Assembly: GCA_943736015.1 (NCBI GenBank)
Contig: OX031062.1
Span: forward strand, 55,416,962 to 55,480,961
Source of the DNA: Tridacna crocea
Lineage: Eukaryota > Mollusca > Bivalvia > Cardiida > Cardiidae
Length of the DNA: 64,000 nucleotides
Direction: 5' to 3'
The translations under genes were made by a program, and so were the position numbers. Positions 1 through 64,000 of the stretch are shown piece after piece. Each line of letters begins with the position of its first letter. The first letter of the stretch is position 1. The notes under the pieces are model-generated. The model did no database searches and had not been told where the DNA came from. It worked only from the letters and a program-made list of their open reading frames with translations.

Positions 1-516
1 CTACTTTATAGAGCGTAATATTACAGTCAGCTCACTTTCGGGGCTAGTGATGTGTCATATAAGACAGTCGAATCTTCGAAGAATATGACATGCGCAGACA
101 ACGATCTTATTTTAATTTTTCTATAGCTGATTGCTGTATCTGACTGGTCCTGCATTACTCATTTTAGAAATTCATGATTCACCTTAGCTTCGTAGAGCTC
201 AATTGGAGCTTTAGAATGAGTAACAGCAGCTGCTGGTCTGCTGCCAAAAATATCTGTCTGTTGCTTGAACGGCTGACAAGAGTGAAAGTTTGAGTGGGAA
301 GAGTTTCCACTTCGCACCCATTCGGGAATCATACTGAATTTTTGTATGAATTTGAAGCTTTTGGTATTACTGAAAAATAAGAAAATATTGATGTCAGGTG
401 ACCAAAAAAGCTGCCATTAACATGATTAATAAGTTATACTATCTAGTAGTTGTCTGTGTAGTTGTTGGGTTTATGCCAATGGTTCAACGTTTGGGTTCGC
501 ATAATTTACCTTTAGA

Positions 517-741
517 TTAAGCCTTTATCATACAGCAGTATTTTAGACCTATTCAAAGTGAAAGCATTTGCAGACAAAAATTTCAATGTGGCTCAATGAT
601 GTGATATTTATTTGTTAGAGTAGAAAGTATTGTGGAAAAAGGAGAAAATGCTGGTTACCAGCACTTTCTCCTTTTCCCACTATGTTTTCAAAATGCTTCT
701 TCTGGGCTGTTAAAAGTCATCATTGTGTGGAAAAGGGCCAA
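517..741 (-). mobile_element. TTAA-hairpin MITE, subfamily A
   Basis: First copy of the dominant family. The full element is about 230 bp: TTAA, then CCCTTTACCA, a unique left part, a near-perfect palindrome of about 65 bp (arm GTGGGAAAAGGAGAAAATGC, centre TGGTAACCA), a right part containing GTCGTCTGCAAATGCTTTCA, and TGGTAAAGGG before a closing TTAA. TTAA targets and CCC-starting ends fit piggyBac-type elements; there is no coding capacity. 'Plus' means the GTCTGCAAATGC side is at the right. This copy is reversed and its ends have drifted. Confidence 0.8.
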
Positions 742-1162
742 CCCCTTTTGTGAATCTTCTTGACCTTGAGAACTGATATTTCCTATGCAGCAGCACTTGG
801 TATTCCTGTCCCAATCTTTGCTTGTTTAATTTATTCCCTGCATGTCAAAGATATTGGCGCATTGGCAGTAACAATGTATTGGATAGGGTTCCATTGTAAA
901 ACTTTCAAAGAACTATTTTGTCTGAGGCTGCACAGCATGGAGCTGTAATAATCCATTTATGGTATCAACTAATGGTTGTCTACCATCACTTCAAATGATT
1001 TCCTAGACATTGCCGATACTCCCTGTTGCCAGATGTTGACAGGCGTAGACTTAGTCCATACCCTGTTAAATAAGTCAGATGAAATTTCCATCTCGATAGT
1101 AAAAACAGAACTTGAGAAGTAGTCGCTATTTTAAGGTTTTATTTTGGAAAATAATATCTCCT

Positions 1163-1229
1163 CAGACAGTGTAAATCCAAGATTAGACTGCACATTCTGT
1201 GCAGTCTGATCTTGATCTACACTGTCTGC
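1163..1229. repeat. GATCAGACTGCAC hairpin repeat
   Basis: Inverted repeat of about 65 bp: GACAGTGTAAATCCAAGAT and GACTGCACA on the left pair with TGTGCAGTC and ATCTTGATCTACACTGTC on the right. Other copies lie near 9.58, 37.1, 45.8, 47.0, 47.4 and 60.5 kb. It has no coding content and is a short palindromic interspersed repeat. Confidence 0.7.
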
Positions 1230-1291
1230 AAAAGGTCAGGTAGACACGCTTAGCTGTCTATGTGTTAATAATAAGTATATCTTTTTTCCAG

Positions 1292-1380
1292 GGTATCGTC
1301 ACAAGTAAAACAACAACAGAGTTTGATGAGCGGGTCTCTAGTAAAAACATAGAGTTTAATGAAACATTCTATAACTATTT
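1292..1380 (+). CDS. CXXC1: CXXC1 exon a (linker, putative)
   Basis: Acceptor TTTTTTCCAG and donor GTAAGT. The 89 nt are open and encode an acidic, poorly conserved linker (FDERVSSKNIEFNETFYNY). The exon ends with two bases of a leucine codon completed by the next exon. Phase fit supports it, but no conserved motif identifies it alone. Confidence 0.65.
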
Positions 1381-4300
1381 GTAAGTTGCATTTCATGTTT
1401 CATTTTACTTTTCATGAAATCTGTCAGTCTGTCAGTCTATATTAGTGGCAATTTTTCAAAGTGCATATTGGAAAACAGTGACTTTACTGACATCAGTAAA
1501 CCATTCCACAGAAACAAGATTTTGTTTCTTTAACTCTTTACCAAACAACACAATTTCAGTATGGTCCAAATTAAAAGCATTTGTAGATGTTTAACCCATT
1601 ACCACTCAATGACACCTTTTGACGCCCCTGGGGAAGAAGCCTTTTGAAAACATTGTGGGAAAAGGAGAAAATGCTGGTAACCAGCATTTTCTCCTTTTCC
1701 CACAATGTTTTCTACCCTATCAAAGCAAAATTTCACCAGTTGACCCACTTTGAAATTGTCGTCTGCAAATGCTTTCAATTTGGATAGGTCTAAAATTTTG
1801 CTGTGTGGTAATGGGTTAAATAGAAGTGACACTAAATTTCAAAAAAAGTGTTTCTGAAAGGGTAGAAAACATTATGGGAAAAGAAGAAAATGCTGGTTAC
1901 CAGCATTTTCTCCTTTTCCCACAATGTTTTCTAAAGGCTTCTATCTAAGTGTCATAAAAACCAGGGATTGTGTGGTAAAGGATTAATAGGATAGAAAACT
2001 TATTGGGAAAAGAAGAAAATGCTGGTTACCAGCTTTTTCTTCTGATCCAGAATATTTTCAGAATCCTACTACATTAGGGTGATTAATCCATTACCACACA
2101 ATCCGTACTTTTGATGCCCCTGAGAAAGAAGTCTTTAGAAAACATTGTAGGAAAAGGAGAAAATGCTGGTAACCAGCATTTTCTCCTTTTCCCCCACAAT
2201 GTTTTCTACCCTTCCCAAAACAAAGTTCCATTTTTCAGTGACATTTATTGTTTTATTAAAATGTTTTCAATTTCTAAACTTTTGTTGTTTGGTAAAGAGT
2301 TAGAAACTCAGAGTTGTCTGGTGAAAGGTAAAGTCATACTGCAAGCATTGAGCAGAGCTCCAGATAGAGGGAGTGATTTTGATTTCAAAATTGAAAATAT
2401 CAGTTATTTTCCACAAAACCCTTTTTGTTGGTACTCATTAGAATCATCTCATTGAGTACCCATATTATAGGGTTTGGAAGACAAATAATGGATTTTGAAT
2501 ACCATCACCCCCTCTTGCCTACAGCTCTGATTGGGGCTTCATAATTATCATGATAATTGCTTTTATCAGAGTATAGATAAGGTTTATTCATGGAAGTCTG
2601 TCATTGTTGAAAGCAACACGCTCTTGACTACAAAAATAACCGGAACTGGGACAAAAAAAATGATAATAGGCTTGTGTATTATCAAAATAAGTCATATGTT
2701 TAATACACAGATGGAGGCTTTACGTGCTAAACAAAGTGACAACATATTGAAATGGGCTAATGTATAGAGGGCTTTGTAAAAAGAAAAGAAATATTTCATT
2801 GTACCGAATATTATTATTTTATCACAGGCTTGATGAATCTAGGGAAAATGTGGATAGATCAGAAAAGGTATGTTATTATTACGATGTTTAATATGTTTTA
2901 ATAAGAACTAGGGATCAAAACATACAAATAGTTAAATCTTGTTCAATGTTAATATCCAGCTGATAATTTTGAGTACTTATGCGCAAAGATGAGTTGGCAC
3001 AGTGCATGTGTTGCTCAAACTGGTGGCTCAATTTTGGTTACTGTCAAAACACACCTTTGAATCACAAATTTTTTTGTCAAAAGCCAAGTTACAGGACTAA
3101 CATGTAGAAATTGTACTGCTGGATACATGCATGTCCAGTTGGGTTGTGTATTTTCCTTTGGAAAGGCCCATAACTCTCTCCTTTTCTTTGCAGAAAAGAA
3201 AGAAAAAGTTGTCTGGGAAAAATGAAAAAGGCTCACCAAAAAAGAAACAAAAGGATAAAAAGTCACCAACAAAGAAAAAACACAGTCAGGTAAGATATTT
3301 GCCTTTTTCATTTCCCTGAAGTGTTATAATATAGTCATTGTAACTTCAACCTTCACCATAGTCATAACAGCCCTGAAGAAGAAGGCTTTTGGAAGCATTG
3401 TTGGAAAAGGAAAAAATGCTGGTAACCAGCATTTTCTCCCTTTTCCACAATATTTTCTAGATAGAGAAAGAATGAGATCCAGGTTAGAATTTGTTGGAGA
3501 CTTTTATTTTTCTTTAGAGAATACCCTGCTCTAGTCTCATAGTGGCCACCCCTGTTAAGCGAGCATGTTGTCAGTTTACAGAGATGTGAACTGTATTCAT
3601 AATATACCTTAGAAAGCAAGCACATGTCGCCCCTTCATAGCCATAAGGGCTCATCTGAAAATTTTGTCCAAAATGACTTTTTTATGAATTCTAAATGGGA
3701 ATTTTATGTACTATCCACTACTGAAATATCTAGCAGATCCCTGCTTTCACTAAGTGTATATCTTATAGAATCATAAGGGCTCAACTCCAATATGTCTTAA
3801 TTAGACAAAACCATAAGGGCTCATATGCTACAGTATTTGAACCATAAGGGCTTATCTACATTTAATCTGCAGATGAGCCCCTTTCATTAGTTAGATCACT
3901 TTATAGTGCAGTTCTTCACTTTTGACCTGTAAACACATTGAGGCTGGTAGAAACAAAGAAATAGGCTCAAATTACAGCCATAGTGTGCAATATCTACATC
4001 CAAGGAAGTTGATGTCCAGTTACAGTGTCTGTTCAAGTGAATATTTCGTGTCTTTGGAGGAATCATAGCGCAGGTAAGAACATTTTAGTACTTACAGAAT
4101 AGCTTTCTGCGGTCATTTCAATTTCATTATTTAATTTGATTAAATATGTAACTGACAAATCTTTTGACAAACACTGACCTATGCAAAATGAAGATGAGCC
4201 CTTGTGGCTCAAAGCAGACCTATTGTACAATAAACATCAATTTTCAAAAACTGATCAGCGAGTTTGAATTTGTGTAATAAGAATACATAGGGCAGATGCT

Positions 4301-7300
4301 TTTGCTAAGTTTTGTGCTATTTGGCTTACTATAGATATTTAGTTTTTGACATAATTAGTTACTTGAGCCCTTATGGTCGGATAAAAAATTGAAGGTTTTG
4401 ACGTAAAGAGTCATGATATCAATATTGGTATAAGAGATCATTATTATTATCATTTATTATTGTTTATGGTAGGTGATCTGAATATTATTATTTTTACAAT
4501 CATCATCGTAATCATTATTATTATTGATGATGATGATGATGATATTTGCAATTTGTTTTATTTCTGATTCAATTAGTGTTGTGGTAAAAGTAAGCTTTTA
4601 GCGTAATTTAGTTTTGTTTTAATGGTACATGTACAATGAAGCTTTTAGTGTAGTTTATTTTTTTAAAAACTTGTTTTTTCTTTACTTACAGGTGTATTTG
4701 AAATGGAAGAGGAGTGGTCTGACAATGATTTTTAGCAGGATTTTGACAAAACACTTACTTACAACAACACTGACACAAGTAAAAGTCCAATAGAAACAAG
4801 GAGACATGAGTCTGAAATAGATGACAACATGCTCAACATTGACAGAACCAACATTGACAGAACCAAGGAAAGTCAGTCTGACAACTGCGAAACAGAAGAT
4901 GACGTTCCTTTAGCTAAACATTCATGTATGAACAGAAACAATCTTGAAACAGATGATGATGATGTTCCTTTAGCTAGACTAAAAACCAGAAACAATCTCA
5001 AATCAAAGAAATGTAGTCAACCATCACCATTATCCTCTGACTATGAAAACGACAATGACAAAGACTACTTTCCATCAGGCTGTTCCAGTGACACCAATTC
5101 AGATACTGCAACAGTTACAATTGAGAAAAGGAAAAGGAAGTGGTTGCGAAAAAGAAACAGACCTTTAAAGAGGAACAAAACTAAAATGGTTGCCAGTAAA
5201 CAAGGAAAAACACAAGAACAAGATATGCATCCTTCCAGAGAGAAATATGAAAATGTACAGATGAAAAAGGCCATGCAGGAAAGTGTTCTTACTTATAAAA
5301 TAAACTCAATTCGAAAGAACAACCATTTAAGGAGATTAAATAACATCCTTACTAGCAATAACTTGTCTATCCTAGAAATAGCGGCAGATGGTGATTGTTT
5401 CTTTAATGCTGTCAGCATTCAACTACCATCAGAAAATTACTCTTCTGATGCATTCAGGGTTCGAATTTCATTTTTTTATCCACTTGCAAATTTTAGCAAG
5501 TAGATTTTATTTCCACTTGCAAAATTAAAACTGGACTCGCATTTTTTTTTTGAAGCTCAGCTTGCCTACCAATTGTAAAGAACGAATGGCCGGTAAAAAC
5601 TATTCAATTCTATTCTATTACGTAATCTGTCAACCCGAGACAACAACCAAACAAAAGGAACGTTAATTGACATTAAAACCCTCATTTAACAATCAATTCA
5701 ATTTCAGTTGAATTTCTGTTCTATTGCAAGGTTAAATTTCTACAAAACTTACACTGGTGGACGATTTTGTAAATGAAAAACGGACGTGTCACATCCGAAT
5801 ATCTGCGTGTCCGGTAACTGGTTTAGCGAGTCCACCAAGTCCGACTTGCTTCTCGTTGCTATTTGTGCACAATAATTTATCTTTTCATGGAAGATTGACA
5901 AATGTTTTTGTTTCAAATCAGAGATTGAATTCGCCTACCGGTTTTTCCGTATAAAAAACACGAAACCTCAGTATCGGCTGTGAGTGCAGACGAACGCAAT
6001 TGCCTCACGAAACTCGGGTAACGAACGACAACTCGGAGGCTTCAATGGCGACATTTAAAATTATCGACATCCGTCGAAGGGTGTTCTCAGTGCGATATGA
6101 CCGATGTTTATCCAGAACAAAAAGAATTACCCTTTTTTTTTGTATTCACATATGAAATTTAATACATTTGGTAACTATTCTTCAATAATTTGCACTCGCA
6201 TTTTTTTGCAAGTGCTTGAAATTTCAACTCGCATTTTCCAATTCTGGCTTGCATTTTGCGAGTAAATATATGGGAATTTCGAACCCTGGCATTGCGCCAG
6301 ATGGTATGCGAACATTTGTTACAGAATCAAATGCACTATATTGACTTCTTTAGAAATCCAGAACATTCTGTGGAGGAGGCATTGTGTGAATATACTAAAA
6401 ATGTAGAAGATCTCAAAGGCAATGGAGTATGGAACAAAACACTTGCTGATGCTGTTCCCCTTGCACTTGCAAACGTTTTAAAGCGGCGACTGGTGATTTA
6501 CTCTAGCAGAATAAGTAGTCCAGTTACTCACATTGAACCCAGTATTGAACCCTGTTGCAACACTTTTGGTACTCTCCTTTTTGCTTATTTAGCAATTCCG
6601 GGGCTTGAGCACTATGATGCCTGCATTCAATTACCAAGTGCATGTGGCAATGAGAGAAAAGGCTCAGATGTATCAAAACGGACATCTGGGAATATTACGC
6701 CAAAGAAAATCAGATCAAATTCAATGCCTGTTACGCCTAGGAAAAGCGCAGATTATAAGTCTCCTGAAAAGAAAACCAGAACAAGAAAAAAAGTAGCTCA
6801 CAAAGAAATATGGAAAAAGAACATAAGAAAGGAGCTAAAACTTACCGGGAAAAGCTACTTCTCTCCTACAAGCAAAAGCATGGTTCGTAAGAAGATTCTT
6901 CAACCACATGACTGCAGCAAATGCAGATACCAATGCTCAGCCAATGTATCGGAAGCTGTGAGACAACAAATTTTTGATAATTTCTATGACAGGGATATGT
7001 CATATGAAAGGAAACGGGACTTCATATGTCGTCATCTTGAGGTTAGGCCAACAAATGACAGAAATAAAAAAACATACAAACAAAATGCCCGCTTATATTT
7101 TTTACCAACAGGCGGGAAACTGGTACGTGTCTGTAAACCATTCTTCCTATCGACTATGGATATCAGTGACAAATTGGTTAGATGTACCCTTGCAAACAAA
7201 CAACATGGAACTTTCAAAGCAACAGACCAACGTGGCAAACATGCGCCTGCCAATAAAACATTAGATGAACGGGTGGCCTTTGTAAAACAACATATAGACT

Positions 7301-10300
7301 CCTTTCCTGTTATAGAATCCCATTACAGAAGAAAAGACACCAACAGAAAGTTACTAGGAGCTGATTTAAGCATTAACAAAATGTATGACCTGTACAGAGA
7401 GAAGTGTATGGGTGATAATATTGTACCAATTTCTTCCACTGTATACAGAAATATATTCTGCACAGAATATAACCTTTCCTTTCACAGACCTAAAAAAGAC
7501 ACATGTGATTTCTGCAAGGCGTACAAACAAAAAGAGGAAACAGGCTGTGCAAACGAAACAGAAAAAAAGAACTACCAAGCTCATGTACAGAGGAAAGAAA
7601 GGGCTAGAGTGGAAAAGGAAAGAGATAAAGAACTTGCAAAGGCTAACAAATCGGTGTATGCTGCAACATTCGACTTGCAAGCTGTTTTATACACACCTTG
7701 CTCAAATGTAAGCAAAGTATACTACAAAAGAAAACTGAACTGTTATAATCTAACTGTATATTCACTTTCAGACAAAAAAGGTACTTGCTACCTTTGGGAT
7801 GAGACAAATGGACAGCGAGGGTCATCAGAGATAGGATCATGCCTGATAGCTCACATCAACTGTCTCCCACCAACCATAAAACATGTTGTTTTATATTCCG
7901 ATTGTTGTTCTGGACAAAACAGAAACCAAAATTTAGCTGCCGGTCTGCTACATACTGTTTCATCTAGTACAACAATTGAAAGCATAGAACAAAAATTCTT
8001 GGAGTCGGGTCACGCGCAGATGGAGTGTGACTCTATGCATTCTGCAATAGAACATGCTAAGAGAGGAACATCTATTTTCCATCCTGATCAGTGGGATACA
8101 GTTGTCCATCTAGCACGACGGAACAAGCCCTATGTTGTTGTACCGATGCGGTACGAACATTTCTATGATCTAAAGGGGTATGCCAAGCAAGAGTTTAAGG
8201 AGTTTAAGGTTGACACTGATGGAAATAGAGTAAACTGGTTGAAAGTAAAAGCACTGAAAGTTAAAAAGTCATCACCCAACGAGATATTTGTAAAGGAAAG
8301 CTTTGATGAGGAGAAATTTAAAACTATTCAAGTCAACAGAGGTACACGAGGCAGACCTACTTTGGGACTGAAACCTCTCCCGGCAAAATATGATGATAAT
8401 ATACCTATTTCAGAAGAAAAGAAGAAAGATCTTGTGTCTTTGTGCAACAGCTTAATAATTCCATGTCTGTATAGGCCTTTCTATGACAACTTAAAAACCA
8501 GGAAAACAGTGAAAGACCGTCTTCCAGAGCCTGATATACAGGAGGAAGATGAAGACACTGACTAAATGAAAAATTGTTAATGAACAGTTATGTAAAAGAA
8601 ATAAACTATGTATATAAACATTATAACTTAATTGTAGACATACTGCCACAATTTTGATAAGTTTGCACTGTTGCAATACCTGCCAAATTCGATATGAGCC
8701 CTTATGGCTTTAGAAAATGGATATTCGCTGGAAAGAATTGCTGTGAGCCACAAGAGCTCATCTACAAAAAAGGCCATAAAAGGTAATAAAGGTCATTTAA
8801 TCCTCACAACATTTAAGCATTTAAAAGGGGATAACATAGGTATTTGTTTGTTATAAGTTCAAGTTGACAACATTAATAATGGATTTTTAAAGCAGTTTGA
8901 AACTTTGATTTGTCATTTTCTCAAAAAGATGAAAAATGCAGATGAGCCCTTATGGCTATGAAGGGGCGATGGCTTAAGCTAGCACATTGTAAGTGTCCCA
9001 TAAATAGTTGCTCAACCATTTACCAGGTGACAAAATAGACTAATCCATATTTAATGCATTGGCATACAATACATGAACTGTGACCAAAGTGGTAGAATTT
9101 GTTTTCAGAAGGTAAAAAGTTGTAGAAGAAAATGCTTGGTACCAGCATTTTCCTCTTTTCCCAAATTTGTTTCTAAAGATGACTTTGGTCATTAAAATCA
9201 AGATCGTTTGATACAGGGCTAATATAGGTTTTATTGTTTTTAATCTGTGATATTTCACTGTTTGTAGAAGGGGAAAGATAAGAGAAATGACTTTAGATTT
9301 GAGATAGAAGACGTGAGAGTGGAACCAGACGAAGATGTGCCAAAACAGTGCCTGGGTCCCGGCTGTACAGAGCATGCTCGGACAGGATCAAAGTATTGTT
9401 CAGATGAATGTGGAATGAAATTGGCCAAAAGGTTGTGAGAGCCGATTTTGGTTTTACTCTTCTTTCTCTGCCATGATATTTTTGTATCTTTTCAAAGCAA
9501 CAATTAAATTTGCGGTCATTGATTGGTTGGTTGTATTGGAGTTTAAGCCACTGTGACTCCACTTTAACAGCTGATGTCAAGATCAAGGTTAGACTGCAAA
9601 AACATGTAGTCTGGTCATAGTCTACACTTTCTGCTTTACACACACATTCTAGACAAGTGCAATATTTTTATTGCCATCATTTAATATTTGAAGTAGACTG
9701 AAAAATTCTGTTGGGTTAGGTCTGACAGCAGAATTGGATAAATAATGTGTATTGTTGCCTTATGCAGTGTTCCCAACACCTTCCATTTGCTTTGGTAACC
9801 ATAACAGTTGCAGTGTCTTATCTATTGTGTCTGCAGAGAAAGATATGGCAAAATAATGAAGAAAGCCAACTCTTCACCGACAGACATAACAATAGGCTGT
9901 GCACAAAAAAATTACATTTCAACAATAAAGATGCTCCCAACGCTTAACTCTCTACCAAACAATAAAATTTTGGCCTAGTCCAAACTGAAAGCATTTGCAG
10001 ACAACTATATAAATTTGAATCAAAAATTGAAACCTTATTTGGAAAGGGTAGAAAACATTGTGGGAAAAGGAGAAAATGCTGGTTACCAGCATTTTCTCCT
10101 TTTCCCACATTGTTTTCAAAAGACGTCTTTCTCAGGGCCGTTAAAAGTAGGGATTGTGTGGTAAAAGGTTAAATAATATAGGATTAAAACCTGTATAAGT
10201 ATATAACCTCTATTTCTAAAACTAGTAACATGTATACAAATACAGCTCTGGCAATTTCTGTACAAACAGTCAAATTTAGTGACAGTGAGACATAGACTTA

Positions 10301-13300
10301 GGTATTTTCAATTTTCTTTTTTTTTAACAGTCGTATCTATGAGTTATTACCACCAAAGATACAACAGTGGCAGAGTAGTCCTTGTGTGGCCGAGGAAAAA
10401 AACAAGCGGATGCTGGAAAAGATTAGAAGAGAGCAGCTCGAGACCCGACAGAAACTAGTTGACCTTGACCTTAAACATCAAGAACTCGATGCTATTGTGG
10501 AAAAAGCAAAGCAAGCAAAGGTGGAGTCAGACAATGAACAGGTAAAATGTGATCAAGAAAATCATGGTTCTTTTTCTGACAATGAGTTTATAAATCATCT
10601 ATGGAGGTTCACTCTGAACTACATGGAATTGTATTAGATTTTTTCAAATGGAAAGTTTTTGCAAGTTGATTGTGAACTGAATATTGTGAGTTATTTCTGA
10701 AAGGGAAGAAAATATAATCATTATATTAACAAAATCCTTCTTAATGGGGGAAATAGAAAAAGTAGCCTAGTAGTATTAGAAATGCAAAAAAAATGTGTGA
10801 AAATTTCCTCTGACAGCAGAAGTTGAACCTGCAGTTGTATACAAGTAGTCCTCAGGTAAATTTCTGTCAGATTATCATTTTTAACTCTTTCTTTACCAAA
10901 GGTAACTTAACCCTTTACCAAACAATGTGTGGTTTTTATGACCCTGAGATAGAAGCCTTTTAAACACAAAGTTTCAAAAGGCTTTTGTCGCAGGGTCTTA
11001 AAAACCAGGGATAGTTTAGTAAAGGGTCAAGATAGCAGTAAACAAGGAGAAAGTGATGCTTGTTATGTTTACATTTTGATCATGTAATACTTGTTTTACA
11101 ATGTTGCAGGTGACAGAATCAGAGGATGAGACAGAATATAACATGTTCTGTGTGACCTGTGGTCTGGAGGTGAATCAAAAAGTTGCGTTAAAACACATGG
11201 AAAAATGCTTTGCAAAGGTATTTCTTTTATTATTCTTTGACAGTTCTGTTTGCCTTTCAAGGACATTGTCTGGAAAGAAAAAATATGTTAACCCCTTACC
11301 AGAAGATCTACTTTGAGTCCTTTACAAAATAATCCTGTGTTTTAATGGCCCTAAAGAAGGATTTTAAAAATAATATTAGAATAGAAGAAAATAGTGGTAA
11401 CCAGCAGTTTCTTTTTTCTCCACAATAATTTGCTCATTTAAAGTCAAATCTCATCATTTAAAAGCGTGTGGTGTAGAGATTTTCTGAGCATTTTTTAAAT
11501 GAAAACTGGTTTAATGTCCTTCTAACTCTTTGAAATGAGAAAATTTTAGCCTGGTAGCAATTCAAAGTAATTGCAGATGAACTAAATTGTATCAAAATGG
11601 GAAATGCTGGTTGTCAGAATGTTTTTCCTTTTTTCCAAAGTTTAAATAAGCCATTTACCTTGAAAACTTGGAATTGTTCAGTAAATGGTTTGAGGGCTCT
11701 TCTCTACCATTCAAAAGTTGTTCATCTAAAAATCATCAAAAGAAATGTAGATTTGTCATTGAAGTTTTTGATATAACTATTATATACAGTCAGACATAAG
11801 TTAAGCATCACTTAAACTGACCAGCAATAGCACATGTGCGTAGACCAGCACATATTTACCATTTCTTGGCTTCAGAAAGTCTTCTCGTAGCCATCCTTTC
11901 ATTAATTGGCTCATAAAGCAGCCTTTTACTTGTCTAGTGGGTCCTTGCATAGCTTGAAAATATACCAAATAAAAGGTTATCCATTAAAAAAAAATGTGAC
12001 TAAATTTGTTTGGGTGATGCTTAACTTATGTCTGACTGTGTATAACTATTATTCTTACAGTTTGAAGCACAAACATCATTTGGTTCCATTTACAAAACCA
12101 GAATTGAGGGGAACTCCATGTTTTGTGATTTCTACAACAGTCAACAGAAAACATACTGTAAAAGATTAAAAGTATTGTGTCCGGAGCACACCAAGGAACC
12201 TCGGGTAAATCACACTATTTTCAACTTCTTTTCACATTCAAATGGATACGTAAAGCCCATATAAAATTATGTATGTATATTTTCAACCCTTTCCCAAATA
12301 ACAAAAATGGCACTATTTTCTTATCTTGCACATGTGTGAATCAAGAAAATTCATAATGACTGTTTTACACTGAAAACAAGGGCAGTTATGTGATAAAACT
12401 ATTTTCATCCCCTACAAAGGCAAGTGAATATAGTGTCACGGAAAAACAGGGCTTGATGTATACATGTACATAAAACTTCATATACATGTATATATATTGT
12501 TTATCATAATCCACAGACAATCATTTTTAGCTCTACTGGCTTTCAGCCAGCAGAGCTTATGTCATGGCGTGGTTTCCGTCGTCCGTCTGTCTGTCCGTCC
12601 GTCCGTCTGTCCGTCCATTAATCTTTTTCTTGTTTACGTGATAAAGTCTTAATTTCTAGCCCAATTTTCGTGAAACTTGCACAGTTTGTTTATCTCATCA
12701 ATAGCTTTAACCCTATTGATTTTGAGAAAAAACCAACAAACGGTATGGGAAAAGTAGCCATTTCAAGTTGAAAATTTCAAATTCTTGTTTACGCGATAAA
12801 GTCTGCATTTGTTGCCCGATTTTCATGAAACTTGCACAGTTTGTTTATCTCATCAATAGCTTCAACTCTATTGATTTTGAAAAAAATCCACCAAACAGTA
12901 TGGGAAAAGTAGCCATTTCAAGTTATAAATTTCTAATTCTTGTTTATGCGATAAAGTCTGCAATTGTTGCCCGATTTTCGTGAAACTTGCACAGTTTGTT
13001 TATCTCATCAATAGCTTCAACCCTATTGATTTTGAAAAAAATCCAACAAACAGTATGGGAAAAGTAGCCATTTCAAGTTATAAATTTCTAATTCTTGTTT
13101 ATGCGATAAAGTCTGCAATTGTTGCCTGATTTTCGTGAAAATCACACAGTTTTTTTATTTTATCAGTAGCTTCAACCCTATTGATTTTGAGAAAAATCCA
13201 ACAAACAGTATGGAAAAAGTAGCCATTTCAAGTTGAAAATTTTGAATTCTTGTTTACGCGATTAAGTCTGCATTTGTTGCCTAATTTTCGTGAAATTTGC

Positions 13301-15890
13301 ACAGTTTGTTTATCTCATCAATAGCTTCAACCCTATTGATTTTGAAAAAAATCCAACAAACAGTATGGGAAAAGTAGCCATTTCAAATTGAAAATTTCAA
13401 ATCATTGTTTACGCCATAAAGTCTGTATTTGTTGCCTGATTTTCATGAAAATCATAGTTTGTTTATCTTATCAGTTAATAAGCTTCAACCCTATTTATTT
13501 TGAGAAAAAAATCAACAAACATTATGGAAAAAGTAGCCATTTCAAGTTGAAAATTTTGAATTCTTGTTTACGGGATAAAATGTCCATTTGTAATTAGATT
13601 TTTGTGAAACTTGCACAATTTGTTTATCTTGCTTATAGCTTCAACCCTATCTATTTTGAAATAAATCCAACAAACAGTATGGGAAAAGAAACCATTTCAA
13701 GTTGAAAATTAACAATTCTTGTTTTCGTGACAAGTATGCATTTCTTGTCAGATTGTCATGAAAAAGCAAAATCGAATTCTCTGCCAGTAGAGCATATTCA
13801 GGCCCTTCAGGGCCTTCTAGTTTTCTTTTCTATTTTTAATTTCATGAAATGCTGTGGCAAGAAAAAAGGGGGCTTAGAGTACAATTTCATTATCAACCAA
13901 TAACAAAAAGGCCATGTGCATATGCAGAACACAAAACCTCCTATATTTGTGTCAAAAAAGTTCTTTTTGCAGGGATATTATTTTTTGAAAGAAGATGGAC
14001 CAGTTCAAGAGTTAAAGCTTGAAATGCATTGTTTAACTCTTTACCACACAATCCCGACTTTTAACAACCCCGAGAAAGAAAGCCTTCTGAAAACATTGAG
14101 GGAAAAGGAGAAAATGCTGGTAACCAGCATTTTCTCCTTTTCCCACAATGTTTTCTACCCTTTCCAAAACAATTGCAAGTTTTCAGCGACTTTTATTTTG
14201 TGGTCTGTAAATGCTTGCAATTTGGATCAGTACAATTTTTGTTTCATTTGGTAAAGAGTTAATGTTTGTTTTTAAATGTATCATCTTATTCAAATTGAAT
14301 AAACACTCGGAAATGAATATAAGAGCACAATTAGCACAGTTTTTACTGATGGAGACATTATTTTAACCCTTAACCCCACAATCCCAACTTTACCCTGACA
14401 GAAAAAGCTTTTGAAAATATTGTTCAAAAACGAGAAAATGCTGGTATCCAGTATTTCTCCTTTTCCCACACTGCTTTTTGTCCTGTCAATGACAAAAATT
14501 AAAATTTTAGCAATTCAAATTCATGTCTATGAGTGCTTTCAGTTTGGTCCAGGCCACAATTTTGTTATTTGGTAAAGACTTAACCCATTTTCAATGTGGC
14601 TCAAATGGTGCAATTTTTCTTTATTAGGATAGAAAACATTGTTGGAAAAGGAGAAAATGCTGGTTATCAGCATTTTCTCTTTTTCCAACAATGTTTTCAA
14701 AAGGCTTCTCACCCAGAGATGTTTTAAGTTGGCATTGTGCGCTAAGGGGTTAAACATCATAGAACAGCACTGGTTCTCAAATATTGTATCACAATTTATG
14801 CTAGGTTTCAGCAGAAGAAGTGTGTGGTTATCCAATTGTATCAGACGTATTTGAGGAAACGGGGGAATTTTGTAGAGTTCCAAAACGAAAATGCACCAAA
14901 CACTATTGCTGGGAGAAATGTCGGCGTGCTCAGATTGATCTGGAGCGTGTGAGACAGGTATGTATTTTATTATGTTGTACAGTGTTTCAGATTGCCTAGG
15001 ATTTCTGTTAGTTTCCAGGGCCAACTATCACTTCAAAAGTTCAGTTCTGTTATTTTTTTTTTTTTATAACAATTATTAGAAGGCCTTCGAAAAACACGTG
15101 GGAAACAAAAGATAATAACCAGCATTTCTTCCTTTTCCCACTATGTTTGCTATCCTGTCAAAGACAAACACTATCCATTGAGACACCTTTAAGTTATCAT
15201 TTAACAAACCTTTTCTAAAAGGACAAGTCTAAAATTTTGTTGTGTGTTAAGAAATGACCCGCAATAGTTTTAATAAGCTGTATGTGACATCCAGTACTTG
15301 AAATGTTTTAAGCATTTGAACTCAGATACTGAAAAGATTTTTGCCGTCAACTTCGTTCCACTTGACAAAATATCAGCCATGCAAATTGATATAAAACATT
15401 TTTGAAAAAAACAGAAAATGCTGGTTACCAGCATTTTCTCCTTTTCCCATAATTTTTTCAGTTAGCAGCTCTGTCAGGGCTGTTAAAAGTCAGGATTGTG
15501 TGGTAAAAGGTGGTAAAGGGTTAACTCCTTACCAAATAACAATATTCGAGATGGACGACAGTAGAGAAGGAAAACATGCTGATTACTAGCATTTCCTGTT
15601 AAATAGGGACCCTCTGGGAACTGTGGAGAGTGTCGACCCTTTTCAAGTGACATGCCATTTTTTTCTGAAGTTATTTTTTATAAGTTGGTCAACACATGAA
15701 TTGTTTACCAGTACTGGAGGTCATTTCATTGAATTTTTTTTTTCAGTGGATGAAGATAGATGAACTGTTTGAACAAGAAAGAAATGTACGGCACACAATT
15801 TCCAACAGAATGGGTGTTCTAGGGCTGATGTTACATCAGGCTGTTGACCACAACCCTCTAAACCCTATCATTGTGCCTGACATGGACTGA
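1292..15890 (+). CDS. CXXC1: CXXC-type zinc finger protein 1 (CFP1), 3' nine exons
   Basis: Exons: 1292-1380, 2828-2867, 3194-3289, 9268-9431, 10331-10541, 11110-11217, 12061-12204, 14805-14957, 15747-15890 (stop TGA). Every intron is GT..AG, all phases agree, and together they give 382 residues. CFP1 binds unmethylated CpG and targets SET1 complexes to promoters. What is seen is an acidic linker, a lysine-rich basic stretch, then the cysteine-rich C-terminal domain (CpG_bind_C type), beginning with QCLGPGC..H..TGSKYCSDECG. A coiled coil follows, then FCVTCG..VALKHMEKC, FCDFYN..TYCKRL..LCPEH, EEVCGYP..DVFEETGEFC, KHYCWEK, and the tail ELFEQERNVR. These match vertebrate CFP1 in order. The PHD and CXXC fingers must lie upstream of the window. 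The intron at 3290-9267 carries the OTU-transposase element in the same orientation. Identity is secure; the first three exons rest on splice signals, phase and composition. Confidence 0.93.
1530..1986 (-). mobile_element. TTAA-hairpin MITE split by a second copy
   Basis: Outer copy of subfamily A, reversed. Its left arm (1530-1590) and hairpin half (1820-1986) are separated by a complete second copy at 1591-1819. Confidence 0.8.
1591..1819 (+). mobile_element. TTAA-hairpin MITE nested in another copy
   Basis: Complete subfamily A copy, TTAACCCATTACC to GGTAATGGGTTAA. It sits inside the older reversed copy that resumes at 1820, so its boundaries are fixed by the interruption. Confidence 0.88.
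1987..2082 (-). mobile_element. TTAA-hairpin MITE fragment
   Basis: Hairpin half plus one end (AGAAAATGCTGGTTACCAGC) abutting the neighbouring copy; the far end is missing. Confidence 0.55.
2083..2302 (+). mobile_element. TTAA-hairpin MITE, subfamily A
   Basis: Full-length copy from TTAATCCATTACC to GGTAAAGAGTTA with an intact hairpin. Confidence 0.85.
2356..2528. mobile_element. AGCTCCAGATA MITE
   Basis: About 175 bp. The left end AGCTCCAGATAGAGGGAGTG is mirrored by a decayed right end (CCCCCTCTTGCCTACAGCT). The centre is an inverted repeat around GGTACTCATTAGAATC. The best copy is at 55938-56123; a third is near 25.7 kb. Confidence 0.7.
2828..2867 (+). CDS. CXXC1: CXXC1 exon b (putative)
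   Basis: Forty-nucleotide exon between ATCACAG and GTATGT encoding LDESRENVDRSEK. It enters in phase 2 and leaves in phase 0, matching both neighbours. Confidence 0.65.
3194..3289 (+). CDS. CXXC1: CXXC1 exon c (basic stretch)
   Basis: Acceptor CTTTGCAG and donor GTAAGA. The 32 codons are almost entirely lysine and polar residues (KRKKKLSGKNEKGSPKKKQK...). This corresponds to the lysine-rich region that precedes the C-terminal domain in vertebrate CFP1. It is the last exon before the transposon-bearing intron. Confidence 0.8.
3364..3462 (+). mobile_element. TTAA-hairpin MITE fragment
   Basis: Only the hairpin core and part of the left side remain (GGAAAAAATGCTGGTAACC). Confidence 0.6.
3627..3657 (+). 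repeat. Left terminal inverted repeat of OTU-transposase element
   Basis: 31 bases identical to the reverse complement of 8939-8969; identity stops right after CTCATCTG on the inner side. Confidence 0.9.
3773..4376. repeat. Left subterminal repeats of the transposon
   Basis: Copies of CATAAGGGCTCA or its complement TGAGCCCTTATG at about 3773, 3811, 3842, 3872, 4192 and 4363, in mixed orientation. They lie in otherwise unique AT-rich DNA between the TIR and the coding frame. Confidence 0.75.
4074..4691 (+). other. Probable 5'-leader intron of the transposon gene
   Basis: CGCAG|GTAAGA at 4074 and TTTACTTACAG ending at 4691 make a consensus intron directly before ATG 4703. It contains an ATT/GAT microsatellite (about 4500-4545). 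Inferred from splice signals only. Confidence 0.55.
4703..8565 (+). pseudogene. OTU-domain/transposase fusion protein, disrupted
   Basis: Coding segments 4703-5454 and 6294-8565 are in one frame (about 1,007 residues) once the nested element and one GCATT copy are ignored. Order: an acidic, low-complexity, basic N-terminus with a twofold repeat around DDVPLA; an OTU cysteine-protease domain with ADGDCFFNAVS (putative catalytic Cys232) and LEHYDAC (putative His357); a basic linker; cysteine clusters HDCSKCRYQC and DTCDFC; then a C-terminal domain with FDLQ (Asp711), YSDCCSGQNRNQN (Asp787) and ESGHAQMECDSMH (Glu828). The last three could be a DDE-like triad. From memory the C-terminal part resembles a eukaryotic family labelled DUF7869; this was not checked. 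Damage: TAG at codon 11 (4733-4735) and the 834-bp insertion inside the OTU domain. The next in-frame ATG is 4829. The OTU role (ubiquitin cleavage) and the transposase role are inferences from motifs. Confidence 0.8.
5455..6288. mobile_element. Nested 834-bp TIR element, hAT-like
   Basis: Ends CAGGGTTCGAA...TTCGAACCCTG, flanked by direct repeat GCATT (5450-5454 and 6289-6293). Subterminal CTCGCATTTT and CTTGCAAA motifs recur near both ends. It has no long frame, so it is non-autonomous. CAGGG ends resemble hAT elements, and 5-bp duplications are known for some hAT groups; the class is an inference. Precise removal rejoins the OTU frame. Confidence 0.8.
8694..8760. repeat. Right subterminal repeats of the transposon
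   Basis: ATGAGCCCTTATGGC at about 8694 and GAGCCACAAGAGCTCATC at about 8745 are internal copies of the TIR core. Confidence 0.7.
8939..8969 (-). repeat. Right terminal inverted repeat of OTU-transposase element
   Basis: Exact reverse complement of 3627-3657. Confidence 0.9.
9010..9225 (-). mobile_element. TTAA-hairpin MITE, degenerate
   Basis: Eroded copy; the core survives as GAAAATGCTTGGTACCAGC and both ends are poor. It lies just 3' of the transposon. Confidence 0.5.
9268..9431 (+). CDS. CXXC1: CXXC1 exon d: start of the C-terminal Cys-rich domain
   Basis: Acceptor TTTGTAG and donor GTTGTG, an unusual donor. Encodes KQCLGPGCTEHARTGSK and YCSDECGMKLAK, diagnostic of CFP1. Ends with two bases of a codon. 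Confidence 0.92.
9944..10172 (-). mobile_element. TTAA-hairpin MITE, subfamily A
   Basis: Full-length reversed copy, TTAACTCTCTACC to GGTAAAAGGTTAA, with an intact hairpin. Confidence 0.85.
10331..10541 (+). CDS. CXXC1: CXXC1 exon e: coiled coil
   Basis: Encodes RIYELLPPKIQQWQSSPCVA followed by a heptad-rich charged helix (KIRREQLETRQKLVDLDLKH). This matches the coiled-coil part of CFP1. Donor GTAAAA. Confidence 0.93.
10907..11028. mobile_element. Fold-back derivative of the TTAA MITE
   Basis: Both halves are the left side of the family in opposite orientation: TTAACCCTTTACCAAACAAT...CCTGAGATAGAAGCC...AGGCTTTTGTCGCAGGG...TAGTAAAGGGTCAA. The usual hairpin and right side are absent. Confidence 0.7.
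11110..11217 (+). CDS. CXXC1: CXXC1 exon f
   Basis: Acceptor ATGTTGCAG and donor GTATTT. Encodes MFCVTCGLEVNQKVALKH then MEKCFAK, the cysteine/histidine cluster of the C-terminal domain. Confidence 0.93.
11288..11480 (+). mobile_element. TTAA-hairpin MITE, degenerate
   Basis: TTAACCCCTTACCAGAAG start and a weak core (GAAAATAGTGGTAACCAGCA). Confidence 0.45.
11521..11692 (-). mobile_element. TTAA-hairpin MITE, degenerate
   Basis: Reversed and eroded; GGTTGTCAG core and a GTAAATGGTTTGAG end. Confidence 0.4.
11785..12042. mobile_element. Tc1/mariner-like MITE
   Basis: TA-flanked element with inverted ends CAGTCAGACATAAGTTAAGC and GCTTAACTTATGTCTGACTG, about 258 bp, no coding frame. Its right end lies only 18 bp before the acceptor of the next CXXC1 exon, so it supplies part of the intron end. 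Confidence 0.8.
12061..12204 (+). CDS. CXXC1: CXXC1 exon g
   Basis: Acceptor TATTCTTACAG and donor GTAAAT. Encodes FEAQTSFGSIYKTRIEGNSM, FCDFYNSQQKTYCKRL and LCPEHTKEPR, aligning with the central C-terminal domain of CFP1. Confidence 0.94.
12527..13820 (+). mobile_element. Helitron-like element with 155-bp tandem core
   Basis: Starts TTAGCTCTACTGGC and ends with hairpin GGCCCTTCAGGGCC then TTCTAG followed by T. The inverted subterminal pair is CTCTACTGGC/GCCAGTAGAG. A GTCC-rich stretch follows the start. The body is a tandem array of a 155-bp unit with starts near 12631, 12786, 12941, 13096, 13251, 13406, 13565 and 13719. CTAG ends with a 3' hairpin fit Helitron-like non-autonomous elements; the related copy at 37208 has an empty site. 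Confidence 0.72.
14033..14262 (+). mobile_element. TTAA-hairpin MITE, subfamily A
   Basis: Full length, TTAACTCTTTACC to GGTAAAGAGTTAA, with a near-perfect hairpin. Confidence 0.88.
14363..14583 (+). mobile_element. TTAA-hairpin MITE, subfamily A
   Basis: Complete but diverged; its closing TTAA (14580-14583) is also the opening TTAA of the next copy. Confidence 0.8.
14580..14753 (-). mobile_element. TTAA-hairpin MITE, internally deleted
   Basis: Reversed copy lacking much of the GTCTGCAAATGC side. It shares TTAA with the previous copy and ends 51 bp before a CXXC1 exon. Confidence 0.75.
14805..14957 (+). CDS. CXXC1: CXXC1 exon h
   Basis: Acceptor TTATGCTAG was chosen over the nearby TTTCAG because only it keeps phase and yields VSAEEVCGYPIVSDVFEETG, which aligns with vertebrate CFP1. 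Continues with GEFCRVPKRKCTKHYCWEK. Donor GTATGT. Confidence 0.93.
15078..15249 (+). mobile_element. TTAA-hairpin MITE, degenerate
   Basis: Left end missing; hairpin weak (GATAATAACCAGCATTTCTT); right side recognisable by AAGTCTAAAATTTTGTTG. Confidence 0.5.
15385..15524 (-). mobile_element. TTAA-hairpin MITE, truncated
   Basis: Hairpin GAAAATGCTGGTTACCAGC plus a GGTAAAGGGTTAA end; the other end is lost. Confidence 0.65.
15747..15890 (+). CDS. CXXC1: CXXC1 final exon with stop
   Basis: Acceptor TTTTTTTTTTTCAG. Encodes WMKIDELFEQERNVRHTISN, then LGLMLHQAVDHNP, and ends at TGA 15888-15890. ELFEQERNVR is a strongly conserved CFP1 C-terminal signature. Confidence 0.95.
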   Translation, partial: WMKIDELFEQERNVRHTISNRMGVLGLMLHQAVDHNPLNPIIVPDMD

Positions 15891-15954
15891 TATGTTTATT
15901 GTTTGTTTTTCTATGTAATCAACAAATGTGCAGGGCTCTGGGGTAAAGGAGGAT

Positions 15955-16381
15955 TGAACTCTTTACCAAACGACAAGTTTTTGGACTGGACCAAATTCAA
16001 AGTGTCTGCAGACAAGTTAAATCTTGATAATTTGATTATTCCTGACCTTGATAGATATGGTAGAAAATATTGTGGGAAAAGGAGAAAATGCTGGTTAACA
16101 GCATTTTCTCCTTTTCCCACAATGTTTTCCATAGGCTTCTTTCTCAGGGTCGATAGAAGTCAGGATTGTGTGAAATTTTTGGACTGGATCAAATGCAAAA
16201 CATCTGCAGACAATATATTAAATCTTGATAATTTGATTATTTGTGACCTTGATATGGTAGAAAACATTGTGGGAAAAGGAGAAAATGCTGGTTACCAGCA
16301 TTTTCTCCTTTTCCCACCATGTTTTCCATAGGCTTCTTTCTCAGGGTCATTAAAAGTCAGGATTGTGTGGTAAAGAGTTAA
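15955..16381 (-). mobile_element. Tandem dimer of the TTAA-hairpin MITE
   Basis: Two reversed units in a row, about 15955-16176 and 16177-16381, each with TTTTTGGACTGG.TCAAA, TTGATAATTTGATTATT and a full hairpin. They join without a TTAA between them (GGATTGTGTG|AAATTTTTGG). The halves are far more like each other than like other copies, so a local tandem duplication is likely. Confidence 0.82.
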
Positions 16382-16519
16382 AGCATCTCTGTAATGCATC
16401 ATACCAAGCAAGTCATCATAAAATACTGCAACCATAAAATGTAATATGTTTGACAGTGGATTGAATCCCAAGTTAGACCGGTCATTAAAAATGCAGAAAA
16501 TTTACCAAGAACAAAAAGT

Positions 16520-16580
16520 TTCAACCCAGGCCAGCCTGCTCGGACTGCACAGGCTGACCTGGGTCAGTACTTTCTGCAAA
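16520..16580. repeat. CCAGG palindromic repeat
   Basis: Inverted repeat CAACCCAGGCCAGCCTG..CAGGCTGACCTGGGTCAG. Related TCAGCCTG-type palindromes occur at 56.7-56.9 kb. Confidence 0.55.
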
Positions 16581-16584
16581 TGCA

Positions 16585-16813
16585 TTAACTCTTTCCCAAA
16601 CAAGCCCTGGTTTTTACGTGTCTGCAGTACAAGTCTTTAGAAAACACTGTGGGAAAAGGAGAAATTGCTCGTAACCAGCAATTTCTCCTTTCCCCACAGT
16701 GTTTTCTAGCCTATCGGTAAACTTTCTGCCATTCTTATCAAATTCAAAATTGTCATCTGGAAATACTTTGAGTTTGGGACATTCTAAAATTTGTCTTTTG
16801 GGTAAAGGGTTAA
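16585..16813 (+). mobile_element. TTAA-hairpin MITE, subfamily C
   Basis: TTAACTCTTTCCC to GGTAAAGGGTTAA. Subfamily C has CACTGTGGG/CCCACAGTG at the hairpin base and GAAATTGCTCGT near the tip. It shares its last TTAA with the following copy. Confidence 0.85.
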
Positions 16814-17054
16814 CCCTTTACCACAAAGTCCCAACTTTTGACAGATTTCAGATAGAAACGGGTTGAGATAGAGGCCTTTTGAAAACATTGTTGGAAAAGG
16901 AGAAAATGCTGGTAACCAGCATTTTCTCCATTTCCAACAATGTTTTCTTCTCTATCAAAGACAAAATCAATCTTTTGAGCTATGTTCAAGTTGTCGTCTG
17001 CAAATGCTTTCAGTTTGGACAAATCTATTATTTGCTTGTGTGGTAAAGAGTTAA
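16810..17054 (+). mobile_element. TTAA-hairpin MITE, subfamily A
   Basis: Complete copy abutting the previous one through a single shared TTAA. Confidence 0.87.
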
Positions 17055-17127
17055 ACCCCATACATAATGACTTAAATAAAATTTCTTAAAGAAGCATGTA
17101 TTTGTTGTTTTCTTTTTTCAAGTCACA

Positions 17128-17673
17128 TTTAAGGTGGGTATTTAGAATATTTACATCTCACCAAATTAAAAAATATATATATCAATGAAATTCATATGAA
17201 AAAATAATACAATCATCAATAATTAAGATTCCTAAAATTACAAAAAAAAAAATTTTTGATGGTGTTCCCTTAAAAGGCTACGTAGTAAGGTATTTTTAGA
17301 TTTCACGCCAAAAATCAATAAAGCATTTTGGGAATGTCAAGTGACTTGCATGTGACTCGTACCGATTAAATTCCATCACATAACAAACATGTAATAATTA
17401 TTTTCCATAATGTCTTCTTTGGATGCTATTTTTGAAACATCGTCTGAGTATTCCTGTATGTAAATGAGCAAATTGATCATCTAAAAATAGAACGTGTCTC
17501 CCGTTGGTGTCAACCTGGGCTGTAGCAAATCTCCTATTTCTCGTGTTGTCGAATCGTTTTCGACTACTGGGATTTTATGAATGAAAATTAAACAGCTTTG
17601 GGAGTATAAGGATGTTTTTTTTTTTGCACTTTTGTAAAATTTTCGTCCCAAAATCTGAAGGGCCACCTTTAAA
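17128..17673. mobile_element. 550-bp MITE with TTTAAAGGTGG ends
   Basis: Ends TTTAAGGTGGG...CCACCTTTAAA. A second copy is at 40160-40709. Both hold an open minus-strand frame of about 60 codons running from the right TIR (ALQILGRKFYKSAKK...LTPTGDTFYF). TTAA inside the ends suggests a TTAA target. It lies in the CXXC1-MRPL46 intergenic space. Confidence 0.75.
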
Positions 17674-17902
17674 GATCCAGATAAATGTTATGTTCTTGGC
17701 TTGCAACACATATATAGTCATATGATCAACATTAGCCCACTGGACACAACCTTACAGCTTTTGTATACGGTGTTACACGTGTATTTCCAGTTCAGGCAGC
17801 ACACTCTAAGAACAATTGGTTTCACACCTTCTTATCAAATAGCTTATAGATAATACTTTTGGGTCTGTTCTGACTGAAAATATCTTATTTCATGTCCAGT
17901 AA

Positions 17903-18186
17903 CTGATTGATTGATTGATTGATTGCATGGTGTTTAACGCCGTTTTCAACATTATTTCAGTTATATCGCAGCAGCCAGTGCACCTATCCATACATTTCTG
18001 GAGTTTCTTTTACCCGTACTTTGCAATTTTCTTTCCAAGCCACTGGCTGCTTTCCCACATGATCATCGTCAAAACATTGGAAGAGGAATGAATCATGTCG
18101 CAGTGACTATCATCAATCCTCGGAAAGAAATTGGCCAAGCCAGGGGTCATAGCCAGGTGTCCAGTAACACCCTCTAGGAAGACCAT
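17903..18186 (-). mobile_element. tRNA-derived SINE (headless copy)
   Basis: Minus-strand SINE. Its 3' tail is the GATTGATTGATTG run at 17905. The body includes AACGCCGTTTTCAAC and TGACTATCATCAATCC.CGGAAAGAAATTGGCCAAGCC. Four other copies share the body; the tRNA-like head is poor here. Confidence 0.65.
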
Positions 18187-18648
18187 CCATGGTACTAATG
18201 AAATTGGTTCTTATTCGGGATGTTCTGATTTCAAGAGTCACCTATATAGATTTTCAATCGAACCTTGTCTTTGTGTAGGGTTTTGTTAATATAAATTATG
18301 AGCTCAGTAAATATATTAATTTAGTGCCATTTCTAGGGTGCTGGATTGCAAAAGGGAAAAAAAACATTGTGCCAGCATTTTCTCCTTGTCCCATGATATG
18401 TATCACCAACGTAAAAGCAGTTTCCCTTTGGGATCTCTGTATACATGACTACACTATCAACACAACATCCAAAATGGCGGCATCGATCAATATTAATATC
18501 AAGATTATGCACCAAGCTGTATGTTTTAGCACATACTACCAAGGTTTCAGTGATGTCAGTTCCCAGTGACATCATTTTTTATTGAATTTGGGTACTCAAA
18601 AGGGAAATTCTTTGACGGCGTACTCATTTTTTTAAACAAAAAAAAACA

Positions 18649-18900
18649 GGTAAAATTCGCTTAACAAAAGTTGGAATGGTAAACTTAGCGGTATAATTAA
18701 TTTATCGTACTGTCAGGTGGCAGGGGACTTGGAAACTTGTTCACTGCTGTGGTGAATCATGTCGCTCCGAGCTGAAGGTGGGGCAACATGATTCACCACA
18801 GTCATGAACAAGTTTCCAAGTCCCCTGCTACCTGACAGTGCGACAAATAAATTATAATAGCTAAGTTTACCCTTCTAACATTTGTTAAGCGAATTTTACC
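18649..18900. mobile_element. Long-TIR palindromic element
   Basis: Left arm GGTAAAATTCGCTTAACAAA...CTGTCAGGTGGCAGGGGACT pairs with right arm AAGTCCCCTGCTACCTGACAG...TGTTAAGCGAATTTTACC. The spacer near 18770 is short. It is a fold-back element of about 250 bp with no frame. Confidence 0.75.
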
Positions 18901-19125
18901 ATCTGACCGCACAACAAGCTAATAATAGCTAAGTTTACCCTTCCAACATTTGTTAAGCGAATTTTACCATCTGACCGCACAACAAGCTAATAATAGCTAA
19001 GTTTACCCTTCCAACATTTGTTAAGCGAATTTTACCATCTGACCGCACAACAAGCTAATAATAGCTAAGTTTACCCTTCCAACATTTGTTAAGCAAATTT
19101 TACCATCTGACCGCACAACAAGTAC
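18858..19125. repeat. 68-bp tandem repeat made from one arm of the fold-back element
   Basis: Four head-to-tail units start at 18858, 18926, 18994 and 19062 (TAGCTAAGTTTACCCTTC...GACCGCACAACAAGCTAATAA). The first unit is the terminal arm of the element at 18649-18900. Confidence 0.85.
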
Positions 19126-19168
19126 TGTAAAACAAAAAATAGAACAAAAACCAGTATATACAATCAAT

Positions 19169-19174
19169 TTTATT
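19169..19174 (-). terminator. Candidate MRPL46 polyadenylation signal
   Basis: AATAAA on the minus strand, about 375 bp beyond the MRPL46 stop with a MITE between. Position is plausible only. Confidence 0.25.
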
Positions 19175-19299
19175 TCATAAGTTTTAGTAAATCGGAGAAA
19201 AAGAAGCAATTGCTTTTACAAAAGAAGTGCTCATTCTCCAACATTTTTAAATCTATCAATTTCAAGTAAAAAAAGACAGTTCATACTGGTGTGATTGAT

Positions 19300-19535
19300 A
19301 ATCTATTACTAAGTATCTCTTCAACAAACTACAAAATTTTAGGCCTGTCCAAAATGAAAGCATTTGCAGACAACAAAAATGTGATTCAAAAATTGCAACT
19401 TGACTTCAGAAGAGTAAAAAAACATTGTGGGAAAAGGAGAAAATGCTGGTTACCAGCATTTGCTTTTTCCCACAATGTTTTCAGAAGGCCTCTTCCCCTG
19501 GGTCATAAAAATCAGGGATTGTTTGATAAAGTGTT
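19300..19535 (-). mobile_element. TTAA-hairpin MITE, subfamily A
   Basis: Reversed copy with AAGCATTTGCAGACAAC and a good hairpin; its ends are decayed. It lies just past the MRPL46 stop codon. Confidence 0.7.
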
Positions 19536-19545
19536 CAAATACAAG

Positions 19546-19698
19546 TTAAAAGTCGAGATCAAATTTTTGTACTTCTTCATACTGGCGTTTTGAGAAAAGA
19601 CAGTCTTTTGCTTCTTCTAATGTAACCCACTTATAATCTTCCACGCCATCTAACTCAGTTATATTCCCAGTCTCATATGAGGCTTTGAAGAAAAATAA
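19546..19698 (-). CDS. MRPL46: MRPL46 last exon
   Basis: Acceptor CTTTGCAG. Encodes LFFFKASYETGNITELDGVE, DYKWVTLEEAKDCLF, then FDLDF and stop (19548-19546). It aligns with the vertebrate mL46 end (VFFFKA..., WVTKDEL..., RRF.DL). Confidence 0.93.
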   Translation of the reverse strand, partial: LFFFKASYETGNITELDGVEDYKWVTLEEAKDCLFSKRQYEEVQKFDLDF

Positions 19699-22600
19699 CT
19701 GCAAAGAAAAAGTATCGCATCATTAACAACAAATTTCCTCTTTTGAGCTACATTTACATTTTCGTCTGCAAATGCTTTCAAGTTGGTCAAGTCTTAACCC
19801 TTTACCCCATAAGGCATTTCTATGGTATCTCTAATTGACCTTAAATAACAGCAAGGATGAAGCTGTTTCTTATGTGTATATGACACCTTTTGATAGTGTA
19901 GAAAACATTGTGACAAAAGGTGAAATTGCTCCTCACAAGCAATTTCACCTTTTGCCACAATGTTTTCCAAAGGTTCCCACAAGCAACGCATAGAAATGAG
20001 TATCTATGGAGTAAAGAGTTAAATTTTTTATTTGGTAATGAGTTAATAGGTTTTCCCTCCAGAAAACTCCAGAACCTAGATACTCACAGTTCATAGTAAA
20101 CATGAATAAGTTGACTTACACTTACAAGTTGATTTTTCAAGGCCATTAAATTTCTTTAAAATTTGCTTATTTTTAGAAGAAATCTCTGTTGGCCCAACAT
20201 AATAGCTGACAGATTTCTGTTTCATCACAATCACTCAACTTGAGCACAAAGAGCTCGAGCCAACTATTAAAGAGTGTTTGCTTTGAACACCAAAAAATAT
20301 AGGATCTGACATGAGTTGGTTTTTGAAATAAAAAGAATATTAAACAAGTCTACAAAAATATGTAATAAATCAGTCTTACTTTTACGCCAAACTCTGGGTA
20401 TGAATGAGGCAATCTGTATTTCATATATCCACAGGGTGCATTGCCATAAAAAGTTGCTTGTACATCCTCCCCACAGCGTGTACTAAGAGCACGCTCAGCA
20501 GCCTGAAATTAAAGCTACAGCTGTACTCTATTTCCAGGTCAAAGAATTTCAGACTTGCCCAAATTGAAAGGCATTGCAGACAACAAATGTGACTAGAATG
20601 ATGTAATTTGTCTTTTTGCCACTTCTCCCCTAACTCTTTACCACACAAACCCAACTTTAAACAACCCAAAGAGAGAAGCCTTCCGAAAACATTGCCGGAA
20701 AAGGAGAAAGTGCTGGTAACCAGCATTTTCTCCTTTTTTGACAATGTTTTCTTCCCTTCCTAAAACAAAATTCAATTCTTTAGTCGCATTCATTTTGTCG
20801 TCCGCAAATACTTCCAATTTGGACCACAATTTCTTTTCTCACAATGTTTCCTACCTTATGGAAGAAAACAATTCACAATTTGAGCCACACTGAAATTGTC
20901 GTCTGCAAATGCTTTCAATTTGGACAGGGCTGAAATTTTGTCATCTGGTAAAGGGTTAAAGAGGTCAACTATTAGATGGCATAAGCTGCCCTGAGCTGTA
21001 TTTTAACTCTTTACCATACAATCCCAACTTTTAATGACAAAAAAAAAAGCAAGCATTTGAAAACATTGTTGGAAAATGAGAAAATGCTGGTAACCAGCAT
21101 TTTCTCATCTTCCCACAATGTTTTCTACTTTTCTGAAATTATAATTTACCGGTAAATTTTTATTCACATTTTTTTTTTTTCATTCACAAATGCTTGCAAT
21201 TTGGATTAGTCCAAATTTTTTTTTGTTTGGTAACGAAATAAGCCCTCCCAAAAACAAAACACCAAATCAAAAAGAAAAAGGATGAGGGAAAAAGAGAAAA
21301 TGCTAGTAACCATCTACCTGACGCACAGATTCTCCTTCTAGCACTTGAACCTGAGGCAATGACCAGACTGGTGTGGAATCTCCTAACTTTTGTTTCACAA
21401 TCAACAAAAGTTTACGATCAAGCTTTCTTTTTATGGTTTTCATATTCTCTGTTTTGTCAGCCTCTGCAAACGCATAAAAAAACTGTCATGGATGGTCAGA
21501 TAGACAGATAAAAAGATGCTCACACATACATGAACGCACAGATGGATGGACCAGAGGTTAAACGGGTAGCTGCATAGCCAGATGGGTCTGCTGAACAGTC
21601 TTAATTTGTAAGGTGTTTCACACCGTTTTCATCATTACTTCAGTAATATCGCAGCAGCCATGGTTTTCTGGACTTTCTTTTACCAGTAATCCGAACAGTA
21701 TTCTAAGCTGCTTTCACACATAACCTTCGTTGAAACATGGCAGCTGTGAACGAGGAATCCTGTACCAATAACTATCATAAATCCTCCTAAAGAAATTAGC
21801 CAAGCCCGGACCCTCTGTTCTCAGGTCCTGTGCACTACGGACTGAGCTATCATGGCTCAGCCAAAGTGGAATGATAGATAGGATTACAAACAGAAAAGGA
21901 GTATACTGTGTTCTCCATTCTCCATTCACCTAGGCATAAATAAGCTCACAAAATTCACATTTTTAGTCAAGAAATCAAAATTTTTGTGTACTGATCAAAT
22001 ATACAATCTGAATCAAACTTGTAACTGAAAAAAGTCACTACAACTTGCATCAAAAGGTTCGATCCGAGGATTTTTTCAAACCTACCTTGCCAACCTGGGT
22101 AGTATGGCCACTTTCTCATTTTTCCATTCATTTGATTGAATGTCAAGGCCAGTTGCTAAAGACTGATGAATATTCTACACTCTAGTTCAGACGGACTAGC
22201 TTATCCTAGTAAAGGGTAAACACAACCCATTTAGGAGTATTTAATGTTGAAAAACATTGAAAATTTGCTTTTTATTGTATCTAATGAAATATTTTCTTTC
22301 AAACTGAAAATTACTCTCTTTTGTTGCATTTTTGCGTCTTATTCCATAGAAAAATACTATCAATGTCGGATAGGATGTTATGCATAATATCTGACAGAGT
22401 AGAATAGAACCAGGGTGGAACAAAACGTCACGAGTGCTTATTCCTTCCACTTTAGCACATGAATGGAGAAGCGAGAATGAACGGAGATATGAGAAATGGC
22501 CATATATGGAAACTTTAATGATAGAAAGGTTATCCATGGAAAAGTAAGAGAGGAGAGTGAAATGAAAGATAGAGTTTCCAATAGAAAAGACGAGATAGAA

Positions 22601-25600
22601 GAGTCGAATGAAAGAAAGGGTTTTCTATAGAAAAAGAGTGTGAGGAGAGTTTAATGGTAGAAAGAGTTCGGTATAGGAAAGGAGAGAGGGAAGTGGAATG
22701 ACAGAAAGGGTTAAAGAGAGACAGAGTAGGGAATGAAAGAAAGGGTTACTGATAGAAAGTGAGCAAATGGGCCTAAAATAGTGTCATCTGGTAAACAGTA
22801 AAGTAAGGTAAGAAGTCATACATACCTGTGACTCGTGATTCAAACTCAAAACTCTCTAACAACTTCTGCCACTGATCCTCCAAGTCGCGCTTAGAAAACA
22901 AAATTTGTTTGCCCGCTCTGAAAATTTCAATACAGGAAAGCTGAGGTACAATATTTTAACTCTTTACCACACAATCCCTACTTTTCACGACCCTGAGAAA
23001 GAGGCCTTTAGAAAACATTGTGGAAAAAGGAGAAAATGCTGGTAACCAGTATTTTCTCCTTTTCCAATAATGTTTTCTACCCTTAACAAAACAAATTCCA
23101 AATTCTCAGTCACTTTTTTTCTGTCCTCTGCAAATGCTTTCGATTTGGACAGGCCTAAATTTTTGTCGTTTGGCAATCAGTTAACTGACAAATTGTATGG
23201 TGTTTCACACCACTAAGGGATTTCAACATCATTTCAGCCATTCAACTTTAACAGCAAACCTACTATGGTTGTGAGGCAGAGCATTGGCCTCATAATCATA
23301 GTGCCCAGTCACCAGCATTTTCTCCTTTTCCCACAACTACAAGAGCCTTCTTTCCAAGGGTCGTAAAAACATGCGTTAGGTTGCTAAAGGGTCTTTGCCA
23401 AACAAAAAAAAAAGTTGACTAGTTGAATTTAAAATCATTTACCGACAACAAAATATGTGACTAAGAAAATTAAAATTTGTTGCGGGAAGGGCAGAAAACA
23501 TTGTGGGAAAATCAGAAAATGCTGGTTACCAATATATTCTTATTTTTAACAAATTTTCAAAAAGCTTCTGCTCTGTGTCAGTAAAGGTCAGGATTATTGG
23601 TAAAGGATTAATCTAACAATCCTATATTCTAATAACAAAGTTGAAAAAGAAAACAACTGAAAGTATTGTGGGAAAAGGAAAAATCCTTCTTACTTGTAAG
23701 AATTAACCCTTTACCAAACAAAATTCCTGGTTTTTACGACCCTGAGATAGAAGCTTTTTGAAAACACTAAGGGAAAAGAAGAAAATGCTGGTAACCAGCA
23801 TTTTCTCCTTTTTCCCTCAATGCTTTCTACCCTGGTGAAAACAAATTTCAATTTTTGAGTTGCGTTTATTATGTCGTCTACAAGTGTTTTAAATTTGGAC
23901 CAGTCTTTGTCATTTGGTAAGGAGTTAATTTCAATTTCCCAGTGTTTAAGCCTTCTACTTTTGGGTTGCTAAAACTTGGGATTGTCTGCCTAAGGGTTTA
24001 ACCTTTACCAAATGACAAAAGTTCAGAGCGGTTCAGATTGAAACTCACAAACGACAAAATAAACATAACTAAAGAAGTAAACCCTTTATCTCACAATCTC
24101 AATTTTTAATGACCTTTAGAAAGTAGCCTTTAGAAAACATTGTGGTAACCAGCATTTTCTCCTTTTCTAATTATGTTTTCTCCCCTTTCAACAACAAATT
24201 ACAATTTTCCAGCCACATTTATTTTGTCGTCTGCAAATGCTTTCAATCTGGACTGGGTCTAAGATTTTGTTGTTTGGTATAGAATAAAGTCCTGATACTT
24301 ACTCATTTTTCAGATTCAACTCGTGATCTGAAAGTAAACTTTTGTTTACTTCTAGTTTGTCAATGTAGTCTTTATACTGTTTCTCAAGATCTGTCATTAC
24401 TTGGGAGATAACTGGATATCTCTGAAGATAAACAGCACTATGGAGTTGCCATTTTCTTTGATTTTCAACATTTGTGCTTAGGAAACGCAAGAGGTTTTTC
24501 TGTAATTTCCCTGAAATGAACAGATATAAAATAGTTATCAAATGCCAGAATTTGGTCCAGTCCACATTGAAAGGATATGCAAGTAACAAATTAAACATTA
24601 CTTGTACAATTGTTTCTGTCTTGGATTGGGCAGAGAACATTGTGGTAAAAGGAGAAAATGCTAGTAATAAGCATTTCTTCTCTACCCACTATGTTTGCAA
24701 CAGCATTTTTTTTTTCACAATAATATTTTAGACTAGTCCAAAATAAAGGAACCCTGTGCGTAAATTTGAGTTCAGTACATGAAAAATTGTAGGAATATTA
24801 CTCCAGACAAATTTGTCCGGTTACAAAAAAACAATGTATCTTTTCTACGCTAACAGGTATTCTCCCTATTCTTTTGGGCAGATGATAGCTAAATTATTTG
24901 TCTATCAGAAAAACATGACTGTTAGTCCATGACTAATGCAATCTGTCTGCTTCAGTCCTTCAAAGTTGTAAACTCGCTCAAAAATCTTCGCCATTGATAA
25001 GAGTTCGTACATTCGATACTACCAGTCGGGCATATAAACCAATGAAATTTCTCATTCCAAACAGTGTCACGTGATGAAAAGTATAAGCAGCTGTATGAAA
25101 TTTCATTGTTTGAATGCATGACTGTCAGTACATATCAACCAATGAAATTTCTCATTCCAAAGTCACATGATACATGATGTCAACAGCTATTTGAAATTTG
25201 CATCTTGATAAAAAATCCATGAATTCTGAGGCAATTCGACTTTGTTGAACACAAAGACCACAGGTCAGTGACATTTTGAAACATGTTTAATGGGCGTTTG
25301 CTGCTAATACTGTGTTCCATTGGATCTAAAGTGTTTTATATCTCGAAAGTCGGACCTACGAACCCTTGTCAATGGCCCAGATTTTTGAGGGATTTACATG
25401 TTCGAGTGAATGTAACAGCCAGACTGCATTAGCAACTTACAATTATTTGTGTTTAACTGGTAGAAAAATGTTTTGGCTCTCACTTGTCGAAAGAATAAGG
25501 AGAATAACTGTTAGTAAAGAAACAATACATTGCATTTTTTGTAATCGGTGGCAAATAACTGGCTGAATAGAGTTAAATCCCTTGATTATACAATGTACTA

Positions 25601-28397
25601 AATAGTCCACGGGTGCCAGGAGTCAAACTACGGACCCCTATGGTGTGGGGTAATAAAAAATATTAATAACACTAAACCCTATGTTGTAGGTATTAATAAG
25701 AATCGTCTCATTGAGACGATTCTAATGAGTACCCACAACATAGGGTTTGGAAAAGAAATAATTGATTTAGATTACCATCACTCTCGCTTATCAGTCGACG
25801 ATACCGCCTTAAGTATCCGATGACAGCATCAATCCGAATATGTGCTAAGAAGAAGGTGGACTAAAAATGTTAGAGCGCTTACAATATAATGAAATAATAG
25901 AGCTCTTTCTTCTACATATTTAGAAATTTATTTGTTTAAAATGATTATATCAAACTGAAACTGATACCAGATCCTATGCAATTTCTTTCTTTGCAGCAAA
26001 ACATAGGTATCTTTGCGAGTGTTTGTCTCAAGGGCGCAGCCATTTTGGCGGATCCAGCAAAGTGTATTCCCCGGCCCTACCTGCCAAAATGGGTAAAAAT
26101 TCCGGGCCCTTACCCGACCTAACCAATCCCCAATAAATCTTTTATTTTTCGTTGTATTATGCTCAAAAAAGTATTAAAATGAAGCCTATTTTTCAGACTT
26201 TCATATGATATGGAATACAATATGGTCACTGCAAAACTTTTTGAAATATTGTCAGTCAAAAGTGGGTCAGTCAAAAGTGAGTAAGATTTTCGTATTTTCT
26301 ACCAGGTATTTGATGAGTTTCACAAATCCGACCCTTATTCTAAATCTCTTATTTTTCGATGTATTATGCTCAAAATAGTATTAAATCCTGGATATCAGGC
26401 TTTCATATGGCATGAAATGATATGGTGACTGAGACACCTTTTAAAAAAATGTCAATCAAAAGTATAGAAATGACCTGGGTCATTATTCTACGTAGAGAAA
26501 TAACCCTCTGGGCTCATTTCTCTACGTAGGGGAGGGTCATTTCTCTGCATTACACTGGTACCTATGCTAAAACTTTCATTTCGTGTTAAATACCGTTTAA
26601 ATTATATCGGAATGAAAGTGTATGCATTTATCTTTGCAGCGATATGAAAACTGCAAAATTCTGATTGTTTTTAAAGAGAAAAAATATATATCTTAAATGT
26701 CCGACCCAATATGTAAACAGGGCCGTAAGAACGAGGGGGGGGGGGGGCGCAGGGAGGCCGCCCCCCCCTCCCCCCCCTCCCAATAATTTGATCACCAATA
26801 ACATGACTGTGTCAGTATTTCGCTGAATATTGCTAGACAATCATCGTGCATAAAGAGGATGAAATAACAGAAAATTCCGAACGATTTAAAATAGTTCTAA
26901 ACAAACGGCGGCGACCCATTGAATTTTTTTCTTTTACTTTTGTTATCTGACGGACACCAAACAATTTCTGACGTCACATTTCATTCAGTGTGATTTTCTG
27001 CTTTATTTTTTCCTCCAAATCTCATAATTCACCACATTGTTGAACAAATTTCCTCCATTTAGGTCATTGGTATTAGTAGGTGGGTTTTTTCACACTGCAT
27101 AACCAAACGCAATATATGTAAAATCAGGACAAGCCGGTTCTAAAATGATGTCCCCCCCCCCATCCAAAATTGCTTCCTACGGGCCTGGTAAATGTAATGA
27201 AATTGGTCTTAGATTCGGCCCCTACGTTTGTCATCGAAACTGCACTTTTTTTTAATGAATATATGTACGTCTTAAGCTTTCTACCGCGGTAAAAATGAGT
27301 AAATATCCATAGTAAATGGTTGAATAAAAGGTCTTTGAAAACACAGGTGCCTGACATGTCTGGTATCATATACCATCCCTCTATAGATATATCTATATAG
27401 AGGGATGGTTTGATACCAGACATGTCAGGCACCTGGGTTTGAAATGATCTTTGAACCAAACTGATATTTCCATTTGCTCTCTACCATTATTACCTGAACT
27501 TAGATGTAAGGGCAGACAGCAGTATTTATTTTCATGTATTTTGTGACAATAGCTAAAAGTGTGACGCTATATATTCTGATGTATAAGATTAAGAGCACAG
27601 TTTTTTGCCTGATCTCAGTCCATGTTTTGCCTAATCAACATCAGGGATAATAGGAGAGACACTCATGTTTAAAAATGTTATTATACATTTAATTATTTTC
27701 GTATAGGTATAAACGCTTCTTTGATTTTTGATAAAATCAGTTTTATGACTTTATCAGGATTTCGCCAAAAACTCGACCTAACTTGTAATATATCTTCAAA
27801 ATACAGCGGAAGAAATGACTCGAAAGCAAAGCAAAGCAGGACAAAGGGTTGGTGTAATCAAGCACACGACTTCACAGTAGCACAATATATAGCAAATAGA
27901 CGATTTGCCAATTAAATTTGATATAAGCGATATTTCCATTTTATCGTAAGCGGCGCACCGGAAGTATCACGTGACACCGGACAATCAAGGCATTATTTCA
28001 ATAACAAATGCCGTATGTCCCGTTCACAAATCCTTTAAACTTGGACAAATTCATCACTGAAAAAAAAAGTGACATAGTAAGGGAGAGAAGTAGAGAAATT
28101 GTTTGATAGAGAAAGAGGGAGGGAGAGAGAGAGAGGCTTTGACAAATGCTTTGTTATATTAATCATGTAGTATTTGACTATGCACACTTGTACTTGTCCA
28201 ATAAAATATATGTTCTGACATAGTAAGAAATCTATATGATTACATTTCTAACACAATTTATTCATATTTCATGACATTGCTTTTGAAAAAAAATAATTTG
28301 GAATAGGCAAAGTGCGCATTTTATGAGATCGTATTGAAATAAAGAGCATGCAGAAAGTAAGAATGAACTTACCCTCTGTAACATGTATAAAATTCAT
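19546..28397 (-). CDS. MRPL46: Mitochondrial ribosomal protein L46 (mL46)
   Basis: Exons in transcription order: 28397-28373 (tentative), 24510-24303, 22917-22826, 21463-21318, 20502-20380, 19698-19546. Introns are GT..AG and phases agree; the total is 248 residues, close to vertebrate mL46 (about 280). mL46 is a Nudix-fold, non-catalytic subunit of the mitochondrial large ribosomal subunit. Landmarks in order: a basic N-terminal stretch likely serving as mitochondrial presequence, WQLHSAVYLQRYPV, LLSDHEL, DLEDQW, RVTEADKTEN, KRKLDRKLLLIVKQKLGD, VWSLPQV, GESVRQAAERAL, YGNAPCGYMKYRLPH, LFFFKASYE, WVTLEEAKD. It is convergent with CXXC1, with 3.7 kb between stop codons. Exon 1 is uncertain: 28397 has the best donor (GG|GTAAGT) and the right phase, but ATG 27939 lies just downstream of an ETS/E-box cluster and could also splice in phase. 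Confidence 0.92.
19728..20046 (+). mobile_element. TTAA-hairpin MITE remnant hosting a nested copy
   Basis: The right side of a subfamily A copy (TCGTCTGCAAATGCTTTCAA...) is interrupted at AAGTC|TTAA by the subfamily B copy 19794-20022 and resumes as ATTTTTTATTTGGTAATGAG. It lies in an MRPL46 intron. Confidence 0.75.
19794..20022 (+). mobile_element. TTAA-hairpin MITE, subfamily B (nested)
   Basis: Subfamily B has its own flanks (CCATAAGGCATTTCTATGG, CAGCAAGGATGAAGC) and a hairpin of GGTGAAATTGCTC paired with GAGCAATTTCACC. TTAA at both ends. Confidence 0.87.
20380..20502 (-). CDS. MRPL46: MRPL46 exon 5
   Basis: Acceptor TTTCAG and donor GTAAGA. The 41 codons AAERALSTRCGEDVQATFYG and NAPCGYMKYRLPHSYPEFGV match the conserved GNAPCG block of mL46. 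Confidence 0.94.
20540..20959 (+). mobile_element. Cluster of three TTAA-hairpin MITE pieces
   Basis: A reversed fragment (20540-20630), a mostly complete copy (20630-20831, CTAACTCTTTACC start) and a right-side fragment (20832-20959) closing with GGTAAAGGGTTAA. Probably repeated insertion next to earlier copies. Confidence 0.65.
21003..21241 (+). mobile_element. TTAA-hairpin MITE, subfamily A
   Basis: TTAACTCTTTACC start, good hairpin, right end decayed to GGTAACGAAATAA; poly-A and poly-T expansions inside. Confidence 0.75.
21250..21312 (-). mobile_element. MITE remnant abutting a splice donor
   Basis: Arm remnant GAGAAAATGCTAGTAACC ends about 5 bp from the MRPL46 exon 4 donor (GTAGAT), so most of the intron start is MITE-derived. 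Confidence 0.5.
21318..21463 (-). CDS. MRPL46: MRPL46 exon 4
   Basis: Acceptor TTTGCAG and donor GTAGAT. Encodes ADKTENMKTIKRKLDRKLLL, IVKQKLGD, VWSLPQVQVLEGESVRQ, the core of the Nudix-like domain. Confidence 0.94.
21604..21862 (-). mobile_element. tRNA-derived SINE
   Basis: Read on the minus strand, the head has an A-box-like ATAGCTCAGTCCGTAG and a decayed B box (GGGTCCGGGC), then the shared body (ATGATAGTTATTGGTAC, AAAGAAAGTCCAGAAAACC) and tail. Confidence 0.72.
22440..22770. repeat. GA-rich degenerate minisatellite
   Basis: Purine-rich units of variable length around GAATGAAAGAAAGGGTT..ATAGAAAAGAG, repeated about six times. It lies in an MRPL46 intron. Confidence 0.55.
22826..22917 (-). 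CDS. MRPL46: MRPL46 exon 3
   Basis: Acceptor ATTTTCAG and donor GTATGT. Encodes GKQILFSKRDLEDQWQKLLE and ESRVT; DLEDQW is conserved in mL46. One base carries over at each side. Confidence 0.92.
22956..23184 (+). mobile_element. TTAA-hairpin MITE, subfamily A
   Basis: Complete copy TTAACTCTTTACC to GGCAATCAGTTAA. Confidence 0.85.
23196..23315 (-). mobile_element. SINE fragment
   Basis: Only the 3' end of the SINE family remains (ATGGTGTTTCACACC, TTTCAACATCATTTCAG). Confidence 0.45.
23316..23611 (-). mobile_element. Two adjacent degenerate TTAA-hairpin MITEs
   Basis: A half copy (23316-23392, ACCAGCATTTTCTCCTTTTC) followed by a reversed full-length but eroded copy (23393-23611) ending GGTAAAGGATTAA. 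Confidence 0.65.
23703..23928 (+). mobile_element. TTAA-hairpin MITE, subfamily A
   Basis: Complete; the hairpin base reads ACACTAAGGG/CCCTCAATG, slightly unpaired. TTAA at both ends. Confidence 0.82.
23930..24287 (+). mobile_element. TTAA-hairpin MITE fragments
   Basis: End pieces at 23950-24080, then a copy at 24083-24287 with one hairpin arm deleted (AACATTGTGGTAACCAGCATT). It ends just before MRPL46 exon 2. Confidence 0.6.
24303..24510 (-). CDS. MRPL46: MRPL46 exon 2
   Basis: Acceptor CATTTCAG and donor GTAAGT. Encodes KLQKNLLRFLSTNVENQRKW, QLHSAVYLQRYPVISQVM, and SLLSDHELNLKNE. LQR.PV and SDHEL are mL46 signatures. The start is the probable mitochondrial presequence. It needs one base from exon 1. 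Confidence 0.92.
24527..24740 (-). mobile_element. TTAA-hairpin MITE, degenerate
   Basis: Reversed and eroded; GGAGAAAATGCTAGTAATAAGC core. Confidence 0.5.
25019..25200. repeat. Local duplication with CCAATGAAATTTC
   Basis: ACCAATGAAATTTCTCATTCC occurs at about 25038 and 25139, each followed by a GTCAC.TGATG stretch and AGCTGTATGAAATTT or AGCTATTTGAAATTT. It is a direct duplication of about 70 bp in the long MRPL46 intron 1. Confidence 0.6.
25668..25796. mobile_element. AGCTCCAGATA MITE, partial
   Basis: Palindrome AGAATCGTCTCATTGAGACGATTCT flanked by CCCTATGTTGT and ACAACATAGGG, then ACCATCACTCTCGCTTATC. The outer left end is missing. Confidence 0.6.
26715..26785. repeat. G-run / C-run inverted tract
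   Basis: A run of 13 G followed by GCGCAGGGAGGCCG and two runs of C. The strand could form a GC hairpin or G-quadruplex. Similar C-runs occur at 27.15 kb beside AATTGCTTCCTACGGGCC, so this is probably a repeat end. Confidence 0.6.
27343..27436. repeat. 94-bp near-perfect palindrome
   Basis: CAGGTGCCTGACATGTCTGG..ATACCATCCCTCTATAGATAT pairs with ATCTATATAGAGGGATGG..CCAGACATGTCAGGCACCTG. One small arm difference (ATATACC against GGTTTGA). Confidence 0.8.
27957..27974 (-). promoter_or_regulatory. ETS site plus E-box, candidate MRPL46 promoter
   Basis: Plus-strand ACCGGAAGT (27957-27965) and CACGTG (27969-27974), a pairing common in promoters of mitochondrial-protein genes. A minus-strand ATG (27939-27937) lies 18 bp away and could begin an alternative exon 1 (frame MEISLISNLIGK; in-phase donor GTGAAG near 27875). 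If the true first exon is at 28397 this would be intronic. Confidence 0.4.
28373..28397 (-). CDS. MRPL46: MRPL46 exon 1, candidate
   Basis: ATG at 28397, then MNFIHVTE, ending G|GTAAGT with the single leftover base exon 2 needs. Short presequences are poorly conserved, so neither homology nor length can confirm it. Confidence 0.3.
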
Positions 28398-28739
28398 AAT
28401 CCCGACCACTAATGATCACCAAACGGGTAAATAAATATGAAAAAAAAGATAAGAAGGGTCAATTTAATGTGACACGTGTGTGTTAATCTGTAAGAAGTAA
28501 GTACATTACAGCTGTTCTAAAGATCTTTTTTTTTTTTTTTGTATAAAACTTCATTAGACGCATATTTTAAATACATATACTCAAAATGAAGCTTGAATAA
28601 TTATTCTGTGAGGAAGGTATGGAAGGTTTGAAATTTGAAGCCACGTTTCTTTCGTTATGATCTATATATGAAGTTATTCGTCAATAGCAACATGCCTGAA
28701 AGTGCAGCAAAGACGTTAGATAATAGTGCTATAATATCA

Positions 28740-29110
28740 GTAAATGGACATTGCTGGAAAAGGAGAAATTGTTTGTTATGAGCAAGAAAAGTAAAAGGAG
28801 GCCTGTCTTAAATTGCGTTGTATGGGAATTTGAAAAAGGGTTAAATATTGAAAAAATCTGCAAACAACACATCAATATATGGAAATGTGTGAACAGGAAA
28901 ATTCGTTTGTTATTGGCAGTTTCTCCTTTTCCTTAAGTGTTTTCAAAAGTCAGTAGCTGAAGACTGGAGAAGTTCCCCTTATCAAACAACTAATTTCAGA
29001 CTCTTACATATTGAAATAATCTGCATAGAACACATCAAGATAGGTTATAAAACATTGTGTGAAAAGGAAAAATTGGCTTCTACTTTTCCCAGAATGCTTC
29101 TAAAGATTTT
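28740..29110. mobile_element. Two heavily decayed TTAA-hairpin MITEs
   Basis: 28740-28960 has long GGAGAAATTG...TTTCTCCTTTTCC arms far apart; 29040-29110 keeps AAACATTGTGTGAAAAGG. Family membership only. Confidence 0.4.
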
Positions 29111-29723
29111 TGAAACAAAAAGCTTTCTCTATATCATATACTACTAAATTAGCTCTTTTTTTTTTCTTAATAAACCATATATACTAAATTAGCTCTGGCT
29201 TTTTAGGCCAGAGAATCCCTCTCAAGGGATTCCCTTGCCTATAGGGATCGTAAGCTGCCTATTCAGACAAAAATGTTGGACGGTGTGTCCATTCTATATC
29301 GCTGAGTCTGCCAAAACAACTAGTTTCCCAAGTATATACAGAGATTGCTTATCACACGGTGAGAATGCTTTCCTTTCCTCAAAGCTTTCATCTGCAAAAT
29401 GCCATGGAATTGCAAGGGTATTACAATCCTTTAATAACTGACGAGTGAGTGTTTTTTATCCCTTTTTTGTCATTAACACTGACCTAATAAAAGCGTAAAC
29501 TAATGAACTTGGCTTTATCCAGCAGTTGTGTATTCTTACCCGCTATATACGGTTAATATCTATAACGCTCTCTCTTGCACTCCGGATCATTCACATTCAG
29601 GTATGGTGAGCGTAACGAACGACGACTCTGCTCGGAGTTTGTCTGTAACGGTGTGTTGACATTTGAACATGTGTGTCACAAAACACGTCTCCGCTAAAAT
29701 GCGATAGTAAATAAAGCAAACTA

Positions 29724-29954
29724 GGCATAATACCGTAAAACGCCCCTCTGCTATACAGTCAATGCTTACATGTGGTATTGTTTTTTTGACTAAAAAGAAG
29801 AAATATAATGAAATTTTCAGCTTCATTCCGTTGAAAAATATTGTATTTGATGTTTACGAAATGAATCCATAAACCAGTTGCAATTTTTTGACACATAAAT
29901 TTGATTTTCATGGGTTTTCGCGATTTATAGAGGGGCGTTTTACGGTATTATGCC
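29724..29954. mobile_element. 231-bp MITE with perfect 26-bp TIR
   Basis: GGCATAATACCGTAAAACGC... at 29724-29749 is exactly complementary to 29929-29954. The ends resemble TA-target (Tc1/mariner-type) MITEs with TACCGTAAAACGCC. No coding frame. Confidence 0.8.
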
Positions 29955-30044
29955 GCAAAGGACATATAGAATATTGGCCCGTGTTATGTTTATCACTTTT
30001 TCTTATGTATATCGACTAAATCTATAGGGTACTTCAGCGGAATG

Positions 30045-30185
30045 CTGGAGAAATCGGCCCCTGGAGAAATCGTCCCCAAACTGTTTGGCCCGTGTTATGT
30101 TTATCACTCTGGAGAAATCGTCCCCTGGAAACGATTTCTTTGGTGAAATCGTCCCCAAATAAAATTTTAGAAAAATCGACCCCAC
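30045..30185. repeat. GGAGAAATCGTCCCC short-motif array
   Basis: About six copies of a 15-17 nt unit (CTGGAGAAATCGTCCCC and variants), one inverted (GGAAACGATTTC). A 22-bp direct repeat (GGCCCGTGTTATGTTTATCA) lies before it (29976) and inside it (30087). The unit resembles the GAGAACTCGTACCC arrays at 53.1 and 55.0 kb. Confidence 0.75.
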
Positions 30186-31059
30186 CATCAAATTTCATCC
30201 ATATCGTTAATCAAGTTGTCTATAAAAACATTTTTGAAATTTCGTTGTCTTTAGTATGTACATTATGTGTATTAGTTACCTTTATCCAAGAGTTATTTGG
30301 TAGTTTTGTCATTGTTTATACTGCCTATTTCACACTGATAGGATGTATTTCACACCTTTTACACCTGTCACAAATAGATTACACCTGTGTGATTCTTTAA
30401 AATGTCTTTGATTGACTTTGATTTGAAACCAAATGAATGCTTATAATTTTTTTCTGTAGTCCTTCGCTTGTCATTTAATGTAGTTTTTTTTCATCTCTCT
30501 CTCTCTCTCTCTACTAGTGTCATATGACATACCTGTGACCAATACCATTTAGCAGGGGCATCAGTATCTCTGACACACATATTTCTAGTGTTCACTAGGG
30601 CTTGTGTGCATCCGAATATTTCCGGTCCATAACTTCTACAAATGTGGATGGATTTCAAAAGTAATGTGGCACAATTGACCTCTATCACGAATAGATGTGC
30701 TATTTGAAACATCTGTTCAAGTAGGTTCAAGATTAAGGCCACATTGAAGGCCAATTTTTCGTCCGAACCATAACTCCTACATTTTTGGATAGATTCCGAT
30801 ATAAATTAGCATAATGCATTGTTCTCCATCATGAGCAGAAGTTCCCTTTGAAACATTTATTCAGGTCCAGGGTCTAGGTCAAGCTTGAGAGTCAAGTGTT
30901 CGCGGGCTTGACACAAGTCCTTGGACAACGATTATGAATTAGGATTAACGTCTTTTTATATTATGTAGATATAAGTATTGAAGCTCAAGTCACTGTGACT
31001 TGTCCGTAAATAGGCAAGTAAAATAGGAAAACCGAGCCTAATCGTTTTCCTAAAACAAT

Positions 31060-31230
31060 CCAGTATTTTATTGAGGAAATATTTTGGCTAAAAGAGAATT
31101 TGCTTGTAACAAGCAATTCCTCCCAATTTCCCCAAAATCTTACTTTTCAATATACACAAAGAACTACTTTGGATTTTCATCTACAACTTCCTTCAAATAT
31201 GACCAGTTCAAAATTTCGTCGACTTGTGGA
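31060..31230 (+). mobile_element. TTAA-hairpin MITE, degenerate
   Basis: Core GAGAATTTGCTTGTAACAAGC with weak arms; tip of the CTTGTAACAAG type. Confidence 0.4.
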
Positions 31231-31740
31231 AGGTAGAGACAACATGACCATCTGCCATATCACTCCAATTTTTATTATCCATTACATTTTACCTTGATAT
31301 CTATCTTACATGTATTTTCATTGAAATCAATAAAAAATAAATATGTTCTTGCGTCATAAATGTAAAAAATAACGTCATTCAGGACTACAAGACATCACAT
31401 GTCTCAGAAAATTTAGATAACCAAAGTTGGTATTGCGCCGATTAAATACGGTTCAATTTTGACTTGGGATTGTTTACAAGCACGACAAATTACTAAGTAT
31501 TCTAAGCCAAATATCAAGCACTCCATAACTGTGAGCACATGCCTAGCTCTGGCTTAATTAGTTTCTGGCAGATGCTTTCTAGTATCAGTTCAAAATTTCC
31601 TGATAAAACCAAGAATTCCAGGGGCTTAGTGGAATCCGCTTGTATCCCTGCCCGTCTACCTGTTTGTATTAATCAAAATTGACCTCATGTGTTGTTTTGA
31701 TTCCTCAATTTCCTGGCCTTCAGTACTATCAGTACTTTGA

Positions 31741-31853
31741 TTTACCTATGGCCTTATTACCTATGGCCTTTTTACTGTTTTACTTCTGGCTTTTTTACCT
31801 ATGGCCTTTTTACCTATGTCTTTTTTACCTCTGGCTTTTTTACCGCACACCAC
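31741..31853. repeat. TTTTTACCTATGGC short-motif array
   Basis: Seven or so units of 14-16 nt (TTTTTACCTATGGCC, TTTTTACCTCTGGC) ending TTTTTACCGCACACCAC. A related array at 51707-51778 ends with the same TTTTTACCGCACACCAC. Confidence 0.7.
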
Positions 31854-32195
31854 TTCTACCACTTTGTTTTGGAGACACTTGGACCCCCTCTTTATATTTA
31901 TTAACCCTATTTTTCCTGTTAATCAGCATCATACAATTTGACTGTTAGAATGGTTTTCAATAGTTTAGTTTTTCATTTTGCCAAGTAATCAGGTGTAATT
32001 TTTAATATCCACCTGTTCATGACTGAATAGCTGTGATTTTTACAACAGATGAGTGGAAATTCAATCATTATTATTTAAACATTTTTAGTGTTCTAAGTTA
32101 TAACTTTGACAGTAATGTTCAGCTTACAAATCTAAAATTTGAAAACTGTTGTTAAATATTAAAATCTATTTGTTTCATGACTGAAAAGGTTCCAT

Positions 32196-32424
32196 TATAG
32201 CCTTCTACTACATAATCCCAACTTGGAAAAGATTTTGAGGGAGAGGGCTTTTGAAAACGTGAGAAAAGGAGAAAATGTATGAAGCCAGCATTGTCTCCTT
32301 TTCCCACAATGTTTTCAACCCTTTTAGAAGCATATTGTATCATTTTAGCCATGTTAAACTTATTGTCTGCAGAGGCTTTCAATGTAGACAATTCCAAAAT
32401 TTTATGGTGTTGTAATGGATTATT
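32196..32424 (+). mobile_element. TTAA-hairpin MITE, diverged
   Basis: Full length with an asymmetric hairpin tip (ATGTATGAAGCCAGCATTG) and decayed TTAA ends. Confidence 0.65.
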
Positions 32425-32774
32425 GTAAATTGATGGTTTTATTAATGATGACTGAAGGATTAAAAAGAGGTATAGATAGAAAGAGAGAAGGGTGGACAGA
32501 TAAATACTAGGCCAAAGAATTGGCACACAATAAATGAAATATTGCTTATATTAGTTGGTTTTGTCTTTTGAAGACTGAAAACACCATGGGAAAGGAGGAA
32601 TTTTATTGATTTATGGTGGTCACTGGTCTGTTGAACAGTTTGAGTCTGTCAGCTATTAATTGAAGCTTTATAAAATTATTCATTCCCCTCTGCAATAAAA
32701 CTGCATATTGTAAATTTTGTTTATATCCATACTTGACCACTTTCTGCCTCAATCTTTACTTCTAAAGCTCACTT

Positions 32775-33003
32775 ACTCTATACCGTACGCCAAAATTTTA
32801 GACTGGTCCAAATTGAAAGCATTTGCAGGCGTCAAGGTAAAAGTGACTGAAAATTTGAAATTTGTATTGAAGAGATGAGAAAAACATCGTGGGAAAAGGA
32901 GAAAATGCTGGTACCCAGCATTTTCTCCTTTTTCTCACAATGTTTTCAAAAGGCTTCTTTCTCAGGGTGGTCAATTGTCGGCACTGTGTGGTCAAGGGTT
33001 CAT
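32775..33003 (-). mobile_element. TTAA-hairpin MITE, subfamily A
   Basis: Reversed; hairpin intact (GAAAATGCTGGTACCCAGC), outer ends drifted (GGTCAAGGGTTCA). Confidence 0.75.
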
Positions 33004-33355
33004 ACAAATCTATAAAGTTAATTAATCTTTGTACTAAAGTCATATGTTTACTTAAACTTGGCTAAAAGTTTGTTAACCATATTCTACTAAAAATACAAAA
33101 CATGAGGAATTTGGGAAAAAAAAGAAAGCAATTAGCATACTATGGAAAAGATCCAACTACTGTAAAACAGAATCTGAAAATAGAAATGCATGTTTAATTT
33201 TTCTGTTGACAAGTAATACAATCCATAAACATAGTTAAGTAATATGTAAATTTTCTTTTTTGAAAATGGGGGTCTAAGTGTCTCAATGAAATAGGGCTCT
33301 ATGTGTCTCAAGGGTTTAATTGTCATCCAAATTTTAAGGTCTCTAAATGGTCAAG

Positions 33356-33664
33356 CATGGGCGGATCCAGAAGGGGGGACCGGGGGTCCGGACCCCCCCT
33401 GGAATTTTGGCAAAATTGTGGTTATCGGATTCGTGAAATGGTACTGGTTTGATATTGCACAGCATTTATGTAAAATACAGTCATAAATTTAAAAAAAAAA
33501 AAGGTTCTAAATGTGGAGACCTCCTCATGGTTAGAACCGGAAATGTTGACTTTTCTTGTAAATGGCTAACATCCACTGAAATCCAAAAATCAAAGTATTA
33601 TATAATAAAACGAGTGCGTTTTTGGTGGGACCCCCCCTGAGAAAGATATCTGGATCCGTGCATG
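33356..33664. mobile_element. 309-bp TIR element, CATGGGCGGATCCAG ends
   Basis: The left end CATGGGCGGATCCAG is mirrored by CTGGATCCGTGCATG at 33650-33664. Just inside are G-run/C-run blocks (GGGGGACCGGGGGTCC and GGGACCCCCCCTG). Non-autonomous; superfamily not assigned. Confidence 0.72.
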
Positions 33665-33739
33665 CCAGGGGTCTAAGTGTCTGACATCCTTTGAAAATTG
33701 TCATTTCAACAAATTAAATGTCATCCAAATACTGAGATA

Positions 33740-33873
33740 TGTCTTGGAATGGATAGAAAAGATTGTGAGAAAAGCAGAAAATGCTAATTACCAGCATTTT
33801 TCTCCTTTTTCCTCATTCTTTAAAAGCCTTCATCCACTGGTTTAATAAAACAGGGGATTATGTGGTAAAAGTT
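33740..33873 (-). mobile_element. TTAA-hairpin MITE, truncated
   Basis: Hairpin plus a GGTAAAAGTTTAA end; the other half is missing. Confidence 0.6.
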
Positions 33874-33892
33874 TAATACCTGCTGGTACAGT

Positions 33893-34262
33893 TGATTGTT
33901 TTGATTGTATGGTGTTTAGAGCCACTTTCAATATTATTTCAGTTACGTCGCAATGGCTAGTTCACCTATCCATGCTTTCCTGGAGTCTCTTTTACCAGTA
34001 CTCTACACAGATTTCTTTCCAAACCACTGGCTGCTTTCCCACATAACCATTGTCAGGATAAAAGCCAGTGTTGGGAGCATAATGAGGCTAAACTAAAAAA
34101 AATGGCAGTACAATAAATCACCTGACCATTTAATTCGACTGAATAATGATTCCTGTTGCAATGACTATCAGCAATCCCCTAAAAGAAATTGGTCGAGCCA
34201 TGGATCAAACCCACAAACTTTTGTTCTCAAGTCCTGCTTGCTACCGAAACAGCTACCAGGGC
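33893..34262 (-). mobile_element. tRNA-derived SINE, best copy
   Basis: On the minus strand: an A-box-like region GGTAGCTGTTTCGGTAGC, a B box matching GGTTTGATCC (complement of 34202-34212), then the body with GATAGTCATTGCAACAGG and GGTTATGTGGGAAAGCAGCC, and a GATTG tail at 33893. The Pol III boxes identify it as a tRNA-type SINE. Confidence 0.78.
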
Positions 34263-34486
34263 TTGGCTTCCCTTAGGTATAAAGCTTTTGAAAAAATTAT
34301 GGGAAAAGAGAAAAATGTGGACCTACATGTTATACATATAACCATCCCTTGATCTATATTTGTCAGTTGCAAATACACGTACTGTCAACATATTTTATTA
34401 GTTAGAATATTAGCTTTAGGTTCAAGAAAAGTGAAAATGTAAACACTGGTTTACTTATTTAAACAGGAATACAAATTTACTGTGTT

Positions 34487-34722
34487 TTAACCCTTTACCA
34501 AACGATCCCTGGTTTTTATGTGCCTGAGATAGAAGCCTTTTGAAAACATTGTGGGAAAAGGAGAAAATACTGGTAACCAGCATTTTCTTCTTTTCCCACA
34601 ATGTTTTCTACCCATCACAAAACATGTGCAAATTTCAATTTTTCAATCACTTTTATTTTGTCTTCTGCAAATGCTTTCAATTTGGACCAGCCAAAAAATA
34701 CTGTTGTTTTGTAATGGGTTAA
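34487..34722 (+). mobile_element. TTAA-hairpin MITE (paired with 44593)
   Basis: Complete copy TTAACCCTTTACC to GTAATGGGTTAA. Its counterpart in the other duplication copy is at 44593-44811, so it predates the duplication. Confidence 0.85.
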
Positions 34723-34731
34723 TAATGATTT

Positions 34732-36015
34732 TTAGCTCCACTGTCCAAAGGCCAGCGGGCTTATGTCATGGCCTGGTGTCCATCGTGCGTCCGTCCGTCT
34801 GTGCGTGCGTCCGTCCGTCCGTCCGTGCGTGCGTTAACTTTTATTTCAAACATCTTCTTCTCTGAAACTACCCATCCAATTTTGATAAAACTTCACAGAA
34901 ATGGTCCTCTTCAGAATTCCTTGAAAGAATTTTATTCTTTCAAAAACTCTGGTTGCCATGGCAACAAAACTGAAAAATATTGAAAATTTTTAAAAATCTT
35001 CTCTGAAACCATAAGGCCTAGGGCTACCAAATTTGGCATGTAGCTCTATCTAGTGGACCTCTACCAAGTTCCTTCAAATATCAGCCCTGGGGTCAAAATT
35101 GGCCCCACCCCGGGGGTCACAAGTTTTATATGGGCTTATATAGGGAAAACTTTAAAATCCTTCTGGTACCTAGCCATAGGGCCTAGGGCTACCAAATTTA
35201 GCATGTAGCTTTATCTAGTAGACCTCTACCCAGAGTGCCCAAATGATAGCCCAGAGGTCAAATTTGGCCTGGCCCCGGGGGTCACAAGTTTTATATGGGC
35301 TTATATAGTGAAAACTTTAAAAATCTGTTCGTACCAAGCCATAAGGCCTAGGGCTACTCAATTTTGCATCTAGCTTTATCAAGTGGTTGTCTACCAAAGG
35401 TGCCCAAATTGTAGCCCTGGGGTCAAATTTGGCCCTGTCCTGGGGGTCACAAGTTTTACATGGGCTCATATTGGGAATTTTTTAAAAATCTATTTGTACC
35501 TAGCTATAAGGCCTAGGGCTACCAAATTTTGCATGTAGCTTTATCTAGTGGGCCTCTACCAGGAGGGCCCAAATTAAAGCCTTAGGGTCAAGTTTGTCCC
35601 CACACCAGGGGCACAAGTTTTACATGGGCTTTTGTGATGAAGACTTTCTAAGTCATCTTGTTACTATCCATAATAAAGACAAGGACCACTAAATTTAGCC
35701 CTGTCTCATGGATTTTATTTTACAGGGCCTTTTATTGAGAAAACTTTGAAAATCTTCTTCTTTATAACCACACATTCTAGACCTGTATTATTTGGTATGG
35801 GGCTTTATCTTGTAGACCTCCACCAGGATTCAAGTAATTATAGCTTTGTGGTCAGAACTGGATTTGCCCAGGAGTCACAACTTTTTTTGGTTTTTATGGA
35901 AAAAAATTGGATGCCCTCAAGTTTGAAACCAGTTGGCCAAATAATGTAATGTTTAGCATGTAGTGTTTTTACGAATTAGCCACTGGAGCGATACAGGGCC
36001 ATCATGGCCCTCTTG
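34732..36015 (+). mobile_element. Helitron-like element with 165-bp tandem core
   Basis: Starts TTAGCTCCACTGTCC followed by a GTCCGTCC-rich stretch. Ends with hairpin GGGCCATCATGGCCC then TCTTG|TT. The tandem unit of 165 bp (GGCCTAGGGCTACCAAATTT...GGGGTCACAAGTTTTA) is phased at about 35021, 35186, 35351 and 35516. It is absent from the equivalent place in copy B. Confidence 0.72.
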
Positions 36016-36142
36016 TTAAGCAATCACACACAGAGAACTTAATATTTTTGTTAAATACATGTATATATATGCACAGAACTGCATTGTGAAATAAAATGAG
36101 ATTTATTTTATGAACTTTTGTCTTTCTATATTGTCATTCCTT

Positions 36143-36470
36143 TTAACCTTACCACATATTCCTGAGTTTTAATAATCCTGAATAGAGAAGGCTTTTGAAA
36201 ACGCTGTAGACTTTCTAAAACATTGTAGGAAAAGAAGAAAATGTTTTACCACTCAATAACGACTTTCAGCACCCTTGAGGAAGAAGCCTTCTGAAAGCAC
36301 TGTGGGAAAAGGATAAAATACTGGTAACCAGCATTTTCACTTTTTTGAAGTTTTTTCCCACAGTGTGTTCTTTCCTATCAGGATCAGATGTCATTATTTG
36401 TGCCACATGTATATAAATTGTTGTCTGCAAATACTTTCAATTTGGACCAGGTTGTCTGATAAAGAGTTAA
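36143..36470 (+). mobile_element. TTAA-hairpin MITEs (partial plus full)
   Basis: A left-half piece (36143-36241) then a full copy (36243-36470) with left part CACTCAATAACGAC. The same pair exists at 44948-45319. Confidence 0.75.
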
Positions 36471-36474
36471 AACA

Positions 36475-36590
36475 TTGAAGGTTTTTGAAAACATTGTAGG
36501 AAAAGAAGAAAATACAGGTGACCAGAAGAGAAGCCTTCTGAGAAAGAGATGACTTTTAACAACATTGTGGGAAAAGATGAAAATGCCTGT
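36475..36590 (+). repeat. Half-hairpin tandem units
   Basis: Two units carrying only one hairpin arm each (TTGTAGGAAAAGAAGAAAAT...AACATTGTGGGAAAAGATGA), linked by GACCAGAAGAGAAGCCTTCT. They lead straight into the SINE head. Confidence 0.65.
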
Positions 36591-36848
36591 AGCTAAGCCA
36601 GTTACAACATTTGAGGGAGCATGTTGCTGGTACAAAATTCCAGCTTGCCAATTTCTTCTCAGAGAATTTATGATAGTCATTGCAACAGGATTCATTCCTA
36701 TCTTGCTTCTGAATAACCTGTGTATGATGGCCTAGATGATTATGTGGGAAAGCAGCCAATGACTTAGGAACATCATAGTGAGAGATGCTGGAAAAAAAAA
36801 GCTGGGAGAGCATGTATAAGTGAAGTGGTTGCAGCTGTGATATCATTG
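36587..36848 (+). mobile_element. tRNA-derived SINE (paired with 45508)
   Basis: Plus strand: A-box remnant TGTAGCTAAGCCAGTTAC, body GATAGTCATTGCAACAGG and TTATGTGGGAAAGCAGCC. Shared by both duplication copies. Confidence 0.75.
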
Positions 36849-36879
36849 ACAGTATTTTATTGTATTAACTCTTAGGCTG

Positions 36880-37064
36880 TTAACCCTTTACTCCATAGAT
36901 ACTCACTTCTACACATTACTCATGACGAGCAATTTCACCTTTTGCCACAATGTTTTCTACACTATCAAAAGGCGTCATATACAAATAAGAAACAGCTTCA
37001 TCCTTGCTGTTATTTAGGGTTAATTAGAGATACCATAGAAATGCCTTATGGGGTAAAGGGTTAA
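36880..37064 (-). mobile_element. TTAA-hairpin MITE, subfamily B, with empty site
   Basis: Lies between GGCTG and ATGCAACTC; one hairpin arm is deleted (CATGACGAGCAATTTCACC). Copy B reads AGGCTGTTAAGTGCAACTC at 45790-45808, i.e. a single TTAA. Insertion therefore duplicated TTAA exactly. Confidence 0.92.
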
Positions 37065-37085
37065 ATGCAACTCGAGGACCTTTTA

Positions 37086-37150
37086 CAGATAATGTTGATG
37101 AAGATCAGATTGCACAGAACATATAGTCTGATCTTTGATCTACACTGTCC
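37086..37150. repeat. GATCAGACTGCAC hairpin repeat
   Basis: Imperfect copy (GAAGATCAGATTGCACAG); partner of 45817-45882. Confidence 0.6.
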
Positions 37151-37689
37151 AATAAGGGGATGTCTAATCCTGAAAAAAATACCTTTGAAATAGCCAAATT
37201 TTGGTTTTTAGCTCCACTGGCCGAAGGCCAGCGAGCTATTGTCGTGGCGTTGTGTCCGTCGTGCGTCTGTCTGTCTGTCCATTTGTTCGTCCGTGCATGC
37301 ATCCATAAACTTTTTCTGTAAAAAACTTCCTCTCAGAAACTACTGACTGGATTTTTACCAAATTTCACAGGAATGTTCATTAGGTGGTCCTCTTTCAAAT
37401 TTTTTCAAATAATTGTGTTCCATGAAGAATTCTGGTTGGCATGGCAACCAAAGTAAAAAACCTTTAAAAATCTCCTCCCCAACCGCTAATTGGATAGCAT
37501 TATTATTTTGCAGGAATGTTCCTTAGGTAGAGGTTTATGAAATTCCTTAAAAAAAAAAAAATGATCCGTCAAAAAACATGCCTTTATGGGAGACTCATTT
37601 TCCTTTTATTGTATAAAGTAAAATCTTTGAAAAATTTCTTTTCTCAAACTATTCATTGGATTTCATTGTTGTTTTCACTGTGGAAAAAT

Positions 37690-37904
37690 GGTGAAATTAC
37701 TCATAATCAACCAAAGACAAGAAGTTTTTTGAAAACACTGTTGGAAAAGGAGAAAATGCTGGTAATCAGCATTTTCTCCTTTTCCCTCAGTGTTTTCTAC
37801 TCTATCAAAGAGAGAAATCATCATTTCATCAATGTTTAATTTGTCGTTTGCAAATGCTTTCAATTTGGTCACATCCCAAATTTTGTTGTTTGGTAAAGGG
37901 TTAA
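37690..37904 (+). mobile_element. TTAA-hairpin MITE inside a Helitron-like element
   Basis: Left end lost; hairpin base CACTGTTGG/CCCTCAGTG; right end GGTAAAGGGTTAA. Confidence 0.7.
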
Positions 37905-38109
37905 AGAGGGTTGCTTTACATAATCTATAGTCCTTTTCATATAAAACAAGAGAACCTCTGCACTTTTATTATTCTGGTAAGGTTTGTTGACCTACTGGTG
38001 ACTAAGTGCAAAGTGAACAGAAGGGGTGTTAATCCTGGTGACCTAGTTTTCTATATTTAGATGTTTCCCCACCCAAAATGGTTTGTGACAAGACCCTCTT
38101 TAACTATAA

Positions 38110-38330
38110 CCAGATGACAAAATTTTGTGACTGCTCATAATTGAAAGATGTTGCAGACAATATAATATAGCTTCAGATTAGTAAAACTTGTATCAAAAAG
38201 GGTAGAAATTATTGTGGAAAACTAAGAACATACTGGTTACCATTATTTTCTTCTTTTCTCACAATCTTTTTCTTAGCTTTTTCTCTTCAGTTGGTAGCTA
38301 AAATGCAGGATTGAATGGTAATTGTGAAAA
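38110..38330 (-). mobile_element. TTAA-hairpin MITE, degenerate, inside a Helitron-like element
   Basis: AAAATTTTGTGACTG..CATAATTGAAAGATG start and a weak core (CATACTGGTTACC). Confidence 0.5.
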
Positions 38331-38443
38331 ACTTCTCTTCACTGTTACAGAAAAATCAGGCCTGTGGAGCGATACAGGCACTCAAGCGCCTCTAGTTACT
38401 ACCAGTTTGAAGGTTTTATCTCAGTTACATAGTACGATAAGGG

Positions 38444-38697
38444 TTAAATTCTTTACCGACAAATCTACCAAACTATAAATTTAAAGTTTTGTAGTCTTTG
38501 GTTTTAAATAGCATCTGCAGATGGGATCTACTATTTGATCAAAAGTTTCCCAAAAGAAGGACTTTGCGAAGGATATGAAATCGTTGTGGCAGAAGGAAAA
38601 TTGCTTGTAACCTGCAGTTTTCCTCAAGATTCCAAACATGTTTTCCAAAAGCCTAAGTAGTGGCCCTAAATATCCGGACTGTCACGTGAAGGGTTAA
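38444..38697 (-). mobile_element. TTAA-hairpin MITE, diverged type (paired with 45986)
   Basis: TTAAATTCTTTACC start and AAGGGTTAA end. The core GCAGAAGGAAAATTGCTTGTAACC pairs poorly. Present in both duplication copies. Confidence 0.65.
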
Positions 38698-40159
38698 ATT
38701 GCATGAGAATTATTCGATAAAAAATGTGTAAAAAATATATTCATATACAAGCATACTATTGATTTAAAGCTACGGCGTAATCTACATAATTATGTGTAAA
38801 TATGATTTTCCTTGATTCACATATGACGAAAAAAATGGATAAATAATCATTTTTTCTCAATTAGATACATTTTATTTACGATAATGAATTATATCCTTTA
38901 CCAATCGACCTAATAAATGAAGCCTATAGACCCGTAATGCAAAACTATTGCTGTTGGGATTTTTTTAAAAAAAAAAAATGTGGTCTAGGGGAGAAAACTC
39001 GTACTGCCTAAGAGTAAGAGAAAACCAAGAGTAACCTCCCTTATAAGATCTACGACCCTCATCATTTCTCCTAGACGCTTGACGGATCAAAGTACTAAAC
39101 ACAACACTGGGGGAAAGGTGACATGCATGTATTGGTTTTAATCTGTTTTTAATGAAGATTTCAATTGATTTTAACAAGAGAGTTTCATTGACTTTGATTT
39201 CGATACAATAACGCTAGAATCTAATTTTTAAGAAAGAACATTTCCTGCTTTATTTCTTGAAATTCGAATGGAATCATCGAGAAAGTTTTGAATCCTGGAA
39301 AATCGCCATTTGCAAAGTTCTGAGATTTGCGGATTGCATTCAGTATCATACTCCTTAGAATGTACGATCTAAATTTGATTTATTAATATCTGTTACCTCA
39401 GAGATATGTTACCAAATGATGCATTGTTATTCTAGTGAAATCTTACCTTAATTCCAAATTCAAATATTGGCGTTATAAATTGTCATGAAATAAAAGGGAG
39501 ACTACCTACCGCCTGTTTTGACAAATAATATGTCTTACTGAATTATTTTCTGTCGGGTGGCATGTCGTTTTTAGAATAATTAAAATTAACTGATTCAAAG
39601 TCGTTATGTGTACAGCTACATGAAAAATTATGGCTTGTCAAACCGATCTTCTCTACAGACATTACCGTGTTTTTTCGTCCTCGGCGTTACGCTTGCTCTT
39701 TGCTGGCATTTTTTGTAAGGTGCACAGGCATATAAGGACCACAGGCATGAGGAGGAGGTTCCATGTCCCGCCTACTGCTTGTACCATTCAGGTACTGTAG
39801 CCGCAGTCATTTAGCACTACCGGAAAAAGCCAAAGCGAGGCTTTGGGTGGAGCCTTTCTCTTGTAAACTAATCTTCAATGGTAACGACGTGAAGCAGTCA
39901 GAAATAAGCCCTTTCCTCTTCAATAAGGGAAGCAACTCTGACATTACTAATAACAAAATTTTGTACGAGTTGTCTCCCATCGACCATTGGTAGTTCATCA
40001 TTCTATCGCAATGGCCTTAAATTGTGAAAGAAAATCAGTTTAGAACAAAACACCAAGCACAAGCGCAGGTAAAATGGAATAAATAAGCGAAGGAAGGGAG
40101 CAAGAAAGTAAATAAAACAAAGGACAAAAAATACATGATAATGTTTTAACAAATATCAG

Positions 40160-40709
40160 TTTAAAGGTGGGTATTTAGAATTTTTACATCTCACCAAATC
40201 AAAAAATATATAGATCAATCAAATTCATATGAAAAAATAATACAAATCATCAATAATTAAGATTCATAAAATTACAAAAAAAAATATTTTTGATGGTATT
40301 CCCTTAAAAGGCTACGTAGCCTCTTAAGCTATGTTTAGATTTGGCGCCAAAAATCAATAAAGCATTGTGGCAATGTCAAGTGACTGGCACGTGACTCATA
40401 ACGCTTAAATTCCATATCATAACAAACATGTAATGATTATTTGCCATAATGTCTTCTTCGGACGCTATGTTTGAAGCGTCTTCTGTGTATTCCTGTAAGT
40501 AAATGAGCCAATTGATCATCTAAAAATAGAATGTGTCTCCCGTTGGTGTCAACCTGAGCCGTCGTAAATCTCTAATTTCTCGTGTTGTTGGACGGTTTTC
40601 GACTACTGGGGTTTTATGAATGAAAATTAAAAGGCTTTGGGAGTATAAGGATGATTTTTTTGCACTTTTATAAAATTTTCGTCCCAAAATCTGAAGGGCC
40701 ACCTTTAAA
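40160..40709. mobile_element. 550-bp MITE, second copy
   Basis: TTTAAAGGTGGGTATTTAG...GGGCCACCTTTAAA. The corresponding DNA in copy B (about 48.9 kb) lacks it. Keeps the minus-strand frame VALQILGRKFYKSAKK. Confidence 0.8.
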
Positions 40710-40974
40710 CGACATGAAGGAACCGGAAATAAACAAACACAAGGAGACGAGATAGTTTTCCTTGATTTCTTGTGATTTGACGGGTGCTTCTTGTTGTAAG
40801 TTGTACATTTCATAATTTAACACAAAAAATCGCGTGTATCTTCACATATATTCAGATAAAAGTTTGGCTTTGTAGAAGAAGCGTAAAAGTTCTGTTCTTA
40901 AAACACTTCATTTAAGTTTTGAAAAATAAGTAACACAAAAAATGGAGGAAAAGTTTGGTAAACATTTAACTATT

Positions 40975-41210
40975 TAGAAGATGACAAACTTTAGGCCTGC
41001 ATCAAATTGGAAGCAATTTAGCAGTCGACAAATCTGAAAGTTGGTCAAAAGATGACTTCTGTCCTTGATAGGATAGGAAAAATGAAATGATAGGAAAAAC
41101 CAGAAAATGCTGGATAATAGTATTTCATCCTATTTCTATAGTCGTCTCAAAAGAACCTAGAATTCTCAAGGATATATTTTGAAGCTGGGGACTGTGTACC
41201 TTAAGTCCGA
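40975..41210 (-). mobile_element. TTAA-hairpin MITE, degenerate
   Basis: Contains ACAAACTTTAGGCCTG and a weak CAGAAAATGCTGGATAATAG core. Confidence 0.45.
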
Positions 41211-41222
41211 CTCTGAAGGCCT

Positions 41223-41289
41223 GCTCCGATGCTGTTGTTGTTATTTAGTCTCTGCTGTGGAGACCAAATAACAAAAATAGCATTGGAGC
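41223..41289. repeat. 67-bp hairpin
   Basis: GCTCCGATGCTGTTGTTGTT..ATTTAGTCTC pairs with GAGACCAAATAACAAAAATA GCATTGGAGC. Single copy here; probably a fold-back element. Confidence 0.65.
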
Positions 41290-41599
41290 AAGCATGCAAC
41301 CACTAGGCTTTGTATATACCTGTAGACTAAAGGATTTCCCAGGTGTCATGTAATTGGGTCTCGGAGAGGAGAAACAATTAGAAAATGGCATCGAAGCTCC
41401 CCTTTGGATCGAATGTAGGCTTTGTACATAGGCTTTGTACATAGATCCTTTTCTTATTGGCCAACAAATCTAAAGTCAGTTGTATAACATGATATCAAAC
41501 CATACTGTCAGACTGAAGAAAACATTTTGTATGTTTTGTTTTGGCCACAGGGTTCTGAAGCATTGTCAGCCCATGGATACATGTAGATGATTTCTTTAT

Positions 41600-41680
41600 G
41601 TGTATAATACAATGTGGGTTGAATGATGAAATTTGCCATTAAAAGGGTAGAAAAACCTTGTTGGAAAAGGAGAAAATGCC
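41600..41680 (-). mobile_element. TTAA-hairpin MITE fragment
   Basis: AAAAGGGTAGAAAAACCTTG then GGAGAAAATGCC; one arm only. Confidence 0.45.
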
Positions 41681-41746
41681 ATTTATTATGGTGGTTTGAA
41701 AACAATGAATGTCTTCAAAAACGATGCCTTTTTGCGTACAAGATAC

Positions 41747-41981
41747 TTAACCGATTACCACACAATCCCTACTTTTGATGACTCTGAGAAAGAAGCCTTT
41801 AGAAAACATTATGGGAAAAGGAGAAAATGCTGATAATCATTTCCAGCATTTTCTCCTTTTCCCACAATGTTTTCTACCCCTCACAAAACAAATTTCAAAC
41901 TTTAAGTCACTTTTATCTTGTCGTCTTCAAATGCTTTGGATTTGGACAAGCCTAATACATTGTCGTATAGTAATAAATTAA
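41747..41981 (+). mobile_element. TTAA-hairpin MITE, subfamily A
   Basis: Complete copy; the loop is enlarged (GCTGATAATCATTTCCAGC). Confidence 0.82.
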
Positions 41982-42628
41982 ATAGAAACATTGAAATTTT
42001 TTTATGGCTCAAAATGAAGTAAGATAATGAAAAGTAACCTGGCAAGCAATTACCTTTTTATCATCACCATTGTTTTATTCTGTTGAAAAGCAGTATATCT
42101 ATTGGGTTATTGGGTGATGCTCAGTGCTCGTAAATAATGGTTTCTTAAATGTTCAAGAAAATATGGCAGCAAGGGCCTGCCAATAAGCGTGTGAATATTT
42201 TTTACAAATTGCAAATTAAAATCTATTTGTTCTATCTGAGTATGTACAAAGAAGTAGGTCAAATGCCAGTGCATTCAGCTACATGTACCTTCCAAAAAAA
42301 CCCTCTACCTCATGGGTGTTTTTTTTACTGATACAGTGTGTAAAAAGGTTTGAAAATTTCTTTTTTCATTTCAGATTTTCAGTACAGAATTGCTTGGGGA
42401 GTTAATGGTTGACCAGTAATTTTTGCAGCACTTAAACTTCACAAATGTTAAATAAGAAACATGTAGAACACTGAAGAAACAGAATTCAGACGTCTACCAT
42501 ATTATAGAATCATTGTGAAGTCATTTATAAAGAAACAGAACCAGCTAGTGGTATGTCCCTCTCATAAGAAGATAACTACCATGTGTTGAAACTCAGTATT
42601 TAGATTCTGTAACAAAAGAACAAAATGC

Positions 42629-42862
42629 CTAACCCTTTACCAAACAATCCCTGGTTTGTTTGACCCTGAAATACAAGCCTTTTGAACACATTATGGGAAA
42701 AGGAGAAAAGGCTGGTTACCAGCATTTTCTCCTTATCCCACTATGTTTTCTACCCTGCTGGAAAAATATTTCAGTTTTTCAATTAGGTTTTTATTTTGTC
42801 GTCTGCAAGTGCTTTCAATTTAGACCTGAGTCTAAAATTTTGTCGTTTGGAATAGGGGTAAC
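42629..42862 (+). mobile_element. TTAA-hairpin MITE, subfamily A
   Basis: Full length with end TTAA changed to CTAA/GTAA. Confidence 0.78.
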
Positions 42863-42894
42863 TAATGATAACTGAGACTACAAAATTGTCCAGG

Positions 42895-43121
42895 TTAACC
42901 CTTTAACACAAAATGCCGACTTTTGATCCTCCTGGAAAAGAAGCCTTTGGAAGATGTGGGAAAGGGAGAAAATGCTGGTAACCACATATTTTCTCCTTTT
43001 CCCACAAAGTTTTCTACCCTGTCAAAGAAAATTTGCACAATTGTAACCATTTTGAAATTGTCATCTGCAAATGCTTTCAATTTGGACAAAGGATAAATTT
43101 TTTTGTCTGGTAAAGGGTTAA
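42895..43121 (+). mobile_element. TTAA-hairpin MITE, subfamily A
   Basis: Complete; asymmetrical loop (GCTGGTAACCACATATTTTC). Shares its last TTAA with the next copy. Confidence 0.82.
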
Positions 43122-43345
43122 CCCTTTCCCAAACAAGCCCTGCTTTTTACGTGTCTGCAGTAAAAGTCTTTAGCAAACACTGTGGGAAAAGGAGAAATTG
43201 CTCGTCACGAGCAATTTCTCCTTTTCCCACAGTGTTTTCTTCCCTTTTTGAGAACTTTCTGCCATTTTCTCCAAGTCTAAAATTGTCATCTGCAAACTCT
43301 TTCGGTTTGGAAGGGTCCAAAATTTGTCGTTTGGGAAAGGGTTAA
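43118..43345 (+). mobile_element. TTAA-hairpin MITE, subfamily C (best copy)
   Basis: Perfect hairpin: CACTGTGGGAAAAGGAG, AAATTGCTCGTCACGAGC, then CTCCTTTTCCCACAGTG. Left flank CAAACAAGCCCTGCTTTT; end GGGAAAGGGTTAA. Confidence 0.88.
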
Positions 43346-43399
43346 AAGGTTTTGCATTCTGTAAATTACATATAGCTTAAGTTATAAGATTCATGATTT

Positions 43400-43500
43400 A
43401 AAAAAGCAGAAAACACTGATGGAAAAGGAGGGAATGCTGGTATCTAAGGTTTTTTTTCCTTTTCATCGTTCAATATTTTCAAATCTCAAAACCTGAAGCT
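43400..43500 (+). mobile_element. TTAA-hairpin MITE fragment
   Basis: AACACTGATGGAAAAGGAGG and a mismatched second arm. Confidence 0.45.
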
Positions 43501-43527
43501 AACTTCAAACTGTCCTCTTCAACTGCT

Positions 43528-43761
43528 TTAACCCGATACCAAGCCATCGGCACTTTTAACAATTCTGATAAAGAAGGCTTCTGAAAACATTGTGGGAAAA
43601 GAAGAAAATGCTGGTAACCAGCATGTTCTCTTTTTCCCACAGTATTTCCTACCCTGCTGAAAACAAATTTCAGTTTTTGAGTTTTGTTTATTTTGTTATC
43701 TGCAAATTTTATGCTTTCAGTTTGGACAAGTCTAGAATTTTGTTGTTTGGTGAAGAATTAA
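43528..43761 (+). mobile_element. TTAA-hairpin MITE, subfamily A
   Basis: TTAACCCGATACC to GGTGAAGAATTAA; complete. Confidence 0.83.
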
Positions 43762-43782
43762 ATTATGGATGACTGACATGGA

Positions 43783-44235
43783 TTAATTCTTTACCACACA
43801 ATCCCAACTTTTGACGACCCGGAGAAAGAAAACCTTTAACCCTTTACCCCATAAGGCATTTCTATGGTACCTCTAATTGACCCTAAATAACAGCAAGGAT
43901 GAAGCCATTTTTTATGTGTATATGACACCTTTTGATAGTGTAGAAAACATTGTGGCAAAAGGTGAAATTGCTCGTAACGAGCAATTTCACCTTTTGCCAC
44001 AATGTTTTCCAAAGGCTCCTACAAGCAATGCGTAGAAATGAGTATCTGTGGAGTAAAGGGTTAAATACCTTGTGGGAAAAGGAGAAAATGCCGGTAACCA
44101 GCATTTTCTCCTTTTCCCACAATGTTTTCTACCCTTTCCAAATGAAATTTCAATTTTTGAGTCATGTTTATTATGTCATCTGCAAATGCTTTCAAGTTGG
44201 ACTAGTCCAAAATTTTGTCATCTGGTAAAGAGTTA
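43783..44235 (+). mobile_element. TTAA-hairpin MITE (A) split by a B copy
   Basis: Starts TTAATTCTTTACC, is interrupted after GAAAGAAAACCT, resumes at 44065 with CCTTGTGGGAAAAGG, and ends GGTAAAGAGTTAA. Confidence 0.87.
43836..44064 (+). mobile_element. TTAA-hairpin MITE, subfamily B (nested, near-perfect)
   Basis: TTAA both sides; hairpin TTGTGGCAAAAGGTGAAATT, GCTCGTAACGAGC, AATTTCACCTTTTGCCACAA without mismatch. Confidence 0.9.
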
Positions 44236-44340
44236 AGATATATTGCAAATTAAGAATTTGTGGCTAAAGGAATATTTGAGTAGGGAAAAGGCAAATAATG
44301 ACTGAAAGGAAAACAGGAAAAGTATTAGAGTAGGTATTCA

Positions 44341-44545
44341 CTGTAGGTATTCACCAAATTGAAAGCACTTGCAGACGACAATATAAGTGTAACTGGAAAT
44401 TTGAAATTTGTTTTCAGCAGGGTAGCAAACATTTGTGGGAAAAGGAGAAAATACTGGTTATCAGCATTTTCTCCTTTTCTTATAACATTTAAAACTGCTT
44501 CTTTCACAGGGTTGTTAAAAGCTGGGATTTAGTGGTAAAGGTTTA
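44341..44545 (-). mobile_element. TTAA-hairpin MITE, truncated
   Basis: Reversed; first end missing, closes GGTAAAGGTTTAA. Confidence 0.65.
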
Positions 44546-44592
44546 AACAGTAATATGAATTAACTGACTTCACTTTGTTTTAATGATAATTC

Positions 44593-44811
44593 TTAACCCT
44601 TTACTGTACAATTCCTGGTTTTTAAGGGAGAAGCCTTTTGAAAACATTGTGGGAAAAGGAGAAAATGCTGATAACCAGCATTTTCTCCTTTTCCCACAAT
44701 GTTTTCTACCCTGCTGGAAACAAATTCCAAATTTCCAGTTACAGTTATATTGTCGTCTGCAAGTGCTTTCAATTTGTACCAGTCTAAAATTCTGTTGTTG
44801 GTAAAGAGTAA
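44593..44811 (+). mobile_element. TTAA-hairpin MITE (paired with 34487)
   Basis: Complete with a strong hairpin; right end decayed to GTAA. Confidence 0.82.
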
Positions 44812-44947
44812 TTACACCCAGAGAACTGAATATTTTTGTAAAATACATGTACATGTATATATACATGTATATGCACAGAACTGCATTGTTAAATGAATAA
44901 GGTTCGTTTTATGAATTTCTATCTTTTTATCTTGTCATTCCTTTTAC

Positions 44948-45319
44948 CCCATTCCACACAATTCTGAGTTTCAACAACCCCAAGTAGAGGTGGCTTTTGA
45001 AAACACTGTAGGCTTTCTAAAACATTGTAGGAAAAGAAAAAAAAATGTTGGTAACCAGACAGGATGCCTTTGAAGAAAAAGAAGGCTTTTTAACCCTTTA
45101 CCACTCAATAACGACTTTTAACGCCCCTTGAGGAAGAAGCCTTTTGAAAGCACTGTGGGAAAAGGAGAAAATACTGGTAACCAGCATTTTCTCTTTTTTC
45201 CACAGTGTTTTCTACTCTATCAGGATCAAATTTCATTACTTGAGTCGCATTTAAATTGTTGTCTGCAAATACTTTCAAGTTGGGTAAGGTCAAAATTTTG
45301 CCGTCTGGGAAAGAGTTGA
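44948..45319 (+). mobile_element. TTAA-hairpin MITEs (paired with 36143-36470)
   Basis: A left-half piece then a full copy from TTAACCCTTTACCACTCAAT (45090) to GGGAAAGAGTTGA. Confidence 0.78.
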
Positions 45320-45510
45320 AATATTGGAGGTTTTTTAAAATATTGTGGGGAAAAGAAGAAAATGCTGGTGACCAGAAGAGAAGTCTTTCAGATAAAGAGA
45401 TGGCTTTTGAAAACATGGTTGGAAAAGAAGAAAACGCTTGTGACCAGAAAAGGAGAATTCTTCTGAGAAATCAACAGCTTTTGAAAACATTGTGGGAAAA
45501 GATGAAAATG
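45320..45510 (+). repeat. Half-hairpin tandem units, three
   Basis: Three units of the single arm (AAAATGCTGGTGACCAGAAG, AACATGGTTGGAAAAGAAGA, TTGTGGGAAAAGATGAAAAT). Copy A has about two, so the unit number changed after duplication. Confidence 0.68.
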
Positions 45511-45767
45511 CTCTGTAGCTCAGCTGGTAACAACATTTGGGCAAGCATGTTGCTGGTACAAAATTACAGCTTGCCAGTTTCTCTCAGAGAATTTATGATA
45601 GTCATTGCAACAGGATACATTCCTATCTTGCTTCTGAATAACCCTAGATGGTTATGTGGGAAAGCAGCCAATGACTTGGGAACACCATAGTGAGAAGTGC
45701 TGGAAAAGAAATGCTGGGAGAGCATGTATAGGTGAAGTGGTTGCAGCTGTGATATCATTGAAAATAT
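45508..45767 (+). mobile_element. tRNA-derived SINE with intact A box
   Basis: TAGCTCAGCTGG at 45516-45527 is a classical tRNA A box. The body matches the SINE at 36587. Confidence 0.78.
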
Positions 45768-45816
45768 TTTAATAGTATCAACTCTTAGGCTGTTAAGTGC
45801 AACTCAAGGGCCTTTT

Positions 45817-45882
45817 GCAGACAGTGTTGATCAAGATCAGACTGCACAGAACAAATAATCTGATTTTTGATCTACACTGTCC
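45817..45882. repeat. GATCAGACTGCAC hairpin repeat
   Basis: GACAGTGTTGATCAAGATCA start and TGATCTACACTGTCC end; partner of 37086-37150. Confidence 0.62.
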
Positions 45883-45985
45883 TATAAGGGGATGTCTGAT
45901 CCTGAAAAAAATACCTTTTAAATAGCCAAAGTTTGGTTTTTACTATCAGTTTGAATTTTTCATCTGTTACTTAGTAGGATAAGGG

Positions 45986-46225
45986 TTGAATTTTAAACAA
46001 ACAAATCGACTAGACTATAAAAGTTCTGTACTGTTTAGTATTAATAACATTACAGATAGTGTTTGGTCAAAAGTTTCTCAAAAGAAGGACTTTGCGAAGG
46101 ATATGAAATTATTGTGGCAAAAGGAAAATAGCATGCAACCAGAAGTTTTCCTCAAGATTCTCATCATGTTTTCCAAAAGCCTAAACAGTGTCCCTAAGTA
46201 TTGGGACTGTCTTGTAAAGGGTTAA
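45986..46225 (-). mobile_element. TTAA-hairpin MITE, diverged type (paired with 38444)
   Basis: TTGAATTTTAAAC start, GTAAAGGGTTAA end, weak core GCAAAAGGAAAATAGC. Confidence 0.62.
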
Positions 46226-47025
46226 ATTGCACGATAATTATTTGATTAAAATGTATAAGAAAGAGTCATATACAAGCATACTGTTTGACAAAATTTTTCA
46301 TTGATTTAAATAAGCCACTGTGTAGTATACATGATTACCGGTATGTGCAGATATGATTTTCCTTGATTCATATATGGCAAAAAAAAAATAGATAAATAGC
46401 CATTTTTCTTAATTAGATACAGTTTAATTACAATATCGAATTATATCTTTTATCAATCAACCCAATAAATGATGTCCACAGACTCGTACTGCAAAACTAT
46501 CGCAGCTGGGATTTTTTAAAAAAATATATGGTCTAGGGGAGAAAACTCGTACTGTCTAAGAGTAAGAGTAAAGCAAGAGTAGTCTCCCTTACAATGACCC
46601 GCCCTTCATCATTTCTCCTAGACGCTTGACGGATCAAAGTACTAAACACAACACTAGAAAAAGGTGACGTGCATGTAACGTTTTTAATCTGTTTTTGATG
46701 AAGATTTCCATTAATTTTAAAGAGTGTCATTGATATTGATTTTAATAAAAACACTAGAATCTAAGTTTTAAATAAGATTATTTCCTGCTTTTTCTCCTTG
46801 AAAGTCGATTGGGATCACCGAGAAGTGTTTTAATCTTTGAAAATCGCCATTTGCAAAGGTATGGGGTTTGCGGACGGCATAGTTTAAAATGACCCTTCAC
46901 AGAATGTACGATCTGATTCGTAAATTTTTCAGTGCAAAATAAATAAATTCAAATTCCAGCGGACGCTATAAATACAATCTATTGAAACTTACAAAGATTT
47001 TGTTTGTATAGGCTTGACTACGTCA

Positions 47026-47093
47026 GCGGATGACATAGATCAAAGATCAGACTGCACGTTCTGTGCAGTCTGATCTTGATCTTTGCCGTCCGC
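47026..47093. repeat. GATCAGACTGCAC hairpin repeat, near-perfect
   Basis: GCGGATGACATAGATCAAAG and ATCAGACTGCAC pair with GTGCAGTCTGAT and CTTGATCTTTGCCGTCCGC. Confidence 0.75.
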
Positions 47094-47436
47094 AAAAGTC
47101 TCTGCTTTCCTCTAAGGCGCCGAAAGGGTAGTCCTATTTACAAGACCCTACGTATTATTTCACATTTTGACATTCATCGTGTACGTAGGGACGTAACATG
47201 CAAAAGAAAAGTAAAATGTGAAATGTCCGAAAAATAAATGTTGAACCGCAAACAAGCATGTGTACGTCTAAATATTTGGACTACCGAAAGGGTAAAGCCT
47301 ATTTTGATAGAGTTAAAATCTTTATCAGATAGATATAGTTCCGGTACACTGTTCAAATCGTCGACAGAGGTTCGATGTCTTAAGGCGCGTAAAAACGGAA
47401 ACTTCAAAGTGCCATATACAGTAAAAGTTGCCTTTA

Positions 47437-47503
47437 CAGTCTGTGTAGATCATGATCAGACTGCACAGAACGTGCAGTCTTTTCTGTGATCTACACCGTC
47501 CAC
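47437..47503. repeat. GATCAGACTGCAC hairpin repeat
   Basis: GTGTAGATCATGATCAGACT, GCACAGAACGTGC, then TGTGATCTACAC. The second copy inside the extra block of duplication copy B. Confidence 0.7.
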
Positions 47504-47760
47504 TTTCCTCAGACTTTCTGTACAATTTTATGCAACTTTAAAACCTTAATTGTTCGGAAAGTTTTTTTAGACTGAAGTTATCTCTTGTTTATTTGGCGCT
47601 CTATGGGTTTGTAACGGGAATGGTTTGATATTCATTGGGATTTATTTTAACTAGACATCATCTTCCTACATTAAGCGCGTTTTGAATTTGAGCTATAAAA
47701 TGACCTTCCATATTTAGCGATATATGTCGATATCGTCACTGAATTAAAACATAGTGTAAC

Positions 47761-47810
47761 GTGCAACGACCTGGTCACCCATCCAGGTACTAACCTAATG
47801 CACGTTGCAC
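47761..47810 (-). ncRNA. 5S rRNA-like fragment in a small hairpin
   Basis: The minus strand reads GGTTAGTACCTGGATGGGTG ACC, close to the conserved 5S rRNA box-C region (GGTTAGTACTTGGATGGGAG ACC). It is bounded by GTGCAAC and GTTGCAC. No other 5S segment is recognisable nearby. It may be a 5S-derived SINE relic or a chance fragment; not a functional 5S gene. Confidence 0.4.
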
Positions 47811-49289
47811 ATTTAAAGAGTGTCATCCTCATATTAATTTACATACTTTTATATGTTGTGATATGAATTTACTGCTTTTGAACGTCTCCCACTGTTTACA
47901 TTTGGACGATATTGTTACTTTAACTATCACGGAGAGAAATACACCAAACCGCATCGCTGTAAAAGCTAGCTCAACAGCAAGGCAGTTTTCAAGTGCTTAT
48001 ATATATAACTTCTCTCCGTGACAATAGTTTTGTTTGTAAGTTTGCGTTAAGTTGTCGTAGTGGTTATCATAATTCATTAATTTCATTTACTGAACATCTA
48101 TTACCTCAATGATATCTGTTACCAAATGTTGCATTTTTATTGTAGCGCGATCTTACATTGAATTCCAAATTCAAATATTGGCGGTTATAATTAACATTAA
48201 ATAAACGGGAGACTACCTGCTGCCTGTTAAGAAAAATAACAAGTTCGACCGATTTTTAGTTGTTTTTTTTTTTTGTCTGGTGGCATGTCGTCTTTAGAAC
48301 GGTTAAAATTAACAATTTGACCTTATGAACTGATTGAAATTCGTTACACCTAGATGAAAAATTATCGTTCGTCAAACGGATCGACTCTACAGACGTAACC
48401 GTGTTTATTCGTCCTCGGTTTTATGCATGCTCTTGACTGGTATTTCTTGTAAGGTGCACAGGCATATAAGGACCAGAGACAGGAAGAGGCGGTTCCATGT
48501 CCCGCCTTCTGCACATACTATGCGAATACTTTAGCCGTAGTAATTAAGCACCTCCGAAAGTAGCCAAAGCGAGGTTTTGGGTGGAGTCTTTGTTTTGTAG
48601 GCGTACCATTCAATGGTATGCACGTTCTCACGACGTGAAGCAGTTTAAAATAAGCCTTTTCCTCTTCAATAAGGGAGGCAACTGTAGCATTACTAATTAC
48701 AAAATGTTGTACGAGTTGTTTCCCTTTGACCATTAGTCGTTCATCATTCTCTTGCAAGACCCTTGTATTTCGAATGAATATCAGCCCGGAATAAAAAGCC
48801 AAGCACAATTGCAGATAAAATTGACGAAAATAAGCGACAGGAGCAAAAAATTAAATAAATTGAGGAGAAAAAGCAATGTAAATTGGTGTTAAAAACAAAA
48901 ATTGATGCGAAAGGAACAAACCGGAAATAGCAAATAATTAAGCTTGAGAAGCTTGAGAATTAACAATAAAACACCTTTTCCTTGATTTCTTTACGATTCT
49001 ACGTGTGCTAATGGTTGTAAGTCGCATATTTCTTTTTTTAAAGTAAACACGTGTATATCTTTGCATATGAACTACATATATCAAAGACAATAAAACAGTA
49101 AACATGAACGGGAATTATCTGCTCTGTATCCGGATTGTAGATATATTCGGATAAAAGTTTGAATTGTGAGAAAAATTTGAAATTTGTTCAATACATCACT
49201 TTACGTTAGTTGAAAAGAAAATAAAGAAAATAGCATTATTGAGAGAGGTTGGTATAAATACAGTTGTAAAAACTTGTTTCTATGGAATG

Positions 49290-49405
49290 GCAGTCATTTG
49301 AACACCCGGTAATTTCGACACCCAGTCATTTCGACAAATTTTGGTCATTTCGATCCCCGGTGGAAAAATGTTTGCAAACTTTGGTCATATCGACACCTTA
49401 TTTTT
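49290..49405. repeat. GTCATTTCGACACC short-motif array
   Basis: Five units such as GGTAATTTCGACACCC, AGTCATTTCGACA and GGTCATTTCGATCCCC. Confidence 0.55.
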
Positions 49406-49511
49406 TAGAGCACTTTTTAAACTCGACCTTTTTTTATCAAGTAACTTTAATTTCTTTTAAAGATGTCATATCATTATAATTTTTTGTGGGTGTGTGATCA
49501 AAACAGGTTTT

Positions 49512-49798
49512 TAACCCTTTCCCAAGCGACAAACTTTTGGACTTGACCAAATTGAAGCATTTGCAGACGACAATTCAACTCTTGCTGAAAAGATGATTTC
49601 TGTCTATGATAGGGTAGAAAACATTGTGGGAAAAGGAGAAAATGCTGGTTACCAGCATTTTCTCCTTTTCCCACAATGTTTTCAAAAAGCTACCATTCCA
49701 GACCGGAAGAACCAGCATTTTCTCCTTTTCCCACAATGTTTTCAAAAGGCTACTTTGCCAGACCAGTAAAAACCAGGGATTGTTTGGGAAAGGGTTAA
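49512..49798 (-). mobile_element. TTAA-hairpin MITE with duplicated arm
   Basis: TTAACCCTTTCCC start and GGGAAAGGGTTAA end. After a complete hairpin, a stretch of about 62 bp (ACCAGCATTTTCTCCTTTTC...AAAAGGCTAC) is repeated. Confidence 0.87.
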
Positions 49799-50258
49799 TT
49801 AACTTTATTCAAGGGGAATTACTCCGAGTATGGGTATATCTGTACAATTTTCTGTATTCTACTCAGCCTTCTTAATAAAGAGATTAATATGCAGTATAAT
49901 ATTTATCACACCTTCACCTGTCTTTAACTGTGTTTGACTTCAGGTTTTTATCAATCAGAATAAATCATAATTAATGAAAATCCTACAAAATATAACAAAT
50001 GCTAAAACTAGACCACCTAAAAAAAGGTTAAGAAAACATATATCTGTCACACATTCAAGATAAAAATGTATCTACATACAGTACGTCCATTTTACCGAAT
50101 CTCTAAATTACAGAAACCCTTTTACGTCCAGCACAGCGGAGTTTTTTTGTCATGCAGTGAGGTAACCTTTGAAAGCATTGTGGCAGTGATATTTTTTTAT
50201 ACGAGCAAATGCCAATGCAGACTTTGTGAGCCATTTGGACCACATGCCAAACGATAAG

Positions 50259-50487
50259 TTAGCCCTTTCCAAAACGACAAACTTTTAGACTCGACCAAAT
50301 TGAAAGCATTAGCAGACGACAATTCAACTCTTGCTGAAAAGATGATTTCTGTCTATGATAGGGTAGAAAACATTGTGGGAAAAGGAGAAAATGCTGGTTA
50401 CCAGCATTTTCTCCTTTTCCCACAACGTTTTCAAAAGGCCACTATTCCAGATCCGTAAAAACCAGGGATTGTTCGGGAAAGGGTTAA
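50259..50487 (-). mobile_element. TTAA-hairpin MITE, sister of 49512
   Basis: Nearly identical to 49512-49798 (AACTCTTGCTGAAAAGATGA) but with one arm copy only; perfect hairpin. Confidence 0.87.
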
Positions 50488-50516
50488 AGAATGTTTGATT
50501 ATAATTGAGTTCTTCT

Positions 50517-50603
50517 TAAACCCTTTACCACATAATCCCAACTTTCAACAACCCTGAAAAAGAAACCTTTGGAAGACATTTTGGGAAAAGGAGAAAATGC
50601 TGG
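50517..50603 (+). mobile_element. TTAA-hairpin MITE, left half only
   Basis: TTAAACCCTTTACC through GGAGAAAATGCTGGTAA, then breaks off at the palindrome centre. Confidence 0.65.
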
Positions 50604-50662
50604 TAAGTACAAACTACTTCTATATATATATACTACAAAAAAATGAGAAATTCTTGTAACAC

Positions 50663-50945
50663 CCCCCCCAACAAAATGAATGTTTTCGGGGTATACTGGA
50701 ATCATCCTGTTTGTCTGTGTGTCAGTCTGTATGTCTGTCCGTCTGTGTACAAAACACCAGTAATTTTGTGTCGCAAACTCCTACAGTTTTCCTTCAACTG
50801 TATTGAAACTTTGCACATATATTAATCATATATCGAAAATTGCAAGATGCACTTTTCAAGTGTCAACTCTTCCTGGTTGAAGAATTATCTCCCCTTGAAT
50901 TTGACACTTTTTTCTGTCAAATGGCTGGCAGGGGTATTAAGTCAC
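50663..50945 (+). mobile_element. Possible Helitron-like fragment
   Basis: C-run start, CGGGGTATACTGGAATC, then GTCTGTCCGTCTGTG-rich DNA and a GCAGGGGTATTAAGT end. Resembles the starts of the Helitron-like elements; ends unclear. Confidence 0.35.
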
Positions 50946-50956
50946 ATTAAGTCACA

Positions 50957-51203
50957 GCTCGAGTTCGACTTGCTGAAATAAAAAGGAATTGCAGACAACA
51001 AATGAAATGTAGTTCAAGCAATGAGATTTGTCTATGACAGAGTTGAAAACATATTGGGAATGTAGTTCAAAAATGGGTTTAGTGTTTGATAGAAAAAAAA
51101 CATTTGTCACAGTCAGAAAAGGAGAAAATGCTAGTTTCCAATATTTTCTTGTTTCCACATTATTTTCAAAATACATTTTCATGGAGGTATTTAAGAGTTA
51201 ATG
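50957..51203 (-). mobile_element. TTAA-hairpin MITE, degenerate
   Basis: Internal duplication of AATGTAGTTCAA and a weak hairpin; ends AAGAGTTAA. Confidence 0.5.
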
Positions 51204-51226
51204 AACTTTTCTTTCCATTTTTGTAG

Positions 51227-51531
51227 TGTAAATATGAAAGGGGGGTGCAAAATGCAGAAATTAGTTTAACTCGTCGGAGAAGAGAGAAATCACCAAGCAT
51301 GTGACAGAAAACCTTAATATTTTTCGGGAAGAAGTTGTGAAGTATTTAACTAAGAAATGAGGCAAGAGTCTTCCACCATCCACACTCAGTGGTTTATTTG
51401 AAAAACAAAGAGGAATGGACCAGTGGTTCCGAAGATTACAGGGTTCAGACTAGCACACCAAAACGCATGCATCTGGATGAGAGCCTTTATCGTTGGTACT
51501 CAGACTTAAGTTCAAGAAATATTGTTGTAAG
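51227..51531 (+). pseudogene. Decayed pogo/CENP-B-like transposase piece
   Basis: Broken frames give REEVVKYLTKK, LPPSTLSGLFEKQ (helix-turn-helix-like) and HLDESLYRWYSDLSSRNI (like the L.EALY.WF..R segment of CENP-B/Tigger DNA-binding regions). There are in-frame stops and at least one frameshift. Acceptor-like TTTTTGTAG and donor-like GTAAGT flank it. A weak, motif-based call. Confidence 0.35.
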
Positions 51532-51706
51532 TGAAAATTATTTTACAGTATAGCATGGATACAATGAAGGTAAATAAATATATTATAAATAAATGTAAAG
51601 GACAACTGGTATAATCAAATCTACAAAGAATGGCTTTACTTCAATGGATCTGGTGAGAGGCCAGAGCCACAATGTTTTTTCATATCATGTACTTAGTATC
51701 TCTGAC

Positions 51707-51778
51707 ATTTTTACCTATGGCATATTTACCACTTTGACTCTGACATTTTTACCTCTGACATTTTTACCGCACACCACG
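51707..51778. repeat. TTTTTACC short-motif array
   Basis: TTTTTACCTATGGC, TTTACCACTTTGACTC, TTTTTACCTCTGAC, TTTTTACCGCACACCAC; related to 31741-31853. Confidence 0.6.
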
Positions 51779-51840
51779 GGCGTACATACATGACTAACTA
51801 CATTTGCTCAGATGATAATTTTCTTTCTCTGATATTATAG

Positions 51841-51915
51841 GAATATTGTGGGAAAAAGAAGCAAAGGCTGTTTACCAGTATTTTCTCTTTGTCCAGCAAT
51901 GTTTTCAAAAACCTC
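51841..51915 (-). mobile_element. TTAA-hairpin MITE fragment
   Basis: GAATATTGTGGGAAAAAGAA and the second arm ending AATGTTTTCAAAAAC. Confidence 0.5.
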
Positions 51916-51927
51916 GTTCATAGTTAT

Positions 51928-52823
51928 TATGCCCCCCTTTCGAAGAAATGGGGGTATATTGCTTTGCACTTGTCGGTCGGTCCGTCGGTCGGTCCGTAGA
52001 CCACATGTTTGTCCGGAGCATAACTCAAAAGTATTTCAGGTATCATCTTGAAACTTCATAGGTGGATAGATCTCATTAAGGAGAAGTGCAGTGCACAAGA
52101 ACCATATTGCCCTTTGTTGATTTTCATACTTAATTTTTGTCCCGAGCATAACTCTAAAAGTATTTCAGGTATCATCTTAAAACCTCATAGGTGGATAGAT
52201 CTCACTAAGGAGAAGTGCAGTGCACAAGTACCATAACTCTGCCCATCATATTTTTGGAGTTATTGCTCTTTGTTGATTTTCATACTTAATTTTTGTCTGG
52301 AGCATAACTCAAAAAGTATGTCAGTTATCACCTTGAAACCTCATAGGTGGATTAATCTTATTAAGGAGAAGTGCAGTGCACAAGAACCATAACTCTGCCC
52401 ATTATATTTTTGGAGTTATTGCCCTTTGTTGATTTTCATACTTAATTTTTGTCCAGAGCATAACTCAAAAAAATTTTCAGGTATCATCTTGAAACTGTAT
52501 ATGTGGATAGATCTTATTCAGGAGAAGTGCATTGCACAAGAAACATTACTCTGCCCATTATATATTTGCAGTCACTGCCCTTTGTTGATTTTCTTACTTA
52601 TTTTTTTTCCAGAGCATAACTCAAAAAGTATGTGAGGTAAAATCATGAAACTTTAAAAGTTGATAGTTCACATAAATGTGAAGTGCAGTGCCCAAGAACT
52701 GTTTATTTATCATTAATAATTTTTGAGTAATTACCCTTTGTTCGTTTTTACACCTTGAACGTAAGAGTTTATAATCACATTGGATGCCATTAGGGGGGCA
52801 TACATGTTTTACAAACATCTCTT
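51928..52823 (+). mobile_element. Helitron-like element with 157-bp tandem core
   Basis: Start TTATGCCCCCCTTTCGAAG, inverted near the end as GGGGGGCATA; closes AACATCTCTTG|TT. Five units (TCAGGTATCATCTTGAAAC...GAGAAGTGCAGTGCACAAGA) at about 52035, 52163, 52321, 52476 and 52632. Confidence 0.65.
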
Positions 52824-53089
52824 GTTAAAGCTTGGGATCGCAGTACTTGTTCCTTTAGAATGAACATATTTTTTAACGCAATTTTTGTTTCATAAGTTTT
52901 AATAAATATATTTCGTAGCTATATATTTTTGTATATATAATATCTTCCTATCAATTGTGTTAGCCTTTATTTTACCTTTAAATTTCTTCTTTAGTTCAAT
53001 AGATCTACTGTACTACTCATTAGTAATACGATTGCATTATGGCCTATCGAATTTCGTGAATTCTGAAAGATTTCTTGAAACGGTTGCTA

Positions 53090-53235
53090 GAGAACACATA
53101 CCCTGGAGAACTTGTACTCTGGAGAACTCGTACCCCAATCTGAAGGGTACGAGTTCTCTGGAGAACTCGTACCCTGGGTACGAGTTCTCTGGAGAACTCG
53201 TACCCTGGGTACGAATTCTCCAGAGAACTCGAACA
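53090..53235. repeat. GAGAACTCGTACCC palindromic array
   Basis: Units CTGGAGAACTCGTACC in both orientations, some joined as GGTACGAGTTCTC|T|GGAGAACTCGTACC. Ten or so half units with little other sequence. Confidence 0.8.
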
Positions 53236-53690
53236 CTGCAGTTAATTTTGGGAATGAATTTGTATCTCTATATATCATTCAGATTTTGGTGAATTGATGA
53301 TTTTCATTTTATCTTTTATGAAATGACCGAGTAAGTTATACAATAATCAAGCATTGGTAACGGGTATTTGTAGTAAAATATCATTTTTGTTACCAGATGT
53401 TTCATGGATTAAAATGATAAGGAAGTAAGGTAAATGGTCAGGTAAATTCAAGAAAGATGAAATTATCAGTAAGATCTATAATCTGGATTCATCTAATGAC
53501 TCGATTTTTTTTTTTTAAGCTTGTTTAGATATTTTTAGGTTCGTTAATATTAATGGAGTATGCCAATATTTTTTAAAGGAGTCAAAGGTGTCGGGTACAA
53601 TGAAGTCACATATCAGGTGTGATAAACATGATTATGTACACTTGCCATTTACCAGCAATTAAACCTGTATAGTTCTTCAAAAGGACACTT

Positions 53691-53970
53691 TAACCCTTTT
53701 GTTTACCAATCAATCGCATGGAATGAGACTTATATAAACATTGTTAGAAAAGGACTAAATGATTATAACCGGTTCTTTATTATGTAACTTTAAAAGAAGA
53801 AATCTAACTCTTTGAACTTGATGGATCCAAATAGTACCACCCTGTTGGAGATAGCTTTTGAACATGTTTTTGGAAAAAAAGGCGAGGGTGCTTATATAAC
53901 TAGCATTTTCTCATTTTCCCACATTTTTTTTCCACCCTTTCAGTTCGATAAATAAATACGTCTGTACCAA
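53691..53970 (+). mobile_element. Two decayed TTAA-hairpin MITEs
   Basis: TTAACCCTTTTGTTTACC at 53691 with remnant AACATTGTTAGAAAAGGAC; a second at about 53800 with CTAGCATTTTCTCATTTTCC. Confidence 0.45.
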
Positions 53971-55012
53971 ATATTAATTTGGTGTATGCAGATATATACA
54001 ATTTTGAAGAGACTATGAGTTCACATATAGCATTATTTGCATTTTCTCTTGCTCTCTATTGCTCTCATTTTCATTGCACAGTCTTCTTAAACTTTTTTTT
54101 CTGAGACGTTTACTTCACGATCTCGAACTTCAACCACTAAGAAGAAGTAACCATTGTGGGAAAAGGTGCAAAATCAAATAACCAATTTGGTCTTCTTTTT
54201 CCACGTGTTTTCTCACCTTTTCAAACAATTTTGAAAGTTTCTTCAGATGGCTTATGTGAAATTTTCGACTTACAAGCGATTCTACGAAGGCATTTTTGTA
54301 TTGCTGAAACATTGTGGACAAATGATGTCACTGACTTTTCCAATCATTACCCTAAGTGCTAAACCTTTTTGGCGCCAAAACTATACAGAGGACTTCATCG
54401 ACGACTCACTAAAATTCTGAGAAGATTTTTTTCTGAAAGGTTTGATAGTGTAAATCCAAGCTCAGAAACTACATTTTTTTTTTGCATATTGATCTTGTTC
54501 TTTACCACCCGTTTCGATTTTAGTGTTAAATGAATTAAGGGTTCAATATTGAATATTGCAATTATGTTACAGGAATTTTACCATTGTGAAAATCACACCT
54601 TTCTTACTCTCTTTGTTCAGGAAATTTGCTTTTTCATCAGGTGTGAAAATTTGATCAATTCTGTGTTCATTTTATCACCTCCTTCCATTTAACAAATATC
54701 TAATCCAATCAAATACTGATTCATAGACCGTTCTTACACAAAACAACATCAAACATCAACTCAAAAGTTGAATTCAAGTGAAGGCTACCAAAAGAATTGA
54801 AGAGAGCAAAAATTTATCCTACCAATGATTTTTTAGTTGAATACAATTTTTTGATGGTTCATAAATGTTTTTCTTGCGATTTTTACATCGAATACAACAT
54901 ACACTGCATGAGAAAACACTCAGAAAAAAATCATTAAATCTACATCACAGTAACGGCATAGAAATAAAAGTTGACAGAATGCTGGTAAATTAACATTATA
55001 TTTATTAGTGGG

Positions 55013-55115
55013 GGTACGAGTTCTCCAGAGAACTCGTACCCAGCGGAGAACTCGTACCCTTGAGATTGGGGTACGAGTTCTCCAGGGTACGAGTTCTCCA
55101 GGGTACGAGTTCTCC
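55013..55115. repeat. GAGAACTCGTACCC array upstream of OTUD5
   Basis: Same unit and same two-way arrangement as 53090-53235. It ends about 330 bp before the OTUD5 start codon. Confidence 0.8.
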
Positions 55116-55301
55116 TGATATCCTTGAAACAAATGGCAGCTGCGAAATTATTTTTTCGCCGTGCTTTTACCCATTTTGCTGCATCTTTGCAGCAACTTTT
55201 GTACTTGTTCACTAAGCATTGGTGAGTGCATTGGTGAGTGCATTGTCGGAACTGACGACTTTGAGTGGCCGGCAGGGGGCAGTTTGAATCAAAATAACCT
55301 C

Positions 55302-55309
55302 TGACGTCA
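55302..55309 (+). promoter_or_regulatory. CRE-like TGACGTCA in the OTUD5 promoter
   Basis: A perfect palindromic CRE 137 bp before the ATG, followed by AAATGGCTGTCGCCAT (YY1-like). No TATA box is seen. CREB/ATF control is an inference from the site. Confidence 0.5.
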
Positions 55310-55445
55310 TGAAATGGCTGTCGCCATAATCTAGATCTTACAGTTCTATGTGACCATTATTTATGCTCTAATTTGGACGACCGTGTTGTTTATTCTTGAA
55401 GTGCATTGACTTAGTTAGAATTAACTATTATAGAACTTTGTAAAA

Positions 55446-55862
55446 ATGACAATTTTACCAAAGAAAAAGGTAACAAAAGAAAAAAATGAACAGGAAACGG
55501 GGGACCATACATTAAACCTTCACCATCCTCGTCACCACCCTTCTACGTCTGAAAGTCGTCATGAAAAGGCTGCAAGAACGCGGAATTCACCGACAAGGTG
55601 GCTTCCATCCACATCGCGGGAAGATAAGTTAAATTCTCACGATTCTGGCGGTTCGTATGATCCCCACGATTCATCAACTGGCCACAACAAACGGAGGCAT
55701 AGATCTTCGCCTCACAGAAACCATACCAGAAAACACAGAGGTGGGTGCCATGTGTCGTCAAGCACGGGACATCAGCAGACTGTGAGTTATGAGGAAGAAG
55801 AGTCAGGACATAATAGTGGAGATGAATATGTACCACCACCACATCCAGAAAATATTGAAGAT
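55446..55862 (+). CDS. OTUD5: OTUD5 exon 1
   Basis: 139 codons from MTILPKKK to [10 protein letters not shown]. Low-complexity, basic and serine-rich, with NSGDEY near the end. The donor choice is set by phase with exon 2; an alternative is GTGTTG two bases on. Confidence 0.88.
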
Positions 55863-58800
55863 GTGTGTTGTATTGTTTTTCATCAATTTTTTGTTTATTC
55901 AACTGCAAATTTCTACCAAAGTGCTTTCTAGACCCAGAGCTCCAGATACAGAGAATGATTTTAATTTCAAAATCAATCATTTTAATTATTGCCCACTAAA
56001 CCGTATGTTGTGGGTACTCATTTGAATCGTCTCAACAAGACGATTCTAATGACTACCCACAACATAGCGTTCCAGAGAGGAATAATGGATTTAGAATACC
56101 ATCACTCCCTCTTATCTGGAGCTATGTAGACCTATGCATTCTGTTAAGCAACAAACTCTTATAAGCACCTTATATGACTATAGTTTAGTTTGCGGCCAGT
56201 GAAGATTAAGATCAAACTGCACAAAACATGAAGTCAGATCTAATTATCTTCCTTGTCTGCAGTCTTGAAATGCCAATGACAAAAGCAACCATAAAACTGC
56301 AACTTTTTTGGTCCTAACTCTTAACCAAATGGCAAAATTTTAGACTGGTCCAAATTGAAAGCCCTTTCAGTCAACCAAATAAACGTAACTTTAAACTGAA
56401 TTCTATTTCTAAAAAGGGTAGAAAACATTGTGGGAAAAGGAGAAAATGCTGGTTACCAGCATTTTCCCCTTTTCCTACAATGTTTTCAAAAGGCCTCTTC
56501 CTCAGGGTCATTGAAACTCTGGATTGTGTGGTAAAGGGTTAATTGTAACTTTATAAAGTTTTGGGGGTTTATTCAATGGGTAGAATTTACCAGAGAACAA
56601 AATTCAAGAAAAGTCCGATTTCAAAGCACTCTCAGGTGACGATATGGCTTGAAACACACAAAAAAGGGCATTTGGACATTTGCTTTATGTGTTATCTGAT
56701 AACTTATCTCAGATCAGCTTGCGCAGGCAGCACAGGATAATCCGAGACGGCACTTTACTTTACGACTAAATTATATTTTGTGCTACAGTAGACTTGTGCA
56801 AAACAGAAAATTATATAAAAACAGTAAGTGTCGTTTCGGGTTAGCCTGCGTGGACCTCGCAGGCTGATCCAAGACGACACTTCACCCAAAAGTCGGAATG
56901 TCCCTTTTTGCATATTGCAGGTCATATAATGTTGCTCAAATGATGATTTCTGACTGTGATTGGGTAGAGAAGATTGTTGGAAAAGGTAAAAGTGCTGATT
57001 TCCAGCATTTCCTCCTCTTTCCTCAATGTTTTCAAAGCCAGTGTCTTTAGGTATGTTAAAACTGTGCATTGTTTGGTAAAGGATTAAGTCTGCTTTTCAG
57101 GGTTCCCACGCAGTCGGGAAAACGGGAAAAAGTCGGGAATTTCGTAAAACCCATTCCCGGTCTTGAAAAAGTCTTGATTTTTGTTATATCTATGAAAAAT
57201 CGGGAAAAACCCGGGAAAAGTACGAAACGTTTTGGGTATGAAACAAACATTTAGGACGATAATAATCTCCGGTCTGCGTCCTCCATTTTTCGGATAAAGG
57301 TCCAATATTTTCTACAATATATCCTAGACCGTCATTGGTCGAAGAGGGTGAATTTCCCAAATACATTACGGTCTTTTTTCAGGTCCACTGGTCCCGGAGT
57401 TGTTTTTGTAATATTTAAATAAACCGGGATCCAGTGTATTAATTTCGGAGAACTCGGTACTTGTCCTAAAATACAGTGCAGCTGCGCTTCCTATTTTCCC
57501 GGGGACGAGCTGAAGTGAACTAACGTGAAAATGAGCTACAACAGCAAAAACTACTGAAAATTTAAATCCATAGAGGTCTGAAAGGTTAACAGGCTTTATC
57601 TTTATGAAGCCAAGTTATGATTCTCGTCGGGATGAGGTTGTCGAGTCAGAAACTGAAAGTAAGCGCTTGTCTGCAATCATGGATCAAAACACTTCAAGTA
57701 TTAAATCTAACAAAGTTACGATTATTCGTATTTTCAGAAACATTAAAAGCAGGGATATTGCCCTTTGAAAAGACCGGTTTATTTAATCATGTATTTCAGG
57801 TCATGAAAACTGAACAATTAAAGTGAAAGTAAAACATGGTACTTTTGGATTAGGCTTTAGTTTCAATGACTGAAGAGGGAAAAGAACCTCTATTTGAAGG
57901 CTTACAGCAAAACTGTTGTGCATTATGATAGTAAATGATATGCAAGGACTTGATTCTGTGTCTCAAATCATAAAGAAAATAATTCCCAATGTTAGAAAAA
58001 AACAACACATTTTTAGCTCACCTGAGCGCAAAGTGCTCAAGGTGAGCTTTTGTGATCGCCCCATGTCTGTCGTGCATCATCCACAATCTCTTGATATCTT
58101 CTCCTCCTAAACCACTGGGCCAATCTTGATGAAACTTAGCAGGAATGTTTCTTATTTGAATCTCTACCAAAGTTGTTCAAGAGATTAAATTCCACCCATA
58201 ACTCTGGTTGCCATGGCAACCAAAGAAAAAAAGAGCAAAATCTTTGAAAATCTTCTTCCCTGAAACTAGAAAGCATAGAGCTTTGATAATTGGTAGGTAG
58301 CATCTCCTAGTAGACTTCTACAAAAATTGTCCATATAATGCCCCTGGGGTCAAAACTGACCCCACCTCAGGGGTCACAAGTTTGAACATGGGAATAACAA
58401 AAGAAAACTTTGAAAAATCTTTTTCATTAAAACAAGAAGGGGGAGAGCTTTGATATTTGGTATGCAGCATCTGGTATTGGACCTCTACAAAAATTGCTCA
58501 TAAAATTATGATTCCCCCGGGGTTCAAACTTGAAACATAGGAACAAAGACGGAAAATCCTATTTTTTTTTTCTCTGAAACTGGAAGTCCTACAGCTTTCA
58601 TATTTTGTATGTACTATCTTCTAGAGGACCTTTACCAAGTTTGTTCATATGGTGCCCATGGGGTTCAAACTGGCCCTGCCCTGGTGGTCACAAGTTTGAA
58701 CATGGGAACAAATAGGAAAATTTTAAAATTCTTCTGCTCTGAAACAAGATGGAATTTATGTACATGTATTCCTTATGATGGTCTGCCAGTAGCAATATTT

Positions 58801-61800
58801 TACCTTTTTTCATTAAATGTCACACCATGGAAAAAAGGGGCTTGGTGTATATTTTCACTGTGGACCAATATCTCTTTCATTACAGGACAAAATGTAACTA
58901 ATGTTCATCTTGTTAAGCCACAGACAATAGTTATTTGATTTTATTTCATGAAACGACATGTTATCCAAATTGGGGACTAAATGTATAATTTCATTCTGGA
59001 CCAATTACAGTCAGTTGGCCCATCCATCCGCGTTGACGGTTCTCTTCTAAAGTCCTTGGCACTGATGAAACTTCATACATGTCTTCCTTAGGATAGTCTT
59101 GTGATACAATTTTCTTCTGTAAGATAGATCATGGACAAAGGGGTTACCTTTCACATACTGGACTTATCCAATAAATTAGTCAGTAATGTTGTGAGCTGTT
59201 AGTTTAGGGTTCCCAATTTGGCTTGATTACTGTCTCAGTCAACATCCTTTAAAATTTGATAAAAAGTTATTGAGACAAGTCTCATGTGTGTCTTAACAAT
59301 GAGTGGATGATGTTTTTTAATCTGTCTATCGACCACCATTTTGACCAGGAAATGCCTCTTAAAGTTAATTCAGTCCCTTACAATACAATCCTGACTTTCA
59401 ATGACCCTGAAGAAGAAGGGTTGTGAAAGCATTCTGGGAAAAGAAGAAAATGCTTTTTGCACAGTTACATACCCTGTCAGAATTATTTGGCCTTGAACTT
59501 TCATACATGTATTTGGTATTTATCTTCACAGTAGACCTTTACTACTTAGTACTCAGGTGAATGATATTGGACCATCATGGTCCTATTATTCCCAATTTGC
59601 CTGGTTATGTAGTCTTATAAAGATCTATACTATTTGCCTTCAAATTCTTCATTACTTATAGGAACTGTAAGAGAACAACATGGATCCTTATTAAACTGCC
59701 TGTATGGATAGGCTGATCTGAATCTATATTTGGTCATTTGAACTTTTGTAACTGGCCAAGTAAAGAAATGAAATGACTATCATGCAGTTAGAATGTTCTG
59801 TAAATCTTAATTTTTCATTAAAACAAGGAATGTATGAAAGAAAGTAGCTTTCAAAAGGTTTTGCATTTCCAGTTTTTCTATTGCAAAAAACCTTGAATTT
59901 TGAAAAAAATCCTGGAAAAAGTCTGGAAAAAGTCTGGAATTTTGCAAGCAGAAAGTTGTGGGAACCCTGGCTTTTGCCACAAAAATTTGTTACAGAAAGT
60001 GTAAGCTCATCTTGTCATTGGAAGAAGCTGTTTTTGAATGTTACCAGACTAGCAAAAAAGAGAAAAAGAAGCCGAAATTTCTTTTATTTAGAACTCGGAG
60101 AAAGAAAAATGCTTTTGATCAATGTACAAAGTAGGGCCTTTTATACAGTTATGATAGAAAGTAATTTGATTTAGTTAAATCTAGCATCCTTTGGACTTTT
60201 TTCAGCAGTAATTTATAATTTCATCTTTATCTGAACTTACATGGTTAGAATGGAAGTTTTTTTGAACCCGCACATTTGTTGACATACCTCAGACTTTTGT
60301 TACAAAGAGGTGCAAAAATCAGGGGCTAGAAAAGTCACAGCACACCTTGTTGTTTCACATGCTGGTTCCTACCCTTAACTCTTTCATTATAGAATAAATT
60401 AATTGCATTTTCTAAAGGCTACAAATACAGCATAGCTCAGTAATAATCTGGAATGAAGTTGTGGACAGTATAGATTAGAGATTAGACTGCAGTCTGATCT
60501 TGATCTACACTGTCCAAAAAAGCTTTTTAGGTTCATCCTTTTACCAAACAATGCTGTAATTTCAAAACTTTGAGGAAGAAGCCTTTTAAAAACATTGTGG
60601 GAAAAAGAGAAAATGTTTTCTAACCCCTGTCAAAGCACTAAATGTCATTTGTACCACTTTCAAATTTTTTGTGTGCAGAAGATATGAATTTGGATTGGAC
60701 AAAAAGTTGTTGTTTGGGAAAGGATTAACAGAGATTTGTTTTATTCTTCAGCTTGAGAAATGGTTTGAAACCAGTTTGAAAGATCAGAAAGGATTCTGTA
60801 TAAAAAGGATGGGTGAAGATGGGGCTTGTCTTTTTAGAGCTGTTGGTATGTACATATTTTAGCTCTTCTGACACCCTGAGCATGGAATTAAACCCTTTAC
60901 AGCGCAATTCAGACTTTTAACGACCCTGGAAAAGAAGCTTTTTGAATCAAAAACATTTTGGGAAATGGAGGAAATATTAGCACCAGCATTTTCTCCTCTT
61001 TCCACAATGTTTTTTAACCCTGGTCTATCAAACAAAAAATGCATCATTTGAGTTGCATGGAAATTGTCTGCGAATGCTTTTAGTTTAGACTGGTTGAAAA
61101 CTTTGTTATGTGGTAAAGATTTAATGCTGTACCTACCAGGTGGCAGAGTATTAACCCTTTACCAAACAATCCCTTGTTTTTACAAACCAGAGGAAAGCAC
61201 CTTCTGAAAATATTGTGGGAACAGGAGAAAATGCTGGTAACAGGCATTTTCTATTTTTCCAAATTTTCAATTTTTGAGTCACGGTTATTTTGTCATCTGC
61301 AAATGCTTTCAATTTGGACAAGTCTAAAACTTTTTGGTTTGATAGAGACTTAAACTTGTCCAATCTGAAAGCATTTGCATATGGCACATTGAAATTGTTC
61401 CTTAAACAATACATGTAATTGAAATTCTCCTTGTAAGGGTAGAAAACATTGAAAAAAAAAAGAGAAATTTTGGTTACCAGCATTTCCTCCTTTTTCCACA
61501 CTGTTTACAAAAGGCATTTTCTTCAGGGTCGTTAAAACAGATCATTTGGTAAAATGTTTGCCCTGTATGAGTTTGGAGAGTTTACACTTGTCAAAATTGA
61601 AACTACAGGTATTTGCAGACAAAGTGGATGTGGTATATAAAAGTGATGAACTTTACCTTTTAAAGGGTAGGAAACATTGTGGGCAAAGGATAAAATGCTG
61701 TTTTAGGGTTGAATTCCTAGCTGTAGCTTAAAAATTACCTCTAACAAGAGGTTGAAGGTACAACTACAATGAAAAAGAAGAAAAAAAATCTTTCAAAGTT

Positions 61801-63227
61801 TAGCCTTTAAGGTTTTGTATAGATAAGGGCTTGGTTTTTTGGCACGCCAAAGGTTAAATGTTGGCTAAGATTGAAATGTAATGCAAAAAAGGTATTTTTT
61901 ATTGTAACCCCCCGAAGATTCATGTATCAATATCCAATGAATATTGAGTCCATGCCTTGCTCTATGCTGGTGCTATTGTTAAAAGTATTACAACATTTAC
62001 TGAAGTTAAAATGAGTTACCGTTGTTTAGTCAAGCACGTCAGAAGTTAAGAATATTTTGAAACTTTTATATATTTCAGCTGATCAGGTGTTTGGTGATCA
62101 AGAAATGCACAGTACAGTCCGCAAACAGTGTATAGAATACTTGGTAAATGTTCTTTTTAATGCTTCAACCTTGCTTACAGAAAACTGTGCAGCTATTTGT
62201 TTTCAATTCATACTATGATTTCAAAATAGGTACGTCTGGGTGTATGAAATTCTTGTATGACAAATATAATCAGATAGGCCTAAGATCAAGATGACACTTG
62301 TATGTCAAAGCAGGAGTTGTCATGGTTATGTCTTTTTCAAAATTGTAGTCCAAATAATTGCTAACACTCTTTCAGCATATATCATTTGATGGATGAAAAT
62401 ACACTTCTCTGAATCTGAGAAAGACAAATTGAAAGTATATGCACTCATCAAAATAGAATAGATACGACGCAAAAACTGAAATTTTATTTAGGAAAGGAAG
62501 AAAAGATTGTGGGAAAAGGAGAAAATGCTGGTTACCAGCATTTTCTTCTTGTACTACAATGTTTTCAAAAGCTGTCTCTCTTGGGGTCGTTAAAAATTGG
62601 AATTGTGTGGTGAAGAGTTAAGACTTTTCACAGGCTTGAATAAACAAGCAGATGATATATAAATTTAAGATCATATTGAACGTTCTATGCAGTCAACTCT
62701 TGATTGCTGCCATTAGCAGGAGCCCCTATTTTTCTTAACCCTTTACTCAACAGATACTCATTTCTACGCATTACTTGAAGGAGCCTTTGGAAAACATTGT
62801 GGCAAACGGTGAAATTGCTCGTCACGAGCAATTTCACCTTTTGCCACAATGTTTTCTATGCTATCAAAAGGTGTCATATACACATGAGAAACAGCTTCAT
62901 CCATGCTGTTATTTAGGGTCAATTAGAGATACCATAGAAATGCCTTATGGGGTAAAGGGTTAATGGGCACTGAAATCCTTTATTGATTACAGTTTGTAGC
63001 AATTAAAAAATGTATGGAAATACCTGAAAATTAAATGCAATTTTCTGTATATCATACTTGCATTTTATAGGCAAAGAATTCTGACTATTACTCCCACTAT
63101 GTGACAGAGGATTTTACTACATATCTTAATCGGAAACGAATGGACCATTGTCATGGCAACCATCTAGAAATTCAAGCCATGTGCGAAATATATAACAGAC
63201 CTATTGAAGTATATCAGTATAGCATAG
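55446..63227 (+). CDS. OTUD5: OTU domain-containing protein 5 (DUBA), 5' four exons
   Basis: Exons 55446-55862, 60752-60845, 62079-62143, 63071-63227; phases agree; the gene continues beyond the window. OTUD5 is an OTU-family cysteine deubiquitinase acting on ubiquitin chains in signalling and development. Visible: the start MTILPKKK, identical to vertebrate OTUD5; a disordered His/Arg/Ser-rich N-terminus; SGHNSGDEY, corresponding to vertebrate YNSEDEY with its activating phosphoserine; then [30 protein letters not shown] (catalytic Asp and Cys), [51 protein letters not shown]. The catalytic-His region lies in later exons. The domain differs clearly from the OTU of the transposon at 3.6-9.0 kb (DGDCFFNAV there). 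Intron 1 is 4.9 kb and holds a Helitron-like element and MITEs. The donor of exon 1 (GAT|GTGTGT) is unusual. Confidence 0.94.
55938..56123. mobile_element. AGCTCCAGATA MITE, best copy
   Basis: AGCTCCAGATACAGAGAATG start, ATCACTCCCTCTTATCTGG AGCT end, central palindrome of TGTTGTGGGTACTCATTTG and its complement. Lies at the start of OTUD5 intron 1. Confidence 0.8.
56313..56542 (-). mobile_element. TTAA-hairpin MITE, subfamily A
   Basis: Full length, reversed, good hairpin; right end GGTAAAGGGTTAA. Confidence 0.84.
56700..56890. repeat. CAGCCTG-type palindromic pieces
   Basis: GATCAGCTTGCGCAGGCAGC..ATAATCCGAGACGGCAC and GTGTCGTTTCGGGTTAGCCTGCG..CGCAGGCTGATCCAAGACGACAC; two related inverted repeats. 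Confidence 0.55.
56932..57087 (-). mobile_element. TTAA-hairpin MITE, truncated
   Basis: One side missing; mismatched hairpin (GTGCTGATTTCCAGCATTTC), GGTAAAGGATTAA end. Confidence 0.65.
58013..59586 (+). mobile_element. Helitron-like element in OTUD5 intron 1
   Basis: Start TTAGCTCACCTGAGCGCAAA; near the end the hairpin GGACCATCATGGTCC then TATT. Tandem units of about 140-175 bp (GGGGTCAAAACTGACCCC..GTCACAAGTTTGAACATGGG) at about 58346, 58519 and 58660. A MITE half (59368-59460) lies inside. The 3' CTAG is decayed. Confidence 0.65.
60461..60515. repeat. GATCAGACTGCAC hairpin repeat, shortened
   Basis: GGACAGTATAGATTAGAGAT..AGACTGCAGTCT..GATCTTGATCTACACTGTCC; the loop is lost. Confidence 0.65.
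60527..60727 (+). mobile_element. TTAA-hairpin MITE lacking one arm
   Basis: Hairpin collapsed (GGGAAAAAGAGAAAATGTTTTC). Ends GGGAAAGGATTAA, 24 bp before OTUD5 exon 2. Confidence 0.7.
60752..60845 (+). CDS. OTUD5: OTUD5 exon 2: OTU catalytic Cys loop
   Basis: Acceptor TTATTCTTCAG and donor GTATGT. Encodes [20 protein letters not shown] and [11 protein letters not shown]; Cys in DGAC is the nucleophile position. Confidence 0.95.
60888..61124 (+). mobile_element. TTAA-hairpin MITE, subfamily A
   Basis: TTAAACCCTTTAC to GGTAAAGATTTAA; hairpin arms unequal (GGAGGAAATATTAGCACC). Confidence 0.78.
61151..61353 (+). mobile_element. TTAA-hairpin MITE, subfamily A
   Basis: Full length but short in the second arm; closes GATAGAGACTTAA, which also opens the next copy. 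Confidence 0.75.
61350..61700 (-). mobile_element. Two reversed TTAA-hairpin MITEs
   Basis: 61350-61560 with a weak core (GAAATTTTGGTTACCAGC) and 61580-61700 cut at the hairpin centre (GGATAAAATGCTG). Confidence 0.6.
62079..62143 (+). CDS. OTUD5: OTUD5 exon 3
   Basis: Acceptor ATATTTCAG and donor GTAAAT. Encodes [18 protein letters not shown] and IEYL, matching vertebrate ADQVYGDQDMH. Confidence 0.95.
62405..62621 (-). mobile_element. TTAA-hairpin MITE, subfamily A
   Basis: Reversed; first end eroded, GGTGAAGAGTTAA end intact. Confidence 0.75.
62735..62963 (-). mobile_element. TTAA-hairpin MITE, subfamily B
   Basis: Complete, opposite orientation to 43836. Hairpin GGTGAAATTGCTCGTCACGA with one arm mismatch (GGCAAACGG). 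TTAA at both ends. Confidence 0.88.
63071..63227 (+). CDS. OTUD5: OTUD5 exon 4
   Basis: Acceptor CATTTTATAG and donor GTATGT. Encodes [20 protein letters not shown] and [20 protein letters not shown], then YQYSI; one of the most conserved parts of the OTUD5 fold. Confidence 0.95.
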
Positions 63228-63530
63228 GTATGTATTTATGACACGTTTCTTATTTCAAATTTATTCTTAGTTTTTTATGTGTAATTAATAATTCAGTATA
63301 TTTATTAGATACATGTACATAGTTTAACAGTATGTTAAAGATGTATCAGGCAACTTGCCACAAAACAGGCAGATTAAGCTGTATTGAACAGTAATTTTAA
63401 GAACATTGGAATGCTTTCTTAAAAATTATTGATGGACAAGAAGTAAACAAAATTGTCTGATGTCAGTAACAGTGACCTCACATAGTGCACTGAGTCTTGT
63501 TTTGCTGTTGTCTTGTAACTTGGACTTTTT

Positions 63531-63734
63531 TTAACCCATTACCACACAATCCAGACTTTTGAAGACATTGTGGGAAAAGGAGAAAATGCTGGTTACCAGC
63601 ATTTTCTCCTTTTCCCACAATGTTTTCTACCCTTCACAAAACAAATTTCAAATTTTCAGTCGCTTTTATTTTGTCATCTGCAAATGCTTTCGATTTGGAC
63701 AAGCCTAAAATGTTGTCGTTTGGTAATGAGTTAA
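63531..63734 (+). mobile_element. TTAA-hairpin MITE, subfamily A
   Basis: TTAACCCATTACC to GGTAATGAGTTAA; perfect hairpin arms, slightly shortened left part. Confidence 0.87.
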
Positions 63735-63917
63735 ATGTTAATTTTATGGACAGTGTCTTCCCTAAATTGTACACTTACTAGCAAGGCAAATAGACTGTAA
63801 TGAGCAAGGCAGATAGACTGTAATGTTTGTTTGTAAAAGCACTAATGTTACCTAAGTCTGCTTTGAGAATCAATCATGAGTTTACAAGATTTATCATGAA
63901 AAAGTCTATGAACATGG

Positions 63918-64000
63918 TTAACCCTTAACCAAACAATCCCTGGCTTTTACGACTCTGAGATAGAACATTTTGAAAACATGGTAGGAAAAGGAGGAAATGC
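63918..64000 (+). mobile_element. TTAA-hairpin MITE cut by window end
   Basis: TTAACCCTTAACC through GGAGGAAATGC; continues beyond the window. Confidence 0.8.

Follow-up and report, generated by a model that had tools for sequence, protein, structure and literature searches.

A decayed Tridacna crocea DNA transposon combining an OTU deubiquitinase-like domain with a transposase-like DUF7869 domain

Why would a DNA transposon carry a deubiquitinase next to its transposase? The question is raised by a locus of Tridacna crocea (GCA_943736015.1, OX031062.1:55,416,962-55,480,961, forward strand); we refer to this whole 64,000-nt stretch as the window, and all positions are counted within it. The locus holds a degenerate cut-and-paste DNA transposon whose protein joins an OTU domain to a transposase-like part. 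Direct reading of the letters bore out the perfect 31-bp terminal inverted repeats (TIRs) of the original prediction (3627-3657 and 8939-8969), a pair that an inverted-repeat search on the window scored as 38 bp at 92%. The predicted subterminal arrays were likewise found: with up to two mismatches, the 15-bp TIR core has eight matches, all within the element, against 0.13 expected per 64 kb. They include a left array spanning 3810-4377 (3810-3824 and 3841-3855 on the forward strand, 4194-4208 and 4363-4377 on the reverse) and a right array spanning 8694-8761 (8694-8708 reverse, 8747-8761 forward).

The outer edges proposed with these repeats, 3627 and 8969, fared less well. A span of 3628-8968 is more likely because a 4-bp target-site duplication suits the family better. 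On this reading, the duplication ATGT (3624-3627), its length taken from eight of the 12 copies with located termini, precedes a left TIR (3628-3657, forward) that begins with CG; the right TIR (8939-8968, reverse) ends with CG and is followed by ATGG (8969-8972), one base off the left ATGT. We also considered a 2-bp duplication (TG or AT) for the window copy and its sibling C5, and dropped it since related copies agree over 4 bp, and since the T it requires at the left end is absent from L043 and L049. L043 itself fits neither the 2-bp nor the 4-bp reading.

Searching the T. crocea genome gave 66 matching stretches, with near-identical copies on different contigs. The 4-bp duplication is perfect in 8 of the 12 copies with located termini (four further loci, in which a search found no termini, stand outside the 12), and the termini begin with CG. 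Four of the eight perfect duplications are the palindromes ATAT or AATT. The remaining four copies are that of the window, which agrees at three of four bases, L043 with a mismatch, and L047 and L009 with damaged ends. TIRs together with target duplications of fixed length mark a cut-and-paste element, and the identity of copies at different places (99.5-99.9% and 99.3%) suggests recent movement. Viral contigs scanned by protein and by TIR gave no matches; a scan of genome contigs found a fragment on one MAG contig (L001), which is probably not bacterial in origin.

All of the motifs originally reported are present in the window, namely the Cys loop and His motif of OTU, FDLQ, YSD..GQN and ESGHAQMECD. 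They do not share one frame as had been claimed: the Cys loop lies in an ORF at 4736-5503, and the His motif and transposase blocks lie in another frame, in an ORF at 6220-8565. The OTU domain is split between the two by a nested 834-bp element (5455-6288), whose 15-bp TIRs (CAGGGTTCGAATTTC) are 93% complementary and which is flanked by the duplication GCATT at 5450-5454 and 6289-6293. We take its ends to be hAT-like. The insertion site is uninterrupted in C5; the other sibling, C17, is uninformative because a deletion spans the site.

Motifs alone point to a possible 5' untranslated intron at 4074-4691 (forward strand, like the coding features below), with a GTAAGA donor and the acceptor TTTACTTACAG. 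The first coding piece (4703-5454), delimited by letters, ORF and similarity, has its likely ATG at 4703, soon followed in the window copy by an in-frame TAG (4733-4735). It encodes an acidic and basic N-terminus and then the N-terminal portion of the OTU domain (about 5303-5454), which holds the DGDC loop. This piece is 30% identical to the relative P0003 over 191 aligned positions (E 7e-15) and matches positions 2-56 of the family's own OTU profile (E 7e-15). The second piece (6289-8565, from the ORF at 6220-8565) supplies the OTU remainder (6289-6636, including EHYDAC), a linker, the DUF7869 domain, the C-terminus and the stop. It is 54% identical to P0003 over 767 aligned positions, and it matches OTU profile positions 50-166 (E 1.5e-36). 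The alignment further picks out a cysteine cluster, CSKCRYQC (6913-6936), that may be a metal site; its Cys 215 and Cys 219 are each kept in 79 of 90 rows.

The predicted fusion of OTU and transposase proved right, and the two domains occur joined in many other animal sequences, with the OTU domain N-terminal of the transposase part in relatives. Pfam scores the OTU domain above its cutoff of 23.3 bits in P0003 (39.1), P0001 (41.9) and P0020 (32.9), and reports it at E 0.001 in 19 of the 40 members of A1. A Pfam search of the two window pieces reported no OTU; they match the family's own OTU profile as two halves. Searched against PDB, a family profile found OTU proteins of solved structure (E 6e-10). 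Using the OTU-type alignment as query, a further protein search yielded 18 rows, 11 of them new. The active-site residues are conserved: the catalytic Cys is kept in 52 of 53 rows and the catalytic His in 56 of 57, P0075 being the sole exception, compared with a median column in which the commonest residue occupies 37% of rows. Among the rows counted are both window pieces and the 16 from which the OTU profile was made; rows too decayed to match it are left out.

The domain is not peculiar to this locus, since it is also found in other families of the T. crocea genome and in other species. Nor does the TIR occur in copies stripped of coding DNA: both other copies with the window's 5' end hold OTU remnants (the second part only in C17, weak fragments in C5) and transposase coding DNA. 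Intact frames were not found among these siblings, the window copy, C17 and C5 all being decayed, and in none of the OTU-type loci inspected in the T. crocea genome does a single frame span OTU together with the complete DDE part. Purifying selection is not visible among these three copies because the three codon positions account for nearly equal numbers of differences (43, 42 and 49 for C17; 91, 82 and 110 for C5).

The DUF7869/DDE-type region lies at 7435-8139. The window copy matches DUF7869 (PF25273) at E 5.6e-4 and 20 bits, under the cutoff of 26. In the numbering of the second piece, its conserved acidic residues are D465 of FDLQ (91/91 rows), D541 of YSD (89/91), and E582 and D584 of MECD (85/88 and 87/88). 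Since D407 (90/91), E508 (90/91) and E517 (acidic in 90/91) are equally conserved, a DDE/D triad can be placed only provisionally among D465, D541 and E582/D584. From these residues we infer that the DUF7869 part is a DDE/D-type transposase with an RNase-H-like fold, of which a crude propensity profile is only suggestive. No transposase structure was matched when the protein and its profiles were searched against structures, and searches of Pfam, NCBIfam and PDB returned DUF7869, OTU and, in relatives only, VTD, with otherwise chance-level matches. One of these, DDE_Tnp_IS240 in L044 (E 0.18), was set aside as chance-level and off the expected residues.

The VTD matches show that, both within the T. 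crocea genome and outside it, this transposase also occurs with an unrelated, herpes-tegument-like deubiquitinase at its N-terminus in exchange for OTU. Both own-genome proteins tested exceed the PF04843 cutoff of 25 bits (L044 at 29.2, L045 at 37.2), and the domain is precomputed for 5 of 38 search matches (P0119-P0123; P0124 is without it). In VTD-type rows the Cys and D-x-H are both kept in all 6 in which the Cys region is present (P0121 and P0124, which lack the region before it, are left out), and D-x-H in 7/8. Single-sequence PDB searches with VTD-type proteins found no VTD; the VTD-type profile matched 8add_A (E 2.2e-11) as well as tegument chains from herpesviruses. Aligned with each other, the OTU-type and VTD-type profiles agree over 579 transposase columns (E 4e-152), and no sequence in the tree set matched both the OTU and the VTD profile.

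In the tree, all 40 OTU rows fall inside one 60-row group (SH-aLRT 97), and all eight VTD rows inside a 10-row group apart from it (SH-aLRT 99), the two being separate among rows with no deubiquitinase found. The OTU group also includes 18 short rows and two longer ones (P0028, P0033) without an OTU match, which we read as truncated sequences; the OTU label alone needs 18 changes on the tree, 10 of them forced by well-supported branches. An earlier tree placed 1 of 41 OTU rows (P0070) slightly beyond the main group. The two trees were built by a quick method, with midpoint rooting and no bootstrap. Apparently, then, one transposase line gained a deubiquitinase on at least two independent occasions, in the forms of OTU and VTD.

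What might the domain do? The original prediction was that OTU activity may stabilise the transposase or act against the host's ubiquitin signalling. This proposal is conjectural, and it gains weight from the second, unrelated deubiquitinase fold that relatives bear at the corresponding place. Indeed, that either of two unrelated deubiquitinases occupies this place suggests that ubiquitin removal helps jumping. Movement is also seen in lineages where no deubiquitinase was found (L048 and L049 are 99.3% identical and have 4-bp duplications), and the transposase as such therefore does not need the domain. The explanation we favour for the whole, and consider somewhat probable, is a decayed transposon encoding an OTU and DDE/D protein in which the deubiquitinase aids transposition. 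The transposase would bind the terminal and subterminal repeats, cut the CG-starting ends by DDE chemistry and insert them at target sites staggered by 4 bp. Meanwhile, the domain fused to it would strip ubiquitin from the transposase or from proteins of the transposition complex, and thus might keep the complex from degradation before it has acted.

Rather than stabilising the transposase, the deubiquitinase may act on the host DNA-damage or repair response at excision and insertion sites, as was proposed for the OTU and Ulp1 domains of Ginger1 (PMC2836005); fusion would position the enzyme at the break, and either fold could serve. Nevertheless, K48 is among the chain types cut by the Helitron VTDs tested (PMC9741609), and this agrees no less well with protection from degradation. 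The present data do not separate the targets, and we regard a role in the damage response as a rather unlikely competitor. Less probable still is that OTU or VTD disarms a ubiquitin-using host silencing or innate defence, for example in the germ line. VTD genes of the male germline do seem to have arisen by transposon domestication, and in the suggestion of the same study the ancestral genes helped transposons past a limit on their inheritance (PMC9741609). Such an antagonist, however, need not be fused to a transposase, and among 119 sequences with either domain, 50 have domain and transposase in one predicted protein and nine have OTU without a DDE match.

The decay of the window copy and its two siblings, with their near-even codon-position differences, is what one would expect of a chance capture or inert ballast, yet the retention of Cys and His far above the median column, and the presence of an unrelated deubiquitinase in the same place elsewhere, make this very improbable. 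Finally, annotation treats some of the related sequences as ordinary proteins, as it would a host gene or chimeric retrogene; against the TIRs, the 4-bp duplications, the near-identical copies on different contigs and the 66 genomic matches, we give that interpretation almost no credence.

Deubiquitinase-like domains without known use have been noted on mobile elements at least since 2010 (PMC2836005), and PMC9741609 stated in 2022 that not one transposon-borne OTU had yet been assayed for activity. Our literature search, with Repbase outside it, found no paper containing the term DUF7869 and no description of an OTU-DUF7869 fusion. It is possible, and we put it forward tentatively, that DUF7869 represents an undescribed animal superfamily of DDE/D transposons with CG ends, 4-bp duplications and two independent uptakes of a deubiquitinase at the N-terminus. 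If so, ubiquitin removal would have evolved repeatedly as a help to DDE transposition, and the sister lineages that lack a deubiquitinase would be natural controls. A transposase line that occurs with OTU, with VTD or with no detected deubiquitinase in one genome makes the domain's use testable.

How does the family relate to known elements? Sola transposons have a 4-bp duplication and a DDD transposase; the DUF7869 family shares the duplication length. Subterminal repeats of the TIR core, a CACTA trait, are likewise shared. EnSpm/CACTA-Mirage-Chapaev-Transib elements have C(2)C and H(3-4)H motifs between the second D and the last E, mostly CA..TG ends, and duplications of 2-5 bp (PMC12730594), a range that includes ours. 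The element described here, however, ends in CG..CG and conserves neither of these motifs (C543 and H578 are the only Cys/His columns at 85% or more between D541 and E582), and we do not place it in that group. In hAT, P, MuDR, Kolobok and Dada, a C/DxxH motif lies between the second D and the last E (PMC9587614); DxxH is present here (D584, H587), and later acidic columns are weaker (E591 88%, D717 91%, E755 90%).

OTU domains on transposons are already known from Ginger1 and Helitron (PMC2836005). Ginger1, like the present element, is an animal cut-and-paste element whose transposase bears a cysteine protease, OTU or Ulp1, but there the transposase is Gypsy-integrase-like and the protease C-terminal (PMC2836005), whereas the present element has DUF7869 as its transposase part and carries the protease N-terminally. 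In 40 members, Pfam at E 0.001 finds only DUF7869 and OTU, and we do not assign the family to Ginger1. The DUF7869 family has TIRs, 4-bp duplications and a DDE-like domain, with no Rep or helicase match in Pfam, whereas Helitrons are not known to have TIRs or a target duplication; we therefore do not assign it to them either. The two nonetheless resemble each other as mobile elements with OTU and/or VTD domains: Helitron/Helentron elements carry OTU, VTD or both with a RepHel protein (PMC9741609, PMC4067079), and Helitron VTDs are active deubiquitinases (PMC9741609). L044 and L045 likewise resemble the herpesvirus large tegument deubiquitinase in their PF04843 match, but the VTD relatives fuse it to a transposase, and the window element has OTU instead. 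An exchange of OTU and VTD has been reported for herpesviruses and for Helitrons (PMC9741609), and the DUF7869 transposase line presents a parallel swap.

The element at 3627-8969 is bounded by terminal inverted repeats (TIRs) identical over 31 bp, and all eight matches to their 15-bp core (at most two mismatches; 0.13 expected in the whole window) lie within it, so that the exact inverted repeats and subterminal repeats of the original prediction were borne out. The same prediction placed an OTU domain and a transposase-type domain in a single frame; both parts are present, but protein signal falls in two open plus-strand stretches, 4736-5503 and 6220-8565, which are in different frames and have a nested element between them (5455-6288; 15-bp inverted repeats, GCATT flanking each side). 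The OTU domain is split by the nested element, which leaves the Cys loop on one side and the His motif on the other; positions 2-56 of the family OTU profile match to its left and 50-166 to its right. The likely start codon runs into a stop ten codons later. Exon-like stretches of a host gene resembling CXXC1/CFP1 lie at about 3194-3291 and 9269-9437; the transposon would sit in an intron of this gene, in the sense direction. Separately, a short palindrome, AAATGCTGGTWACCAGCATTT, occurs 46 times in the window (646-63604, at most three mismatches; mean 0.00 in shuffles; for example 1669-1689, 2161-2181 and 14112-14132). It forms the core of a larger fold-back repeat and recurs in several other loci of the genome.

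A search of the assembly (1.05 Gb, 31 contigs) with the left 274 bases of the element recovered, besides the window copy and the right TIR of that copy, two more copies, on contigs C17 and C5. The C5 copy is uninterrupted at the site of the nested element, which supports the latter being an insertion; the C17 copy has a deletion spanning the site. Both hold transposase coding DNA and OTU remnants (the second part of the domain in C17, weak fragments in C5), consistent with the expectation that copies with these ends would hold coding DNA, but the frames are broken in both. Coding differences from the window copy at codon positions 1, 2 and 3 number 43, 42 and 49 for C17 and 91, 82 and 110 for C5. 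All three copies are fossils. The C17 copy has lost its outermost TIR bases, and its flanks, TCCTATATGC and TCCTAGATGC (1010-1019 and 5295-5304 of that locus), form a direct repeat matching at 9 of 10 positions, which sets it apart from the family's 4-bp duplications.

The predicted pairing of domains recurs in relatives: precomputed Pfam matches to OTU and DUF7869 occur jointly in 7 of 107 related proteins (P0001-P0004, P0009, P0035 and P0042; 868-1001 residues) and singly in some others, and among a set of 40 family members OTU was matched in 19 and DUF7869 in 29 (E 0.001). Five family proteins (P0011, P0044, P0113, P0115 and P0121) are assigned to MAGs of bacterial symbionts (Candidatus Thiodiazotropha, Sedimenticola), which are probably contaminated with host-animal DNA. 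Against solved structures, a family profile found OTU domain-containing proteins 2, 3 and 5, with 8c83_x the top match (E 6e-10). In an alignment of 59 OTU stretches, counting the window's two pieces and the 16 profile-building rows, 52 of the 53 stretches that reach the Cys keep it and 56 of 57 keep the His, with P0075 the sole exception; these counts miss any rows too decayed for a profile match. Against a median column whose commonest residue occurs in only 37% of rows, this retention bears the mark of selection on an enzyme, even though the window copy is dead.

The DUF7869 match in the window (20 bits) is below the Pfam cutoff of 26, which is exceeded in four of nine singly scanned relatives and in two further loci of this genome, L044 and L045. 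Across 91 rows, acidic residues are conserved at D465 (91/91), D541 (89/91), E582 (85/88) and D584 (87/88; numbering of the right-hand coding piece), with a spacing that resembles an insertion-free DDE core, but D407, E508 and E517 are conserved equally. We infer a putative RNase H-like transposase from its residues, TIRs and duplications taken together. The word DUF7869 was not found in the literature searched, and the family may already be named in published repeat libraries.

L044 and L045 contain long open frames (L044, 2223-5303, minus strand, 1027 codons; L045, 1785-4733, plus strand, 983 codons; stop to stop) from which the OTU domain is absent. Ahead of DUF7869 they match Pfam Herpes_teg_N, the herpes-tegument-like deubiquitinase domain (VTD), at 29.2 and 37.2 bits (cutoff 25). 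The L045 query returned 38 proteins, five with both PF04843 and PF25273. A VTD-type profile matched 8add_A (E 2.2e-11), in our identification the Helitron VTD structure of PMC9741609, as well as tegument chains of herpesviruses (E 9e-7 and weaker); single-sequence structure searches matched neither. The Cys and the Asp-x-His motif, called invariable for VTDs in PMC9741609, are present in all six rows having the Cys region. Alignment of the OTU-type and VTD-type profiles covered 579 columns, corresponding to the transposase part, and left the deubiquitinases unaligned. A quick 139-row tree (midpoint root, no bootstrap) puts all 40 OTU rows inside one 60-row group (SH-aLRT 97), together with 18 short and two longer rows without an OTU match, and all eight VTD rows inside one 10-row group (SH-aLRT 99) whose other two rows are short. 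The two groups are separate, both among rows without a detected deubiquitinase; L033, L035 and L048, from the same genome, likewise lack a match though they encode the transposase. Counted on labels only, OTU changes 18 times (10 forced by well-supported branches), owing to the short rows without a match in its group, and VTD three times (one forced). An earlier quick tree (96 rows, midpoint root, no bootstrap) placed 40 of 41 OTU rows in a 59-row group (support 88), with P0070 just outside.

A protein search of the genome gave at least 66 matching stretches. Termini were located at 12 of 16 loci inspected (the window, L009, L010 and L041-L053), none being found at L045, L051, L052 or L053. 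Eight of the 12 show a perfect 4-bp duplication adjoining ends that start with CG: AATT (L010), AAAT (L041), ATAT (L042, L044 and L048), ACTT (L046), ATAA (L049) and ACAT (L050). Four of these are palindromes, for which a single copy leaves duplication and TIR indistinguishable; four are non-palindromic. Of the remainder, the window has ATGT/ATGG, L043 a mismatch, L047 a lost right end and L009, the C17 copy, altered ends. L050, OTU-type and 4,616 bp long, has its two domains spread over two frames. Its end candidates were restricted to those that had CG close to the terminus and matched in three or more of the four bases; the chosen ends are also the longest inverted repeat there (45 bp). The VTD-type L044 has a 30-bp TIR starting CGCGGG, flanked on both sides by its ATAT. 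Near-identical copies indicate that relatives moved recently: L041-L043 share 99.5-99.9% identity over 3.27 kb, L046/L047 99.8% over 3.25 kb with a common TIR, and L048/L049 99.3% over 5.1 kb. No deubiquitinase match was found in L041-L043, L046 or L047; L041-L043, whose frames are also broken, were therefore probably mobilised in trans.

What might the deubiquitinase do? PMC2836005 points to a role in repair. Most likely, the fused domain would strip ubiquitin from the transposase, or from the complex it forms, and so protect it from degradation. We favour this removal of ubiquitin because the fusion is in cis, the active-site residues are kept and two unrelated folds were acquired in one and the same position, which suggests that the activity matters and not the fold. 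According to PMC9741609, the activity of transposon OTU domains had yet to be tested; the paper also mentions cnidarian VTDs fused to transposon-associated domains, which go unnamed in the portion considered. The Helitron VTDs of that work are active in vitro, and the same protective role is suggested for them.
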